From assembly GCF_003402235.1 (NCBI RefSeq), contig NZ_QEWO01000001.1:868001-932000 (forward strand): a DNA stretch of 64,000 nt. Reading direction: 5' to 3'. Positions 1 to 64,000 of the stretch are shown here, in pieces. The position numbers were made by a program, and so were the translations under genes. The notes beneath the pieces are model-generated. The model had not been told where the DNA came from and did not search any database. It saw nothing but the letters and a program-made list of their open reading frames with translations. Position 1 is the stretch's first letter, and the number at the start of each line of letters is the position of its first letter. Origin of the DNA: Parahaliea mediterranea (GTDB lineage: Bacteria > Pseudomonadota > Gammaproteobacteria > Pseudomonadales > Halieaceae).

Positions 1-393
1 GGTCAGGGCCAGCCGCGCCTCCATGGACAGGGCCGGGTGGCAGCAGGTGAAGATCAACCGCAGGCGGTCATCGCCGAAGCGGTCCTCGTCCAGATCCAGC
101 TGATCATCCTGCGCATCCAGTTCACGGGCCAGTTCCGCGGCCACCACATCCTGGCGCCCCCGCTTGCGCAGCTGGTCGATGGCCTTGAAGCGCCCGGCGG
201 ACACCAGCCAGGCGCGGGGGTTATCCGGCACGCCCTGATCGGGCCATTGCTTGAGCGCCGCGGCAAAAGCATCCTGCAGGGCCTCCTCGGCCAGTTCGAA
301 GTTGCCGTGCAGCAGGCGCAGCAAGGTGGCCAGCACCCGGCGGGACTGCTCGCGATACAGGGTTTCGATGGTGTGGTTGATGTGCTGACTCAT
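1..393 (-). CDS. ECF RNA polymerase sigma factor (DUF6596 type), 3' end outside window
   Basis: This minus-strand frame is open to the window edge. It starts at the ATG complementary to 391-393 and gives 131 residues. It begins MSQHINHTIETLYREQSRRV, runs through a sigma-70 region 2 (LAEEALQDAFAAALKQW, then NPRAWLVSAGRFKAIDQLRK), and reaches the hallmark LIFTCCHPAL followed by SMEARLALT at the edge. That motif marks the ECF42-like group of extracytoplasmic-function sigma factors with a DUF6596 C-terminal extension, which direct RNA polymerase to a small regulon. In that family the usual neighbour encodes a YCII/DGPF-domain protein. None lies upstream here, because the 5' side faces mutS divergently, so any partner would lie beyond the left edge. 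The missing C-terminal part prevents a finer assignment. Confidence 0.88.
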   Translation of the reverse strand, partial: MSQHINHTIETLYREQSRRVLATLLRLLHGNFELAEEALQDAFAAALKQWPDQGVPDNPRAWLVSAGRFKAIDQLRKRGRQDVVAAELARELDAQDDQLDLDEDRFGDDRLRLIFTCCHPALSMEARLALT

Positions 394-541
394 GGCGGCT
401 ATCGGTAATTGGCCCGCGCACAGTATGGACCAGGATAGCCGCCTCCGGGACCGCGCCCCTGTCCTACGGCGGTTACATTCCTTATCATAGTGCCTCGCCA
501 CAGGCGCAAACCGGCCACCACGCAATAGAGATGTAGTCCCG

Positions 542-3124
542 TTGAATCAACCTGTTAGCCACACCCCGATGATGCAGCAATACCTCGGCATCAAGTCGGA
601 ACACCCCAACGACCTGGTGTTCTACCGCATGGGGGACTTCTACGAACTGTTCTACGACGACGCCAAGAAAGCGGCGGACATTCTCGACATTACCCTGACC
701 GCCCGGGGCAAGTCCGGCGGCGAGCCGATTCCCATGGCCGGGGTGCCCTACCACGCGGCAGAGAATTACCTGGGGCGCCTGGTGCGCGCCGGCGTATCGG
801 TGGCCATCGCCGAGCAGATCGGCGACCCGGCCACCAGCAAGGGGCCGGTGGAGCGCAAGGTGGTGCGGGTGGTGACACCCGGCACCCTGTCCGACGAGGC
901 CCTGCTGCAGGAGCGGGTGGACAACCTGCTGCTGGCGGTCAACAGCCGCAGCGAGCACTTCGGCATTGCCTACCTCGACCTGTCCAGCGGCCGCTTCCGG
1001 GCCCTGGAAGTGACCGGCGAGGAAGCCCTGGCCAGCGAGTTGCAGCGCCTGAACCCGGCGGAGACGCTGTACATTGAGAGCCTTTACCTGCCGGTGGTGA
1101 CCGGCCGCCGTGGGGCGCGCAGCCAGCCGCAGTGGGAGTTCGACCTGGACAGCGCCCGCCGCGCCCTGAACACCCAGTTCCAGAGCCACGACCTCAAGGG
1201 CTTTGGCTGTGACGATTTGGACCTTGCCATCGGCGCCGCCGGCTGCCTGCTGCAGTACGTCAAGGACACCCAGCGCTCCAGCCTGCCCCATATCCGCGCC
1301 ATCAGCCACGAAAGCCGCGCCGAAAGCGTGATCATGGACGCCGCCACCCGGCGCAACCTGGAGATCGACATCAACCTTTCAGGCGGTGACAGCAATACCC
1401 TGCTGTCGGTGCTGGACAAGGGCGTTACCGCCATGGGCAGCCGCCTGCTGCGCCGCTGGCTGCACCGCCCGCTGACCGATGTGTCGGTGCTGCGCGAGCG
1501 CCAGCAGGCCATTGCCGAGCTGTGCCACAACTACCGTTTTGAAACACTGCGCGAGGCCTTAAAGCCGATTGGCGACATGGAGCGCATCCTGTCCCGGGTG
1601 GCGCTGCGCTCGGCCCGCCCGCGGGACCTGTCGCGCCTGTGCGCCTCTCTCGCCGCCCTGCCCCGGCTGCGCAGCGAACTGGGCGCCTGCGAAGCGCCAC
1701 TGCTGGCGCGGCTGTCGCAGCAGGCCGGCGACTACCCGGCGCTGGTGGACCTGCTGCAGCGGGCCATCATCGACAACCCGCCGGTGGTGATTCGCGATGG
1801 CGGGGTGATTGCCGAGGGCTACGATGCGGAGCTGGACGAGCTGCGCCAAATCAGCGGCAACGCCGGCGACTACCTGCTGGAAATCGAACAGCGCGAGCGC
1901 GAGGCCACCGGCATTTCCACCCTCAAGGTGGGCTACAACCGGGTGCACGGCTATTACATCGAGATCAGCCGCGCCCAGTCCGGCCAGGCCCCCGACGCCT
2001 ATGTGCGGCGCCAGACCCTGAAGAACGCCGAGCGCTTCATCACCCCGGAGCTGAAGGCCTTTGAAGACAAGGCCCTGTCCAGTAAGAGCCGGGCCCTGGC
2101 CCGGGAAAAGGCGCTCTACGACGACCTGCTGGAGCAGCTCAACGAACAACTGGCAGACCTGCAGGACACCGCCGCCGCGGTGTCGGAAATCGACGTGCTG
2201 GCCTGCCTGGCCGAGCGCGCCGACCAGCTCAACCTGTGCACCCCCGAGTTTTGCGACGAGCAGGTATTTGAAGTCAGCGCCGGCCGCCACCTGGTGGTGG
2301 AGCAGGTGCTGGATGAGCCCTTCATCGCCAACGACACCCTGCTCAACGACCAGCGCCGCATGCTGCTGATCACCGGCCCCAACATGGGCGGTAAATCCAC
2401 CTACATGCGCCAGAACGCAGTGATTGCGCTGCTGGCCCACATCGGCAGCTTTGTACCCGCCAGCGCCTGCCGCATGGCGCCGCTGGATCGCATATTCACC
2501 CGCATTGGTTCCTCGGACGACCTGGCCTCGGGCCGCTCCACCTTCATGGTGGAGATGACCGAAACCGCCAACATCCTGCACAACGCCACCCCCCGCAGCC
2601 TGGTGCTGATGGACGAAGTGGGCCGCGGCACCAGCACCTTCGACGGCCTGAGCCTGGCCTGGGCGGCGGCGGTGGCCCTGGCCCAGCGGGTGCGCGCCTT
2701 TACCCTGTTCGCCACCCACTACTTCGAGATGACGGCCCTGCCAGAACAGTGCCCCACCATGGCCAACGTTCACCTGGACGCCACCGAGCACCAGGATCAT
2801 GTGGTGTTCTTGCACCACATCCAGGAGGGCCCGGCCAACCGCAGCTTTGGCCTGCAGGTGGCCAAACTGGCGGGCATTCCGGCACCGGTGCTGGCCGCCG
2901 CCGCAGACAAGCTGGCGGAGCTGGAAGGCAGCGCCGCGACGCCCTCGGCCGCCGGCGCCGCAGCGCACCTCCTGCCAGCGGCGGCGCAGCCGGCCCAGAC
3001 CGAGCTTTTTGCCAGCGCCGAGCCCCATGCGGCAGTCACCGCTCTGGAGGCGCTGGAGGTGGATGAACTCAGCCCGCGCCAGGCGCTGGACACCCTCTAC
3101 CAGCTGAAGTCACTGCTCAACTGA
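542..3124 (+). CDS. mutS: DNA mismatch repair protein MutS
   Basis: MutS recognises mismatches and small loops and recruits MutL in methyl-directed repair. The 860-residue product has the normal family length. The mismatch-reading Phe-X-Glu motif is F33-Y34-E35, within [13 protein letters not shown]. The ABC-type ATPase domain carries Walker [12 protein letters not shown] near residues 612-622, followed by a typical [13 protein letters not shown] Walker B/signature segment and FATHYFE. An Ala-rich linker near residues 800-830 precedes the C-terminal [18 protein letters not shown] segment, the clamp-binding/tetramer region. The reading frame opens with TTG at 542 and I see no in-frame ATG before residue 10, so a weak start codon is likely. 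It is convergent with nothing on its right: fdxA follows in the same direction after about 125 bases, as in many Gammaproteobacteria. Confidence 0.98.
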
Positions 3125-3173
3125 CGGCGGCCATCCGGGGCCATGCCCCCTCCCCCGCCAGCAATAAAAAGGC

Positions 3174-3202
3174 TTCAATTACAGTCGCTTAACGGTTAGA
3201 AT
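3174..3202 (+). promoter_or_regulatory. Candidate sigma-70 promoter of fdxA
   Basis: The mutS-fdxA gap holds a -10-like TAGAAT at 3197-3202 with a weak -35-like TTCAAT at 3174-3179 and a 17-base spacer. The distance to the fdxA start (3250) suits a short leader. The assignment rests only on similarity to the consensus. Confidence 0.4.
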
Positions 3203-3249
3203 GGCCGCCCTTTCAACACCGGCCCCACGGAAGCAGAGGCAGAAACGGC

Positions 3250-3573
3250 ATGACATTCGTTGTTGGCGAGCAGTGTATCAAGTGCAAACACACCGACTGT
3301 GTCGAGGTGTGTCCGGTGGATTGCTTCTACGAAGGCCCCAACTTCCTGGTTATCCACCCGGATGAGTGCATCGACTGCGCCCTGTGCGAACCCGAATGCC
3401 CGGTAGACGCCATTTTCTCCGAGGACGAGCTGCCCGAAGACCAGCAGGTCTTTTTGGAGCTGAACGCCGAGCTGGCCGAGGTGTGGCCCAACATCACCGA
3501 GATGAAGGACGCCCCGGCGGATGCCGCCGAGTGGGAAGGCAAGCCCAACAAGCTGGAGCTGCTTGAGCGCTGA
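3250..3573 (+). CDS. fdxA: Ferredoxin FdxA, 7Fe-8S (3Fe-4S plus 4Fe-4S) type
   Basis: This is a small soluble electron carrier of 107 residues, the family's usual length. The cysteine pattern C9, C12, C17, C21, C25 and C40, C43, C46, C50 matches Azotobacter ferredoxin I with an offset of one. By that comparison C9, C17 and C50 hold the 3Fe-4S cluster and C21, C40, C43 and C46 the 4Fe-4S cluster, while C12 and C25 are free. The C-terminal acidic part ([20 protein letters not shown]) is also typical. The gene sits between mutS and rpoS, its conserved place in many Gammaproteobacteria, and is closed by a strong hairpin terminator shared with rpoS. Its physiological partner cannot be told from the sequence. 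Confidence 0.97.
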
Positions 3574-3594
3574 TCAGCCCCGGCAATGCCCCAC

Positions 3595-3623
3595 AAAAAA
3601 CCCCGCCTGCTGACGGGGTTTTT
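3595..3623. terminator. Bidirectional intrinsic terminator between fdxA and rpoS
   Basis: Stem CCCCG (3601-3605) pairs with CGGGG (3614-3618) around an 8-base loop. It is flanked by six A on the left (3595-3600) and five T on the right (3619-3623), so it has a U-tract in both directions. It lies between the convergent ends of fdxA and rpoS. Confidence 0.88.
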
Positions 3624-3637
3624 CGTTCTGGCGGCAA

Positions 3638-4717
3638 TCAGCTGAACAGGGAATCCCCGGTTAGGCCCTGGGTTTCCATGATCACCCGCAGTCGGCGCAG
3701 CGCCTCCACCTGAATCTGCCGCACCCGCTCCCGGGTGAGGCCGATTTCCCGGCCGACTTCCTCCAGCGTGCTGCTTTCGTAGCCGCGCAGGCCAAAGCGA
3801 CGTGACACCACTTCCCGCTGCTTCTCGCTCAGCTCGTCCAGCCACACAGCAATGTTGTCGTTGATATCGTCTTCCTGCAGCAGCTGGGACGGGTCGGACA
3901 CCTGCAGGTCGGCGATGGTATCCACCACCGTGCGGTCGGAATCCTGCCCCACCGGCAGGTCGACCGAGGTGACCCGCTCGTTCAGCCCAAGCAGCCGTTT
4001 TACATCCTCCGGCGGCTTGTCGAGCATGTCGGCGATTTCTTCCGCGCTGGGCTCGTGGTCGAGCTTTTGGGTCAGCTCGCGCGCAGCGCGCAGGTAGACG
4101 TTGAGCTCCTTCACCACGTGGATGGGCAGGCGAATGGTGCGGGTCTGGTTCATGATGGCCCGCTCGATGGTCTGCCGGATCCACCAGGTGGCATAGGTGG
4201 AAAAGCGGAAGCCGCGCTCTGGGTCGAACTTCTCCACGGCCCGGATCAAACCGAGGTTACCCTCTTCGATCAAATCCAGCAGGGTCAGGCCCCGGTTGAT
4301 GTAGCGGCGGGAGATTTTCACCACCAGGCGCAGGTTGCTTTCGATCATCCGGCGCCGGGCATCGGCATCACCCTTGCGCACCAGCCGGGCGAAGTATTTT
4401 TCCTCGTCGGCAGTGAGCAGTGGCGAAAAGCCAATCTCGTTCAGATAAAGCTGGGTCGGGTCGAGGGATTTATCGACCGCGCGGCTGGACTTGGCGCGCT
4501 CGAACGCCGCATCCTCGTCGCTGCCTTTGCGCAGTTTGTCCTTGTCAGCCTGGGACTTCCTGACCTTGATGGCCGAACTGGCCCCGGCGTTGATGCCGGG
4601 CTCGGCCTTGGCGCTGTTACCCCCTGCGCGCTTGGTTTCAGGTGTTCTACCCTTGCCCCCTGTACTGCTTTTTTTCGAAATCCTTTTCGAGCATTTCTTT
4701 GGCGCTTCCACATCCAT
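3638..4717 (-). CDS. rpoS: RNA polymerase sigma factor RpoS (sigma-38)
   Basis: This is the stationary-phase and general-stress sigma factor, 359 residues. A basic, Ser/Gly-rich N-terminal stretch of about 85 residues precedes region 1.2 ([20 protein letters not shown]). Region 2 follows with [36 protein letters not shown] and [18 protein letters not shown], then region 3. Region 4 contains [20 protein letters not shown]. The ATG at 4717 is preceded by AGAGGT at good spacing. The N-terminus is longer than in E. coli RpoS (330 residues). nlpD lies just upstream, the classical arrangement in which rpoS is also read from a promoter inside nlpD. The gap of 167 bases is AT-rich compared with its surroundings. 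Confidence 0.97.
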
Positions 4718-4884
4718 GGGCTATACCTCTTTTATCATCCGATGGAACGATTGAGAGTATTTCTCGCCGGCCGTTCAGGTTACTCCCAATTCCCCTGGCA
4801 GTTCAAGCGAGCTGCTACTAATTGTTATTGGCCAACAATATGCCAATTGGAATGTCTCTGCGACTTTCCTAATTATCGCTAGCT
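4718..4884 (-). promoter_or_regulatory. rpoS 5' leader with inverted repeats
   Basis: The nlpD-rpoS gap is more AT-rich than the rest of the window. It holds an inverted repeat ATTGTT (4821-4826) / AACAAT (4834-4839) and the palindrome CCAATTGG (4843-4850). In E. coli the rpoS leader folds to hide its ribosome site and is opened by small RNAs. A similar role is possible here but cannot be shown by eye. The rpoS ribosome site AGAGGT lies at its gene-proximal end. Confidence 0.35.
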
Positions 4885-5724
4885 CTAATGGCGGGGCAGC
4901 AACTGCAGCGGATCGACCGGTTTGCCGTTGCGTCGGATCTCAAAATGCAGCTTCACCGTATCCGTGCCGGAGCTGCCTTTCTCGGCTATTTTCTGCCCGC
5001 TTTTCACGCTCTGCCCTTCTTTAGCCAATAGCCGGTCATTGTGGCCATAGGCGCTGAGGTAGGTATCGTTGTGCTTGACGATCAGCAGTTCGCCAAAGCC
5101 TGCAATACCCGTCCCGGCGTACACCACCACGCCATCGGCCACCGCCACCACGGGTTCGCCGCGGTTGCCGCCGATGTCGATGCCCTTGTGCACGGTGCTG
5201 GAGTAGCGCCGTACCAAGGGGCCACTGGCCGGCCAGCGCCAGGCACCAACCGCCTTTTGCGGGGGCGACGGGGCCGGAGGCGGCGAGGCATCGACGGCAA
5301 TCACCTTTTTACCGGAGGCCGGTGACGGTTGTGTGACAGGGGGCCGGGGCGGGGCTTTGCCGGCGGGGGGCACTGAACGACTTGCCGTGCTGCGCGAGGC
5401 AGAGGCCGGGGCTGGGGCTGGAGCGGCGGCCACAGCGCCGGCCTTGAGTTGCAAGAGTTGGCCGGGATAGATGGTATAGGGCGCGGCGATACCATTGGCC
5501 GCCGCCAGCGCGCGGAAGTCAATGCCATTGCGCCAGGCAATGGAATACAGCGTGTCGCCCCGCTGCACCCGGTAGGTGCCGGGCGCAGGCGCCTGGGATG
5601 AGCGATACACCGGCGGGTTATGCCGCGCCGCGGGGCTGTTGCGGTCTTCTATGGGCGCCCGCGGCGCACTGCCACAGGCACTAAGGCAGCACAGGAGCAG
5701 GCAACAGTACAGCTTGTCTGACAC
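4885..5724 (-). CDS. nlpD: NlpD-type LysM/LytM lipoprotein, amidase activator
   Basis: This 279-residue lipoprotein has the lipobox LSAC with the lipidated cysteine at 17. A LysM peptidoglycan-binding domain spans about 49-93 (GTYRVQRGDTLYSIAWRNG). A Pro/Ala-rich linker (about 95-155) and a C-terminal LytM (M23) domain (about 160-277) follow. In the LytM domain H179 and D183 (HKGID), H228 (YGHND) and H260 (LHFEI) are kept, but the first His of the usual HxH pair is K258. NlpD proteins generally activate septal amidases such as AmiC rather than cut peptidoglycan. The substitution fits this, although three of the four classical residues survive. Its position directly upstream of rpoS is the classical one. 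Confidence 0.94.
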   Translation of the reverse strand: MSDKLYCCLLLCCLSACGSAPRAPIEDRNSPAARHNPPVYRSSQAPAPGTYRVQRGDTLYSIAWRNGIDFRALAAANGIAAPYTIYPGQLLQLKAGAVAAAPAPAPASASRSTASRSVPPAGKAPPRPPVTQPSPASGKKVIAVDASPPPAPSPPQKAVGAWRWPASGPLVRRYSSTVHKGIDIGGNRGEPVVAVADGVVVYAGTGIAGFGELLIVKHNDTYLSAYGHNDRLLAKEGQSVKSGQKIAEKGSSGTDTVKLHFEIRRNGKPVDPLQLLPRH

Positions 5725-5762
5725 GGCCCCTCCTTTGCCTCAGGTGATACTCCGTCGCGGTT

Positions 5763-6680
5763 TCAGGCCCGATTCCAGCGAGTGTCGATCAGCCATACCG
5801 CCAGGCCGCCGGCCAGCGCCAGGGCCAGGCACAGCCAGAGCTGGGGGTCGTCCCCGGTGAGCTGCAGATAGCGCCCCGGCAATACCGGTACCTGCTGCAC
5901 CGGACGCAGTTCGCCGTGGGAGCCAGGGGCCCAGTCCAGGGCTTCTTTCCAGGGCCAGACCACCGCCAACGAGCCAAACAGAAAGCCTGTCAGCAGGGCC
6001 AGGGTGCCGGGCCGGCGGTGGCTGAGCAGCCAGTGCAGCAGGCGCGAAAAACACAGCAGGCCGCAGGCGGCGCCGGCGCCAAACACCGCAATAAACAGCA
6101 GGTCGAAGGCTTTCAGCGCATTCAGTACCACCGCGTACATGCCCAGCAGCACCAGAATGAAACTGCCGGAGATACCCGGCAGGATCATGGCGCAGATGGC
6201 GATAAAGCCGGCACCGAACACCGCCGGCAAGCCGGCGCTCTCCAGCCCCAGCACCGGCGACAGCGCAACCGCCAGGGCAAAGGCGATGCCCACCAGCAGG
6301 CAGGCCAGCCGGGCCGGGTTCCAGACGCCCACCTGGCGCAACAGCACCAGGGCCGAGGCCAGAATAAGCCCAAAGAAAAAGGCCCACAGGGGCACCGGGT
6401 GGGTCACCAGCAGCCAGGCGATCAGGCGCGCCAGCGACAGAATGCTGGTGGCGATGCCCGCCACCAAAGCCAGCACAAAGCCACCGTCCACATGGCGCCA
6501 GGCGGCCTTGATCTGGCCTTTCAGCAGCAGTTCCACCAGTGCCAGATCGAAGGCGCGAATGGCGCCCAGCAGGCGGTCGTAGATGCCTGTAATGAAGGCG
6601 ATGGTGCCGCCGGAGACGCCGGGCACGATGTCGGCGGCGCCCATCAGCACGCCGCGAAGGTAAATGGCAAGCCAGTTCAC
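5763..6680 (-). CDS. popT: DUF368 family membrane protein, probable undecaprenyl-phosphate transporter (PopT type)
   Basis: This 305-residue polytopic membrane protein opens with LRGVLMGAADIVPGVSGGTIAFITG, the DUF368 signature. A second, similar half carries ICAMILPGISGSFILVLLGMY, so the two GXSGG/GISGS re-entrant-like segments form an internal repeat. DUF368 proteins were recently shown to recycle the lipid carrier undecaprenyl phosphate across the inner membrane (PopT in Vibrio cholerae), so a role in cell-envelope synthesis is likely. The gene lies 6 bases after pcm and 38 bases before nlpD, all in one direction, so it is probably co-transcribed with them. It sits within a block that in many relatives also contains surE. 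Confidence 0.85.
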   Translation of the reverse strand: MNWLAIYLRGVLMGAADIVPGVSGGTIAFITGIYDRLLGAIRAFDLALVELLLKGQIKAAWRHVDGGFVLALVAGIATSILSLARLIAWLLVTHPVPLWAFFFGLILASALVLLRQVGVWNPARLACLLVGIAFALAVALSPVLGLESAGLPAVFGAGFIAICAMILPGISGSFILVLLGMYAVVLNALKAFDLLFIAVFGAGAACGLLCFSRLLHWLLSHRRPGTLALLTGFLFGSLAVVWPWKEALDWAPGSHGELRPVQQVPVLPGRYLQLTGDDPQLWLCLALALAGGLAVWLIDTRWNRA

Positions 6681-6686
6681 GAGGGG

Positions 6687-7367
6687 CTAACGCTCCGTGC
6701 CGGGGCGCAGGGGAACGAAGCGCACGGCTTCGACAATTTCGGTGACAAAGCCCTCGGGGCGGCGGCACACCACCTGCAAGTGCTGGGTCTGCCCGCCCAC
6801 GGGAATCACCAGGCGGCCGCCGGGGGCCAGTTGAGCCAGCAACTCGCGGGGGATTTCCTCCGGCGCCGCGGCACTGAGAATGCCGTCAAAGGGGCCCTTG
6901 TCGGCCCAGCCCAGGGTGCCGTCGCTGTGGCGCAACTGCACATTGCGTAGCTTGAGCTGGCGCATGCGCGGGCGGGCCTTGTCCAGCAGGGGCTTGATGC
7001 GCTCCACGCTGTGCACCTGCCCCACCAGTTGGGCCAGCACCGCCGTCTGGTAGCCGGACCCGGTGCCGATTTCGAGCACGTTACTGCGCGGGCCATCCGC
7101 CAGCAGCAGTTCGGTCATGCGGGCGACAATATAGGGCTGGGACAGGGTCTGCTGGTAACCGATGGGCAGCGCGGTATCTTCATAGGCCCGATGGGCCATG
7201 GCCTCGTCGAGGAACAGGTGACGCGGGGTGGTGCTCATCACATCCAGCACCTGCTGGTCGCGAATGCCCTGCTCCCGCAGGCGCTGCACCAGGCGTTCCC
7301 GGGTGCGCCGGGAAGTCATGCCAATACCGTTGAGGTCGACGCTACTCACTGCCGTCACCAAACGCAA
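6687..7367 (-). CDS. pcm: Protein-L-isoaspartate O-methyltransferase
   Basis: Pcm methylates isoaspartyl residues so that aged proteins can be repaired. The protein shows the family's SAM-binding motif [18 protein letters not shown], the upstream [18 protein letters not shown] segment and the C-terminal [11 protein letters not shown]. The frame begins with TTG at 7367 (226 residues), overlapping the truD end by 26 bases. An ATG 16 codons later at 7319 ([10 protein letters not shown]) would give 210 residues, the more usual size. GTG codons at 7358 and 7349 are further options. AGGGGA lies just upstream of the TTG. In relatives surE separates truD and pcm; here the two genes overlap, so surE is absent from this place. 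Confidence 0.95.
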
Positions 7368-8397
7368 AGTCCCCTGTTGAATAATCTATTATCTGCGCCA
7401 GCACGGCGGTGGCGTAGCTCCCGGCCCCGAGGCTGAACGCCAGCTGCAAGCTGCCATCATCACAAAACTGCCAGCAAAAGTCATCCGGCAGGGCCCGCGC
7501 GGGGCGGTAGTCCAGGCTCAATCCGGCCGCTTCCAGAAAGTCGCAGGCAGCGCTTTCTGGCGCCAGAATCATCGCCTGCCTGGCCAGCTGCTGCGCCCCC
7601 TGCAGGGGCGCGCCGCGCCCCCACAACGGCAGGGCCGGGTGTACATCGCCCGCGGCCGCGCGGGCGCGAATGTCGTCATCCACCACCTCGCAGGCAAAGC
7701 GGCTGCGGGTGCCCTGCAGGCTGCACACATCCCCCGGCAGCACGGTGTTCCAGCTGCCCTCCTCCACCCGCTGTGCCAGCAGACGGTTGAACAGCTGCGA
7801 GCGCAGGGCCGACAGGTACAGGCTGCGGCGGGCACGGGACAGCTTGCGCCGGGGACGCTCTACCCACTGCCGGGCCTGGGCCAGGGTGTTGCCCCCGTGC
7901 CCAAAGCGCTGCTCGCCAAAATAGTTGGGCACCCCCTCGCGCTGCACCTGGGCCAGCCGCGTCTCCAGTGCGTCGCGGTCGCCCTCGATCTGGCGCAGGG
8001 TGAGCACAAACTGGTTGGCCCGGTGTACGCCGCGGCGCAGTTTGCGGCCGTGGCGAGTGGCCTCCAGCACGCGCACATCGCCGCGCTCCTCCAGCTGAGC
8101 CCAGTCCGGCTCGGCCCGCCCGGCCAGGCCCACACTGAACCACTGGCTGGTGACCGCCTGGCGGTCCTTCATGCCGCTAAAGCCAATGTCCTTGAGAGGC
8201 ACACCGGAGCGTTCCGACAGGCGCTGGGCCAGGTCCGACGTGTTCAGGCCGCGTTTTTCCAGGTGCAAAAAGGCGTGCTCGCCGCTGCCGTCCGGTTCAA
8301 ACCCGAGCTGCTCACGGACGATAAAATCCTCCGGCGATTGCCGGATCAGGCCGCGGACGCTGGGCGCCGGGCCGGCGGTGGGCCAGGTCTCACTCAT
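7342..8397 (-). CDS. truD: tRNA pseudouridine(13) synthase TruD
   Basis: TruD converts uridine 13 of tRNA(Glu) to pseudouridine. The 351-residue protein has the catalytic aspartate D78 in the motif [18 protein letters not shown]. The family segment [21 protein letters not shown] and the [18 protein letters not shown] segment are also present. It overlaps ispF by 4 bases at its start and pcm at its end, which suggests translational coupling along the operon. Nothing unusual was noticed within the protein. Confidence 0.97.
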
Positions 8398-8870
8398 TGC
8401 GCTTGCAGCAGCACCACCGCGTGGGCGGCAATACCCTCCCTGCGGCCGGCAAAACCCAGCCCTTCGGTGGTGGTGGCCTTCACGTTCACTTGCCCCTCGC
8501 GGGCCCCGAGGTCGCTGGCGATGTTGGCGCGCATGGCGGCAATGTGGGGCGCCAGTTTCGGCGCCTGGGCAATCACCGTGGCGTCGAGATTGCCGAGCTG
8601 CCAGCCGGCGGCGGCCACCTGCTCCATCACCTGGCGCAGCAGCGCGCGGCTGTCGGCACCGGCGTAGGCCGGGTCGGTATCCGGAAAATGGCGGCCGATA
8701 TCGCCGGCGCCAATGGCGCCCAGCAGGGCATCACAGATGGCGTGCAGCAGCACATCGCCATCGGAGTGGGCCAGCAGGCCCTGCTCGAAGGCAATGCGCT
8801 CGCCCCCCAGCACCACGTGGTCGCCGGGGCCAAAACGGTGGACATCGTAGCCGTGGCCAATTCGCATCAC
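8394..8870 (-). CDS. ispF: 2-C-methyl-D-erythritol 2,4-cyclodiphosphate synthase
   Basis: IspF carries out the cyclisation step of the MEP isoprenoid pathway. The 158-residue length is standard. The metal-binding D9-x-H11 lies in [12 protein letters not shown], and the [18 protein letters not shown] motif and the C-terminal [16 protein letters not shown] segment are present. It is read after ispD (25-base gap) and overlaps truD by 4 bases, the usual gammaproteobacterial ispD-ispF-truD order. Confidence 0.98.
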
Positions 8871-8895
8871 ATTCTCTCGCTGCTGTGTCTGGACG

Positions 8896-9600
8896 TCATG
8901 TGCGGGTTGCCTGCAGATACCACTCGGCCAGGGCCAGATCCGCCGGAACGGTCACCTTGAGGTTGGCGGCGCTGCCCTCTACCAGCTGGACTGGATGGCC
9001 GGCCCACTCCATGGCCGAGGCCTCGTCGGTCACTGCCACGCCGGCGGCCAGGGCGGCGGCCAGGGCAGCGCGCAGTTCGCCCAGGCGAAACATCTGCGGG
9101 GTCTGGGCGCGCCAGTAGTGCTGGCGATCGACAGTGGCCTGCACCCGCCGACCATCGGCGCTGCGCTTTAGGGTATCCACCACGGGCTGGGCAAGAATGC
9201 CTCCTCCCCCGGCGCCTGCACTGACTCTGTCGATCAGTGCCTGCAGGTCTTTCGCTAACAGGCAGGGGCGGGCGGCATCGTGCACCAGCACCCAGTCATC
9301 TTCATATGCAATTTTTTGCAAGCTATCGAGGCCGGCCATAACCGAGTCGACCCGTTCGGCGCCCCCATCCACCCGCATCACCCGCGGGTCCGCCAGTTCG
9401 GTAAGCCCGTCGGCCCACTGGTCCTGCGGGTGCAGGGCCACCACCACCCGGCGGATGGCGGCGCACTTCAGCAGCGCCCGCAGGCTGTGGGCCAGCAGGG
9501 GTTCGCCGGCCGCCCGCAGGTACTGCTTGGGCAGCTCGCTGCCCATGCGCCGGCCAATACCGGCGGCGGGAATAACGGCGTAAAGGGCGGGCGGGCTCAA
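8896..9600 (-). CDS. ispD: 2-C-methyl-D-erythritol 4-phosphate cytidylyltransferase
   Basis: IspD adds CMP to methylerythritol phosphate, two steps before IspF. The 234-residue protein starts with the nucleotidyltransferase motif [19 protein letters not shown] and contains VHDAARPCL and the conserved [18 protein letters not shown] segment. Its start overlaps the stop of ftsB by 4 bases, so the two are likely translationally coupled. Confidence 0.98.
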
Positions 9601-9989
9601 TCGCTGCTCGCTGCCGCGCCCTGCTGCGCTTGTGCACCCGGGGAGCTGGACGGCGCAGCCTGTTCCGGCTGGGCGGCCTGAGCCGCCGGCCTTTGGGGCC
9701 TGGCCGCTGGGGCGTCTTTGTCTTCTACGAACTGGTAGAACACCTCGCCCTCGCGAATCAGCCCCAGTTGCTCGCGGGCACGCTGCTCAACGCTGCGGTT
9801 GCCGCTCTGCAGCTCCAGCACTTCACGCTCCAGCACGGCATTGCGCGAGCGCAGTTCCTCGTTGATGGCGGTTTGCTCCACCACCTGCTGCTGCAGCCGG
9901 TGTTTTTCCGCCAGGCTGCCCTCGGCGATCCACAACCGGTATTGCAATACCAGCAGCAGAACAACCAGAACCGCGAGCAGCCAGCGCAT
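9597..9989 (-). CDS. ftsB: Cell division protein FtsB
   Basis: FtsB joins FtsL and FtsQ in the septal divisome. From the ATG at 9989 the product has 130 residues: a short cytoplasmic start, one membrane helix (about 2-17, rich in Leu and Val) and a periplasmic coiled coil (about 20-80, with EKHRLQQQVVEQTAINEELR and EQRAREQLGLIREGEVFYQF). An unusual Ala/Pro/Gln-rich tail of about 40 residues follows. The reading frame stays open upstream, but that part looks like noncoding sequence. The family start MRWLLAVLVV favours 9989. The gene lies 11 bases after eno and overlaps ispD. Confidence 0.93.
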   Translation of the reverse strand: MRWLLAVLVVLLLVLQYRLWIAEGSLAEKHRLQQQVVEQTAINEELRSRNAVLEREVLELQSGNRSVEQRAREQLGLIREGEVFYQFVEDKDAPAARPQRPAAQAAQPEQAAPSSSPGAQAQQGAAASSD

Positions 9990-10000
9990 CGGAGGCGCGC

Positions 10001-13926
<3,926 letters not shown>

Positions 13927-13998
13927 TCAGGGGCGTTGGACGGAGCGCGGGTACTGCGAAAAGATGGGTAGCCAGACTAGCAGAAAGCACCATTTGGC

Positions 13999-15366
13999 TC
14001 AATCGGCAGCGGTGGGACAATTTCGCTCCCAGCGCACTTGCCAGCGCCCCGCCCCGCCGTCCCGCGCTGGCTGGGGAGCGGCGCTGTCGCAGTACCAGCG
14101 ATCGCCAATCACCCGCAGTTCGCCATCCAGATACAGCAGTGGCAGGCGGGCCCGCCACCAGGGGGGCACCCCCTGCTCCTGCAGCCACTGCTTGAGGGGG
14201 CAACTGCCGCCGCGGCCCGCCGGCCGGCAGCGCTCGCCGCCGCGCCGAAAGCCCAGCGTAAGCAACTGAGTTGGGCCAAGGTACAGCCCCGGCGCGCCGG
14301 CCGGCGCCGGCACCAGGGCCAGCCGCCCCAGCGCCCCGATATCCAGCGTTTGCCCCGGACCGAGGGACTGGCCGGCGGCCTGAGCTGCCGGGCCATCCGA
14401 CCCGGGCAGGCGGTACAGGCCGGCGCCAAAGCGCTGGATCTCGGCGCCATCCACTACCAGGCGGGGCGCGCCGGCATCGCTTGCACGCAACTGGCGCAGC
14501 AGCTCCAGCAGGGCCACCCGGTCCGGGGCGCGCAGGCCGAGTTCGCCAAACCACCGGCGTAGCAGCGCCGCCGCCGCCGCGTCGGAGTGGGCCAGCAGAG
14601 GCGCCAGGGCCAGCCCCGGGTCGCCGAAGGTATTGTGCACTCGCGGCAGCGGGCCCAGGCTCTCTTCCAGCAGTGCCGCCACGTCGCGCTGGGCACCGGC
14701 GGCGCGGCTCAGGGTGGCGCGATAGCCCGGCCAGCGCTCGGCGAGCAGCGGCAGCACCCGCTGGCGCAGGTAGTTGCGGTCAAGGTTTGTATCGGTATTG
14801 GAGGGGTCGTCGACCCAGCCCAGGCCGTGCTGGCGGGCGTAGGCCAGCAGTGCGCTGCGCGGCACGCCCAGCAGAGGCCGGTGCACGGTGCCCTGCCCCA
14901 GCGGGCGCGCCGGCGCGATGGCACCCATGCCCTCAACCCCGGCGCCGCGCAACAGGCGCAGCAGCAGGGTCTCCACCTGATCGTCCTGGTGGTGGGCAGT
15001 GAACAGCACCTCGCCGGCCTGCAGGTGCTGCTTGAACACCCGGTGGCGGGCCCGGCGCGCGGCGGCCTCCAATCCATCGCCATCACTGGCGACATCCACC
15101 GTCGCCGCCACCAGGGGCACGCCGAGCTCAGCACAGCGAGCCGCACAGTGGGCCTGCCACTGCGCGGCATCGGCGTGCAGGCGGTGATTGATATGCAGGG
15201 CAGTCAGTGGCGGCAAGCCGGGCTGCAGGGCCCGCACCTGGCACAGCAGGTGCAGCAGCACGCTGGAATCCAGCCCGCCGCTGTAGGCCAGCCACCAGCG
15301 GGGCGCGCGCGCCAGCGCCGCCAGGTCGTCGGCGAGGTGGCTGGGGCTGAGTGGGCGGTGCGCCAT
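13999..15366 (-). CDS. tilS: tRNA(Ile)-lysidine synthase TilS
   Basis: TilS attaches lysine to C34 of the CAU-anticodon tRNA(Ile), changing its codon reading from AUG to AUA. The 455-residue protein has the PP-loop SGGLDSS at 29-35, HHQDDQVETLLLRLLRGAG, and the segment WVDDPSNTDTNLDRNYLRQRVLP. The C-terminal substrate-binding domains follow with RRGGERCRPAGRGGSCPLKQ. It lies 20 bases after accA and about 130 bases before pyrG, a common gammaproteobacterial order. Confidence 0.96.
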   Translation of the reverse strand: MAHRPLSPSHLADDLAALARAPRWWLAYSGGLDSSVLLHLLCQVRALQPGLPPLTALHINHRLHADAAQWQAHCAARCAELGVPLVAATVDVASDGDGLEAAARRARHRVFKQHLQAGEVLFTAHHQDDQVETLLLRLLRGAGVEGMGAIAPARPLGQGTVHRPLLGVPRSALLAYARQHGLGWVDDPSNTDTNLDRNYLRQRVLPLLAERWPGYRATLSRAAGAQRDVAALLEESLGPLPRVHNTFGDPGLALAPLLAHSDAAAAALLRRWFGELGLRAPDRVALLELLRQLRASDAGAPRLVVDGAEIQRFGAGLYRLPGSDGPAAQAAGQSLGPGQTLDIGALGRLALVPAPAGAPGLYLGPTQLLTLGFRRGGERCRPAGRGGSCPLKQWLQEQGVPPWWRARLPLLYLDGELRVIGDRWYCDSAAPQPARDGGAGRWQVRWERNCPTAAD

Positions 15367-15386
15367 GGCCGGACTCCGGCCCGTGG

Positions 15387-16334
15387 TCAGTTCCCGTAGG
15401 ACATCAGGCGGGCGTAGCGTTGTTCCAGCATTTCATCCACCGGCATTTGTTGCAGGCGGTCAAGCTGGCCAATCAGGTGATCCTGGATGCGACTCGCCAT
15501 CAGGCCGACATTGCGGTGGGCACCGCCCAGGGGCTCGGCGATGGTGGCATCGACAATGCCCAGCTCTTCCAGCACGCTGGAGGTCACCCCCATGGCCTGG
15601 GCCGCATCGGGGGCGTGTTCGGTGCTCTTCCAGATAATGTTGGCGCAGCCTTCCGGGGAAATCACAAAGTAGGTGGCGTACTGCAACATGGCCAGGTGAT
15701 CGCCCACGCCAATGCCCAGGGCGCCGCCGGAGCTGCCCTCGCCGATCACCACGCAGAGGATGGGCGTGGCCAGGCGCGACATGACCGCCAGGTTCTGGGC
15801 GATAGCCTCACTGATGCCCCGCTCTTCCGAGTCGATGCCTGGGTAGGCCCCGGGGGTGTCGATCAGGGTGATCACCGGCATCTTGAAGCGCTCGGCCATT
15901 TCCATCAGGCGCAGGGCCTTGCGGTAACCCTCGGGCTTGGGCATGCCGAAGTTGCGCAGCACCTTGTCTTTCACCGCCCGGCCCTTCTCCTGGCCGATCA
16001 CCATCACCGGCCGCCCGTCGAGGCGGGCCACGCCGCCCACAATGGCCTTGTCGTCGCCAAAGCGGCGGTCGCCGTGCAACTCGTCGAACTCTGTGAAGAC
16101 CCGGGGAATGTAGTCCAGTGAGTACGGCCGCTGGGGATGGCGAGCCACCTTGACGATATCCCAGGGGCTGAGGTTGCCGTAAATCTTCTCGGTGAGCTTG
16201 GTGCTTTTCTCCCGCAGCTTCTCGATTTCTTCACTGATGTTGATATCAGCATCGGAGCCCACGTGCTGGAGTTCCTCGATCTTTACTTCCAGCTCGGCAA
16301 TGGGTTGTTCGAAATCAAGATAGTTGGGGTTCAT
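15387..16334 (-). CDS. accA: Acetyl-CoA carboxylase carboxyltransferase subunit alpha
   Basis: AccA is one half of the carboxyltransferase that makes malonyl-CoA for fatty acid synthesis. It pairs with AccD, which is not in this window. The ATG at 16334 gives 315 residues starting [20 protein letters not shown]; a TTG two codons upstream is unlikely. Conserved parts include [61 protein letters not shown], and [12 protein letters not shown]-like [17 protein letters not shown]. Just upstream lies the terminator of the oad operon, so accA must have its own promoter, probably within 16335-16375. Confidence 0.98.
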
Positions 16335-16375
16335 TCGCAATCAGGGCCCGGGTAATTCAACGTGGCCGCACAGTG

Positions 16376-16431
16376 TACAAAAAATACGGGGCGGATACCT
16401 AGTGGCACGCGAGCGGTGCGCTAAATCCGCC
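16376..16431 (-). terminator. Terminator of the oadGAB operon
   Basis: Directly after the oadB stop, GGCGGAT (16390-16396) pairs with ATCCGCC (16425-16431) around a second, imperfect inner hairpin (TAG...CTA arms). Reading on the minus strand, a run of six T follows (complement of the A run at 16378-16384). It separates the oad operon from accA. Confidence 0.8.
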
Positions 16432-17733
16432 TTAACCCACCAGGCTGATCATCACGCCCGCAGCGACTGCGGAGCCGATCACCCCCGCCACATTGGGGCC
16501 CATGGCGTGCATCAGCAGGAAGTTCTGGGGGTTGGCCTCCAGCCCCAGCTTGTTGGACACCCGCGCCGCCATGGGCACGGCGGACACCCCCGCGGAGCCG
16601 ATCAGCGGGTTCAGGGGCACCGCGCTGAAACGGTTCATCAGCTTGGCCATCAGCACGCCGCAGGCGGTGCCAATGCCAAAGGCGATGATGCCAAGGCCCA
16701 GAATACCCAGCGTTTGCACATCCAGGAACTTGCTGGCCACCAGTTTGGAGCCCACCGACAGGCCGAGGAAGATGGTAGTGATGTTGATCAGGGCGTTCTG
16801 CACCGTGTCCGACAGGCGATCCACCACCCCGCATTCCTTCATCAGGTTGCCGAAGCAGAACATGCCCAGCAGGGGCGCCGCGTCCGGCAGCAGCAGGGCC
16901 ACCAGGATCAGCAGCACCAGGGGGAATACGATTTTCTCCCGCCTGGATACGTGGCGCAGCTGCTTCATTTCGATGGCCCGCTCTTCCTTTGTGGTGAGGG
17001 CGCGCATGATGGGCGGCTGGATCATCGGCACCAGGGCCATGTAGGAATAGGCGGCCACGGCAATGGCGCCCAGCAGATCCGGCGCCAGCACGCTGGACAC
17101 ATAGATGGCGGTGGGGCCATCGGCGCCGCCGATAATGCCGATGGCGGCGGCATCGGCAATGCTGAAGTCCATCCAGCCCAGGGCAGTGAGCCCCACGGCA
17201 CCGAGCACGGTGGCAAAAATGCCGAACTGGGCGGCGGCCCCCAGGAACAGGGTGCGCGGGTTGGCGAGCAGCGGGCCAAAGTCGGTCATGGCCCCCACGC
17301 CCATAAAGATCACCAGCGGCGCCACGCCGGAGGCGATGGCCACGTTGTAGAAGTTGTACAGCATGCCGTTGCTGTAGCCGGCGCTCTGCGCCAGACGCTC
17401 AAGGGTCAATTGCACCACTGGCCCGGCGTCGTCAACGGCGGCCATGATGGCCTTGATGCCGGCGTCGGCGGGCAGTTCAAACAGCCTTGCCACCTCCGCC
17501 AGTACCGCCGGGTTAGCGTGGTGCAGGGCATTTTCCACCGCCGAATAGGCCAGGCCCGCGCCGGGGATGTTGGCGAGAATGCCGCCAAAGCCGATGGGTA
17601 CCAGCAGCAGGGGCTCAAAGCCCTTGCGAATGGCGAGAAACAGCAGCATTAGCCCGATGGCGATCATCGCCGCCTGGCCCGCCTCCATCTGTACCAGACC
17701 GGAGGCATGCCAGAGTGTGAGCAGGTTGTCCAT
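16432..17733 (-). CDS. oadB: Oxaloacetate decarboxylase beta subunit, sodium-translocating membrane subunit
   Basis: OadB decarboxylates carboxybiotin and pumps sodium outward across the inner membrane. The 433-residue polytopic protein carries the essential aspartate D205 in [15 protein letters not shown] (D203 in Klebsiella). The other conserved segments are [28 protein letters not shown] and [20 protein letters not shown], ending in [19 protein letters not shown] stretch of about 50 residues near 65-120, rich in Ala and Glu, lies between the first membrane part and the core. The gene starts 6 bases after oadA. Confidence 0.96.
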
Positions 17734-17739
17734 CGGGGC

Positions 17740-19542
17740 TTATCCCAGTTTGATCAGGGCATCGCCCACTTTCACGGCATCGCCCACCGAAATGCACACC
17801 TCGCCCACCGTGCCGTCGCGCGGGGCGCGCACCTCGGTTTCCATCTTCATCGCCTCCAGCACCAGCACCACATCGCCGGCGGCAAGGGCGTCACCGGCGG
17901 CAACGTTGATTTTGACGATATTCCCCGCCAGCGGCGCGGGCAGGGGCTCGCCACCGCCCGCCGGAGCCGGCGCGGCGGCAGGCGCGGCAGCGGGCGCCGC
18001 CTGCACCGAGGACACATCGCCGCCCTCGGCCACCTCCACCACATAGGACTGGCCGTTGACGGACACGGTGTACACCGCCGGGCCGTCCTCGCTGGCGGGG
18101 GCGGCAGCCGGCGCGGGCGACGGGGCCGGTGCGGGTTCACTACCCGGCGCCGGTTCGAAGGCATCCGGGTTGCCACGGTTTTGCAGGAACTTGAGCCCCA
18201 CCTGGGGGAACAGGGCGTAGGTCAGCACATCGTCCACCTCGCCGTCGCCGCGGCTCAGCTTGATGCCCTTTTCCTTGGCCAGCTCGCGCAGCTCGGCGGT
18301 GAGCTTGTCCAGCTCCGGGCTCAGCAGGTCCGCCGGGCGGCAGGTGATGGCCTCGCCCCCCTCCAGCACGCGCTGCTGCAGCTCGGTGTTCACCGGGGCC
18401 GGGGTGGCGCCGTACTCGCCTTTCAATACGCCGGCGGTCTCCCGGGAAATGGACTTGTAGCGCTCGCCGGTGAGTACGTTCAGCACCGCCTGGGTGCCGA
18501 CAATCTGCGAGGTGGGGGTGACCAGGGGGATAAAACCCAGGTCTTCGCGCACCCGGGGAATTTCCTCCAGCACTTCGTCCAGGCGATCCGCCGCACCCTG
18601 TTCGCGCAGTTGGTTTTCCATGTTGGTGAGCATGCCGCCGGGCACCTGAGCCACCAGAATGCGCGAGTCCACCCCGCGCAGGGAGCCTTCAAACTTCGCG
18701 TACTTCTTGCGCACCTCGCGGAAGTAGGCGGCGATGGTCTCCAGCTTGGTGATATCCAGCCCGGTGTCGCGCTCGGTGCCTTCGAGAATGGCCACCACGG
18801 TCTCTGTCGGTGAATGACCGTAGGTCATGGACATGGAGGAAATGGAGGTATCCACGTTGTCGATACCCGCCTCCACGCACTTGAGAATGGTGGAGGTGGA
18901 CAGCCCGGTGGTGGCGTGACACTGCATGTGGATGGGGATGTCGCAGCTGGCCTTGAGCCGCTTGACCAGCTCATAGCCCTCGTAGGGGCGCAGCAGGCCG
19001 GCCATGTCCTTGATGGCGATGGAGTCGGCGCCCATGTCCTCGATGCGCTTGCCCTGCTCCACCCAGGTGTCGATGTTGTGCACCGGGCTCAGGGTGTAGG
19101 AGATGGTGCCCTGGGCGTGCTTGCCCACCTGTTTCACTGCCTTCAGCGCCACGTCGATATTGCGCATGTCGTTCATGGCGTCGAACACGCGGAACACGTC
19201 CACCCCGTTCGCCGCCGCGCGCTCCACGAACTTTTCCACCACGTCGTCGGCGTAGTGCCGGTAGCCGAGGATGTTCTGGCCCCGAAACAGCATCTGCTGG
19301 GGCGTGTTGGGCATGGCTTTTTTCAGCTCGCGAATGCGCTCCCAGGGGTCTTCACCCAGGTAGCGGATGCAGGCGTCGAAGGTGGCCCCGCCCCAGGATT
19401 CCAGCGACCAGAAGCCGACGCTGTCCAGCAGCTCGGCAATGGGCAGCATGTCGTCCAGGCGAACCCGGGTTGCCAGCAGCGACTGGGAGGCGTCCCGCAG
19501 TACCACGTCGGTAATGCCCAGCGGGCGTTGATTGGCTTCCAT
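17740..19542 (-). CDS. oadA: Oxaloacetate decarboxylase alpha subunit (biotin-carrying carboxyltransferase)
   Basis: OadA moves the carboxyl group of oxaloacetate to its own biotin. The 600-residue protein has an HMG-CoA-lyase-like TIM barrel at the start ([38 protein letters not shown]) with metal ligands in [11 protein letters not shown] conserved carboxylase domain and a long Ala/Pro linker follow (about 470-520). The C-terminal biotinyl domain has the biotin lysine K566 in [10 protein letters not shown]. The Pro/Ala linker is typical. Pyruvate carboxylase subunit B is the main alternative reading, but oadG and oadB on either side settle the call. Confidence 0.97.
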
Positions 19543-19583
19543 AGCAGCGAACCTCGTTAACGCGAATGCATGCGACGCTGGAA

Positions 19584-19838
19584 TCAGCGCTGTTTGCGGT
19601 GTTGATGAATGGCGGCGGAGATAACGGCCAGCAGCTGGGCATCGCCGGATGGCACGGCGCTGGCGGCGTTGGCGACAGGACGAGCGGGGGGCGCCTCCAC
19701 TTCCGGCTCCGCAAAGAAGCGCTCCACCAGGCGCGACATAAAGGTGGTGGCCACCACCAGCAGGGCCAGGAAAACCACCACAGTGCCCATGCCATAGAGC
19801 ATCAGCTCCAGTCCCTGATCAATGATACCGGCCTGCAT
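19584..19838 (-). CDS. oadG: Oxaloacetate decarboxylase gamma subunit
   Basis: This small membrane anchor (84 residues) holds the alpha and beta subunits together. From the ATG at 19838 (ribosome site GGGAGC upstream) it has one membrane helix ([20 protein letters not shown]), a Pro/Ala-rich cytoplasmic linker and a C-terminal IHQHRKQR tail that likely binds zinc and the alpha subunit. The open frame continues upstream only through a tandem repeat and is not believed coding. It is the first gene of the oadGAB operon. Confidence 0.9.
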
Positions 19839-19874
19839 GCTGCTCCCTTCGCCCGCTGCGCCCGAAACGCAGGC

Positions 19875-19926
19875 TCCAAAACGTTGTGCCCAAAACCGTT
19901 GTACCCAAAACCGCTGTACCCAAAAC
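19875..19926. repeat. 15-bp tandem repeat, about 3.5 copies
   Basis: The unit CCCAAAACCGTTGTA occurs at 19889-19903 and, with one change, at 19904-19918. A diverged first copy lies at 19875-19888 and a partial copy at 19919-19926. The array lies in the divergent oadG-dusC gap, within the likely oadG leader. Confidence 0.85.
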
Positions 19927-20006
19927 AAGGGAGCTATCATAAAGCAGGATCACCACCGCTGACCAATAACGCCAAGGTGGCATTCCGCAGGGCGGCAGGC
20001 ACAGCG

Positions 20007-20012
20007 TATAAT
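20007..20012 (+). promoter_or_regulatory. Perfect -10 box, candidate dusC promoter
   Basis: TATAAT stands at 20007-20012, 70 bases upstream of the dusC ATG in the divergent oadG-dusC gap. No good -35 box is seen 16-18 bases before it, so the promoter call is tentative. Confidence 0.4.
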
Positions 20013-20081
20013 CACCCGCTGCGCCCGCGCTCAGGGCGGCGCAAGCGCCCTTCATCCACCCCGACCGATCCGATACGTGCC

Positions 20082-21053
20082 ATGCGCCTGATGCTCGCCC
20101 CCATGGAGGGGGTTATCGATCACACCATGCGCCACCTGCTCAGTTCCCTGGGCGGGCTGGATCGCTGTGTCACTGAATTTCTGCGGGTATCGGACCGGCT
20201 GTTGCCGCCGCGGGTGTTTCACCGCATCTGCCCGGAACTGGCAGCGGGGGGCCGCACCCCGGCCGGGGTGCCCGTTTACCTGCAGTTGCTGGGGGGCCAG
20301 CCGGCGCCTTTGGCCGAGAATGCGGCGCGCGGCGCAGAGCTTGGCGCGCCGGGCATCGACCTCAACTTCGGCTGCCCGGCCAAAACGGTGAATCGCTCCG
20401 ATGGCGGTTCCATCCTGCTGCGCGAGCCGGAGCGGGTGGGCCGCATTGTGGCAGCGGTGCGCGCGGCGGTGCCCGCCGCCATCCCGGTCACGGTCAAAAT
20501 CCGCCTGGGTTACGACGACCCGGGCCTGCTGAGAGAGAACATCCAGGCCATTGCCGCCGGCGGGCCCAGCGAGCTCACCATTCACGCCCGCACCAAGCGC
20601 CAGGGCTACCGGCCACCGGCCCACTGGGACGAAATCGCCCGCGCCCGGGCCTGGCTCACCATGCCGGTGGTCGCCAACGGTGAAATCTGGAGTGTCGAGG
20701 ACGCCCGGCGCTGCCGGGCAGTCAGTGGCAGTGACGATTTAATGCTGGGGCGCGGCGCCCTGTGCCGGCCGGATTTACCGCGCCTGCTGCGCGCCGCCAG
20801 CGAGGGCCGGGATTTGCCGGCCATGGCCTGGCCGGACATCTGCGCCCTGCTGCTGCAGTTCTTCGAACTGACCCTGCAGCACTACGACGCCGACTGCGTC
20901 GGCAACCCCCTGAAACAGTGGCTGGTCTACCTGCGCTGCTACTATCCCCAGGCGGCTTTGCTGTTCGAGGACATCAAGCGCCTGCGCACCCCGCCCCTGC
21001 TGCACCAGCGGCTGCTGCAGGAGTACGACCGCCACACCCGGCTGGCCGCGTGA
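20082..21053 (+). CDS. dusC: tRNA-dihydrouridine synthase DusC
   Basis: This FMN enzyme reduces a uridine of tRNA to dihydrouridine; DusC acts on U16. The ATG at 20082 gives 323 residues starting MRLMLAPMEGVIDHTMRHLL, close to the E. coli length. The catalytic cysteine lies in DLNFGCPAKTVNRSDGG, and TIHARTKRQGY, NGEIWSVEDA and MLGRGAL are also seen. Assignment to DusC rather than DusA or DusB rests on LAPMEGV...LL and the C-terminal KQWLVYLRCYYP segment. The frame remains open before the ATG, but that part is intergenic. The stop overlaps the start of the next gene. Confidence 0.93.
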   Translation: MRLMLAPMEGVIDHTMRHLLSSLGGLDRCVTEFLRVSDRLLPPRVFHRICPELAAGGRTPAGVPVYLQLLGGQPAPLAENAARGAELGAPGIDLNFGCPAKTVNRSDGGSILLREPERVGRIVAAVRAAVPAAIPVTVKIRLGYDDPGLLRENIQAIAAGGPSELTIHARTKRQGYRPPAHWDEIARARAWLTMPVVANGEIWSVEDARRCRAVSGSDDLMLGRGALCRPDLPRLLRAASEGRDLPAMAWPDICALLLQFFELTLQHYDADCVGNPLKQWLVYLRCYYPQAALLFEDIKRLRTPPLLHQRLLQEYDRHTRLAA

Positions 21054-22078
21054 ACACCGCCACCCGCGCCGACCTCGATCGCATATACCAGGGTTTCAAC
21101 GAAGCCTGCCTGGAAGACCCGGCGCACTTTGACTTCCTCAACCTCAAGCAGGTCGGCGACAACCACAACGGCGTGCGCCTGCAACTGGACAGCACCGACG
21201 ACCGCGGTTTCTGGGAGCTGTACCGCGCCAACCGCGACCTGCTGGTGTGTATCATCGATGGCCGCTACGAAAAGACCTACCAGCAGCGGGTCCTGCCGCG
21301 CCAGGACCTGATTACCCTGCGCTTCATGCTGTCCAGTGGCCTGCAGGTCGCCTTTGCCGGCGACAGCCGGGTACAGGTACCCTCTGCCAGCGTATCGGTG
21401 ATGCACACGCGCAAGGACCACGCCTTCAATGTCTGCATTGAAGAGGGCAGCCACCTTTGCTCGGTCACCATCCACATCAAGCCTGGCTTTCTGCGGCGGC
21501 ACTTCGGCCTACAGCGCGCGCAATTACCCCGGCGCCTGGGGGACGTGATCTTCGGCGCCGATCCGGCCGACAATTTCTGCAGCTTTCCACTCACCCCGGG
21601 CATGATGCACATCACCCTGGACCTCATCCACATGCCCTACCAGGGCGTGCGCCGGCGCCTGTTCACCGAGGCCAAAATCGCCGAGTTGGTGTGCCGCTTC
21701 TTCCAGGAAACCGAGGCCGGTGACCAGCACCAGGACGAGGAGGATGCGCCGGGACTGGCGCTGAAGAGCAAGCTGTTTAGCGCCCAGAAGATCCTGGTGG
21801 AGCGCCACGCCAACCCACCCACGGTGGCCGAACTAGCGCGCCAGGTGGGGCTGAACCGCAGCACCCTGTGCGCCGAGTTCAAACGGATTTTCGGCAATTC
21901 GGTGTTCGAGTTCCTGCAGGATTACCGCATGAACAAGGCCCGGGAGCTGCTGCACGACGGCAAACTGGCCATCTCCCAGGTCGCCGAGACGGTCGGCTAC
22001 CAGCACCCAACCAATTTTACGGCGGCCTTCAAGCGCCACTTCGGCTACCTGCCCAAGGAATTGCGCACCCCGTCCTGA
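21050..22078 (+). CDS. AraC family transcriptional regulator
   Basis: This regulator has 342 residues from a GTG that overlaps the dusC stop. The N-terminal part (about 1-230) is a ligand-sensing domain resembling PchR-like siderophore regulators, with segments such as QVPSASVSVMHTRKDHAFNV. The C-terminal part (about 240-342) is a typical AraC/XylS double helix-turn-helix: ILVERHANPPTVAELARQVG with LNRSTLCAEFKRIFG, then AISQVAETVGYQHPTNFTAA with FKRHFGYLPKELR. The next gene is a TonB receptor whose upstream region carries a 9-bp direct repeat at a 21-bp spacing, so this protein probably controls that receptor. The ligand is unknown. The overlap with dusC hints at coupled translation. Confidence 0.88.
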   Translation: MNTATRADLDRIYQGFNEACLEDPAHFDFLNLKQVGDNHNGVRLQLDSTDDRGFWELYRANRDLLVCIIDGRYEKTYQQRVLPRQDLITLRFMLSSGLQVAFAGDSRVQVPSASVSVMHTRKDHAFNVCIEEGSHLCSVTIHIKPGFLRRHFGLQRAQLPRRLGDVIFGADPADNFCSFPLTPGMMHITLDLIHMPYQGVRRRLFTEAKIAELVCRFFQETEAGDQHQDEEDAPGLALKSKLFSAQKILVERHANPPTVAELARQVGLNRSTLCAEFKRIFGNSVFEFLQDYRMNKARELLHDGKLAISQVAETVGYQHPTNFTAAFKRHFGYLPKELRTPS

Positions 22079-22099
22079 CCCGCCCGCGGGCGTACAGCT

Positions 22100-22152
22100 G
22101 CATCATTCCTTTGGACGATCGCATCATTCAAGCGCTACTGCCTCGTGATAAT
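22100..22152 (+). promoter_or_regulatory. Direct-repeat operator and promoter of the TonB receptor gene
   Basis: GCATCATTC occurs twice, at 22100-22108 and 22121-22129, exactly 21 bp (two helical turns) apart on the same strand. A -10-like GATAAT follows at 22147-22152, with the second copy covering the -35 position. This is the layout of an AraC-type activator site, and an araC-type gene lies directly upstream. Confidence 0.6.
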
Positions 22153-22224
22153 GTGCGCCAGCAAACCATAACCACCTGGCCCGGCCCAGCCGGCCACATG
22201 ATGAACAAGACGGGGAAACGAACC

Positions 22225-24468
22225 ATGTCAATTCTCGCAAGCCACGTTCGGCGCGCTCTGTACTGCGACCATAAAACGTCTCTAACTGCACTGCTGCTGG
22301 CCGGCGCTGCCGCCCTGCCCGCAGCCGCCCAGGACCAGGCCGCCGGCGCCAACGCGGTGTTCGAGGAAGTCGTCGTCACCGCGCGCAAGCGGACCGAGTC
22401 GATGTATGACGTACCGATCAGCATCAACGTGCTATCGGAAACCGCCATCGACAACATGGGCGCCAAGGACTTTTCCGACCTGCTGGGCACCGTCCCCAGC
22501 CTGACCGCCTACCAGAACGGCCCCGGGCGCACCCGGCTGTCCATTCGCGGTGTCGCCAATGGCGGCGGCAACGACAACGACACCCAGAACCAGGAGACTG
22601 TGGCCATCTACCTGGACGAGATTCCGATCTCCATGGGCGCCATGAACCCAGAGATCAGCCTGTTCGACCTGCAGCGGGTGGAAGTCCTGCGCGGCCCACA
22701 GGGCACGCTCTACGGCGCCGGCTCCATGACCGGCACCATTCGCCAGGTGACCAACAAACCTGACCTCGCCGAATTCGGCGGCAAGTTCGAAACCAGCTTC
22801 TCCAGCATCAATGAGGGCTCCAACGGCCAGTCCTACAAGGGCCTGGTCAATGTGCCAGTGGTCGACGACAAGTTCGCCGTACGCGCCAGCGCCTACTACG
22901 TGGAAGAAGGCGGCTACATCGACAACATCCTCACCGGCGAGGACGACCTCAACGAAGCCACCTCCAAGGGCGGCCGCATCGTCGCCCGCTGGCAGGCCAC
23001 CGACCGGCTAATCGCCGACTTCTCGGTACTGCACCACGAGTACTCCGACGGCGGTCGCCCGGAAGACCTCGACCACACCCCGGAACTGACCCGTGACTAC
23101 CCCTCCTTCGACGGCTACGACGACGAGATGGATATCTACAACCTGACCCTGGACTACGACCTGGGCTGGGCACAGTTGGTGAGTTCCACCTCCTACTTCG
23201 ACCGCAGCGTGATCAACCGCCGTTCGCTGGACCTGCTGCTGCAGAGCCAGTTCCCGACTGTGACCCCGCACGAACTGGAAGACATGACCGACTCCGAGGT
23301 CTACGCCCAGGAGATTCGCCTCGCGTCCACCTACGATTCCCCCCTGCAGTGGACTGTGGGCGCCTACGCCGACAGGAAAGAAGTGTTCTACGAGAACACC
23401 TTCCCGGTACCGGGTGCCGATGCCGCCATCGGTATCGACTCGGGTGACTTCGGTGCCCCCAAGGACAACCTGTACTACGGCTACGACGACCTCACGGTGG
23501 AGACCTACGCCTTCTTCGGCGAGGCCTACTACAACTGGGAGCAGTGGACCCTGACCGCTGGCCTGCGCTACTTCAACTGGAAGCAGGAAATCAAGTACTA
23601 CCAGTCCGGCCTGTTCAACGGCGGCTCCAATAGCGACCCGCGCCCGGAAGGCACCGAGGACGGCATCAATCCGAAGGTCAACCTGAGCTACGACCTGGGT
23701 GACAACGCTCTGGTCTATGTCCAGGCGGCCCGCGGCTTCCGCTACGGCGGCATCAACGGCAACATCCCGCGCTCGGTGTGTGCCGACGAACTCGACGAAG
23801 TTGAACGCAGCGGCGGCGACACCCGCTTCTTCGACCCTGACAAACTGTGGAACTACGAGATCGGCACCAAGGGCACCGCTGCCGACGGCCGACTGCAGTA
23901 CAACCTGACCTACTTCTATATTGACTGGGACGACATGCAGACCCAGCGCAGCTTCGAGTGTGGTTTTGGCTTCCGTGAAAACGTGGGCAAGGCCACCAGC
24001 GAAGGGGTGGAAGTCGAATTCACCGCGCGTCCGATCGACGGCCTGACCCTGACCCTGGGCGGCACCTATGTCGACTCCCAACTGGCGGAGGACGTACCTA
24101 ACCTGAGCGCAGAAAACGGTGACCCGGCGCCTTTCGTGGCCGATGTCAGCGCCAACGCCAGCGTTGAATACCGGCACCCACTGGGCAACGGTCTCGACGG
24201 CTTCGTCTGGGCGAACGCCATCTATACCGGCGACCGCGGTACCGAGTTCAGCAAGCAGCAGCCCAATTACCGGGAAATGGACGCCTACACCGTGGCCAAC
24301 ATGCGCTTGGGCGTACAAACCGAAGGCTGGGAAGTGTCGCTATTCGCCGACAACCTGTTCGACGACCGCGGTGTGACCCGTGCCCTGCGCCGCCCGCCCT
24401 TCGATCCCGATGCCCAAATCCGAATCCAACCCCGAACGTTGGGCGTTACCGGCCGCATTCACTTCTGA
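22225..24468 (+). CDS. TonB-dependent outer-membrane receptor
   Basis: This is an outer-membrane transporter of 747 residues from the ATG at 22225, which follows GGGGAA. Alternative ATGs lie at 22198 and 22201. A signal peptide (about 1-34, ending LPAAAQ) is followed by a TonB box-like EEVVVTARKR and a plug with VPSLTAYQNGPGRTRLSIRG and VEVLRGPQGTLYGAGSMTGT. A 22-strand barrel ends with a C-terminal aromatic (TGRIHF). It resembles the TonB receptors of marine Gammaproteobacteria that take up organic substrates rather than classical siderophore receptors; the substrate is not evident. It is preceded by an AraC regulator and followed after about 105 bases by an exported cyclophilin. Confidence 0.93.
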   Translation: MSILASHVRRALYCDHKTSLTALLLAGAAALPAAAQDQAAGANAVFEEVVVTARKRTESMYDVPISINVLSETAIDNMGAKDFSDLLGTVPSLTAYQNGPGRTRLSIRGVANGGGNDNDTQNQETVAIYLDEIPISMGAMNPEISLFDLQRVEVLRGPQGTLYGAGSMTGTIRQVTNKPDLAEFGGKFETSFSSINEGSNGQSYKGLVNVPVVDDKFAVRASAYYVEEGGYIDNILTGEDDLNEATSKGGRIVARWQATDRLIADFSVLHHEYSDGGRPEDLDHTPELTRDYPSFDGYDDEMDIYNLTLDYDLGWAQLVSSTSYFDRSVINRRSLDLLLQSQFPTVTPHELEDMTDSEVYAQEIRLASTYDSPLQWTVGAYADRKEVFYENTFPVPGADAAIGIDSGDFGAPKDNLYYGYDDLTVETYAFFGEAYYNWEQWTLTAGLRYFNWKQEIKYYQSGLFNGGSNSDPRPEGTEDGINPKVNLSYDLGDNALVYVQAARGFRYGGINGNIPRSVCADELDEVERSGGDTRFFDPDKLWNYEIGTKGTAADGRLQYNLTYFYIDWDDMQTQRSFECGFGFRENVGKATSEGVEVEFTARPIDGLTLTLGGTYVDSQLAEDVPNLSAENGDPAPFVADVSANASVEYRHPLGNGLDGFVWANAIYTGDRGTEFSKQQPNYREMDAYTVANMRLGVQTEGWEVSLFADNLFDDRGVTRALRRPPFDPDAQIRIQPRTLGVTGRIHF

Positions 24469-24573
24469 TAGCCTGCGCTCCCCCGGCCAGTTTGCTGCGG
24501 GAGCGACGTCACCCGCTGGCGCCCCCTGGCGCCAGCCCCATCAACTGCCAACCTTTGTTCACAGGAGAATCCC

Positions 24574-25197
24574 GTGGCACTTAAACGCATTAGGCAACTG
24601 GCAGCCCTCGTCACACTGTGTATTACCTTTGCCGCCTGGGCGAACAACCCCACAGTCGTTATCCACACCGACATCGGCGACATCACTGTCGAACTCTATC
24701 CAGATGCAGCGCCGGTAACCGTCGCCAATTTTCTGCGCTACGTGGATGCCGGGCTCTACCGCGACAGCAGCTTTTACCGTGTAGTCACCCTGGACAACCA
24801 ATCCCACCAACCGGTAAAAATCGAGGTGATCCAGGGAGGCCGGGGAATGAGTGACACACCACCACCTTTCCCGCCCATCCGTCACGAAACCACGCAGGAA
24901 ACCGGACTCACACACCACCGCGGCGTGATCTCTATGTCACGACTGGAGCCGGGCAGTGCAAGCTCCGAGTTCTTTATTTGCGTAACCAACCAACCGGAGC
25001 TCGACTTCAGTGGCAAACGCTATCCCGACGGCCAGGGTTTCGCGGCCTTTGGCCAGGTAATTGATGGCATGGACGTGGTATCACGCATACAACAGCTGGA
25101 TACCGACACCCCCGACCCCAATCATCCGAGCTATGCCGGCGGACAGATGCTGTTGCAGCCGGTGCGTATCGCTAACGTCCAGCGCAAGGCCCACTGA
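24574..25197 (+). CDS. Exported cyclophilin-type peptidyl-prolyl isomerase
   Basis: This 207-residue protein starts with GTG after CAGGAG. A signal peptide (about 1-22, LVTLCITFAAWA) directs it to the periplasm. The cyclophilin fold shows VVIHTDIGDITVELYPDAAP, VANFLRYVDAGLYRDSSFYR and FGQVIDGMDVVSRIQQLDTD. The usual bacterial cyclophilin motif with HR...IQGGD is modified to IEVIQGGRGM, and the active-site region SMSRLEPGSASSEFFICV is present. It probably catalyses proline isomerisation of exported proteins. The gene follows the TonB receptor in the same direction, so co-transcription is possible. Confidence 0.88.
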   Translation: MALKRIRQLAALVTLCITFAAWANNPTVVIHTDIGDITVELYPDAAPVTVANFLRYVDAGLYRDSSFYRVVTLDNQSHQPVKIEVIQGGRGMSDTPPPFPPIRHETTQETGLTHHRGVISMSRLEPGSASSEFFICVTNQPELDFSGKRYPDGQGFAAFGQVIDGMDVVSRIQQLDTDTPDPNHPSYAGGQMLLQPVRIANVQRKAH

Positions 25198-25216
25198 GCC
25201 TCGCGCCGGAACATCA

Positions 25217-25972
25217 TCAGATAGCAGTCTGGCCGCCGTCGATCACCAGCGCAGAGCCGGTCACAAAGCGCGCCTCGGCGCTCGCCAGGTAGGCCACGGC
25301 GCCGGCAATTTCCTCGGGCTCCGCCATGTAGGGCGTGAGCGGCGACATGCGGCCAAACAGGGCCAGGTCGGCGCCCTCGGGTGCCTGGGCGTTGCGAATC
25401 AACGGCGTGTTCACGCCGCCCGGGCAAACCGCATTCACCCGCACGCCACGGCCGGCGTATTCTGTGGCCAGGGCGCGGGAAAAGTTGAGCACCGCGGCCT
25501 TGCTGGCGCAGTAGGCGGAGTTGTAGGGCAGCCCGGCGATACCGGCGGTGGAGGCAATGTTGACGATATTGCCGCCGCTTTCCAGCAGGTGGGGAATGGC
25601 GGCCAGGCTGAGGGCAAACACCGAGTTGATGTTGACGTCCATCACCCGGCGCCAGCGCTCCACGGTGAGTTCGGCGAAGTGGCTGGTGCACACCATGCCA
25701 GCAATGTTGCACAGGATGTCCAACTGGCCGTAGGCCGCCACGCACTCCGCCACGGCGGCGGCGCAATCGGCATCGTCACTCACGTCCAGCACGCGGGTGG
25801 TCACCTCCACACCGCTGTCCCGCAGGACCGCCATCTCGCTCGCCAGGCCCTCGGCGTTGATGTCGCAGGCAAACAGGCGCGCGCCCTCCCCGCCCAGGCG
25901 CTTGGCGCTCGCCAGGCCAATGCCGGATGCCGCGCCGGTGATAAAGGCGACTTTGTTGTCGAATCGTTGCAT
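25217..25972 (-). CDS. Short-chain dehydrogenase/reductase (SDR)
   Basis: This is an NAD(P)-dependent oxidoreductase of 251 residues starting at the ATG at 25972, which follows GGAGGG. The nucleotide-binding TGAASGIG (12-19), the NIAG motif (89-92) and the catalytic S141, Y154 and K158 (YNSAYCASK) are all present, as is the C-terminal VTGSALVIDGGQTAI. Asp at the end of the second strand (FACDINA) points to NAD rather than NADP. The substrate cannot be told. It lies alone on the minus strand between the cyclophilin (convergent, 19 bases away) and the TAXI-type lipoprotein gene. Confidence 0.9.
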   Translation of the reverse strand: MQRFDNKVAFITGAASGIGLASAKRLGGEGARLFACDINAEGLASEMAVLRDSGVEVTTRVLDVSDDADCAAAVAECVAAYGQLDILCNIAGMVCTSHFAELTVERWRRVMDVNINSVFALSLAAIPHLLESGGNIVNIASTAGIAGLPYNSAYCASKAAVLNFSRALATEYAGRGVRVNAVCPGGVNTPLIRNAQAPEGADLALFGRMSPLTPYMAEPEEIAGAVAYLASAEARFVTGSALVIDGGQTAI

Positions 25973-26076
25973 GCTGCCCTCCACAATCACGTTATAAGTA
26001 AGAGGCGCGCAGTGTAGCGGTGGCGGCCGGCCAAGGCAGGGTGGTGGCGCCGGAAAGCCGGCAGCAGCAGCAGAAG

Positions 26077-27333
26077 TTAAACCGCAGCGGCCTTCGCCTG
26101 CAGTTCGGCGCGAATGCTACCCAACAGATCGGTGAAGATACGAAAGCTCTCGTCCGCCGACAGCTTTTCGTGGATCAGCAGGCGATAGGCTTCCAGCTCC
26201 AACTGGCGCACTTCTTCGAGCAGTTCGGCGGCGGGCTCGTGCGGCGAGCGCTCGCGTATCACCAGCAGGCGGCTGTAGAAGGTATCCACCCGGTCTTTCT
26301 TGCGCTGGGTGCGCCAGCGCAGCAGGCCAACCACCCCCGTCGCCAGCAGAATGGCCAAGTAAACCAGCAGGTTGATGCTGTCGGCGTAGCGCTCAAGCGG
26401 TGTCGGCTCGTCCCGTTCAAAGTAGCGGCGAGCGCCGGGATGCAGGGGAAAGTTGAGCTTCTCCCGGTCAAAACGCTCGCTCACCCAGCTGAAAATATCC
26501 GGCTCCAGGGCGGCGAACAGGGGCTTCTGCTCCACCAGCAGGCGGGTCAGGGCGTAGATGCGCTCTTCATCGATGGCCTTGGCGCTCACCAGCAGGGTGG
26601 CAACCGACAGGGATTGCAGCGGCCGCTCGTTGCCCGGCAGGTTATAGGTAAGCGCGGGGATTTCCATCGACTTCAGCTGGGGCACCAGCAAGCTGACCCC
26701 CTCGCGCAAAAACTCCGCCGCCGCCTCGCCGGCATCCGCCAGCGAGACCAGGGAATAGCCGGGCTGGTACCAGGGGGTCGACTGGGGGTTGATCGGCCCG
26801 AAGTACACGATGACATCGGTCACCCCGCTTTGCAGCTGATTTACCCGGTGCAGGCGATTGGCCAGAATGCCCGCCCGCTGCGCCGCCAGTGACAGGAAGG
26901 TCTGCCCGGCGTGGGAATCATTTACCACGTAGACGCTGATGTCCTCCCCCGTCTGGCGCTTCTGCGCCAGGCTCACCCCGTCGCGCACCAGCAGGTGCAG
27001 CACGCTGCGGTAGAGTGGAATCACCGTGCGCACACCGCTCTGGAAGGGGGTGCTGTTATCGATAATGCCGAGGTCGGCATAGCCCTCCGTCAACGCCTGC
27101 AGCGATGACAGGTCGGCGGGGCCGCCGCCGGGCACGATGTCGAAGTGCCCCTCGCTGGCGATGGCCGCCTGCAGGGCTGTCACGTCAATCTGCTGGTAGG
27201 TCAGGGCATGCAGGCGCAGCGGGCCACCGCGCTCACAGCCAGATAGCACCAACAACGCGACGCACAGCGCCAGAGCGCACAACGGACGCTGGCGCAACGC
27301 TCGGAAGATATGGCGAACACTGTGCGGGATCAT
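26077..27333 (-). CDS. TAXI-type substrate-binding lipoprotein with C-terminal membrane helix
   Basis: The product from the ATG at 27333 has 418 residues. ATGs at 27345 and further upstream give longer frames. A lipoprotein signal ends in LSGC. The domain of about 270 residues after it resembles the substrate-binding subunit of TAXI-TRAP transporters (LRLHALTYQQIDVTALQAAI, GGGPADLSSLQALTEGYADL, LAQRAGI-like segments). A single membrane helix (LLVYLAILLATGVVGLL) and a cytoplasmic coiled-coil tail of about 90 residues (RVDTFYSRLLVIRERSPHEP) then follow. TRAP permease genes are not adjacent. This membrane-anchored form may sense or bind a substrate without transporting it; the ligand is unknown. 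Confidence 0.75.
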   Translation of the reverse strand: MIPHSVRHIFRALRQRPLCALALCVALLVLSGCERGGPLRLHALTYQQIDVTALQAAIASEGHFDIVPGGGPADLSSLQALTEGYADLGIIDNSTPFQSGVRTVIPLYRSVLHLLVRDGVSLAQKRQTGEDISVYVVNDSHAGQTFLSLAAQRAGILANRLHRVNQLQSGVTDVIVYFGPINPQSTPWYQPGYSLVSLADAGEAAAEFLREGVSLLVPQLKSMEIPALTYNLPGNERPLQSLSVATLLVSAKAIDEERIYALTRLLVEQKPLFAALEPDIFSWVSERFDREKLNFPLHPGARRYFERDEPTPLERYADSINLLVYLAILLATGVVGLLRWRTQRKKDRVDTFYSRLLVIRERSPHEPAAELLEEVRQLELEAYRLLIHEKLSADESFRIFTDLLGSIRAELQAKAAAV

Positions 27334-27453
27334 GCGCCCGAGCATAGTGCGAGCCCGGGCAAATAACCAGCCAGGCGGACCGGCAATGGCAGCGCCGGCC
27401 CGCGCAGGCAAAGGCGCGGCCACCGCTGCCGGCAGGCCGCACGCCGGCCTGAC

Positions 27454-29568
27454 TCAGCCGTTTTCGTTGGGCAGGAAGGAATAGTGCTCGGCGTAGTAGA
27501 GCATCTGTTCCTCGAAGGTCTGGGGGTAGCTGATGGTGACATCGACAATCTTGCCGTCTTCCACCACCGGCTCCAGGTAGGGATTCACAAAGCCCTTGTA
27601 GGGCGCCACGTCCAGTTTGGCGAAGCGCTCCAGTACCTCGGCGTGCAGGGCTGGGTCCACCTGGGTGCCGTAATTTTCCACCAGGTGCTGGATGGCCTCG
27701 AAGTCACCCTCAGATTTGATGCGCTGCAGTTCCCGCAGTTGCTGGCCGAAAATGTCGCGCAGGGCGGCGTAATCGTTGATGACAAAGTAGGTCTTGCCCT
27801 CGCGTACCCGGCGCTCGATGACATTGTTGTCCTTGCCCATGTCCATCGCCCAGCGCGCCACCATGGCGCGGTTGCGCATGTGGGCTTCCTCGATCAGCTC
27901 ACCCGGCTTCAAGCGGTACAGCTGGGTCATAATGCCGTTACGAATGTAGCCATCGTACTCGGACTGGCCGGCTTCCATGTTCGGCATGACGCCCAGTTCC
28001 ACCAGCTTCGGGTCCATCATGTAGTAAAGGGCCACCAGGTCGGCGCGGCCTTCCTCCAGGGTGGAGGCGTACTGCTTGAGGGTTTCCTTGGGCGTGCCCA
28101 CGCCGGGGTTGATCTTGCCGGAGGCGTGGCCGATCACCTCGTGCATGTCGGTGTGCAGGGCACCGGTGACCACTTTGTACTTCTCGCCGCGCTCGATCTC
28201 CGCTTCGTCCCAGGCGAACTCGTGCAGCGCCTTGCTGGGCACAGCGTTGTAGGCCGACACTATGTTGGACAGGTTCACCGATTTGGAGCCGTGCTCGGCG
28301 CGGATCCAGTTGGCGTTGGGCAGGTTGATGCCGATAGGCGTGCTGGGCGAGGCGTCGCCGCTCTCGGCCACCACGGTAATCGCCTTGCCGAGAATGCCCT
28401 TCACATTGGCGCGCTTGTGCTCGTCCATGATCGGGGAGTTGTCCTCGAACCACTGGGCCTGGGCGCCGATGGCGGCAATGCGCTTGCTGGTCTGTTCGTC
28501 GCGGAAGGACACCACGGATTCAAAAGAGCCGCGGTAGGCGATGGGGTCGTTGTAGACCTCGATAAAGCCGTTCACCACATCGATGCGCGAGTCGCTGTCT
28601 TCCACCCAGGCGATGCTGTATTCGTCGAAGGTGTGCAGGTCGCCGGTTTCGTAGTATTTCACCAGCAGTTCCAGGGCCTTGCGCTGCCTGTCATTCTCGG
28701 CCACGGCGATGGCCTTGTTCAGCCACACCACAATCTGCGCAATGGCCTCGCCATACAGGCCGCCGACTTTCCACACCTGCTCCTGCAGTTCACCGTCGGC
28801 GTTTTTTACCAGCCGCGAGTTCAACCCGTGGGACACCGGCTGGTCGCCGTCGTCGGCGGACTGGGCGGCGTAGAAGTCGCGCACTTCCTGCTCGGTGACA
28901 TCCTCACCGTAGAAGTTCACCGCCGAGGCGGCCACCTTGTCCACGTCGGCGGCGGTGTTCACCTTCTTCGGGGCGATGGCGGGGTCGAAGAGTATCGGCG
29001 TCAGCTCACTGATCAGCCCGGCCACGTCCTGGCCTTCGCGGAGCGGCAGGTCACCGGCTTCTGCCACGGCGGTCACAAAGCCGGCAAGGTCTTGCTCACT
29101 GAATTCAGGCTGGAATTTCAGCGTGGAGTAATGGTGGTGGATACCGTTGGCAAACCACACCTGCTTGGCGTAGGTCATAAACTGGCCGAAGGCCTCGGTG
29201 TTGCGATCGCCCGGGTAGTTACGCACCACCGCTTCCAGCGTGCGGCGAATGCGCAGGTTGTGACGGTAGTTCTGGTCCCACATGATGTCGCGGCCGGCGT
29301 AGGCGGCCTGGTGCAGGTAGTAGAGCAATTCCTTCTGCCTGGCGCTCAATGCCTCGAAGCCCGGCACCGGGTAGGCCAGCACCTGGATGTCCGCAAAGCG
29401 GTCGATAACGTAGCGGAAGTCCTCGTCCGGCGCCTCGGCCGCCTTGGCGGGCTCGGCCTGCACAGCGGGTGCCGGGGGCGGCGCGCTGGCGGAGGTGACG
29501 GGTGATTGACTGTCGTTACAGGCCACCAACAGGGCGGCGGCGATGGGAGCCAGAAGGCATTTTTTCAT
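27454..29568 (-). CDS. M49 (dipeptidyl peptidase III-like) zinc metallopeptidase, lipoprotein
   Basis: This 704-residue protein starts with a lipoprotein signal ending in LLVAC (cysteine at 16), so it is likely anchored at the outer or periplasmic face. The M49 zinc motif is HEVIGHASGKINPG with H476, E477 and H481, and the downstream EEGRADLVALYYM supplies the third zinc ligand. Members remove dipeptides from peptide N-termini. DPP III proper is normally cytosolic, so a secreted lipoprotein form is notable. A divergent POT peptide symporter lies upstream and an M1 lipoprotein aminopeptidase follows it, which supports a role in degrading external peptides. Confidence 0.87.
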   Translation of the reverse strand: MKKCLLAPIAAALLVACNDSQSPVTSASAPPPAPAVQAEPAKAAEAPDEDFRYVIDRFADIQVLAYPVPGFEALSARQKELLYYLHQAAYAGRDIMWDQNYRHNLRIRRTLEAVVRNYPGDRNTEAFGQFMTYAKQVWFANGIHHHYSTLKFQPEFSEQDLAGFVTAVAEAGDLPLREGQDVAGLISELTPILFDPAIAPKKVNTAADVDKVAASAVNFYGEDVTEQEVRDFYAAQSADDGDQPVSHGLNSRLVKNADGELQEQVWKVGGLYGEAIAQIVVWLNKAIAVAENDRQRKALELLVKYYETGDLHTFDEYSIAWVEDSDSRIDVVNGFIEVYNDPIAYRGSFESVVSFRDEQTSKRIAAIGAQAQWFEDNSPIMDEHKRANVKGILGKAITVVAESGDASPSTPIGINLPNANWIRAEHGSKSVNLSNIVSAYNAVPSKALHEFAWDEAEIERGEKYKVVTGALHTDMHEVIGHASGKINPGVGTPKETLKQYASTLEEGRADLVALYYMMDPKLVELGVMPNMEAGQSEYDGYIRNGIMTQLYRLKPGELIEEAHMRNRAMVARWAMDMGKDNNVIERRVREGKTYFVINDYAALRDIFGQQLRELQRIKSEGDFEAIQHLVENYGTQVDPALHAEVLERFAKLDVAPYKGFVNPYLEPVVEDGKIVDVTISYPQTFEEQMLYYAEHYSFLPNENG

Positions 29569-29856
29569 AGGATCCTGCTATTTTTCTGGATGGGGGCGCG
29601 GGGATGGGCGCCGGGAAGAGAGTGCGGGCCCCGGTAGGCTGCGCCGCCCTCTCCTGATCAAACTTTCGCCAGTTGCGGCGAGGCGGCTATGATACCCACT
29701 ATTGCCCCACCGCGCACGGTGGCACAGCCGTCGGGCCACCCGGCTTTTTCGCCATTCGGTTGAGGGCAGCGGTCACTTTTTCGTCATATGGCGATAATCC
29801 CTATAATGACGCCACTGGCCACAAGCCTGGCCCATCACAAAAAGGAACGTCTCAGC
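29569..29856. promoter_or_regulatory. Divergent promoter region, M49 peptidase / POT symporter
   Basis: This 288-base gap between divergent genes must hold promoters for both. A perfect -10 TATAAT stands at 29802-29807 facing the symporter gene, about 50 bases before its start; the -35 region is weak. No clear repeat or known operator was seen in the rest of the gap. Confidence 0.5.
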
Positions 29857-31392
29857 ATGACCAATGCGACAGCGAGCGCCGCGGCCAACCCCGCCGACAG
29901 CGGCTTCTTTGGACACCCCAAGGGGCTTTCTACCCTGTTTTTTACCGAAATGTGGGAGCGCATGAGCTATTACGGCATGCGCGCCCTGCTGGTGCTGTTC
30001 ATGACCGCCAGCCTGCAGCAGGAAGGCCTGGCCTTCACCGTGGCCACCGCCACCGCCATCTACGGCCTGTACACCGGTTCGGTGTACTTCCTCGGCCTGC
30101 CCGGGGGCTGGATTGCCGACCGCCTGCTGGGCGGGCAGCGCACGGTGTTCTGGGGCGGCGTGATCATTATGTGCGGCCACATCGTGCTGGCCATTCCCAG
30201 TAGCAGCACCTTTTTTATCGGCCTGATTCTGGTGGCCTCCGGCACCGGGCTGCTCAAGCCCAACATCAGCGCCTTGGTAGGCCAGCTCTATTCCGATGAC
30301 GATGTGCGCCGGGACGGCGGCTATGCCCTCTACTACATGGGCATCAACATGGGCTCGGTGCTGGGTTACACCATCTGCGGCTACTTCGGCGAGAACGTGG
30401 GTTGGCACTGGGGCTTTGGCGCCGCGGCCGTGGGCATGGCCGTTGGCCTGATCCAGTACCGCCGCACCATCGATAACCTCGGCGGCGCCAGCCTCGCGCC
30501 GGAGGTGCCCCTGTCGCCAGCCGGTGCGCGCAAGGCCTGGATGGGTATCTGGGCGGCCGTGGCCGCGGTGGCCGTTATCACCGGGCTGGCCCTGACCGGC
30601 AAACTCACCATCAACGCCGTTGCTCTGGCCCAGTACACCGCCATTGTCTTTACACTGATTTTCTTCGCCTACTACGGCTTCATTTACTTCAAGGGCAACC
30701 TGAGCGACGCCGAGAAAAAGCGCCTGTGGGCCCTGTTTCTGGTGTGTATCGCGTCGGCCTGCTTCTGGTCTGGCTTTGAACAGGCCGGCTCGTCCCTGAA
30801 CCTGTTCGGGCGCGACTATACCGACCGCATCATCGGCTCCTTCGAGATGCCCGCCTCCTGGTTCCAGAACGTGAACCCGATGTTCATCGTGATTCTGTCG
30901 CCCTTCTTCGCCGCCCTGTGGATCAACCTCGGCAAGCGCATGGTTTCGCCCTCCTATGGCATGAAATGCGCCATCGGCCTGATCATCATGGCCAGCGGCT
31001 TCATCGTGATGTTCTTTGCCGCCCAGTACGCGGCCCAGGGCTTGAAAGTGGCGCCCTACTGGCTGATCACCACCTACTTCCTGCACACCGTGGGCGAGTT
31101 GTGCCTGAGCCCGGTGGCCCTGTCGGCGGTGAGCAAGCTCTCGCCCAAGCGCTTCGCCGGCCAGATGATGGGGGTCTTTGTGCTCACCTACTCCATCGGC
31201 AATATCATCTCCGGCCTGCTGGCGGGCAACTTCGACCCCAACAACGTTGAAGAGCTGCCCAATCTCTACCTGCAGATCAGCCTGTTCAGCATTGGCATCG
31301 GCATCATCATTGCCCTGATCAGCCTGAAGGCAAAACAGTGGGAGGGCCTGGGCGGCAAACCCGCTGTGGCTGTGGCCACCGATACACCCTAG
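29857..31392 (+). CDS. POT (PTR2) family proton-dependent oligopeptide symporter
   Basis: This inner-membrane transporter takes up di- and tripeptides with protons. The ATG at 29857, after AAAGGAA, gives 511 residues. The family signature ExxERxxYY is E31-x-x-E34-R35-x-x-Y38-Y39 (TEMWERMSYYG). Further motifs are TGSVYFLGLPGGWIADRLLG and GTGLLKPNISALVGQLY, and the C-terminal half carries SPVALSAVSKLSPKRFAGQM. It has the usual 12-14 membrane helices. It is divergent from the M49 peptidase and followed by an M1 aminopeptidase, so it belongs to a peptide-use cluster. Confidence 0.94.
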   Translation: MTNATASAAANPADSGFFGHPKGLSTLFFTEMWERMSYYGMRALLVLFMTASLQQEGLAFTVATATAIYGLYTGSVYFLGLPGGWIADRLLGGQRTVFWGGVIIMCGHIVLAIPSSSTFFIGLILVASGTGLLKPNISALVGQLYSDDDVRRDGGYALYYMGINMGSVLGYTICGYFGENVGWHWGFGAAAVGMAVGLIQYRRTIDNLGGASLAPEVPLSPAGARKAWMGIWAAVAAVAVITGLALTGKLTINAVALAQYTAIVFTLIFFAYYGFIYFKGNLSDAEKKRLWALFLVCIASACFWSGFEQAGSSLNLFGRDYTDRIIGSFEMPASWFQNVNPMFIVILSPFFAALWINLGKRMVSPSYGMKCAIGLIIMASGFIVMFFAAQYAAQGLKVAPYWLITTYFLHTVGELCLSPVALSAVSKLSPKRFAGQMMGVFVLTYSIGNIISGLLAGNFDPNNVEELPNLYLQISLFSIGIGIIIALISLKAKQWEGLGGKPAVAVATDTP

Positions 31393-31402
31393 CGCGCCTC
31401 GC

Positions 31403-31428
31403 GGGCGCGGCCCTGTGCGGCCGCGCCC
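31403..31428 (+). terminator. GC-rich hairpin after the POT gene
   Basis: A perfect 10-bp stem, GGGCGCGGCC (31403-31412) with GGCCGCGCCC (31419-31428), encloses a 6-base loop. It lies 11 bases after the POT stop. No T-run follows, so it may act as a pause, processing site or weak terminator. Confidence 0.4.
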
Positions 31429-31505
31429 TCGGCCGCCGGGGCCACCCCACCGCCAAACCTGCTCCAACCAACCCGCCAACCGTTACACCCACCCGAGAGA
31501 ACCCC

Positions 31506-34280
31506 ATGACCACCCTGCACTCGATGACCCGCCTGCGCCAGGCGCTGCGCATGAGCCTGGCCCTGTGCGGCGCCGCCCTGCTGGCGGCCTGCAGCCCCGA
31601 ACAGGCACCTGCCGACAAAGCAGCGGCAAGTGCGGCAGCAACCGCCGCCGCACCCGTCGCATCGCAGCCCTCCACACAGTCTTCCACACAGCCCGACGCA
31701 GCGCCTTCGGCACGCCTGCCGGCGGACTGGGTGCAGCCCAGCCACTACGACCTGCAGCTGAGCATCGACCCCCGCCAGGACACCTTCAGCGGCAGGGTGC
31801 GCATCGATGTGAATATCGCCGGGCGCGACAACTTCTGGATGCACGGCAACGGCCTTGAGGTGAGCAGCGCCAGGGCCATTCTGCCGGACGGCCGCGCAGT
31901 GCCGCTCACCTGGGAACAGGCCCTGGCCACCGGCACGGTGCAAATCACCGCGCCAGAGGCGATAGACGGCGCAGCCACCCTGGAATTTGAGTACCGCGCG
32001 CCCTTCAACACCAGCCTGGAGGGCCTGTACAAAGTGGACAGCGGCGGCGAGAGCTACGCCTTCACCCAGTTTGAGGCCACCTCCGCCCGCCTGGCCTTCC
32101 CCGCCTTCGACGAGCCGGTGTTCAAGGTGCCCTTTGATATCCAGCTCACGGTGCCGGCAGAATTCAGCGCCATTACCAACACCCCCGAGCAGCGCGTGGC
32201 AGACAACGGCGATGGCAGCAAAACCATCACCTACGCCACCACCAAACCGCTGCCCACCTACCTGATTGCCTTCGCGGTGGGGCCCTTTGATGTGGTGGAG
32301 TACGAGCCCATCCCCGCCACCGCCCAGCGCAAGCAGGCCCTGCCCCTGCGCGGCATCACCACCCAAGGCAAGGGCGACGAAATCCGCTACGCCCTGGCGC
32401 ACACCGCCCCCATCGTGCAGGCCATGGAAGACTACTTCGCCACCCCCTACCCCTACGCCAAACTGGACATCATCGCGGTGCCGGACTTTTCCGCCGGCGC
32501 CATGGAAAACGCCGGCGCCATCACCTACCGCGAGCAGCTGATCCTGCTGGACGAGGGTGCGCCAGTGAGCCAGAAGCGCAGCTTTGCCGTTACCCACGCC
32601 CACGAACTGGCCCACCACTGGTTTGGCAACCTGGTGACCCCGGTGTGGTGGGACGACATCTGGCTGAACGAATCCTTTGCCACCTGGAACGCCTACATCA
32701 TCCTGGACAGCCTGTACCCGGATGAGCACTACCGCGAGGCCCTGCTCAACAGCAGCGCCAACGTCATGGTGAACGATAGCCTGGCCAGCGCCCGCCAGAT
32801 CCGCGAGCCCATCACTCGCCACGAAGACATCGGCTCCGCCTTCAATGGCATTACCTACCAGAAGGGCGGCGGCGTGCTGTCCATGTTCGAGGCCTTCCTG
32901 GGCCGCGACTCTTTCCGCGACGGCATTCGCCACTACATGCAGGCCTTCGCCTTCGGCAACACCACCGCCCACGACTTTATCGGCGCCATTGCCGAGGCCA
33001 ACCCCCAGGTCAACAGCGACGACCTCAAAGCCGCCTTCCGCAGCTTTATCGAGCAGCCCGGCCTGCCCATGCTGAACACCACGCTGGACTGCAGCAGCGG
33101 CGCGCCGCGCCTTGCCATCAGCCAGCAACGCTACCTGCCGGCGGGCTCCACCGGCTCCAGCGACCAGCGCTGGATTGTGCCCGCCTGTATCAGCGCCTTG
33201 CAGGCAGACGGCAGCAGCAGCCAGTGCTTCCTGATCAAAGACGCCGAGCAAACCGTTGAACTGGACACAGAGCAGTGCCCGGGCGCGGTGCTGCCCAACA
33301 CCGGCGGGGCCAGTTATTACCGCTGGTCGCTGCCCGGCGAGCAGTGGCAAGACCTGCTGGCGCGCTTTGACACACTCAGCAGCAGCGAGCAGATTTCCGT
33401 GGCCGGCAGCCTGAGCGCGGCCCTCAACAACGGCAGCCTGTCGCTGGATGAGTATCTTGCCGCCGTCGGGCCCATTACCCGGGTCAGCTCCTGGCGGGTG
33501 GCCATTGCACCGCGGGCCGACCTCTACAAACTCAAGGACCACGTGCTCGCCGGTGACGACCGCGCAGCCCTTTTGGGGCGCATGCGCGACTGGTACCGCC
33601 CGGTACTGGCCGACCTGGAAGCGCTGCCCGAGCTGAACCCGGACCAGCAGCAGTTTCGCACCCTGCTGCTGTCTACCCTGGGCCTTGGCGCCAACGATGC
33701 CGACATCCACGCCCGCCTGGTGAGCGCCGGCGAAGCCTTTACCGGCTTTGGCGCGGATGAACAGCTGCACCCCGATGCCATCGATGCCAACATCCGCTAC
33801 ATCGCCCTGCTCGCCGGCATTGAGGCCCACGGCAAACCCTTCGCCGACCTGTTGTGGCAGCACTTTCTGGCCTCCGACAACGCCCTGCTGCGCGAATACC
33901 TGCTGGGCGCCATGGCCTGGAGCACCGATGCAGAGGTGGCGGCATTGATGCGCGAGCGCATCCTCTCGCCCGAGCTCAGGGACAACGAAATCTTCGACAT
34001 CCTCGACAGCCAGATGGCCCACGCCGAAACCCGCGATGCCCTGTTCGACTGGGTGGATGCCAATCTCGATGCCCTGCTCGGCCGGGTGGACAGCTGGCGC
34101 AAGGGCCAGTTGCCGGCCTACTTTGACCAGTTCTGTTCCGAGCGCGATGCCAAACGGGTGGAAGCCACCTTCGCGCCCATCATCGACAGCCTGGAATCCG
34201 GCCCCCGCTACCTGGCCAACAGCCTGGAAACCATTCGCCTCTGCGCCGCCTTTGCCGAGCTGCACCGCCCGGCGCAGTAA
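31506..34280 (+). CDS. M1 family zinc aminopeptidase, lipoprotein
   Basis: This 924-residue protein removes N-terminal amino acids from peptides. A lipoprotein signal ends in LLAAC, and an Ala/Ser/Pro-rich spacer follows. The catalytic domain has the exopeptidase motif GAMEN (331-335), the zinc motif H366-E367-L-A-H-H370 (HELAHHWFGN) and NESFATWNAY with the third zinc ligand. The long C-terminal helical ERAP1-like domain is present. It resembles PepN-type and puromycin-sensitive aminopeptidases but carries an export signal. It follows the POT symporter by about 110 bases, so external peptides trimmed here would feed that transporter. Confidence 0.93.
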   Translation: MTTLHSMTRLRQALRMSLALCGAALLAACSPEQAPADKAAASAAATAAAPVASQPSTQSSTQPDAAPSARLPADWVQPSHYDLQLSIDPRQDTFSGRVRIDVNIAGRDNFWMHGNGLEVSSARAILPDGRAVPLTWEQALATGTVQITAPEAIDGAATLEFEYRAPFNTSLEGLYKVDSGGESYAFTQFEATSARLAFPAFDEPVFKVPFDIQLTVPAEFSAITNTPEQRVADNGDGSKTITYATTKPLPTYLIAFAVGPFDVVEYEPIPATAQRKQALPLRGITTQGKGDEIRYALAHTAPIVQAMEDYFATPYPYAKLDIIAVPDFSAGAMENAGAITYREQLILLDEGAPVSQKRSFAVTHAHELAHHWFGNLVTPVWWDDIWLNESFATWNAYIILDSLYPDEHYREALLNSSANVMVNDSLASARQIREPITRHEDIGSAFNGITYQKGGGVLSMFEAFLGRDSFRDGIRHYMQAFAFGNTTAHDFIGAIAEANPQVNSDDLKAAFRSFIEQPGLPMLNTTLDCSSGAPRLAISQQRYLPAGSTGSSDQRWIVPACISALQADGSSSQCFLIKDAEQTVELDTEQCPGAVLPNTGGASYYRWSLPGEQWQDLLARFDTLSSSEQISVAGSLSAALNNGSLSLDEYLAAVGPITRVSSWRVAIAPRADLYKLKDHVLAGDDRAALLGRMRDWYRPVLADLEALPELNPDQQQFRTLLLSTLGLGANDADIHARLVSAGEAFTGFGADEQLHPDAIDANIRYIALLAGIEAHGKPFADLLWQHFLASDNALLREYLLGAMAWSTDAEVAALMRERILSPELRDNEIFDILDSQMAHAETRDALFDWVDANLDALLGRVDSWRKGQLPAYFDQFCSERDAKRVEATFAPIIDSLESGPRYLANSLETIRLCAAFAELHRPAQ

Positions 34281-34293
34281 GTCGTCTTTGCCC

Positions 34294-34318
34294 TGCCCGG
34301 CACTGGCCAAGCCGGGCA
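34294..34318 (+). terminator. Hairpin after the M1 aminopeptidase gene
   Basis: TGCCCGGC (34294-34301) pairs with GCCGGGCA (34311-34318) around a 9-base loop, 14 bases after the stop. It is followed by AAA rather than T, so termination strength is uncertain. Confidence 0.4.
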
Positions 34319-34373
34319 AAAGCCCGTACATTTTCAGGCCTTTAATAACAACACCAGGGGCGCACGACGCGAG

Positions 34374-36647
34374 GTGCAGCGCTTTAACCTCACGTTCAAC
34401 GGGGACATACAACCAGGCCGTGACCGCAAGCGGGTCAGGCGCCAGTTTGCCGAAATTCTGGGCATTGAGGACGCCGCCCGTCTGGACGCCTGCTTTAGCG
34501 GCGCCCCCATCGTGCTGTGCAGCGACCTGGATCGCAAAACCGCCGCCGACCTCTATCACCGGCTCGACCAGATCGGCGCCGCTGTTCATCTGACCCATCT
34601 GCACGGTGAAAGCCCCGCCGACGGTGATGCCCCGCCTGTCGCTAATGCCCTGCCTGTCGTTAACGCCTCGCCTGTGGAAGGTATCGACAGTGGCGGCAAT
34701 GCCGAACAGCGCCGGGCCGAGGCGCGCCGCCGGGCCATCGCGCTAGAGCGCAAGCTTGCCGGCGAGCAGAAAGCGCAGCACCGGGCCCGACTGGCCCGAG
34801 GCCGCGCACCCATCCATGCCGACTGCCCCAACCTCTACGCGCTGGCCCCCTTTCGGGTGACCACCGCACTGCGCGAGCGGCCCGCCCGCGCCCGCCAGCT
34901 GGCCCGGCGCTACACCGCCGGTGCCCTGGCCGCCCTGCTGCTGTGGCTAGCATGGCAGGTGGCCGGGCCGGCCCTGGCACCCGCGCCGCCCCCCGCCGGC
35001 CCACTGGCGGCGGCCCCGTTGGAGGATGGCGGCCTGGCCCTGCTGCTACCGGATCAACTGCTGCTGCACGACCGCGCCGGCGTTGGCGAGACTGCCCTGC
35101 CCCTCGCCGCCCTCGGACTCAGTGACCCGCGCGCCATCACCGCAGGCGCAGCTTCGGCCAGCCACTTCCTGCTGGCACGCAGCACAGGTGCCCACCCAGC
35201 GTCTGAAATAAACAGCGCTGAAATAAACGGCGCTGAAATAAGCCGTGCTGAAACAGGCGGAGCTGAAACAAACACCAGCGGCGCCCCGGGACTGTTCCGC
35301 TGCCACCTGCCCACCGCGGTATGCGCGCCACACGGGCCGCAGGATACCCTGCCCACCGGCATTGCCGTGCACCCCGCTAGCGGCATGATGCTGCAGGCCC
35401 TACCCACGGCCGGCGTGCTCCGCAAACTCGATGCCAGCGGGGCGGTGGTGGCCGAGGTGGAGCGAGATTTTCGCGCTTCTTCTTCCAGCTCCGACCCCAG
35501 CTCCGACCCCGGCACCGAAACCCTCTCTGGCCCTGGCCCACGCCCCGCCCTGCTGGCCCGGGACGGGCTGCTGTACATTGGCAGCACCGAGGGCCCGGCC
35601 CTCAGCATTCTGCGCTACGAGGACGGCGCACTCGGCCGGCAGCTGGACGAGGTGTTTTTCATGGCACCGCCGGCGCTGGAGGCCGGTTTCCAACAGGTGC
35701 ACACCTTTGCCGCCAACAACCGCCACTGGTGGGTTGTGCTCGCCCATCCCGCATCCGGCGCACGTGGCCTGTACCAGTTTGACGCCCGCTTTGGCTTTGA
35801 GCGGGCGCTGCCACTGCCGGCGGGCTTTGTGCCCGAGCAGCTCATGACCTGGGGGGGAAAGCTGCTGGTGCTGGACCCAAACCGCAGCGCGCTGCAGCGC
35901 TTTGGCGCCGACGGCCAGCCGGAGGCGCCCCTGCAGTCCGACCTGCTGGACGCGCTGACGAACGAGCGCAACGGGGCCCTTGCGCGCCATGCCGCCATCA
36001 GCACCGGGTTGAATACCCTGCTCTGGTTGCTGGTGATCGGCTGTGCCGCCCTGGCCGCACTGCACGGGCTGCGCCAGCAGGCCTTTGTGGCCGACAGCCT
36101 GCGCGGGGCAGAGCCGGTGGACTACACCGCTTCAGCGGCCAACTGGGTGGCAAAACCGCCCCAGCGCCAGGCGCGGCTGCGCCGCCTGGCGCGCCTGTAC
36201 CTGTCGGCAAGCTGCCTGCTGCTGGTGCTGGCAGTGCTGGCGCACATCAGTCCGGCCAGCCTGGCCGCGTTGACCCTGCTGCTGGGTGGGCCAGCCCTGG
36301 CCCTGTGGCTGTATCTGCGCAGCCCCACCGGCCATATCGCCGTGCTGGAGGGCAAACTATTGCTGGTAGACCACCGCAATGTCTACCACACCGGGCGCGA
36401 TGGCCGTATTTTCTACCGCGGCTGGTTTTTGATGATCGACGATGTGCTGGTGTACACCGGTCCCAGCTACCTGCCGGCCTTTGTGCCCAGCGCGCTACAG
36501 CAGCACATTGTGCCCCTGGTGGAGCACGGCCAGCGCATGGGGCGGCGCGGCCTGCTGGCGCGCCTGATCGAAGGCCGCCACCCGCTGGCACAGACCGCCG
36601 GCATCCTGCTGGCCAGCACCCTGGGGGCTATCGCGCTGGCGCTGTAG
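34374..36647 (+). CDS. Unrecognised multi-domain membrane protein with central propeller-like region
   Basis: I do not recognise this 757-residue protein as a whole. It starts with GTG at 34374. Residues 1-75 (RFNLTFNGDIQPG, FAEILGIEDAARLDACFSGAP) resemble a small domain that precedes RDD or DUF805 domains in many gammaproteobacterial membrane proteins. A charged linker and a helix (about 180-200) follow. Residues about 205-540 form an exported region with repeated LPTGIAVHPASG/LVLDPNRSALQRFGADG-like blades, perhaps a beta propeller. Helices at about 545-566, 604-626, 627-648 and 738-757 complete it. Two stretches are built from short tandem repeats (residues 86-103 and 276-300). It precedes the PepSY operon; function unknown. 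Confidence 0.7.
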   Translation: MQRFNLTFNGDIQPGRDRKRVRRQFAEILGIEDAARLDACFSGAPIVLCSDLDRKTAADLYHRLDQIGAAVHLTHLHGESPADGDAPPVANALPVVNASPVEGIDSGGNAEQRRAEARRRAIALERKLAGEQKAQHRARLARGRAPIHADCPNLYALAPFRVTTALRERPARARQLARRYTAGALAALLLWLAWQVAGPALAPAPPPAGPLAAAPLEDGGLALLLPDQLLLHDRAGVGETALPLAALGLSDPRAITAGAASASHFLLARSTGAHPASEINSAEINGAEISRAETGGAETNTSGAPGLFRCHLPTAVCAPHGPQDTLPTGIAVHPASGMMLQALPTAGVLRKLDASGAVVAEVERDFRASSSSSDPSSDPGTETLSGPGPRPALLARDGLLYIGSTEGPALSILRYEDGALGRQLDEVFFMAPPALEAGFQQVHTFAANNRHWWVVLAHPASGARGLYQFDARFGFERALPLPAGFVPEQLMTWGGKLLVLDPNRSALQRFGADGQPEAPLQSDLLDALTNERNGALARHAAISTGLNTLLWLLVIGCAALAALHGLRQQAFVADSLRGAEPVDYTASAANWVAKPPQRQARLRRLARLYLSASCLLLVLAVLAHISPASLAALTLLLGGPALALWLYLRSPTGHIAVLEGKLLLVDHRNVYHTGRDGRIFYRGWFLMIDDVLVYTGPSYLPAFVPSALQQHIVPLVEHGQRMGRRGLLARLIEGRHPLAQTAGILLASTLGAIALAL
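34634..34676 (+). repeat. 18-bp tandem repeat inside the 757-residue protein gene
   Basis: The unit GCCTGTCGCTAATGCCCT (34634-34651) is followed by a diverged copy (34652-34669) and a partial copy (34670-34676). It encodes the repeated PV-x-NA-x-P pattern of residues 88-101 and keeps the frame. Confidence 0.75.
35201..35275 (+). repeat. 15-bp tandem repeat, five copies, inside the 757-residue protein gene
   Basis: Five exact-length 15-bp units of the type CGCTGAAATAAACGG run from 35201 to 35275, with sequence decay along the array. They encode the pentapeptide series SEINS-AEING-AEISR-AETGG-AETN (residues 277-300), a likely flexible insertion in the exported domain. The unit length keeps the reading frame whatever the copy number. 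Confidence 0.92.
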
Positions 36648-36792
36648 GTGGCGGCGTCCTGTGGGTCAATGCCCTGCGGTCCTGTCGCCCTGAATAGCCA
36701 GCCACGCAAAACCGCAGTCGTACTGTCGCGCCCGTGCATCTACAATGGGTGCCGGCATTGGCCGACTCCCGATACCCAACAGTGAACGCGCA

Positions 36793-37077
36793 ATGATCAC
36801 CCCGTTTGGCACCACGCTTACCACCACGACCGCCGCCATCACTGCTACCCTGCTCGCCGCCGCCCTCACCCATGTGGCCGTGCGCTACTGCCAGGGTATG
36901 GCGCGCGGCCTAGCGCTGGGCCTGGCCGGTGCCGGCTTTGCCGTTGCCTGCTGGTTTGGGGCCTACACCCTGGGCGGCTTCTGGGCCAGCTTTTACACCC
37001 TGCTCAGCCTGTATTTCCTGGCGTGCATTGCCGCCCCCTGGGTCGACCTGCTGGCGAGGCGCTACCGTGCTCGCTAG
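36793..37077 (+). CDS. Small integral membrane protein of an iron-associated PepSY operon
   Basis: This 94-residue protein starts at the ATG at 36793 (MITPFGTTLT). Three hydrophobic stretches can be seen (AITATLLAAALTHVAV, LALGLAGAGFAVACWFGAY, ASFYTLLSLYFLACIAAPWV). It is not a clear member of a family I can name. By size and position it may match one of the small membrane DUFs (DUF3325/DUF3649) found before PepSY proteins in iron-uptake loci, but this is a guess. A -10-like TACAAT lies at 36741-36746 upstream. It overlaps the next gene by 11 bases. Confidence 0.65.
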   Translation: MITPFGTTLTTTTAAITATLLAAALTHVAVRYCQGMARGLALGLAGAGFAVACWFGAYTLGGFWASFYTLLSLYFLACIAAPWVDLLARRYRAR

Positions 37078-37330
37078 GTCGCTGGTGGCGGTGCTGCTGT
37101 CGCTGCCGGCCACCGTGGCCCTGATCGGCCTGTTCCTGGCGCTGGTGCCGGCCAGCAACGCACTGGCCCTGCCCGCCCTGTTGATGGCCTTTGTGCTGTG
37201 GGTGGCCCTGGCCTCGGCCAGTTACCTCATTCCCCGGGCGCTGCCCGCAGCCCTGGTGTTGCTGGCCATTACCGGCATCAGCTTCGCGCTGCTGACCTTA
37301 CTCAAGCTGGCCGGGGTATCGGCGGTATGA
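37067..37330 (+). CDS. Second small integral membrane protein before the PepSY protein
   Basis: This 87-residue protein starts with GTG at 37067, inside the end of the previous gene, with GAGGC at a suitable distance upstream. Three hydrophobic segments (ARSLVAVLLSLPATVALIGL, ALALPALLMAFVLWVALASA, LPAALVLLAITGISFALLTL) fill it. It ends in an ATGA overlap with the PepSY gene, so the three genes are almost certainly one operon. The family is uncertain; DUF3649-like small proteins occupy this place in iron-uptake operons. Confidence 0.65.
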   Translation: MLARSLVAVLLSLPATVALIGLFLALVPASNALALPALLMAFVLWVALASASYLIPRALPAALVLLAITGISFALLTLLKLAGVSAV

Positions 37331-38943
37331 AAAACAGCACGCTCAAGAGCTTCCTTGATGTGCACAGCTGGACCGGCCTCGGCGCCGGCCTGGCCCTGTT
37401 CATCGCCTTCTACACCGGCGCCATCACGGTGTTCATGCACGAACTGGAGGCCTGGGACAGTTACACCGACCAGGCCCAGGCGCTGGAGCCGCCGGCGCAG
37501 GCCCAGCAGTTGCTGGATCAGGTGCTGCAAACACCCTACGCCGCGCAGATGGAAGTGCTGCGCCTCGACCTGGCCAGCCCCGAGCACCCGCGTCACCAGG
37601 CCCGCTGGTTTGAACGGCAGGATGACGGCGACTTCAAGCGCCACGAATTTCGCCTGGCCCCCGGTGGCGAACTCGACACCGCCCTGGACACCTCCCACCT
37701 GCCGGGCTTTATCTACCGCCTGCACTACACCGCCGGCCTGCCAGACAGCTTCGGCCTCTATGTGCTCGGTTTCGTCTGCATCATCTACGGCATCGCCCTG
37801 GTATCCGGGGTGATCCTGTTTTTGCCCAACGCCCTCAAGGATCTGTTTGTCGTGCGCCCAGGGCGCAACAAAAAACGCTTCTGGCTGGATGCCCACAACG
37901 TGGTGGGCGTGCTCAGCCTGCCCTGGCACATCATGTACGCCTGGAGCAGCGCAGTCATCGGCATTGGCCTGCTGTTGCTGGCCCCCTTCCAGTGGCTGGT
38001 GTTCGACGACGACCTGATGGCCACCGTGGGGCCGCAACTGGGCTTTATGGAGCAGCGCCAGGCCAGCGGCGAGGCGGCGGCGCCCCTGCCGGTGGCACAG
38101 CTGCTGGCCATCGCCCAAACGCAGGCCCCGGGCATGACACCCACCCAACTGCGCTACAACCACCCGGGCGACGCCAGCAGCACGGTGATGGTGCGCGGCA
38201 AGGCCAATGCCGACACCCTGGCTTCCGGGGTCAACGTGACCCTCGATGCCACCAGCGGCACCGTGCTCGGTGTGAACCACCCGGCCAGCGCCAGCGGCGG
38301 GGCCACTTTTTACAAGGGCCTGCTAGCCCTGCACTACGTGGAGTTTGGCGGCTACCCGGCCAAGTGGGTTTATTTCGTCCTGGGGCTGGCGGGGGCCTTC
38401 CTGTTCTATTCCGGCAACCTGCTGTGGGTGGAATCCCGCCGCCGCCGGCGCAGCGCGGAGCAGTCCCCGGCCACTGTGTTCATGGCGCGCCTGAACAGTG
38501 GCGTGTGCATCGGCTGCATGGCCGGTGTGTCCGCCGCCTTCCTGGCCAGCCGCGCCAGTGCCGGCCTGGACAACCGCCCTGAGCTCACCGAACTGGCCTA
38601 CTTCGCGGTGTTCTTTGCCGCCATCGGCTGGTGCCTGCTGCGCCCGGTGGCGGCCGGCGCGCGCGATTTGCTCTACCTCTGCGCCCTGCTCACCGCCGCC
38701 ATCCCGGTGCTGGATGCGATCGACATCAACATGCCCCTGTGGCGCGCCGCGGGCCAGGGTTACTGGGACCTGTTCTTCGTGCAGCTGCTGGCCATTGGCG
38801 GTGCCCTGGCCTTCTGGCGTATGGGCAGGGCTGTGCATCTACGCTCCCGCCATGGGGTTGGCAACAGTGTGTGGTCAGAGCCCCCCGCGCCGGCGGCCGA
38901 GCATCCCCCGCGCGACAACGCCCCGCTTAACCTGCCGGACTGA
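37327..38943 (+). CDS. PepSY-associated TM family protein (probable iron reductase-like)
   Basis: This 538-residue inner-membrane protein starts with MKNSTLKSFLDVHSWTGLGAG, the typical PepSY-TM opening, followed by a helix and a periplasmic domain. HAHNVV-like LDAHNVVGVLSLPWHIMYAW and a C-terminal ALHYVEFGGYPAKWVYFVLG supply conserved histidines that in this family may bind heme. Four extra C-terminal helices (about 390-510) lengthen it beyond the simplest members. PepSY-TM proteins beside TonB receptors are linked to reduction of ferric siderophores (FpvG/FsrB-like). Its ATG overlaps the upstream stop. The nearby Fur-controlled receptors fit an iron role. Confidence 0.85.
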   Translation: MKNSTLKSFLDVHSWTGLGAGLALFIAFYTGAITVFMHELEAWDSYTDQAQALEPPAQAQQLLDQVLQTPYAAQMEVLRLDLASPEHPRHQARWFERQDDGDFKRHEFRLAPGGELDTALDTSHLPGFIYRLHYTAGLPDSFGLYVLGFVCIIYGIALVSGVILFLPNALKDLFVVRPGRNKKRFWLDAHNVVGVLSLPWHIMYAWSSAVIGIGLLLLAPFQWLVFDDDLMATVGPQLGFMEQRQASGEAAAPLPVAQLLAIAQTQAPGMTPTQLRYNHPGDASSTVMVRGKANADTLASGVNVTLDATSGTVLGVNHPASASGGATFYKGLLALHYVEFGGYPAKWVYFVLGLAGAFLFYSGNLLWVESRRRRRSAEQSPATVFMARLNSGVCIGCMAGVSAAFLASRASAGLDNRPELTELAYFAVFFAAIGWCLLRPVAAGARDLLYLCALLTAAIPVLDAIDINMPLWRAAGQGYWDLFFVQLLAIGGALAFWRMGRAVHLRSRHGVGNSVWSEPPAPAAEHPPRDNAPLNLPD

Positions 38944-39133
38944 GCGCCAGCACGCGCCTGCAAAACTCTCGCCTGCATAAATAGAGGTGTCGCCTGTCGA
39001 TACGCCGCTCCCAACAGCGACTAGGGTGTAGCAGTACCGTTCAGAGACGGGTGTAAAGACGGGTGTGGCAGCACCAATCCTTGTCACCTGCGCTTTGCAC
39101 CGCCCACGCCATGTTCCACAGGAGAACAACACT

Positions 39134-39514
39134 ATGAGCTACATCGATGGATTTGTGATTGCCGTGCCCCGGGCCAACCGGGAAAAATTCACCCACCACG
39201 CCGAAACGGCGGACAGCATTTTCCTGGAATGGGGCGCCCTGCGGGTGATTGAGTGCTGGGAAGACGATGTGCCGGTGGGCAAGCAGACCGACTTTCGCCG
39301 GGCGGTGCAGGCCACCGACGACGAAGCGGTGGTGTTTTCCTGGGTGGAGTGGCCCGACAAGGCCACCCGCGACAAGGCCATGCAGACCATGCAGCACATG
39401 ATGGAGGGCGATGCGCCAGACCCGCGCATGGACCCTGTGAAAAACCCCATGCCCTTTGATGGCAAACGGATGATCTTCGGCGGCTTTACCCCAGTGGTGG
39501 ACCTGGCGCCGTAG
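39134..39514 (+). CDS. DUF1428 family protein (YbaA-like)
   Basis: This 126-residue soluble protein starts MSYIDGFVIAVPRANREKFT and contains ALRVIECWEDDVPVGKQTDF, VVFSWVEWPDKATRD and the C-terminal MPFDGKRMIFGGF. These segments match E. coli YbaA closely. The fold is a ferredoxin-like alpha/beta barrel of the dimeric monooxygenase type, but the function is not known. The ATG follows CAGGAGA at 9 bases. A direct repeat GACGGGTGT-AAA-GACGGGTGT lies about 70 bases upstream. It is convergent with the next gene. Confidence 0.92.
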   Translation: MSYIDGFVIAVPRANREKFTHHAETADSIFLEWGALRVIECWEDDVPVGKQTDFRRAVQATDDEAVVFSWVEWPDKATRDKAMQTMQHMMEGDAPDPRMDPVKNPMPFDGKRMIFGGFTPVVDLAP

Positions 39515-39518
39515 GCAG

Positions 39519-39545
39519 GCCGCGCCGCATGTCCTGCGGCGCGGC
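39519..39545. terminator. Hairpin between convergent genes (DUF1428 / TonB receptor)
   Basis: A perfect 11-bp stem, GCCGCGCCGCA (39519-39529) with TGCGGCGCGGC (39535-39545), encloses a 5-base loop in the 40-base gap between two converging genes. It lacks a T-run, so it could stop transcription from both sides only with help. Confidence 0.5.
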
Positions 39546-39554
39546 GCTACCGCC

Positions 39555-41522
39555 TCAGAACATCAGCCGCGCGCTCACCCGCACGTCACGCCCCTGGGCG
39601 GGCTGGCCAATGATGCCCTCATAACCGGGAATGTGGGTGAAGTCCTCCACGCTGCCGTGGTCCAGGTACTGTTCGTCGAACAGGTTTTTCACCGTCAGGG
39701 TCAGCTGCAGGGCGTCGAAGGCGCGGGGCTGCCATTGCAGGTACACGTCGTGCACGTTGTAGCCGTCCTTGTCGATGCTGGCATCGGCGGAGGCCACGTA
39801 GATGTCGTTGACGTCATCCACAAACTGCCCCAGCCAGCCCGCCACCAGGGTCTCGGTGATGGCGTAGGACACGTCCAGCGTCACCTGATCGCCGGTGGTG
39901 GTGCCCAGGTAACCGTAGGCGTAGCGGGTCAGTGATTCGCCATCCAGTTCGGCATCGGTGCTGACGAAGTTGAGGTTCACGTTCAGGCGCTCGCCCAGGT
40001 ACTGCAGGCCCAGGGTGTAACCGTCGGAGTCGATATCGCCGATGTTTTCGTAGTGGCGCGACCAGGGCAGCGCGTTGCCGATAGCGTCTTCAATGGTCAT
40101 GTCGTGGGCGCCGGCGGAGAGGATGTAACTGCCCAGTTGCCAGCTGATGCCCAACTCCAGGTTCTTGGCGCGCTCGGCTTCAATGTCCGGGTCGTTGGTG
40201 GTGCCAAACAGCTTGAAGCCGTCGTTGGTTTCCGGCCCGCGCAGGGCCTCTGCGTAGCCGCCGCTGAGGGTCACGCCGCTGGCAATGTCCCAGCTGAAGC
40301 CAGCGTTGGGTGAAAAGCCACTCTCGTCAAAATCGTCGTTGGCCTCGTCGGTCAGCTCGAACTGGTCGAAGCGGGTGCCAAAGCTGAGCAGGAAGCTGTC
40401 GGTGAGGCGGTAGTGGTCCTGCACGTAGTAGCCCAGTACCGAGCTGGTTTCCTTTTCTTCATCGCTGAAGCTGGCATCGCCGGCGGTCACTTCATCGTCG
40501 CGGTAGTCGATGCCGTACACCAGTTTATGGTTACCCAGGCGGCTGGTGTTGCGCAGGTCCAGGCCCCAGGTTTCCACTGCGCTGGTGTAGTTGTCGATGG
40601 GGCGGTAGATGTCGAAGTCCGTCACGTAGGCGGTCAAATCCAGGTCCAGCCAGTTGGAGCCGGCCGGATTCAGCAGGTATTTGCCGGTGGTGGTCTTGCG
40701 GGTGAATTCCAAGTCCCACACCGGGTTGGCGGGGCCAGGCGCCCACTCCGGGCGGCGCAGCTTCTCGCCCTCCTCGTCCAGCTGTTCGTAGCTCAGGCTG
40801 ATTTTCTGGGCATCGCCGATGTTCCCCACAATCTTGCCGTAGCCCAGGGTCTGCTCGGATGCGGTGCCGGCCATCGCGTCGCCGTTGCCGTCCACCATCT
40901 CGTCCTGGTCGGAATACACGTAGCTGGCCATGGCGCTCCAGTCCTGGCCCAGGCGGCCGTAGCCGGACACGCTGGTTTTGTAGCCTTCGGTGTTATCGAA
41001 GTAGCCGCCCTTGACCATGGCGCCAAACTGCTGACCCGGTGCCAACAGGTCTGCCGGGTCCTTGGTGGTGAAGCGAATGGCGCCGCCCATGGCGCCGGGG
41101 CCATTGGTAGCCTCGCCAGCCCCCACCGACACCTCCACCGCCTGCAGCAGTTCCGGCTCCACGGCGATGCGGCCGGTGTGGTGGTAGGTCACGCCGGACT
41201 GGGTGGCGCCGTCGATCATGATGTTCAGGGTGTCTTCGCCGAGGTTGCGCACGTAGATCTTCTGCGCCGCGCCCACCGAGCCGCCCACCATCACCGAGGG
41301 CACGCTGGCAAACAGGTCGTCCAGGTCGTTGGCCTGACGGCGTTCGATATCCAGGGTGGACAGCACCGTGTCGATCTTCTCGCCCATCACCAGCACGTGT
41401 TCCAGTTCCTGGTTGTCGCCCACCTCGGTCACCGCGCTCTGGGCCAGTGCCGCCACCGGCGCCACCGCCAGCCCTGCACTGCACAGGCCGCGCACCATCT
41501 TGCTACGAATAAACCACTGCAT
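39555..41522 (-). CDS. Fur-controlled TonB-dependent outer-membrane receptor
   Basis: This 655-residue receptor has a signal peptide ending LAVAPVAALAQ, a plug with VPSVMVGGSVGAAQKIYVRN and VEVSVGAGEATNGPGAMGGAI, and a barrel ending RDVRVSARLMF with the C-terminal aromatic. The size fits catecholate, heme or other iron-source receptors, and HHTGRIAVEP is seen in the plug. The substrate is not clear. A Fur box lies 31 bases before the start codon. Downstream (leftward) is a hairpin between convergent genes. Confidence 0.92.
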   Translation of the reverse strand: MQWFIRSKMVRGLCSAGLAVAPVAALAQSAVTEVGDNQELEHVLVMGEKIDTVLSTLDIERRQANDLDDLFASVPSVMVGGSVGAAQKIYVRNLGEDTLNIMIDGATQSGVTYHHTGRIAVEPELLQAVEVSVGAGEATNGPGAMGGAIRFTTKDPADLLAPGQQFGAMVKGGYFDNTEGYKTSVSGYGRLGQDWSAMASYVYSDQDEMVDGNGDAMAGTASEQTLGYGKIVGNIGDAQKISLSYEQLDEEGEKLRRPEWAPGPANPVWDLEFTRKTTTGKYLLNPAGSNWLDLDLTAYVTDFDIYRPIDNYTSAVETWGLDLRNTSRLGNHKLVYGIDYRDDEVTAGDASFSDEEKETSSVLGYYVQDHYRLTDSFLLSFGTRFDQFELTDEANDDFDESGFSPNAGFSWDIASGVTLSGGYAEALRGPETNDGFKLFGTTNDPDIEAERAKNLELGISWQLGSYILSAGAHDMTIEDAIGNALPWSRHYENIGDIDSDGYTLGLQYLGERLNVNLNFVSTDAELDGESLTRYAYGYLGTTTGDQVTLDVSYAITETLVAGWLGQFVDDVNDIYVASADASIDKDGYNVHDVYLQWQPRAFDALQLTLTVKNLFDEQYLDHGSVEDFTHIPGYEGIIGQPAQGRDVRVSARLMF

Positions 41523-41552
41523 GAAAACCCTCCCCCTTTGTTGGATGCATTA

Positions 41553-41571
41553 AATAATAATGATTATTGTT
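41553..41571 (-). promoter_or_regulatory. Fur box upstream of the TonB receptor
   Basis: The site is centred on a perfect 13-base palindrome AATAATGATTATT at 41556-41568, with AT-rich arms. It matches the GATAATGATAATCATTATC Fur consensus in its core. It lies 31-49 bases upstream of the receptor start on the minus strand, so iron repression is likely. Confidence 0.75.
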
Positions 41572-41608
41572 TACATGGGAGGGGATTGAAACGGGATTTA
41601 CATTTGTT

Positions 41609-41629
41609 ACACCGCCGCTCAGGCGGTGT
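41609..41629 (-). terminator. Hairpin overlapping the histidine kinase stop codon
   Basis: ACACCGCC (41609-41616) pairs with GGCGGTGT (41622-41629) around the loop GCTCA, which contains the kinase stop codon. A run of A/T follows on the minus strand, but no clean T-run. It would end the receptor-regulator-kinase transcript. Confidence 0.5.
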
Positions 41630-42965
41630 GCGGCAGAGACACCCGCACCCGCAGGCCGCCACCCGGCAGGTTTTCGGCCCGCACCTGGCCACCAGTGGCC
41701 TCGATCTGGCGCCGCGCCAGTGCCAGCCCAATGCCAAAGCCCTCGCTGTCCGGGTCATTGGCCGCCGCCGGCAGGCGGAAGAAGGGCTGGAAGATGGCCT
41801 CCAGGTGTTCATCGGGCACGCCGGGGCCCTGGTCATCAATCGCCAGCGCGTAGCCACCGCCCTGCGCCACGAGGGTCACGCGGACGCAGCCGTCGACGGG
41901 GCTGTGGCGCAGGGCGTTGCGCAGCAGGTTTTCGATGGCCTGGGCCAGGGCCCGGTGGTCGCTGCCGGCCAGCGGCGCCTCTTCCGGCAGCTGCGGCACA
42001 ATGCGCCGGTCGGGGAATTCAAAGGCGGCATCGTCGATGACAGTGTCCAGCAGGTCCACCAGATCCAGGGTTTCGCCGCGCAGCTGGGCGTGCTCGTTCT
42101 CCAGCCAGGCCAGGGCCAGGCTGTCCTCCACCAGGTTGCGCATCAGGTCGGCCTCGCGGCGAATCCGCTGCAGGGAGGCCTCGGGTTGCAGGCCCTGCTG
42201 CAGGCTGTGCACAGCCATGTCGATGCGCGCCAGCGGGGTGCGCAGCTCGTGGGACAGGTCGGCCATCAACTGGCGCAGGGTGGTAATCACATGGCCGGTG
42301 CGCGCCGCCATGCGGTCGAAGTGATCCGCCAGGGCGGAAATTTCATCATTGCGCCCGCCCAGGCTGGCCCGCACCTGCACGTCAAAATCCCCGGAGCTGA
42401 TCTGCTCGGTGGCGCGCTGCAGGGCGCGCAGGGGGTCCACCACGTGGCGGTAAAGAAACCAGCACAGCAGCAACAGCAGGGCCAGGGGCAGCCCGATCTG
42501 CAGCAGCAGGCGGGTGTAGTGCCAGTAGGCGCCGGGGCGCATGCGCTCCGGCAAAATCATCAGAAAATGGGTGTCGCCACCGGCGAAGGGCACTTCCATG
42601 ATGGGGTTGGCTTTAAAGTACAGGTGGATTTTCCAGCCCACGTCCCGGCCCAGGCGAAAGCCCTCGGTGAAGCGTTCGGTGAGCACACTGCCAGCCAGCG
42701 GGGTGATCTGCGAGCGCACCACCGCCGCCCAGGTGTGCTCGCGCTGCTGCAGCTCGCGCAGCCAGCGCTCAAGGGCCTGTTCATCGCCCGCCAGGTAGAG
42801 CCGCTCCGCCTGGGCGCCATAGTCCAGAATTTGCTGCTGGTGCTCTTGCGCCAGCATGCTCATGCCCTCTTCGGTGTTGGTCACCAGCCAGCTGATCACG
42901 GCGAACAGGGACACCGTGCCAAGGCCCACGGCAATGCAGAGCTTCCACAGCAGACGCCGCTTCAC
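41619..42965 (-). CDS. Two-component sensor histidine kinase (PfeS/PirS-like)
   Basis: This 448-residue membrane sensor has two helices (about 8-28 and 156-174) around a periplasmic domain of about 125 residues, then a HAMP linker (about 176-225). The phosphoacceptor His is H239 in MADLSHELRTPLARIDM. The ATPase boxes are visible as ENLLRNALRHSP (N), DDQGPGVPDE (G1) and GFGIGLALARRQIEATGG (G2). The stop of its response regulator overlaps its start by 4 bases. It resembles PfeS/PirS-type sensors linked to siderophore receptors, and it lies downstream of one. The signal is unknown. Confidence 0.92.
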   Translation of the reverse strand: MKRRLLWKLCIAVGLGTVSLFAVISWLVTNTEEGMSMLAQEHQQQILDYGAQAERLYLAGDEQALERWLRELQQREHTWAAVVRSQITPLAGSVLTERFTEGFRLGRDVGWKIHLYFKANPIMEVPFAGGDTHFLMILPERMRPGAYWHYTRLLLQIGLPLALLLLLCWFLYRHVVDPLRALQRATEQISSGDFDVQVRASLGGRNDEISALADHFDRMAARTGHVITTLRQLMADLSHELRTPLARIDMAVHSLQQGLQPEASLQRIRREADLMRNLVEDSLALAWLENEHAQLRGETLDLVDLLDTVIDDAAFEFPDRRIVPQLPEEAPLAGSDHRALAQAIENLLRNALRHSPVDGCVRVTLVAQGGGYALAIDDQGPGVPDEHLEAIFQPFFRLPAAANDPDSEGFGIGLALARRQIEATGGQVRAENLPGGGLRVRVSLPHTA

Positions 42966-43672
42966 GTGAAGCGATAACCCCGCCCGTGCAGGGTTTGCAG
43001 CCGCGACACATCAAAGCCCGCGGCCCCAAGGCGCCGGCGCACCCGGCTCAGGTGCATGTCGATGCTGCGGTCGTAGCGGCTGAATTCGCGCTGCAGCACC
43101 AGCTGATACAGGTAGGCCTTGGACATCACCTCGCCGCGAAAGGCCACCAGCGTCCACAACAGCTTGAACTGGATGGGGGTGAGCTTGAGATCGGCGCCAG
43201 ACACGCAGGCCCGCTGCTGCACCCGGTGCAGGGTCAAAGGCGGCGCATGCAGCGCCTGGGTGGCCGGCTGCACCGGCTCGCCGCCGGCGCGGCGCAGCAA
43301 TGCCTCAATGCGCAGCAGCAGTTCGGTGAAGCTGAAGGGCTTGGCCACGTAGTCATCGGCGCCGCTGGTAAAACCGCGGATGCGCTCCTCCTCGGCATTG
43401 CAGGCGGTGAGCATTACCACCGGCGTCTGGCGGGTCTGGCGCAGCTGCCGTAGCACGGTGTAGCCATCCATGCCGGGCAGCAGCACATCCAGCAGAATCA
43501 GGTCGAAGGGCTCCTCCAGCGCGGCCCGCAGCCCGGCGGCCCCGTCGCTGGCATGGCGAGTCACAAAGCGGTTGGCCGCCAGCAGCTCGCCGAGCTGCTG
43601 ACCCAGGGCCGCGTCGTCCTCCACCACCAGCACCCGGGGGCCGGGCGCTGGGCGAATCAACTGAGCCTGCAT
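42962..43672 (-). CDS. OmpR-type response regulator (PfeR/PirR-like)
   Basis: This 236-residue protein has a receiver domain with acidic pocket VVEDD, the phosphoacceptor D62 (DLILLDVLLPGMDG), VMLTACNAEEERIRGF and YVAKPFSFTELL with the conserved lysine. A winged-helix DNA-binding domain follows with DLKLTPIQFKLLWTLVAF, RSIDMHLSRVRRRLG and LHGRGYRF. It overlaps the kinase gene by 4 bases and lies 33 bases after the siderophore receptor, so receptor, regulator and kinase form one operon. It probably activates a receptor gene in response to an iron-chelate signal. Confidence 0.94.
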   Translation of the reverse strand: MQAQLIRPAPGPRVLVVEDDAALGQQLGELLAANRFVTRHASDGAAGLRAALEEPFDLILLDVLLPGMDGYTVLRQLRQTRQTPVVMLTACNAEEERIRGFTSGADDYVAKPFSFTELLLRIEALLRRAGGEPVQPATQALHAPPLTLHRVQQRACVSGADLKLTPIQFKLLWTLVAFRGEVMSKAYLYQLVLQREFSRYDRSIDMHLSRVRRRLGAAGFDVSRLQTLHGRGYRFT

Positions 43673-43705
43673 GGCGTTACCCCCACCTGGCGCCCTCGCC
43701 GCCGC

Positions 43706-45862
43706 TCAAAAGCGGTAGTTGAAGGACAGGCGGTAATCCCGCGGTGTGCCGTACTCCAGTTGCCGGTAGAAACCGATCTGGCTGTAGTAAGTTTCATCAA
43801 GGGCGTTCTGCACGTTGAGCTGGCCCGACAGACGGTCAGTAAAGTCATAGCGCAGCATCAGGCTGACCAGGGCAAAGTCGTCCTGTTCCAGCCGCTCCGG
43901 CGCATTGGTTACCACGTTGAAGGTGTCGGTGTAGTTGCTGTCTTGCCAGTTCACGCCGCCGGACACGGTGAGGCGGCTCCAATCACCGGGGAGGCGGTAG
44001 GTGGTGAACACCTTGAACAGCCTGTGCGGCATATCGGTGTTCACCTCGTTGCCGTCGGCATCCTCCGCGTCGAAATCGGTGTAGCTGGCACTGATATCCC
44101 AGCCCTCCGCCAGCAGGCCCGTGACTTCCAGTTCGTAGCCGGTGCTGGTGGCCCCTTCGGCGCCATAGTAGGCCTGCTCGTTGTCGGTGCCCGGCACAAT
44201 GTTGACACCATCGGCCTGGGCCAGGTTATCCTGCTCCACGTCGAATACGGCCAGGGTGGTTTGCAGGGCGCCGTCCAGGAACTGGCTCTTGAGCCCGATC
44301 TCATAGCTCTTGCCGGTGATCGGGTCGAGGAAGTCGCCGCGGCGGTCCCGCCGGGCCTGGGGCTGGAATATCTCGGTGTAGCTGGCGTACAGGCGGTGGT
44401 CTTCCGTCAGGTCGTAGAGCACCCCGGCGTAGGGCACCACCACGCCAGTATCGCCGTAATCCACCGCAACGCCGTAGGTGCTGCCGCTCTGCTCCCAGTC
44501 GGCCACCCGGGCGCCGAGGATTACTTTGAGCGGGTCTGCCAGGGACAGGCGGGTGGCTGCATAAACACCGCTCTGTTCTGTGGTCATGTCTACATCCTGG
44601 CCCTTAGCGCCCCAGTCCGGCTGCGGGTAGTTACCGTCCCACTCAAAGAAATTGCCGGGTTCGGCAATATTGCTGCGGGCGTGGGAGAAGGCGGTTTCGT
44701 CCTGCTCGCTGTCGATGGCGCCAAAGGTCAGCTCGTGCTCGCGACCAAACAGGGCGTAGCTGCCGTTCAGCTGGGCGCTGATATTGAGCTGTTCGCGCTC
44801 GGTATCGGCCTTGCGCGGCGAGGCGCGCATGCCAAGGCCAGTGACCGGGTCCGGCGCGCCAGACAGGTACAGCAGCAACTGGTCGGAGGCATTGGTGTTG
44901 TGGTTCACGCTGAGCTTGGCGCGCCAGCTGCTGCCAAAATCATGTACCAGGTCCAGGTAGTAGTTCTCCACCGTAGAGGACCAGCTCGTCCAGCGGGCGG
45001 CCACGGTTTTGGAGCGGCTCCAGTCCGCCTGGCTACCATCGGCCAGCCACACCGGCAAACCGCCCCAGGTGGAGGCGGTGGGCGCGTTGTCCTGGTAGCT
45101 GCCGCCAACACGCAGCAGGGTGGCCTGGCCGAGATCGGCCTCTACCACGCCGTAAAATACGGACTTTTCCTCGCCGGCGTAATCGCGGAAGGAATCGCTC
45201 TCTTCATAGTTGGCCACCACCCGCCCGCGCAGGCTGCCGCTTTCGTTCAGGGGGCTGCTGACATCGGCCAGGGCCCGGTAGCTGTTCCAGCGGCCGGCGC
45301 TCACGGTGGTGTAGCCGGTCAGTTCGCGGCTGTCGGCGTGTTTGCGCACCAGGTTGATGGAGGCAGACGGGTTGCCGGCGCCGGTGAGCAGGCCGGTGGC
45401 CCCGCGCACCACTTCCACCCGCTCGAACAAGGTGGTGTCGGTCTGGGTTTCGCCGGCATTGCCGCCCGGCTCCCAGCTGATGGGAATACCGTCAATCTGG
45501 TAGTTGTCGATAGCAAAGCCACGGGCGGAGAAGGTGTAGCGGCTGCTGTCCTGGGCCCGGGCGGAAATGCCGGCGGCGTTGTTCACCACGTCGGTGAGGG
45601 AGCGCAGGTCCTGGTCGATGATGCGCTGGGCGGTGACCACGCTCACCGACTGGGGGGTTTCCGCCAGGGTCAGGCCGAGGCCAGTGGCGGTGTCGATACG
45701 TTCGGAGATGGTGTATTGGCCGGTGACCACCACCTCTTCCAGGCGCTCTGGCCGGGCGGCATTACCCGACTGCGTTGTTTGCTGGGCGAGTGCCGCCTGG
45801 CTACCGAGCAAAACGAGAGCGACGGCCAGTGGGTGGCGACGCAGTGGCGGGCGGTGTTGCAT
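43706..45862 (-). CDS. TonB-dependent siderophore receptor (FhuE/FpvA-like)
   Basis: This 718-residue receptor has a signal peptide ending AALAQ and a TonB-box-like segment EEVVVTGQYT. The siderophore-receptor plug carries LTLAETPQSVSVVTAQRIID and FSARGFAIDNYQIDGIP, then VEVVRGATGLLTGAGNPSAS. The barrel closes with DYRLSFNYRF. This layout is typical of ferric-hydroxamate or pyoverdine-type receptors (TIGR01783). No long N-terminal signalling extension is seen, so it is not a FecA/FpvA-type transducer. A Fur box lies upstream and the response regulator and kinase follow in the same transcript. Confidence 0.95.
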   Translation of the reverse strand: MQHRPPLRRHPLAVALVLLGSQAALAQQTTQSGNAARPERLEEVVVTGQYTISERIDTATGLGLTLAETPQSVSVVTAQRIIDQDLRSLTDVVNNAAGISARAQDSSRYTFSARGFAIDNYQIDGIPISWEPGGNAGETQTDTTLFERVEVVRGATGLLTGAGNPSASINLVRKHADSRELTGYTTVSAGRWNSYRALADVSSPLNESGSLRGRVVANYEESDSFRDYAGEEKSVFYGVVEADLGQATLLRVGGSYQDNAPTASTWGGLPVWLADGSQADWSRSKTVAARWTSWSSTVENYYLDLVHDFGSSWRAKLSVNHNTNASDQLLLYLSGAPDPVTGLGMRASPRKADTEREQLNISAQLNGSYALFGREHELTFGAIDSEQDETAFSHARSNIAEPGNFFEWDGNYPQPDWGAKGQDVDMTTEQSGVYAATRLSLADPLKVILGARVADWEQSGSTYGVAVDYGDTGVVVPYAGVLYDLTEDHRLYASYTEIFQPQARRDRRGDFLDPITGKSYEIGLKSQFLDGALQTTLAVFDVEQDNLAQADGVNIVPGTDNEQAYYGAEGATSTGYELEVTGLLAEGWDISASYTDFDAEDADGNEVNTDMPHRLFKVFTTYRLPGDWSRLTVSGGVNWQDSNYTDTFNVVTNAPERLEQDDFALVSLMLRYDFTDRLSGQLNVQNALDETYYSQIGFYRQLEYGTPRDYRLSFNYRF

Positions 45863-45903
45863 GGACTTGGCTCCTGACCGAAAGTTTGCAAAGGGTCAGG
45901 AAC

Positions 45904-45922
45904 GATAATGACAAACATTATC
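45904..45922 (-). promoter_or_regulatory. Fur box upstream of the siderophore receptor operon
   Basis: GATAATGACAAACATTATC at 45904-45922 matches the 19-bp Fur consensus at 17 positions. It lies 42-60 bases before the receptor start and faces the receptor-regulator-kinase operon. This is a strong indication of iron-Fur repression. Confidence 0.88.
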
Positions 45923-45956
45923 ATTTGCAAGCAGGCAACACCCCCGCCCGGCTTTG

Positions 45957-46010
45957 GCAAAGGCTCAGCTTTTGCAGAGACTCAGCTTTGCCAGAAGCTC
46001 AGCTCTGCCA
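45957..46010. repeat. 16-17 bp tandem repeat overlapping the M2 peptidase 3' end
   Basis: Three imperfect units with the shared core CTCAGCT lie at 45957-45973, 45974-45989 and 45990-46006, plus a partial fourth. The last copy contains the stop and final codons of the M2 peptidase (45999), so the array straddles the gene end. The function is unknown. Confidence 0.75.
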
Positions 46011-47813
46011 GCCGCACTGGCGGTCGCGGTTCTGCTCGTCCAGCCAGTCCTTGAGGGGCGCGAAGTATTCCAGCATGGCGGACACATCCACATCGTCGCT
46101 ACCGGTGAAATTCTCCAGCGTCTGCTGCCAGGGCAGGCGCTTGCCGGCGCTGAGCATGGCGTTCAGCGCCTGGCCAGCCTGTTCGCTGCCGTAGGCAGAG
46201 CAGGCATACAGCGGCCCCTTAAAGCCGGCCTGCTCGCACATTTCGCGGTGGAACTGGAACTGCAGCAAGTGGGCGAGGAAATAGCGGCTGTAGGAAACGT
46301 TGGCCGGAATGTGGTACTTGGCGCCCGGGTCGAAGGCCTCGCTATCGCGTGCCACCGGGCTGGAAACCCCCTGGTATTCCCTGCGCAATTGCCACCAGGC
46401 GTCGTTGTACTGCGCTTCGCTCAGCTCGCCGGAAAACACCTGCCAGCGCCACTTGTCCATGATGTAGCCAAAGGGCAGGAAGGCCACCTTGTCCAGGGCC
46501 ATCTGCATCAGCTGGGCGATAGTGTTCTCTTCGGTGGTGGCGGGCTCCTTGTCCAGCAGGCCGATCTTCACCAGATAGGAGGGCGTAACCGACAGGGCGA
46601 TGGCATCCCCCACCGCTTCGTGGAAGCCGGCATTGGCGGAACCGCGATAATAATAGGGTTGCTGGTTGTAGGCGCGCTGGTAATAGTTATGGCCCAGCTC
46701 GTGATGCACCACCCTCACCTCTTCGCCGGTGCGCTGGATGCACATCTTGATGCGCAGATCGTCCACCGCATCCACGTTCCAGGCACTGGCATGGCACACC
46801 ACGTCACGGTCTTCGGGGCGGGTGAACAGGGAGCGCTCCCAGAAGGTTTGCGGCAGTGGCTCCAGCCCCAGGGAGGTAAAGTAGCCCTCGGCCATTTTCA
46901 CGATGTCCAGGGCGTCCATATCGCGCTGCTCAAGGATGGCGGTCAGATCATAGGGCGCCTTCCAGGCGCCGCCCATCACCACATCCTCAATATTGCCCCA
47001 GCCCTGGGCCCACATATTACCCAGCAGGTGGGCGGGAATGGTGCCGTCATCAGGCATCACCTCCTCCCCGTAAACGTCTTGCAGGCGGTCGCGCACGTGG
47101 CACTGCAGGGATTCATACAGCGGCTTCACCTCCTGCCAGTAGCGCTCCATGTCGCCGGCAAAGGCGTCACCGCTCATGTCGTAGCGGCTGCGCCAGTAAT
47201 CACCGAGATCCTTGTAACCCAGGTCCCGGGCGCCCTGGTTGGCCAGTTCCACCTGTCGCGCATAGAGTTTGCGCATGGGCGGCGACACCTCGCGCCAACC
47301 CTGCCACAGTGCCAGCAGCTCGCTGGCGTCGCGGCTGTTGGCCATGCGCAGCTCCATGTCACGCAGCACACTGCATTCGCCGGCCTCGTTACAGTATTTG
47401 CCGGTGGAATAGAGGCTCTTCAGCTGCGCGCCAATCTCCACCAGCTCCGCCGTGCTGGCGGCGTCTGCCGGCGATGGCACCGACACATCGTGGCGTATCA
47501 GCTCCAGATCGCGGCGGGTTTGCGCCGACAGCCCCGGCACCTGCAGGTAATCCCGCGCCTGGCGGGCCTGTTCGCCGCCAAGAATGGTCAGGGCCTTCTG
47601 GGTATCCACGGCCATGGCCTGGGTGTCGTGGGTGATGAAGTTCTGGAATACCCATTCCGCGCGGCTGTTTTTTACCGACAACTCGGCGCTGCGCTGGCCA
47701 GCCTGGTCGATAAACGCGCGCACTGCCTGCTCGGTGGCCGGCGCGGCCGATACGGTAGCAGCCGCCCCAAGCATCACGGGCGCCAGAGCGCTGCGGACGT
47801 TACGTTTCAACAT
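45999..47813 (-). CDS. M2 family peptidyl-dipeptidase (ACE-like)
   Basis: This 604-residue zinc peptidase resembles angiotensin-converting enzyme homologues, which remove dipeptides from peptide C-termini. A signal peptide ends near residue 23 (TVSAA), so it is exported. The zinc motif is H371-E372-L-G-H375 (VVHHELGHNYYQRAY), and the third ligand lies in GFHEAVGDAIALS. ANVSYSRYFLAHLLQFQFHR and the SPVARDSEAFDPGAKYHIPA segment are typical M2 parts. The ATG follows AGGAG. It lies beside the siderophore operon but need not belong to it, since its orientation and likely role fit peptide use. Confidence 0.93.
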   Translation of the reverse strand: MLKRNVRSALAPVMLGAAATVSAAPATEQAVRAFIDQAGQRSAELSVKNSRAEWVFQNFITHDTQAMAVDTQKALTILGGEQARQARDYLQVPGLSAQTRRDLELIRHDVSVPSPADAASTAELVEIGAQLKSLYSTGKYCNEAGECSVLRDMELRMANSRDASELLALWQGWREVSPPMRKLYARQVELANQGARDLGYKDLGDYWRSRYDMSGDAFAGDMERYWQEVKPLYESLQCHVRDRLQDVYGEEVMPDDGTIPAHLLGNMWAQGWGNIEDVVMGGAWKAPYDLTAILEQRDMDALDIVKMAEGYFTSLGLEPLPQTFWERSLFTRPEDRDVVCHASAWNVDAVDDLRIKMCIQRTGEEVRVVHHELGHNYYQRAYNQQPYYYRGSANAGFHEAVGDAIALSVTPSYLVKIGLLDKEPATTEENTIAQLMQMALDKVAFLPFGYIMDKWRWQVFSGELSEAQYNDAWWQLRREYQGVSSPVARDSEAFDPGAKYHIPANVSYSRYFLAHLLQFQFHREMCEQAGFKGPLYACSAYGSEQAGQALNAMLSAGKRLPWQQTLENFTGSDDVDVSAMLEYFAPLKDWLDEQNRDRQCGWQS

Positions 47814-47931
47814 ATTTATTCTCCTGCGATGATTCCGGTGGCGGGCGCGCGCTGCGCATCGCCTGACCTGTGTATAACGAACAGTAGACCGAAATCATCA
47901 ATGGTGCCGCCGGCGCCGGGGCAGGCGATGT

Positions 47932-47995
47932 AAAAGCAGGAGGAAGAGCAGGAGAAAAAGGAGAGGGACGAAAGAGAGGAAAGAACAGAGCAGAA
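47932..47995. other. Purine-rich tract upstream of the M2 peptidase gene
   Basis: Of 64 bases, 59 are purines on the plus strand, in AG/AGG/AAA runs. It lies in the 236-base gap between the M2 gene start and the end of the SYLF gene. The remainder of the gap shows no clear feature beyond the M2 ribosome site. Mirror-like purine tracts can form triplex structures, but no function is known. Confidence 0.6.
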
Positions 47996-48049
47996 CCGGC
48001 AGCGTGGCCCACCCAGCGGCCACGTGCCGGCACAATTACTGGCAGGAGA

Positions 48050-48622
48050 TTACAGGGGCTTGTAGGTGAACTTCTGGCCGCCCAGTGCCGCTTCGTACAT
48101 CAACCCACCCTTGGCGATGGTGAAGATGGCCATGCCCTTGCGGTAGCCGCCGTGGGAGGTTTTGGCATTGTTGCTGCCGCCGCTGGCGCCAGCCGCAGCG
48201 CCGCCACCGGTGTTGGCCTCGGCGGACACGCCGGCGGTGATGGCAACGGCGGTGGCCTGGGCGCTGAACTCGAAGTTGCCGGAGGTGAATTCCTCGAAGG
48301 CGCGCTGGTCTTCAAAGAAAATAATCTGGCTGTAGGCCTGGCCACCCAGCTGGAAACCAACGGTCACCTGGGTCATGGTGGATTCACCCACCGGGTTGCC
48401 GTGCACATAGACCTTGCCCTTGCCGTGGGCGCCGCCGATACCGATACCGCCTTTGCCAATGGTGGGGAACAGGGCGTAGCCGTAGGCGGATTTGAAGAAC
48501 TCTCCGCTTTCACCGGCGCGCTTGAAAGATTCCATTGCCTCGCTGTAGCTGTCGGCCTGTGCGCCGGCGGCGCCAAAGGTGACTGCCAGCAGAACGGCAA
48601 GGGATTTAAACAGGTTCTTCAT
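48050..48622 (-). CDS. SYLF/YSC84 domain protein, exported
   Basis: This 190-residue protein has a signal peptide (about 1-23, ending GAAGAQA) and a single SYLF (YSC84-like) domain. Typical segments are FFKSAYGYALFPTIGKGGIG, GGAHGKGKVYVHG and GFQLGGQAYSQIIFFED. SYLF domains bind phosphoinositides in eukaryotes; in bacteria the role of exported members is not established, though lipid binding is plausible. A Gly/Ala-rich stretch (about 135-155) interrupts the domain. It is a single-gene unit between the ppc terminator hairpin and the M2 peptidase. Confidence 0.88.
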   Translation of the reverse strand: MKNLFKSLAVLLAVTFGAAGAQADSYSEAMESFKRAGESGEFFKSAYGYALFPTIGKGGIGIGGAHGKGKVYVHGNPVGESTMTQVTVGFQLGGQAYSQIIFFEDQRAFEEFTSGNFEFSAQATAVAITAGVSAEANTGGGAAAGASGGSNNAKTSHGGYRKGMAIFTIAKGGLMYEAALGGQKFTYKPL

Positions 48623-48669
48623 GGTTGCGGGCCTCTTGAGGTCACAGGGGGAAAGTGCGTTTGCCGAAA

Positions 48670-48693
48670 CACCGCCGGCATGCGCCGGCGGTG
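48670..48693 (-). terminator. Hairpin after ppc
   Basis: A perfect 10-bp stem, CACCGCCGGC (48670-48679) with GCCGGCGGTG (48684-48693), encloses a 4-base loop, 42 bases past the ppc stop. Only TTT follows on the minus strand, so termination may be partial. It separates the ED operon from the SYLF gene. Confidence 0.55.
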
Positions 48694-48734
48694 GTCAATC
48701 ATTGTGTGCATGGCACTGCCAGCGGTCAAGAAAG

Positions 48735-51404
48735 CTAGCCAGTGTTACGCATGCCGGCGGCAATGCCGGCAAAGGTCACCATGATGGCCTGTTCCAGCAG
48801 CGCTTCAGGTTCGGCACGCTGGCGCTGCAAAAGTTCCGCCTGCAGTACATTGAGCGGGTCGGTGTAAATGTTGCGCAGCTGGATGGACTGGCGAATCCAG
48901 GGGCTGTCCTCCAGCGGCGCATCCACCCCGTGCAGGGCCAGTACAGTGGCGTTATCGTGGGCCAGCTGGGTGCGCAGGTCTGCACCAATGCGCTGCAGTT
49001 CCCGGGGCACCAGGCAGTCGTCGTAGTGGGCCGACAGGCCAACGTCGGCCTTGGCGAACACCATTTCCAGCATCGACAGGCGGGTGGCGAAAAAAGGCCA
49101 GTTGGCCGCCATCTCCTCCAGCAGTGCCCGCTGGCCGCGGTCAATCGCCGCCTGCAGGGCTTTGCCCGCCCCCAGCCAGGCCGGCAGCATCAGTCGGTTC
49201 TGCGACCAGGAGAATATCCAGGGAATGGCGCGCAGGCTCTCGATGCCGCCGCCCTTGGCCCGCCGCGCCGGGCGCGAACCCAGCGGCAGGCCGGCCAGTT
49301 CCTGCTCTGGCGTGGCATAGCGAAAATACGGCACAAATTCCGGCTCGCCGCGCACCACGGCCCGGTAGGCCTCGCAGGAATCCGCCGACAGCGCCTCCAT
49401 GACCTCCCGCCATTCGGGCTTCGGCGCCGGCGGGGTGGACAGGTTGGCGCGGCAGATGGCGGTGGTGTAGGTGGCCAGGGTTTTTACCGCCAGCGAGGTC
49501 CAGCCCAGCTTGGCACGAATCATTTCGCCCTGCTCGGTGACCCGCAGGCCGTTTTCCAGCGAGCCCGGCGGCTGCGACAGCAAAGCCGCGTGGGCCGGCG
49601 CCCCGCCACGGCCAATGGTGCCGCCGCGGCCGTGAAACAGGGTCAGCTTGACGCCGTGTTCGTCGCACACCGCCAGCAATTCTTCCTGGGCCCGGTACTG
49701 GGCCCAGGAGGCCGCCAGCACGCCGGCGTCCTTGGCGGAATCCGAGTAGCCGATCATCACCATCAGCCGGCCGTCGATGTGGCCCCGATACCAGGCGTCA
49801 TCCAGCAGGCTGGCGATCACCTCCCGCGCCCGGGACAGGTCGTCCAGGGTTTCAAACAGCGGCGCCACCGGCAGGTCGAAGGGGCAGCCGGTTTCGCGCA
49901 GCAGCAGATGCACCGCCAGAATGTCCGAGGCCTGGCGCGCCATGGAAATCACGTAGGCGCCCAGGGCGTCCTCGGGCTGGCGCGCCACCACTTCGCAGGT
50001 GGCCAGCACTTCCGCGGCGTCCTCGGAGGGCTGCCAGCGGGCCGGGATCAGCGGCCGGCGGCTGGACAGCTCCTGCAGCAAAAAGGCGCAGCGGGCTTTT
50101 TCATCCCACTCGGCATAATCTCCCAGGCCAAGGTAGCTGGTGAGCTCCGACAGCACCTGGGTGTGGCGGGCGCTGTCCTGGCGGATGTCGTGACGCAGCA
50201 GATGAACCCCGAAGCAGCGCACCCGGCGCAGCAAATCCAGCAGGCCGGCATTGGCAATGGCCTGCATGCCGCAGTCGAGCATGGAGTCATAACAGGCTTT
50301 CAGCGGGGCCCACAGCACCGCTTCGTCCAGTGGTGCCAGATCGCCGCGCCCGCCATTGTCCAGCACCGCCTCGATGGCAGCGAGGTGGTCGCGCAAAGTA
50401 GCGCGCAGATCCCTAAGCACCGCGCGGTAGGGTTCGTGGGCGTCGCCAGAGAGCGCCCTGAGCGGTTCGTTGCAGTGGGTCATGGACAGCTCTTCCACCA
50501 GCTGCTCCACATCCTTGAGGTAGAGGTCGGTGGCCTGCCAGCGGCTCAGCCACATGACCTCGGCGGTCACCTCGTGGGTAACGTTGGGGTTGCCGTCGCG
50601 GTCGCCGCCAATCCAGGACACAAACGTGACCGGCGCCGCCTCCAGCGGCAGGCCCTGGCCGCAGGCTTCCTGCAGGGCGCTGTCCAGGCGGCGCAAAAAT
50701 TCCGGCACCGCCCGCCACAGGGAATCCTCCACCACAGCAAAGCCCCACTTGGCCTCGTCCACCGGGGTGGGGCGCTGCAGGCGAAAGTCGTCGCCGTACC
50801 AGATCTGGGCGATCAGCTCCCGCAGCCGCGTGTGCAGGCGCTGCTGCTCGCGCTCGGTGAGCCCGCCCAGTTCCAGTTGGGACAGGCAGCGGCCAATTTC
50901 CGTGTGCTTGTGGATGAGGGTGCGACGCATGATCTCGGTGGGGTGGGCGGTCAATACCAGCTCGATGCGCAGATTGTCGATGGTGTCGACAAGCTGCTCC
51001 CGGGAGATGCCCTCCTCCGTCAGCTCCGCCAGGGTGGCCGACAGGGCACGGGACGCTGAAAACAGCGGGTCCATCTGCCGCGACACCGTGTGGTGCTGGT
51101 CGGCAATGTTGGCCAGGTTCAGGAACTGGGAGAAGGCCCGCGCCACCGGCACCAGCTGGGCGTTGTCGAGATTGCGCAACACCGCCAGCAATTGCTCGCG
51201 CTCGACGCTGGAATCATCGCCGGAGGCCAGCCGCGCGGTTTTCGACAGGCCGCGAATTTTCTCGATCAGCGCCAGAAACTCGGGGCCCTCCGCATCGGCG
51301 ATGGTCTCCCCCAGCAGGCGCCCGAGAAAGCTGACGTTGCTGCGCAGGCCGCTGTAATCGGCCTGTCCTTCTTCGTTTTCCACTGCTGCTTCTACCGTTC
51401 CCAT
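48735..51404 (-). CDS. ppc: Phosphoenolpyruvate carboxylase
   Basis: Ppc carboxylates PEP to oxaloacetate, refilling the TCA cycle. The 889-residue length is standard. The catalytic His H154 lies in LVLTAHPTEIMRRT, the second conserved segment is LFHGRGGTIGRGGAPAHAAL, and LPAWLGAGKAL and the C-terminal MRNTG are also present. The ATG follows AAGGAA. It lies 13 bases after gap, making it the last gene of the eda-gapX-gap-ppc transcript. That is notable because ppc is usually separate; it ties anaplerosis to Entner-Doudoroff control. Confidence 0.98.
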   Translation of the reverse strand: MGTVEAAVENEEGQADYSGLRSNVSFLGRLLGETIADAEGPEFLALIEKIRGLSKTARLASGDDSSVEREQLLAVLRNLDNAQLVPVARAFSQFLNLANIADQHHTVSRQMDPLFSASRALSATLAELTEEGISREQLVDTIDNLRIELVLTAHPTEIMRRTLIHKHTEIGRCLSQLELGGLTEREQQRLHTRLRELIAQIWYGDDFRLQRPTPVDEAKWGFAVVEDSLWRAVPEFLRRLDSALQEACGQGLPLEAAPVTFVSWIGGDRDGNPNVTHEVTAEVMWLSRWQATDLYLKDVEQLVEELSMTHCNEPLRALSGDAHEPYRAVLRDLRATLRDHLAAIEAVLDNGGRGDLAPLDEAVLWAPLKACYDSMLDCGMQAIANAGLLDLLRRVRCFGVHLLRHDIRQDSARHTQVLSELTSYLGLGDYAEWDEKARCAFLLQELSSRRPLIPARWQPSEDAAEVLATCEVVARQPEDALGAYVISMARQASDILAVHLLLRETGCPFDLPVAPLFETLDDLSRAREVIASLLDDAWYRGHIDGRLMVMIGYSDSAKDAGVLAASWAQYRAQEELLAVCDEHGVKLTLFHGRGGTIGRGGAPAHAALLSQPPGSLENGLRVTEQGEMIRAKLGWTSLAVKTLATYTTAICRANLSTPPAPKPEWREVMEALSADSCEAYRAVVRGEPEFVPYFRYATPEQELAGLPLGSRPARRAKGGGIESLRAIPWIFSWSQNRLMLPAWLGAGKALQAAIDRGQRALLEEMAANWPFFATRLSMLEMVFAKADVGLSAHYDDCLVPRELQRIGADLRTQLAHDNATVLALHGVDAPLEDSPWIRQSIQLRNIYTDPLNVLQAELLQRQRAEPEALLEQAIMVTFAGIAAGMRNTG

Positions 51405-51417
51405 ACCCGGTTCCTTC

Positions 51418-52416
51418 TTACCAGCTACCTACCCGGGAGAGCAGGTCACATACGCGGCTGGAATAGCCCCATTCGTTGTCGTACCAGTTAAGCACCCGCA
51501 GGTAGCGATCGCCAGTCACGGCGCTGAACCCTGAATCGTAGATCGACGAGTGCGAGTTGCCGATGATATCGGAAGACACGATCGGTTGGTCGCTGAATTG
51601 TAAAATGCCATGCAGGCGCTCGGAGGCCGCCGCCTCGCGCACCACCTGGTGAACATCGTCCACGCGAATGGCCTTGCCCAGCTTGACGAACAGATCCACC
51701 ACCGAGCCGTCCGGCACTGGCACCCGGGCGGCAATGCCGTGCAGCTTGCCCTTGAGCTGTGGCAGCACTTCCCCCACCGCCTTGGCGGCGCCGGTGGAGG
51801 TTGGGATGATGTTCTCGGCGGCGGCCCGGCTGCGGCGCCAGTCGGAATGGGGCACATCGGCCAGGCGCTGGTCATTGGTGTAGGCGTGCACAGTGTTGAT
51901 CACGCCCTCTTCGATGCCAAAGGCATCGTTCAGCACCCGCGCCATGGGCGCCAGGCAGTTGGTGGTACAGCTGGCATTGGAAATAATGCGGTGATCGGCA
52001 CTCAGGCCGTCTTCGTTCACCCCCAGCACCACGGTGTAGTCCACCGGGTCCGCCGCGGGCACGGTGAGAATCACCCGCTTGGCGCCGGCCTCTAGGTGCT
52101 GCTTCAGTTGCTCGCGCTTGCGGAACACGCCGGTGGACTCCACCACCGCGTCAATGCCCATCTGCGCCCAGGGCAGGTCGGCGGGGTTGCGCTCGCTGAG
52201 CAGCTTGACGCGGCTCTTGGGAGTCACAAAGTGGCCGTCTTCAAGCTTGAGGCTTTTGCCGAAGGGGCCCATGACGGTGTCGTAGTTGAGCAGGTAGCGC
52301 AGAGCATCCGGGTCGAACAGGTCGTTGATGGCAACCACGTCCACCCCTTCCACGTTTTCCAGAATACGAAATACCGAGCGGCCGATGCGGCCAAACCCAT
52401 TGATGGCGACTTTCAT
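51418..52416 (-). CDS. gap: Glyceraldehyde-3-phosphate dehydrogenase (catalytic)
   Basis: This is the active GAPDH, 332 residues, which oxidises glyceraldehyde 3-phosphate to 1,3-bisphosphoglycerate. The NAD fold starts INGFGRIGRSVFR. The catalytic C150 lies in SNASCTTNCLAP and H177 in VHAYTNDQ. The phosphate-binding TGAAKAVGEVLPQLKGKL and AARVPVPDG are intact, as is the C-terminal WYDNEWGYSSRV. It begins one base after the stop of the Cys-less paralogue and is preceded by AGGAGG, so the two are translated in close coupling. Confidence 0.97.
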   Translation of the reverse strand: MKVAINGFGRIGRSVFRILENVEGVDVVAINDLFDPDALRYLLNYDTVMGPFGKSLKLEDGHFVTPKSRVKLLSERNPADLPWAQMGIDAVVESTGVFRKREQLKQHLEAGAKRVILTVPAADPVDYTVVLGVNEDGLSADHRIISNASCTTNCLAPMARVLNDAFGIEEGVINTVHAYTNDQRLADVPHSDWRRSRAAAENIIPTSTGAAKAVGEVLPQLKGKLHGIAARVPVPDGSVVDLFVKLGKAIRVDDVHQVVREAAASERLHGILQFSDQPIVSSDIIGNSHSSIYDSGFSAVTGDRYLRVLNWYDNEWGYSSRVCDLLSRVGSW

Positions 52417-53439
52417 TTACGCGGCCTCCTGCTTGCGGTCCAGTTCGGCGTAGAGGCGCACCACGTCCAGCAGACGGGCGGCGTGCCCCAGGTTTTCGTA
52501 CCAGCTCAGGCACTTGATGATGTGGTTGCCGGCTTTGATGGTGCCCCTGGCATCAAACAGCAGGGACAGGGCGCTGCCGATCACATCGGAGGACACAATC
52601 GGGTCTTCCGCCACCGCCACCACCCCCGGGTAGTCGCCGGCGGCATCGCGCACCGCCTGGGTGATGGCCTCTGGCGTTACCTTCGGGTCGCTGATCACCA
52701 GGTTCAAATCCAGCAGGCAGCCCTCGTGAATCGGCACATTCAGTGCGGCAGTGGTGATTTTGCCCGCCATGGCCGGCAGGATGTGGTCCAGCCACTGCCC
52801 CGCCTCGTGGCTGTTGGGAATGATGTTCTCGGCGGCCGAGCGGCTGCGGCGAAAATCCGAGCCGGCGTAATCCTGCAGGGCCTGGTCGGAGGTGTAAGCG
52901 TGCACGGTGGTCATGCTGCCGCATTCAATGTCAAAACGCTGCGACAGGATGTGCAGCAGCAGCGCCAGCGCGGTGGTGGTGGCGGAGCCGGCGGACACCA
53001 TGCGGTCACCGGCGGCAATGGTGTCACCATTGATGCCAGGCACCACAATGCGGTCGATGCCATCCAGCGGCAGGGTGCGCAGCAGCACCCGCGGCGCGCC
53101 GTTGCCCAGGTGGTCCTGCATTTCCGCTACGCTGCGGTATTTGCCGGTGGAATCGATCACGGCATCCACGCCGAACATATCCCAGGGCATTTCCGCCGGC
53201 TGGTCGATGCGCATCAGGCGCGAGCGAAAACGCGGGTTCACCAGAAAGTTACCCTGCAGGGTATGGCGCTCGGGCTCTGCCACCTCGGAGCACAGCAGGT
53301 AGTGCAGGATGTCGGCCTTGCCGATGTCGGCAATCGCCACCACTTCCACATCGTCGCTGCGCGATGCCAGGTCGTAAATCTGCCGGCCGGTCTGGCCAAA
53401 ACCCATGATGCCAACGCGAATGGGCGCAGGTTGTGCCAT
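52417..53439 (-). CDS. GAPDH-like protein lacking the catalytic cysteine (probable pseudoenzyme)
   Basis: From the ATG at 53439 (GGAG at 8 bases) it has 340 residues; another ATG two codons earlier is possible. The GAPDH fold is clear: GIMGFGQTGRQIYDLASRSD, a VHAYTSDQ with H180 and WYENLGHAARLLD. The catalytic C is replaced by Ala at 153 (GSATTT in place of SCTTNC), and the second Cys is lost as well. The TGAAKAV phosphate loop reads NSHEAGQW and the Arg of AARVPVP is Asn (LNVPIHEG). It should not carry out the normal phosphorylating reaction. It sits between eda and gap in the same operon. It may regulate, scaffold or bind a sugar phosphate. The frame is intact, so decay is not evident. Confidence 0.9.
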   Translation of the reverse strand: MAQPAPIRVGIMGFGQTGRQIYDLASRSDDVEVVAIADIGKADILHYLLCSEVAEPERHTLQGNFLVNPRFRSRLMRIDQPAEMPWDMFGVDAVIDSTGKYRSVAEMQDHLGNGAPRVLLRTLPLDGIDRIVVPGINGDTIAAGDRMVSAGSATTTALALLLHILSQRFDIECGSMTTVHAYTSDQALQDYAGSDFRRSRSAAENIIPNSHEAGQWLDHILPAMAGKITTAALNVPIHEGCLLDLNLVISDPKVTPEAITQAVRDAAGDYPGVVAVAEDPIVSSDVIGSALSLLFDARGTIKAGNHIIKCLSWYENLGHAARLLDVVRLYAELDRKQEAA

Positions 53440-53454
53440 TGTCATTTCTCCGTT

Positions 53455-54090
53455 TCAGTTGTTGTCCGTGGCCATGGCGCTTGCCGCCAGGGCCGCAATG
53501 CGATCCCACTGCCCCTCGGCCACCAGCGCTGGCGCCACCATCCACGAGCCGCCGCAGCAGATCACGTTGGGCAGGGCCAGGTAGTCGCGGAAGTTGTCAG
53601 GGTTCAGCCCCCCGGTGGGGCAAAAGCTCACCTGGGGGAAGGGGCCGCCGAGAGCCTTGAGCATGGGTATGCCGCCCAGCGCGGCGGCAGGGAACAGTTT
53701 GAACGTGTCCAGGCCGTAATCCAGGCCAAGCATGATGTCGGACGGCGAGGCCACGCCAGGCACCAGCCCCACCCCACTCTGGCGCGCCGCCTGCAGCAGG
53801 CCGCTGGTGAGCCCTGGGCTAACGGCAAAGTCCGCCCCGGCCGCCATGGCCCTGTCCAGCTCGGCACCGTTGGTGACCGTACCGGCGGCAATCAGCAGGC
53901 CCGGCACCTCTGCCTTTACCGCGGCAATGCCCTCCAGCGCCGCAGGCGTGCGCAGGGTCAGCTCCACCGCCGGCATGCCCGCCTCCAGCAGGGTGCGCGA
54001 CAGGGTCACGGTGCGCGCCACATCCTCCACGGTAATCACCGGCAAGACGCGGCAGGGCTTCAGGGTGGCTCTGATCTCGGATGGCTGCAT
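53455..54090 (-). CDS. eda: 2-dehydro-3-deoxy-6-phosphogluconate (KDPG) aldolase
   Basis: Eda splits KDPG into pyruvate and glyceraldehyde 3-phosphate, the last step of the Entner-Doudoroff pathway. The 211-residue protein keeps the catalytic E43 and R47 (VELTLRTP) and the Schiff-base lysine K131 (DTFKLFPAAALGG), with VSPGLTSGLLQAARQ and CPTGGLNPDNFRDYL also typical. It follows GAGGCGG and is first in the operon, with a HexR-type box 21-39 bases upstream. edd and zwf are not in the window. Confidence 0.97.
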   Translation of the reverse strand: MQPSEIRATLKPCRVLPVITVEDVARTVTLSRTLLEAGMPAVELTLRTPAALEGIAAVKAEVPGLLIAAGTVTNGAELDRAMAAGADFAVSPGLTSGLLQAARQSGVGLVPGVASPSDIMLGLDYGLDTFKLFPAAALGGIPMLKALGGPFPQVSFCPTGGLNPDNFRDYLALPNVICCGGSWMVAPALVAEGQWDRIAALAASAMATDNN

Positions 54091-54110
54091 GTCCGCCTCA
54101 ACCTCAAAAC

Positions 54111-54129
54111 GTTGTTTTATTACATTTTT
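54111..54129. promoter_or_regulatory. HexR-type operator at eda
   Basis: One copy of the 19-bp element GTTGTTTTATTACATTTTT lies 21-39 bases before the eda start. Its TTGT-N-ACA structure resembles the sites bound by HexR in Pseudomonas and Shewanella. It is identical to the copy at hexR. Confidence 0.7.
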
Positions 54130-54335
54130 GACACTCTAGGCCATCCCCGGGGAATTGGCAAGCTGCGCCACCCATTCAGGCAAGCCGACAAGCCCGGTAG
54201 TGCAGGAAGAAGTGCGGACAGAAAAATGTTATTGAACTCGCTGTTTTTATGCCTTTTCTGCACGACAGCCCCGGAAGCAACCCCACCCACCCCACAGAAT
54301 CCGAAAAATCTGCGAAAGAGGCTTGCACCTATATT

Positions 54336-54354
54336 GTTGTTTTATTACATTTTT
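54336..54354. promoter_or_regulatory. HexR-type operator at hexR
   Basis: The second identical copy lies 57-75 bases before hexR and covers a likely -10 element, which would allow self-repression. With the flanking T it reads TGT-N9-ACA, the HexR half-site spacing. Confidence 0.7.
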
Positions 54355-54410
54355 AAGAAAGACGAACCAAGCACCGCCGGAGCCGACACCATGCACAGGA
54401 AGCAACCACA

Positions 54411-55250
54411 GTGAGCCTGCTGGCGGAAATGCGCGACACGGAGGCCCGGCGCAGCAAGTCCGAGCGCAAGCTCATCGAGCATATCCTGCGCGCGCCAGAG
54501 GCGGTGCTGAACACCCCCATCGCCCGCCTGGCTGCTGCAGTGGGCGTGAGCGAGCCCACCGTCAACCGTTTTTGCCGCGCCATGGGCGCCCGGGGCTTTC
54601 CGGATTTCAAATTACAGCTGGCTGGCGAACTCGCCCGCGCCCGGCCCAGCATGACCCGCGACATCGAGCCGGGCGATTCCGGCAGCCACGTGGCGGCCAA
54701 AATTTTTGAAGCCACCGCCGCCAGCCTGGCCAGCGCCCACAACGCCCTGGACACCAGCGCCCTGGAACAGGCGGTGGACGCCCTGGATCGGGCCCGCTCC
54801 ATCGCCCTGTGCGGCCTTGGCGCCTCGGCCTCGGTGGCGCTGGACGCCCAGCACAAGCTGCTGCGCTTTCAGACGCCTGTGGTGGCGCACACCGACATCA
54901 TCAACCAGCGCATGCTCACCGCCAGCCTGCAGCCGGACGACTGCCTGCTGTGTATTTCCTACACCGGCCGCACCCGGGCCATTACCGAAATCGCCCAACT
55001 GGCACAAAACAGCGGCGCCACTGTGATCGGGCTCACCAGCCCGGGCTCGCCGCTGGCCAGGGCCTGCACCCTGGTGCTGGGCGTGGCCGGCGGTGAAGAC
55101 ACCGACCTCTACACCCCGATGACCTCCCGCATTGCCCAGTTGGTGATGATCGACGTGCTGGTGACTACCCTCGCCCTGCGCAAGGGCCAGGCCTTTGCCG
55201 ACCACCTGGACGCGGTAAAGCAAGCCGTGGCGGCCACCCGCTCGCGCTGA
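54411..55250 (+). CDS. hexR: HexR-type RpiR/SIS transcriptional regulator
   Basis: This 279-residue regulator starts with GTG after AGGAAG. The N-terminal RpiR helix-turn-helix contains PIARLAAAVGVSEPTVNRFC and RAMGARGFPDFKLQLAGEL. The C-terminal SIS domain (about 125-270) includes ALCGLGASASVALDAQHKLL and CISYTGRTRAITEIA, where sugar phosphates bind. HexR represses glucose-catabolic genes until KDPG releases it. Divergence from eda with matching operator copies supports the call. Other RpiR members look similar in sequence, but the target context favours HexR. Confidence 0.92.
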   Translation: MSLLAEMRDTEARRSKSERKLIEHILRAPEAVLNTPIARLAAAVGVSEPTVNRFCRAMGARGFPDFKLQLAGELARARPSMTRDIEPGDSGSHVAAKIFEATAASLASAHNALDTSALEQAVDALDRARSIALCGLGASASVALDAQHKLLRFQTPVVAHTDIINQRMLTASLQPDDCLLCISYTGRTRAITEIAQLAQNSGATVIGLTSPGSPLARACTLVLGVAGGEDTDLYTPMTSRIAQLVMIDVLVTTLALRKGQAFADHLDAVKQAVAATRSR

Positions 55251-55400
55251 GCGGGGCATCCCGCCCATCCTTTGGCGCTGGCTCACGGCCCTGTTTCAGC
55301 TAAACCCGGTTGCAGCAATACCCTTGTGTGATGGGCAATTCCTAGTACCCTTGGGCCACACCCGATTTCCACGATTTCAACAACAAGCGACGGCGGCACC

Positions 55401-56771
55401 ATGCGTACACTGATGACCGTAACCTCCCTGCTGATTTCCACTGCGCTGCTGCTGATCGGCCACGGCATGCAAATCACCCTGCTGCCGCTGCGCGGCTCGG
55501 TCATCGGCTTCTCGGAATTCCAGGTGGGTATGAGCGCCTCCGCCTACTTCCTTGGCTTTGTGGGCGGCGCGCTGGTTATTCCGCGCATCATTGCCAAGGT
55601 GGGCCACATCCGCAGTTTTGCGGTGCTGACCGCCATTTTCATCACCGCCCTGCTGGGGCTGGAAATGCTGGACAGCTGGGGCGCCTGGCTGGTGCTGCGC
55701 TTTGCCACCGGCGCCATGATCTGCGGCCTGTACACAGTGATCGAGAGCTGGCTCAACAACCAGGCCACGCCGGAATCCCGCGGCCAGGTGCTGGCCATCT
55801 ATACCTTCATCGTGCTGATGTCGATGGCCGCCGGCCAGGGCCTGATCAACGTTGGCCCGGTGAGTGAGGCCGCGCCCTTCATGCTGGCGGCGGTGTTCCT
55901 GGCCCTGGCCATTGTGCCGGTGGGCCTCACCAGCCGCCTGGCCCCGGCGCCGCTGGAATCCACCCGCATCCGCTTCAGCCTGCTGTACGAACGCTCGCCC
56001 TCGGCCTTTGCCGGGGCCATTGTGTCCGGGCTGGTGGTGGGTGGTTTCTGGTCGCTGGGGGCAGTGTTTGCCCAGCGCTACAGCGCGTCGCTGTCGGATG
56101 TCACCCTGTTCATCACTGTGACTATCGCCGGCGGCGCCCTGTTCCAGTACCCCATCGGCTGGCTGTCTGACCGTGTGGACCGGCGCCGGGTGATGCTGGC
56201 CCTGTGCTGCCTGGGGGCGGCCTCTGCCGCCGCGGTGGCCGCCAGCGTGGGCACCCCCTGGCACATGGGGGCGGTGTTTTTGTTCGGCGCCTTTACCATG
56301 CCCATGTACGCCATCTCCCTGGCGATGGCGGCGGACAATTCCAGCAGCAGCGAGTTTGTGGAAATCGGCACCTCGGTGCTGATGCTGAACGCCCTGTGCG
56401 CGGCGGCGGCCCCCCTGCTGCTGGGGCAGCTGATGACGGCCCTGAGCCCGGTTGCCCTGTTCTGGGCCTCGTCGGCACTGTGCGGCCTGTTCGCCCTGTA
56501 TGTCGGCTACCAGTGCACCCGTCGGCGCCCGGTGACCGTGGAAGAACAAACACCCTTCTCCGCCGCCGGCATGGAAGCGGCGCCAACGGCCTTCGACCTG
56601 GACCCGCGCGGGCTGGAGGATGAAGTGGGCGACTTGGTGCCGGAAGAGGCAGAGCCCGCGCCAGACGCTGCAGACGCGGGAACCGGCGAGGCCGGTGCCG
56701 AAAAGGCCGAATCGGAAGAGAAACCAGCGCCAGCGCCCATTCGCCTGGGGCCCGAGGACAGGGAGTTTTAG
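55401..56771 (+). CDS. MFS transporter with long acidic C-terminal tail (YcaD-like)
   Basis: This 456-residue protein has twelve predicted membrane helices. LLIGHGMQITLLPLRGSVIG and QVGMSASAYFLGFVGGALVI lie at the start. The loop-2-3 and loop-8-9 signatures are seen as GWLSDRVDRRRVMLAL, and RFATGAMICGLYTVIESWLN is also typical of YcaD-type members. A tail of about 75 residues after the last helix is rich in Glu, Ala and Pro (VPEEAEPAPDAADAGT) and is unusual for the family. The substrate is unknown. It follows hexR after 150 bases and is convergent with yaiI (7 bases apart). Confidence 0.88.
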   Translation: MRTLMTVTSLLISTALLLIGHGMQITLLPLRGSVIGFSEFQVGMSASAYFLGFVGGALVIPRIIAKVGHIRSFAVLTAIFITALLGLEMLDSWGAWLVLRFATGAMICGLYTVIESWLNNQATPESRGQVLAIYTFIVLMSMAAGQGLINVGPVSEAAPFMLAAVFLALAIVPVGLTSRLAPAPLESTRIRFSLLYERSPSAFAGAIVSGLVVGGFWSLGAVFAQRYSASLSDVTLFITVTIAGGALFQYPIGWLSDRVDRRRVMLALCCLGAASAAAVAASVGTPWHMGAVFLFGAFTMPMYAISLAMAADNSSSSEFVEIGTSVLMLNALCAAAAPLLLGQLMTALSPVALFWASSALCGLFALYVGYQCTRRRPVTVEEQTPFSAAGMEAAPTAFDLDPRGLEDEVGDLVPEEAEPAPDAADAGTGEAGAEKAESEEKPAPAPIRLGPEDREF

Positions 56772-56778
56772 GCGGGCT

Positions 56779-57225
56779 CTAGCGGGCCCGGGCCAGCATC
56801 TGGTCCAGGCGGTTGGCAAACAGCTGCCGGTCTGCCTGGCTGAGCGGCGCCGCGCCGCCGGTCTCGACGCCGCTGTCGCGCAATGTGGCCATGAAATCGC
56901 GCATGTTAAGGCGGGCGCGAATGTTGTCGGCGGTGTAACGCTCACCCCGGGGACTCAGGCCGCAGGCACCCTTCTCCACCACTTCCGCCGCCAGCGGGAT
57001 GTCGGCGGTAACCACCAGATCCCCCGCCTCGGCGCGCCCGACAATCAGGTTGTCTGCCACATCAAAGCCCCGCTCCACCTGCACAAAGCGGATGTTGGGG
57101 GCCTTGGGCACTTGCATGGCGTGGTTGGCCACCAGGGTCAGGCCAATGCCGGTGCGCTGGGCGGCGCGAAACAGAATCTCCTTGATTGCCACCGGACAGG
57201 CGTCCGCGTCCACCCAGATGTGCAC
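56779..57225 (-). CDS. yaiI: YaiI/YqxD family protein (DUF188)
   Basis: This 148-residue protein starts [20 protein letters not shown], the PIN-like DUF188 signature, with conserved acidic residues that suggest metal or nuclease chemistry. [20 protein letters not shown] and the C-terminal [17 protein letters not shown] are family segments. A biochemical role has not been established. It is preceded by the acyl-CoA ligase gene with 4 bases between, so the two may be co-transcribed. Confidence 0.9.
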
Positions 57226-57229
57226 TGCC

Positions 57230-58885
57230 TTAATCCTCCAGCCAGTGAATCAGCAGTTGCTTTTGCTCTGCCGCCTGGCGGGCCAGGTTCTGGGCCAGCT
57301 CGCCAAAACGGGCCTCTACCTGGTCACGGCGGATTTTCATGGTCGGGGTGAGAATGCCGTTGTCGATGCTCCAAGGTTCGCGACTCAGGATCACCGCGCC
57401 AATGCGGGCGTGGTGTTCCACTGTGTCGTTCACGCTCTCGGCCATCTCGCGCACCGAGGCTTCCACCACCTCTGGCGGCAGGGCCCTGGCCTCTTCGGTG
57501 AGCACCGCCACCATCACCGTTTTGGAATAGCCACGCCCCAGCAGGCACTGCTGTTCGGTGTGGGGATTCTTGGCAAAGGCACCCTCGATGGGCGGCGGCG
57601 CCACGAACTTGCCCTGGATGGTTTTGAAGTAGTCCTTCACACGGCCGGTGATGTAGATAAAGCCATCGTCATCCACTCGCGCCTTGTCGCCGGTGTGCAA
57701 CCAGCCGTCGCGCAGCAGTTCGGCGGTTTTTTCCGGGTCTTTGTAGTAGCCGGGGGTATTGCCGTCGGAGCGCACCACCAGCTCGCCCTCCTCGGTGATG
57801 CGGTATTCCACGCCGGGCAGGGGTTTGCCCACGGAGCCGATGCGGCGCTGCTCCATGCTGCTGACAATCAGGCCCATGGCCTCGGTCTGGCCAAAGCCCT
57901 CCATCAGCGTCAGGCCCAGTTCGCCAAACCAGTGAATGAGTGGCGGCGGGGTCGGGGCCGCCGCCGTGAGGCAATAGCGCACCTGGTCCAGCCCCATGGT
58001 CTGCACAATCAATGCGCCGGTGCCTTCACGATCGGCTGCCAGGGCCGCATCCAGTGCCGCCTGGCCGCCCAGCTTGCCGATCACCGCCTGCTGGAACTGC
58101 TCCCAGATGCGCGGCGGCCCAAAGAATATATGGGGCCGGGTTTGCTGCAGCTCCGGCAGCAGGTTTTCAAGGCCGCTGTTGAAGGTGACCTCGCCACACA
58201 CCACCAGGGAGGAGAATTCCACAATCTGGCGCTCGGCAATATGCGACAGCGGTAAATAGGAGAAGTAGCGGGTGCCCTCTTCGGCGCCAAAGGCGGCGGT
58301 AAAGCGGCGGATGGGGATCAGGTTGCTCTCGTGGGTTTGCATCACGCCCTTGGGCTTGCCGGTGGTGCCGGAGGTAAACACCAGTGACATGAGATCCGAG
58401 GGCTGGCACTGGTGCGCCGGGCGCCGCCCGCTGCCGCTGGCGAGCAGCTCATCCCAGGTCAGGTGATCCTGCTCCAATTCGACACCGGGCAGGGCCACCA
58501 GCACGGCGTCATCCGGCACAACAGTGCTGACCGACGCCCAGTTGCCGGCGGCGCCCACAAACACCACCTTCGCCCCGGCAAAATCGAGGATGTAACCGGC
58601 GGTATCCGGCGGCAGGGTGGTAAACAGGCCCACGGTGACATTGCCGGAGGCGATCACCGCCATGTCCGCCAAAAACCAGTGGGGGCCATTGGGCGCGAGA
58701 ATGGCCATGCTCACGCCGCTGCCAAAGCGGTCTTCCAGGGCACTGGCCACCGCCATGGCCTCGTCGCGCGCCTGGGCCCAGGTCCAGTCGCGGGCGCCTT
58801 CGCCCTGCAGGGTGCGCATCCAGACGGTATCCGGGCAGGTATCGGCCCAGTGGTTAAGCAGGGAGGGAATAGTCTCCAGCGACAT
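57230..58885 (-). CDS. Long-chain acyl-CoA synthetase (AMP-binding)
   Basis: This enzyme of 551 residues activates fatty acids with ATP and CoA. The AMP-binding motif is [18 protein letters not shown], followed by [28 protein letters not shown] and [12 protein letters not shown]. The adenylation and hinge parts [36 protein letters not shown] and the C-terminal [13 protein letters not shown] are intact. It is closest to the FAA1/long-chain type with a truncated C-terminus rather than E. coli FadD. The ATG follows AGGAG. The chain-length preference cannot be read. Confidence 0.9.
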
Positions 58886-59010
58886 GACAACTCCTGATTG
58901 TGATTATTCGAAGGATGGTTGAGCCAGGGTCAAGACTACCAGAGGCCGCCGTGGCGAATAAGTCTTGCGGCTGACAGTCTGCGGCGCGGCCGTGTTTAAG
59001 CAACTGGTAG

Positions 59011-59046
59011 GCGTGGCGCGGCCTTGTGTGTGCGTGGCGCGGCCTT
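59011..59046. repeat. 15-bp direct repeat after the GH79-like gene
   Basis: GCGTGGCGCGGCCTT occurs at 59011-59025 and 59032-59046, 21 bases apart. The second copy overlaps the stop codon of the GH79-like gene. The rest of the 159-base gap before the acyl-CoA ligase start shows nothing clear. Confidence 0.7.
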
Positions 59047-60505
59047 ATGCCGGCAGCAGGCAGAAGGTAATGCTGAGGGGCGGCAGCGCATCCGGCAGGG
59101 GCGCCAGCGCAAAGTCCGCCAGGCTGAGGTCACCCTTGCGCAGGCGCGGCCGCTCGCCGTTGATCTTCAACTTGCGCGCCCCAGGCTGCTTGGCAGTGAG
59201 GATGTAACAGCCGCTGGCAATGCCAAAGCCGCGCAGGCGCAGCGGCAGAGCCTGGCTGTGCAGGTTGATCAGCAGCAGTGTGCGCCCCGCCCCATCTGGC
59301 CGATCGTGCAGGTAGGCGCGCAGGTAGGGGTCGGAACTGCGCACCCGCAGCACCCGCTCACCCATCAGGCGCCGCCACAGCCAGCTTACCCAGTAGTCCG
59401 GCCGTGGCTTGAAGGTGAGCCGGTCGATCATGCCGTAGTCGCCGCCAATCAAGGCCTGGCGCACCATCACCCGCTGCCCCAGCACCGCGCCCTGGCCGAG
59501 TTGGTCGGCCCACCAGAAGCTGGACGCCCAGCGGTCGGACAAAAAAGGCTGCCCGCCACACTGGGCCGAGCCGGTCTCGCCCGTCCACAGCTCAGCCCCG
59601 GGCTGGAAGCGATCACGCAGCCGCGCCAGTTGGGCGCTGTAGCGGGCGAAGTCGTCCAGCGCCCGTGGGTCCAGCATGGATTCCAGCCGCGCGCTGCGGG
59701 TGCGCAGCGGGCTGCGCTCACTCTGGAAGGGGTAGTAGTGCCAGTCGACAATGTCCAGCGACTGCTGCAGGCTGGCGAGAAAGCGCGGGGTAATGCGGGT
59801 GAAAGGCCGGAAGGTTTCGCCAAGGCGCGGCCAGAAGGCGCTGCCGGGGCCGGAGATGCGGGCTGCGGGAAAATACTGGCGCACCAGGGCGGCAAAGCGA
59901 TCGTAGTCCTGGGCCAGGCGCCGCGCCCCCGGCTGGGCGCGCAGGCCGTGGAAGGCCCAGTAGGCGTTCAGCTCATTGCCCAGCTCAAACACATCAATGC
60001 GCTGGCCCCGCTCGCAGGCGTGCTGCAGCAGGCGCTCCAGTTCGCTGCCGTCCCAGCTGCCGTGCTCGCTGCGCCGGAACAGGCCGTACTTGCAGGTAAA
60101 AATAAGGCCGAGGTCGTGGCGGGCGATAAAGTCCTGCAGCGCATCCCACTGGGATTGCGTCAGCATCAGGGCATCGGTTTCCCCGGGGGGCGCTTGAAAA
60201 TAGTGGATGCGGTCCGCCTCGGAACCGCCAATGCGCAGGTAGGCTGGCCCCAGCGCACCGGCAAGGCGGTTAAGCGCCTTGTTGTCCAGCGCCAGCGGCG
60301 GCACCGGCAGGGTGCCAACGCCGCGGCGGGCGCGGCCGGCGCCCTCCCACCACAAACCGCCGGCAAATACGGAAATGTCGATGGACCAGGAGAGGTAGCG
60401 CGCATCCACCCGGCGCTGGGGGGCATGATGCAAAAACAGCACTTCCGCCGTGGCCGGTGCATCGGCCTCCCCGCTGTGCGAACGACGCAGTGGCCAGAAT
60501 GCCAT
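59045..60505 (-). CDS. GH79-like glycoside hydrolase (heparanase-related)
   Basis: This 486-residue protein resembles heparanase and other GH79 enzymes. The acid/base E178 lies in VFELGNELNAYW and the nucleophile E310 in LWTGETGSAQCGGQPFLSDR. GPAYLRIGGS, IVDWHYYPFQS and the sequence DYWVSWLWRRLMGERVLRV also match that family. The C-terminal beta-sandwich domain (about 400-486) ends the protein. GH79 enzymes cut beta-glucuronide or hexuronide bonds of polysaccharides. No signal peptide is visible, so it would act in the cytoplasm or its start may be elsewhere. The ATG lacks a good ribosome site, and no other sugar-use genes lie next to it. Its substrate is unknown. Confidence 0.82.
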   Translation of the reverse strand: MAFWPLRRSHSGEADAPATAEVLFLHHAPQRRVDARYLSWSIDISVFAGGLWWEGAGRARRGVGTLPVPPLALDNKALNRLAGALGPAYLRIGGSEADRIHYFQAPPGETDALMLTQSQWDALQDFIARHDLGLIFTCKYGLFRRSEHGSWDGSELERLLQHACERGQRIDVFELGNELNAYWAFHGLRAQPGARRLAQDYDRFAALVRQYFPAARISGPGSAFWPRLGETFRPFTRITPRFLASLQQSLDIVDWHYYPFQSERSPLRTRSARLESMLDPRALDDFARYSAQLARLRDRFQPGAELWTGETGSAQCGGQPFLSDRWASSFWWADQLGQGAVLGQRVMVRQALIGGDYGMIDRLTFKPRPDYWVSWLWRRLMGERVLRVRSSDPYLRAYLHDRPDGAGRTLLLINLHSQALPLRLRGFGIASGCYILTAKQPGARKLKINGERPRLRKGDLSLADFALAPLPDALPPLSITFCLLPA

Positions 60506-60619
60506 CAGGGCAGGCGCTTACCTGCCACCTGTACCGGCAAGTGCGGGGCGGCGATAGTGATCATGGCGCCGCAGTATGCGGCACCAATGTGACAGCAATG
60601 TAACAGCGCCTCCTGGCGA

Positions 60620-62011
60620 TCAGCTGGCGGCGCGGTTACCGTTGGGGGCAGCGCCGTTGCCCCGCCCGCGTCCACCGCGACGGCGGCGGCTGCCGTTGTT
60701 GTTGCCGTTGCCGTTGCCAGAACTGCGGCCATTGCCACCGCCATTACCATTGCCACTTGCGCTGCGCTGGCGTGCCTGCTGACCGCTGCCGTTCTGGCCG
60801 CCACGGCCACCGCCAGAGCGGCGCCCGCGATTGGGCTGGCGCGGCCCGGTGGGAGCCGGCGGGGTATCGGGCACGGTGTGGTCCGGCACAAAGCCGTCCA
60901 CCGCTTCGCGCGGCAGGTTTTTGCGGATGAGCTTTTCAATGTCCCGCAGGTAGTCCACTTCGTCTGCGCTCACCAGGGAGTAGGCGCGCCCGGCGGCGCC
61001 AGCGCGACCGGTGCGGCCAATGCGGTGCACATAGTCCTCGGCCACGTTGGGCAAATCGAAGTTCACCACCTGGGGCAGCTGCTCGATGTCCAGGCCACGG
61101 GCGGCAATGTCGGTGGCCACCAGGGCCTGCACCTTGCCCAGCTTGAAGTCGCCCAGGGCGCGGGTGCGGGCATTCTGGCTCTTGTTGCCGTGGATGGCGG
61201 CGGCCGGAATGCCGGATTTTTCCAGCTGCTGGCTGAGGCGGTTGGCGCCGTGCTTGGTGCGTGTAAACACCAGCACCTGGTGCCAGTCGTTGGTCTTCAC
61301 CAGGTAGCTCAGCAGGGCCGGCTTCTGTTTTTTGTCCACCGGGTAAACCCACTGCTGCACCGTATCGGCGGTGGCGTTGGGCGGCGACACTTCCACCTTG
61401 GCCGGGTTGTTCAGGTAGCCGCCGGCCAGGCGCGGGATGTCGCCGGCAAAGGTGGCGGAGAACATCAGCGTCTGGCGCTTCTCCGGCAGCAGCTTCATCA
61501 CCCGGCGGATGTCGTGAATAAAGCCCATGTCGAGCATGCGGTCGGCTTCATCCAGCACCAGGAACTCCAGTGCGTCGAAGTTCACCGCGCCCTGGCCGTG
61601 CAGGTCCAGCAGGCGGCCGGGGGTTGCCACCAGCACATCAACGCCGCGGGACAGGCGGTCGATTTGCGGGTTGATTTTTACCCCGCCAAATACGCAGGCA
61701 GAACGCAGCTCAAGATAGCGGCTGTACTCGGTGACGTTGTCGTGCACCTGGGCGGCCAGCTCGCGGGTGGGTGTCAGCACCAGGGCGCGACAACCGCGCT
61801 TGGGAGCGCGCTGGCCACCGGACAGGTTCTGCAGCATGGGCAGCGTAAAGGCGGCGGTTTTGCCGGTGCCGGTCTGGGCGGCGGCCATCACGTCGCGGCC
61901 CTGCAGAATAAAGGGGATGGCCTGGGCCTGGACGGGTGAGGGTTTGTCGTAGCCCTGATCGGCAATAGCGTGCAACAGGGCCTCGGACAGACCGAGGTCT
62001 TGGAAAGTCAT
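60620..62011 (-). CDS. rhlE: DEAD-box RNA helicase RhlE
   Basis: This ATP-dependent RNA helicase has 463 residues from the ATG at 62011, preceded by GAGAA at 8 bases; an ATG three codons upstream has a poor site. Motif Q is seen in [19 protein letters not shown], motif I in AQTGTGKT (45-52), then [19 protein letters not shown] and SATF. The second domain carries [17 protein letters not shown] and [11 protein letters not shown] basic Gly/Asn/Arg-rich tail (about 385-463) with [14 protein letters not shown]-type repeats probably binds RNA. RhlE family members act in ribosome assembly and RNA turnover. Confidence 0.93.
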
Positions 62012-62219
62012 GGTCAACATTCTCGTTAGGACAGAAAGGGAAGGCTGACAAGGGACTTGGGCACTGTCAGCGGGTGCGAAGGGCGCCGACTATACGCGAA
62101 TCGACGCCAGTTGCAAGCATGCTCCGAGCTGTACATTCCCTGCCGCTCATGCCCTGCCACTCGTGCCCTGCTGCGTGCTGCCCGCTACCCACGGCCCGCC
62201 GCCCCATCGCACCGGGTAG

Positions 62220-64000
62220 CTAGTTGAGCAGATAAGCGAGCAGCCCCTCCTCCGGCAGCGGCCGGGAGAAGAAATACCCCTGCACGGCGATACGCCCACC
62301 GTAGCGCGACGCCAGGTAGTCAAACTGCTCCTGGTGCTCTACCCCCTCCACGACAATCTCCAGCCCCAGGGATTCGCCGAGCGCGATGAGGCTGTTGACG
62401 ATCGCCCGGTCGCCGGCACTGTCGATGATGTCATCGATAAAACACTTGTCGATTTTCAGCACATCCACGTCGAGGTGGCGCAGGTATTCCAGCGAGGCGT
62501 AGCCGGTGCCAAAGTCATCGATGGCCACCCGCACGCCAATATCACGGAGCCGGTTCAGGTTTTTGCTGGCAATGGAGTAGTCTTTCACCAGCGCGCTTTC
62601 GGTCATTTCGATTTCCAGCTGTTGCGCCGGCATGCCGGTTTTAGCCAGGGTGGCGGCAACCATCTCGACGACATTGTCCGCCAGAAAACTGCTGGCGGAG
62701 AAGTTCACCGCCAGACGGAAGACCTGCGGCTGCGCTGCGAATAACCGGGTGGCCACCCAGCAGGCCTGTTCCAGAATCCAGCCGTCCAGCTGATAGGACA
62801 TGCCCCGCGACTCCGCTGCGGCAATAATGTAGTGCGGCGCCACCCAGCCGTGTTCCGGGTGCTGCCAACGCAGCAAGGCCTCTACGCCGCAGCAGCGGCC
62901 TTCGTCGTTCACGGCGACCTGGGGCTGAAAATGCAGCTGTAACGCTCCCTTGCGCAGGGCGTCCTGCAGTTCATTTTCCAGCTGCAACCGGAAGGCGGCG
63001 TCGGCGGCATCGGTCGGGCTGAAGAAGGTGAAGGAGCTACCGGGCCGCTGGGCAGCTTGGGTGCGGGCAATCTGCGCGAACTGAATGAGTTCCCGTGCTG
63101 CCCTGCCATTCTGGGGGAAAAGACTGACGCCAATGCTCACCGTTATCCGGTGCTTTTCACCAAGAATATCCAATGGCCGGCTCGCCTCTACCAGCAGCGC
63201 CTCGCAGAAGGCCGCCACCTGGCTGGCCTCGGTGCGCTCGCGGCTCAGCAGCAACAATTCAGTCTCGGAAAACAATCCCAGCACGGCGAACTCGCCGGCA
63301 ACCAGTGACAGGCGCTCCGCAAGCATCGCCAGGATACGCTCACCCGTACTGTAGCTATATACCTCGTTGATGACGTTGAGGTTGTCAATCTCCAGCGCCA
63401 GCAGAGCCAGCTTCTGCTGCTTGCCGCCAGCGGTGGCGATTGCGCCCTCCAGCAGTTCGATGAAATGCCGGCGGTTGGGCAGGCCAGTGAGGCTATCAAA
63501 GTTCGACAGCTTCATCACCGCTTCCTGTGCTGCCTTGCGCTCGGAAAGGTCGGAGAAGGTCATTACATACAGGCTGACGTTTTCCTGCGCGTCAAACACC
63601 TTGGAGATGCTTAGCCAGACCGGGCAAGTGCTGCCGTCGGCTCTATGCAGGCGGAACTCCCCCGACCAATCATCGCTGGCCAGGACCTTGCCGCCCTCGC
63701 TGGCATCGCGGCCAATCAGCGCCGCCAGCGACAGCGCCTCCAGAGCGCCTTCGGCGTAGCCCAGAATGGATCGCGCCGCAGAGTTGGAGCTGACCACACG
63801 CTCGCCTTCGTTGAGCATCAGGGTGCCGTCAGCGGACGCCTCAATGGCACGCGCCAGCTGATCATGCCGGGCTTTGATCGCGCGCTGCTCGGAGACATCC
63901 GAAACTATGCCCGCAACTTTTTTAATCTGCTGCCCGTCCCGGTCCATTTCGATCGCGCGCCCCGAAAGCCGGTACCAGCGAGGCTTTCCCCCGGCTCCGA
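62220..64000 (-). CDS. PAS-GGDEF-EAL protein, probable c-di-GMP phosphodiesterase, 5' end outside window
   Basis: The minus-strand frame runs off the right edge; the visible part has about 593 residues. It opens with the end of a PAS/PAC domain (RWYRLSGRAIEM, then GIVSDVSEQRAIKA), followed by a second PAS domain. A GGDEF domain (from LSNFDSLTGLPNRRHFIELL) has the active loop replaced by LFSETELLLL at about 63245-63282, so it should not make c-di-GMP. The EAL domain is intact: GVEALLRWQHPEHG, AVNFSAS, EMTESALV, AIDDFGTGYASLEYLRHLDV, LKIDKCFID and VVEGVE. The protein most likely degrades c-di-GMP. The N-terminus and the signal are outside the window. Confidence 0.9.
   Translation of the reverse strand, partial: GAGGKPRWYRLSGRAIEMDRDGQQIKKVAGIVSDVSEQRAIKARHDQLARAIEASADGTLMLNEGERVVSSNSAARSILGYAEGALEALSLAALIGRDASEGGKVLASDDWSGEFRLHRADGSTCPVWLSISKVFDAQENVSLYVMTFSDLSERKAAQEAVMKLSNFDSLTGLPNRRHFIELLEGAIATAGGKQQKLALLALEIDNLNVINEVYSYSTGERILAMLAERLSLVAGEFAVLGLFSETELLLLSRERTEASQVAAFCEALLVEASRPLDILGEKHRITVSIGVSLFPQNGRAARELIQFAQIARTQAAQRPGSSFTFFSPTDAADAAFRLQLENELQDALRKGALQLHFQPQVAVNDEGRCCGVEALLRWQHPEHGWVAPHYIIAAAESRGMSYQLDGWILEQACWVATRLFAAQPQVFRLAVNFSASSFLADNVVEMVAATLAKTGMPAQQLEIEMTESALVKDYSIASKNLNRLRDIGVRVAIDDFGTGYASLEYLRHLDVDVLKIDKCFIDDIIDSAGDRAIVNSLIALGESLGLEIVVEGVEHQEQFDYLASRYGGRIAVQGYFFSRPLPEEGLLAYLLN

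Follow-up and report, generated by a model that had tools for sequence, protein, structure and literature searches.

A GAPDH paralogue lacking the catalytic cysteine, encoded directly ahead of an active Gap, as a candidate non-catalytic partner subunit

Few enzymes have been studied as closely as glyceraldehyde-3-phosphate dehydrogenase (GAPDH), and the usual view of its bacterial form is a tetramer of four identical, active subunits. Why, then, would a bacterium keep a second GAPDH that has lost its catalytic cysteine, and keep it directly ahead of an intact copy? The question is raised by a locus in a 64,000-nucleotide stretch of the Parahaliea mediterranea genome (hereafter the window), where the altered gene, here called gapX, lies between eda and the intact gap (Table 1). 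A first interpretation made from the letters alone (the sequence-only reading) had proposed that gapX is under selection for another role, possibly as a subunit that pairs with Gap, as a sugar-phosphate sensor, or as a scaffold linking the KDPG aldolase Eda to GAPDH.

Table 1. Features of the gapX locus, in window coordinates
Feature	Position	Strand	Basis
gapX, GAPDH paralogue without catalytic Cys, 340 aa	52417..53439	-	ORF, domain search, AF2 model
Codon GCC (Ala153) at the Cys149 position	52981..52983	-	sequence; non-Cys in aligned orthologues too
gap, intact Cys-bearing type I GAPDH, 332 aa, partner	51418..52416	-	above TIGR01534 cut-off
gapX/gap junction, gapX TAA abutting gap ATG	52414..52430	-	sequence; overlaps in the family
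eda, KDPG aldolase, lineage-specific neighbour	53455..54090	-	profile match
ppc, PEP carboxylase, downstream of gap	48735..51404	-	ORF
hexR-type regulator, divergent from eda	54411..55250	+	PRK11302 HexR above cut-off
TGTAATAAAACAAC, possible HexR operator, before eda	54111..54124	-	sequence
TGTAATAAAACAAC, second identical copy, before hexR	54336..54349	-	sequence

GapX is a GAPDH by fold. The frame is open, as first read, and an alternative in-frame ATG at 53445 would give 342 residues. Both the N- and C-terminal GAPDH domains are present (Pfam PF02800, 8.6e-38; PF00044, 2e-14), and the domain search found no added domain; at 340 residues the protein has no C-terminal extension. The AF2 model has a mean pLDDT of 91.3, and the 50 best PDB matches listed by Foldseek are all GAPDHs, the best being E. 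coli GapA (TM 0.87 by query length). With the type I phosphorylating GAPDHs (TIGR01534, Gap/GapA) GapX shares its fold and length, the Rossmann motif and S-loop, and the residues His176 and Asp181; it differs in the residues described below and in scoring 236.9 bits against a curated cut-off of 367.2 bits. GapX falls under this cut-off in all 35 pair-carrying genomes, and the window's GapX exceeds the cut-off of no model in the NCBIfam search. The family had been called a known one, which is correct for GAPDH at large.

We take residue numbers such as Cys149, and the roles attached to them, to be the usual GAPDH ones. The motif SAGSATTTA begins at GapX residue 149 and places Ala153 at the site of Cys149; Cys153 corresponds to Ala157, His176 to His180, and Arg231 to Asn234. 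The alignment bears out the earlier reading on each of these points (Cys to Ala, second Cys gone, His kept, Arg to Asn), and the phosphate loop that it described as rewritten reads His-Glu at Thr208-Gly209 in the window's GapX. The changes are no peculiarity of this locus. Among 132 distinct GapX rows gathered by two motifs away from the catalytic Cys, none carries that cysteine, whereas His176 and Ser148 are present in all 132, Asp32 in 126, and Thr150 in 117. Asn at position 231 is also found in 132 of 132, a circular count because the Asn231 motif served to gather those rows; in other sets Arg231 has given way to Asn in all 59 rows of one alignment and in 74 of the 76 GapX rows of a wider one, the 74 being those that cover the site. 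Thr206 is Asn in at least 90% of the 59 rows, in which Ser148, His176, Asp181, and one Arg of the RRSR motif are invariant. The earlier reading also held that the NAD motif survives. This stands for the adenosine side, to which most of the retained dinucleotide features belong, but not for the nicotinamide side, where the Asn313-Tyr317 region is altered and Asn313, Glu314, and Tyr317, together with Pro121, are unconserved. By alignment, GapX is thus a protein without the residues of GAPDH thiol chemistry (no Cys149, no Arg231) that has kept the fold and the S-loop.

Two readings of this residue pattern need to be weighed. First: GapX may be a stand-alone enzyme with new chemistry, using a dinucleotide and the histidine without a thioester, in the same pathway as Gap. 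The invariant Ser148, His176, Asp181, and RRSR Arg, with Asn at 231 and 206, give the site the look of a specific pocket, and the family is monophyletic and conserved. Against this, the nicotinamide-side residues named above are not conserved, and the former catalytic site is occupied by Ala, Ser, Pro, Gly, or Thr; given this variability, no replacement nucleophile is conserved there. We regard such an enzyme as unlikely. Second: invariant Ser148, His176, and Asn231, near-invariant Asn206 and Asp32, and the lost nicotinamide side together suggest a changed small-ligand pocket beside a kept adenosine site. The lack of a conserved nucleophile and the changed pocket therefore favour a non-catalytic, probably ligand-responsive subunit. 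For the suggested sugar-phosphate sensor, a phosphate ligand resembling GAP is made less likely by the missing Arg231, but a pocket may remain. Among the 76 rows, cysteines do occur near the site in a few proteins: two residues past the catalytic position in L092, L097, and L109 (a Latescibacterota-like branch, GSSSCHA) and three or four residues before it in L052, L097, L103, and L104.

How widely is GapX found? By score, an orthologue is present in 30 of 58 genomes, the window's own included (best E < 1e-90): 28 of the 37 genomes of the window's family and one genome in each of two other families. One copy (G003) is interrupted by a run of N. Close relatives do not keep the cysteine, which is missing in all 29 full aligned orthologues (A in 23, G in 3, P in 2, S in 1). 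A scan of named genomes yielded 588 stretches encoding a relative, ordinary GAPDHs among them. From the best 80 of these, 76 of 79 aligned loci have no Cys at the catalytic position, and the remaining three (L107, L110, and L112) are matches to ordinary Gap, the first of which has GapX just upstream. The best 80 of 588 span Gammaproteobacteria, Deltaproteobacteria (Myxococcota by NCBI ranks), Candidatus Neomarinimicrobiota, Bacteroidota, Latescibacterota, and a planctomycete; single taxon assignments may be wrong because most carriers are metagenome-assembled genomes. In Neomarinimicrobiota a GapX-level match occurs in 118 of 245 genomes (E < 1e-115; residues read in a subset), and 116 of these 118 have two or more GAPDH matches; one further genome (G776) has a divergent GapX copy. 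Elsewhere GapX was detected in 26 of 293 genomes of the order sample (E up to 1e-100), in 1 of 397 in a broad Pseudomonadota sample (the window's own; E up to 1e-95), and in 1 of 296 in a broad Bacteroidota sample (the genome used as centre; E up to 1e-115). At the thresholds used, this scarcity makes GapX look patchy outside Neomarinimicrobiota. A recent local event as the origin of gapX was rejected, given the orthologues in many genomes, 118 of the Neomarinimicrobiota among them. Some Neomarinimicrobiota carry two gapX-gap pairs on different contigs (L235 and L236 in G872; L237 and L238 in G832; L239 and L240 in G785).

The linkage of gapX to gap is strict: at the loci examined, GapX always comes with a Gap of one particular lineage. 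Identifying GapX by its NVP and SDQ motifs, we collected 133 distinct gapX 3' ends, and all 133 (none dropped) lead into a GAPDH start, with gapX always the first gene. The two frames overlap by 4 nt in 73 junctions and by 1 nt in 46, and the remaining 14 have a spacing of 0 to 15 nt. A Shine-Dalgarno-like motif is present at 123 of the 133; in the window it is AGGAGG (52425-52430, minus strand), inside the 3' end of gapX and just ahead of the gap start. The partner Gap has kept its catalytic Cys in 129 of 129 readable cases, the other 4 being too short. In the order sample, a partner-type Gap (E up to 1e-115) was found in exactly the 26 of 293 genomes that have GapX. Of 35 genomes selected because they carry the pair, and of unstated completeness, 16 yielded no type I GAPDH besides it, their TIGR01534 matches (E up to 1e-40) being exactly the two adjacent genes. 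In the window's genome it is not the sole GAPDH, given two more Cys-bearing GAPDH-type genes, L003 and L004 (G000:C26 and G000:C11), one of them in a 506-codon open frame. A candidate gapX-gap fusion at L097 was discarded, since the long frame there is a different frame from gapX. The occurrence of the same pair in several distant bacterial groups suggests that the inactive copy may be a built-in partner subunit of the live Gap. Two enzymes that catalyse successive steps could also be linked this strictly.

Among the neighbours scanned, only gap is constant. In the window, eda ends 15 nt from the gapX ATG and gapX adjoins gap with 0 nt between them, the tight packing noted at the outset. With the window's Eda as query, eda is present in 26 of 110 loci (some of them the same place in two collections) and lies directly upstream of gapX in 23, all of them Halieaceae or near kin; in the other three (L031, L059, and L067) it is elsewhere in the locus. 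Eda-gapX spacing, by contrast with the gapX-gap junction, ranges from 2 to 107 nt in the 15 loci, of 29, in which eda was detected. Thus, of the eda-gapX-gap arrangement proposed as a check, the gapX-gap part holds at every junction and the eda part only in this lineage. In several further Halieaceae loci ppc also follows gap. Three other gammaproteobacterial loci have related genes within ~4 kb: L059 has eda- and hexR-like genes, L067 an eda-like gene followed by ppc and then gapX, and L082 a hexR-like gene. Outside Halieaceae the flanks include a TrmB-like regulator, acetyl-CoA synthetase, lepA, phosphatidylserine decarboxylase, spoT, phosphofructokinase, and others, and some flanking ORFs have no match at all; among 20 flanking ORFs at 12 such loci no neighbour other than gap is constant. 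Because eda adjacency is limited to Halieaceae and near kin, the proposed scaffold joining KDPG aldolase and GAPDH is not supported, and we dropped it; L059, L067, and L082 count on the other side. The absence of a constant neighbour other than gap among these 20 ORFs also counts against a stand-alone enzyme.

The two TGTAATAAAACAAC sites in the eda-hexR intergenic region are possible HexR operators, and the pattern is also matched in several Halieaceae loci. Two copies are not a rare count (17 of 100 shuffles, one mismatch allowed); their placement is notable.

The sequences are those of maintained genes. A 91-row tree has one branch that sets all GapX apart (SH-aLRT 99) and another that does the same for the partner Gaps (SH-aLRT 84). 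On both the GapX and the Gap sides, the proteobacterial, Myxococcota, and Bacteroidota pairs nest among those of Neomarinimicrobiota, with many inner forks weak, and this mirrored nesting fits a joint transfer of gapX and gap. Pairwise distances of GapX and Gap correlate at 0.71 over 34 pairs, the largest value in 2000 permutations being 0.24, and GapX distances are about twice those of Gap. Of 8 close gapX pairs, which share sequences, 7 yielded a dN/dS value (0.053-0.169); 8 close gap pairs gave 0.019-0.111. Judged by these ratios, gapX is under purifying selection despite the loss of its catalytic residues. That gapX is a decaying duplicate kept by chance is highly improbable: several catalytic residues are lost and GapX evolves faster than Gap, yet the dN/dS values are low, the frames are open, and the substitutions are common to several phyla. 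We therefore rejected a pseudogene, and the absence of decay or relaxed constraint, with identical substitutions across phyla, agrees with the earlier suggestion of selection for another role.

If GapX pairs with Gap, the contact surfaces of both proteins are the place to look. In the GapX model the pLDDT falls below 50 only at 188-204, the S-loop, and modelling the active Gap as a control left its S-loop poorly placed as well (181-190 and 195-200). Such placement in both models is as one would expect of a loop predicted to be held by a neighbouring subunit. S-loop disorder was dropped as a sign of a mixed complex, the Gap control being equally disordered. Using the P, Q, and R interface segments as given in the excerpted text of PMC5119734, we found that the R loop is the best-conserved of the GapX regions compared (mean entropy 0.84, against 1.74 outside the interfaces). 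The same holds in Gap, and this therefore shows only that GapX probably remained a subunit of an oligomer. The evidence from the partner Gap is more specific. Eleven of its positions are fixed for residues seldom seen in a comparison set of 36 other Gaps, most of which come from Neomarinimicrobiota and Pseudomonadales. With the same excerpted segments (PMC5119734), 7 of the 11 lie in Q or R (expected 1.8, P 0.0005; hand-picked ranges were tried first and the published segments second) and 1 in P; the eleven belong to one clade and are not independent events. The seven are Tyr41, Thr47, Met49, Ala186, Val188, Glu201, and Asn202; Tyr41, Met49, Ala186, and Asn202 are invariant in 50 partner Gaps, and the position of Met49 is His in 33 of the 36 others. 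Three control clades show no such excess (3 of 13, 1 of 20, and 2 of 7).

Covariation between the two proteins was analysed in 121 GapX-Gap pairs (effective number 83) against 30 alignments simulated on the same tree without site-specific preferences. Both ends lie in the P interface in 28, 18, and 12% of the top 25, 50, and 100 pairs, with simulated maxima of 16, 12, and 9% and a simulated mean of 3.6% for the top 25; P was singled out only after a first look at the covariation. The Gap end lies in P in 76, 66, and 55% (simulated maxima 68, 44, and 39%); on the GapX side alone the 121 pairs show no excess over the simulations. When P, Q, and R are pooled, a set fixed in advance, 1, 6, and 5 of the 30 simulations were as high for the top 25, 50, and 100, a marginal excess, and Q and R alone gave none (121 pairs against 30 simulations). 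When partners were swapped among relatives (six runs), the share with both ends in P fell to 4-16% for the top 25 and 8-16% for the top 50 and did not drop for the top 100 (6-14% against 12% in the real pairs); full shuffling (six runs) gave 0% for the top 25. Covariation strength was dropped as evidence, since the strongest pair scored 0.42 against a simulated mean of 0.50 and same-tree simulations reach higher. The location of the covariation lends weak support to a GapX-Gap association. Fixed positions gather in Q and R and covariation in P, and the two tests therefore point to different interfaces.

Taken with the residue pattern, these data make it somewhat probable, in our view, that GapX and Gap form a mixed tetramer, probably (GapX-Gap)2, in which the GapX subunits are non-catalytic and probably regulatory. 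The pairing proposed in the sequence-only reading thus gains support: the two genes adjoin strictly and mostly overlap, they occur in the same genomes, their trees mirror each other, and the partner has changed at interface residues. In the mechanism we propose, translational coupling would yield near-equal amounts of the two proteins, which would pair across the GAPDH interfaces, and the number of active sites in the mixed tetramer would be halved. The GapX pocket, made up of the adenosine side with Asp32 and of Ser148, His176, Asn206, and Asn231, would bind a small ligand and so tune the neighbouring Gap, for example in NAD affinity or stability. In Halieaceae this module lies within an eda-gapX-gap-ppc cluster, beside hexR in the window. 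A bolder version, in which the mixed tetramer is obligate and ancient, has half its subunits ligand-sensing and non-catalytic, and spread between phyla as a two-gene module, is possible, and we advance it only tentatively.

Two further rivals bear on the interface evidence. GapX could be a separate regulator or moonlighting homotetramer that binds RNA, DNA, or a metabolite and shares only its expression with Gap. The retained adenosine side (Asp32 in 126 of 132) and the hexR gene beside the window's cluster would suit this, but GapX has no extra domain, no other region compared is as well conserved as its R-interface loop, the partner Gap is altered at its own interfaces, and the association with gap persists in unrelated genomic settings; we consider it rather improbable. 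Alternatively, GapX might serve as a structural or folding partner of Gap, a stabiliser or assembly chaperone with no ligand or regulatory role. The same adjacency and interface evidence would apply, and the constant position of gapX ahead of gap fits, whereas invariant Ser148, His176, and Asn231 would be needless in a mere stabiliser, which makes this a very unlikely account.

In the bolder version these bacteria would have a GAPDH with a dedicated inactive subunit, and part of Neomarinimicrobiota would possess no other type I GAPDH. If the mixed-tetramer reading is true, these marine and environmental organisms would differ in how a central step of glycolysis is built or controlled, and similarity-based annotation would be crediting them with a second GAPDH that is in fact inactive. 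The pair would also be a natural test of the effects of an inactive subunit on cooperativity and half-of-sites behaviour.

Known systems offer partial parallels. The chloroplast A2B2 GAPDH is built from two paralogous chains, GapA and GapB, both catalytic, with regulation by a C-terminal extension. The proposed GapX-Gap complex would be like it in being a tetramer of two paralogous chains, one of them regulatory; GapX differs in having neither the Cys nor, in its 340 residues, such an extension. Prozymes, such as the trypanosome AdoMetDC prozyme and HisZ of HisZ-HisG, are inactive paralogues or relatives that are co-inherited with an active enzyme and bound to it. GapX resembles them in having lost catalytic residues under purifying selection and in being encoded beside an active paralogue, at all 133 junctions and in the same 26 of 293 genomes; none of these is a GAPDH, however, and binding and activation of Gap by GapX would be hypothetical. 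The nearest published inactive GAPDH that we found is the trypanosomatid TbGAPDHL. According to the excerpted text of PMC4106842, it has the GAPDH fold and is predicted to be inactive, its catalytic Cys being Pro and its adenosine side seemingly kept; it is flagellar, is poorly conserved between species, and has lost the flanking Ser/Thr, and its authors regard it as evidence of a lost pathway. A GAPDH fold with the Cys replaced and the adenosine side kept is common to both proteins, but relative to that excerpt (PMC4106842) GapX is well conserved, retains Ser148 (132 of 132) and Thr150 (117 of 132), and adjoins a live Gap. A bacterial Cys-less GAPDH partner subunit did not turn up in searches of open-licence PMC papers, and the words GAPDH and glyceraldehyde do not occur in the main text of a Halieaceae genome paper (PMC10100682).

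A second Cys-less GAPDH clade was encountered in Neomarinimicrobiota (L190, L197, L198, L199, L200, and L201, from G739, G740, G905, G903, G902, and G901, respectively). No other GAPDH ORF was found in the stretches examined at these loci. Like GapX these proteins are without the Cys, Cys149 being Gly and Cys153 Ser (ASGTTNS), but they form a separate clade in the tree and keep Arg231, as well as Asn313, with IIPTTT followed by His or Trp.
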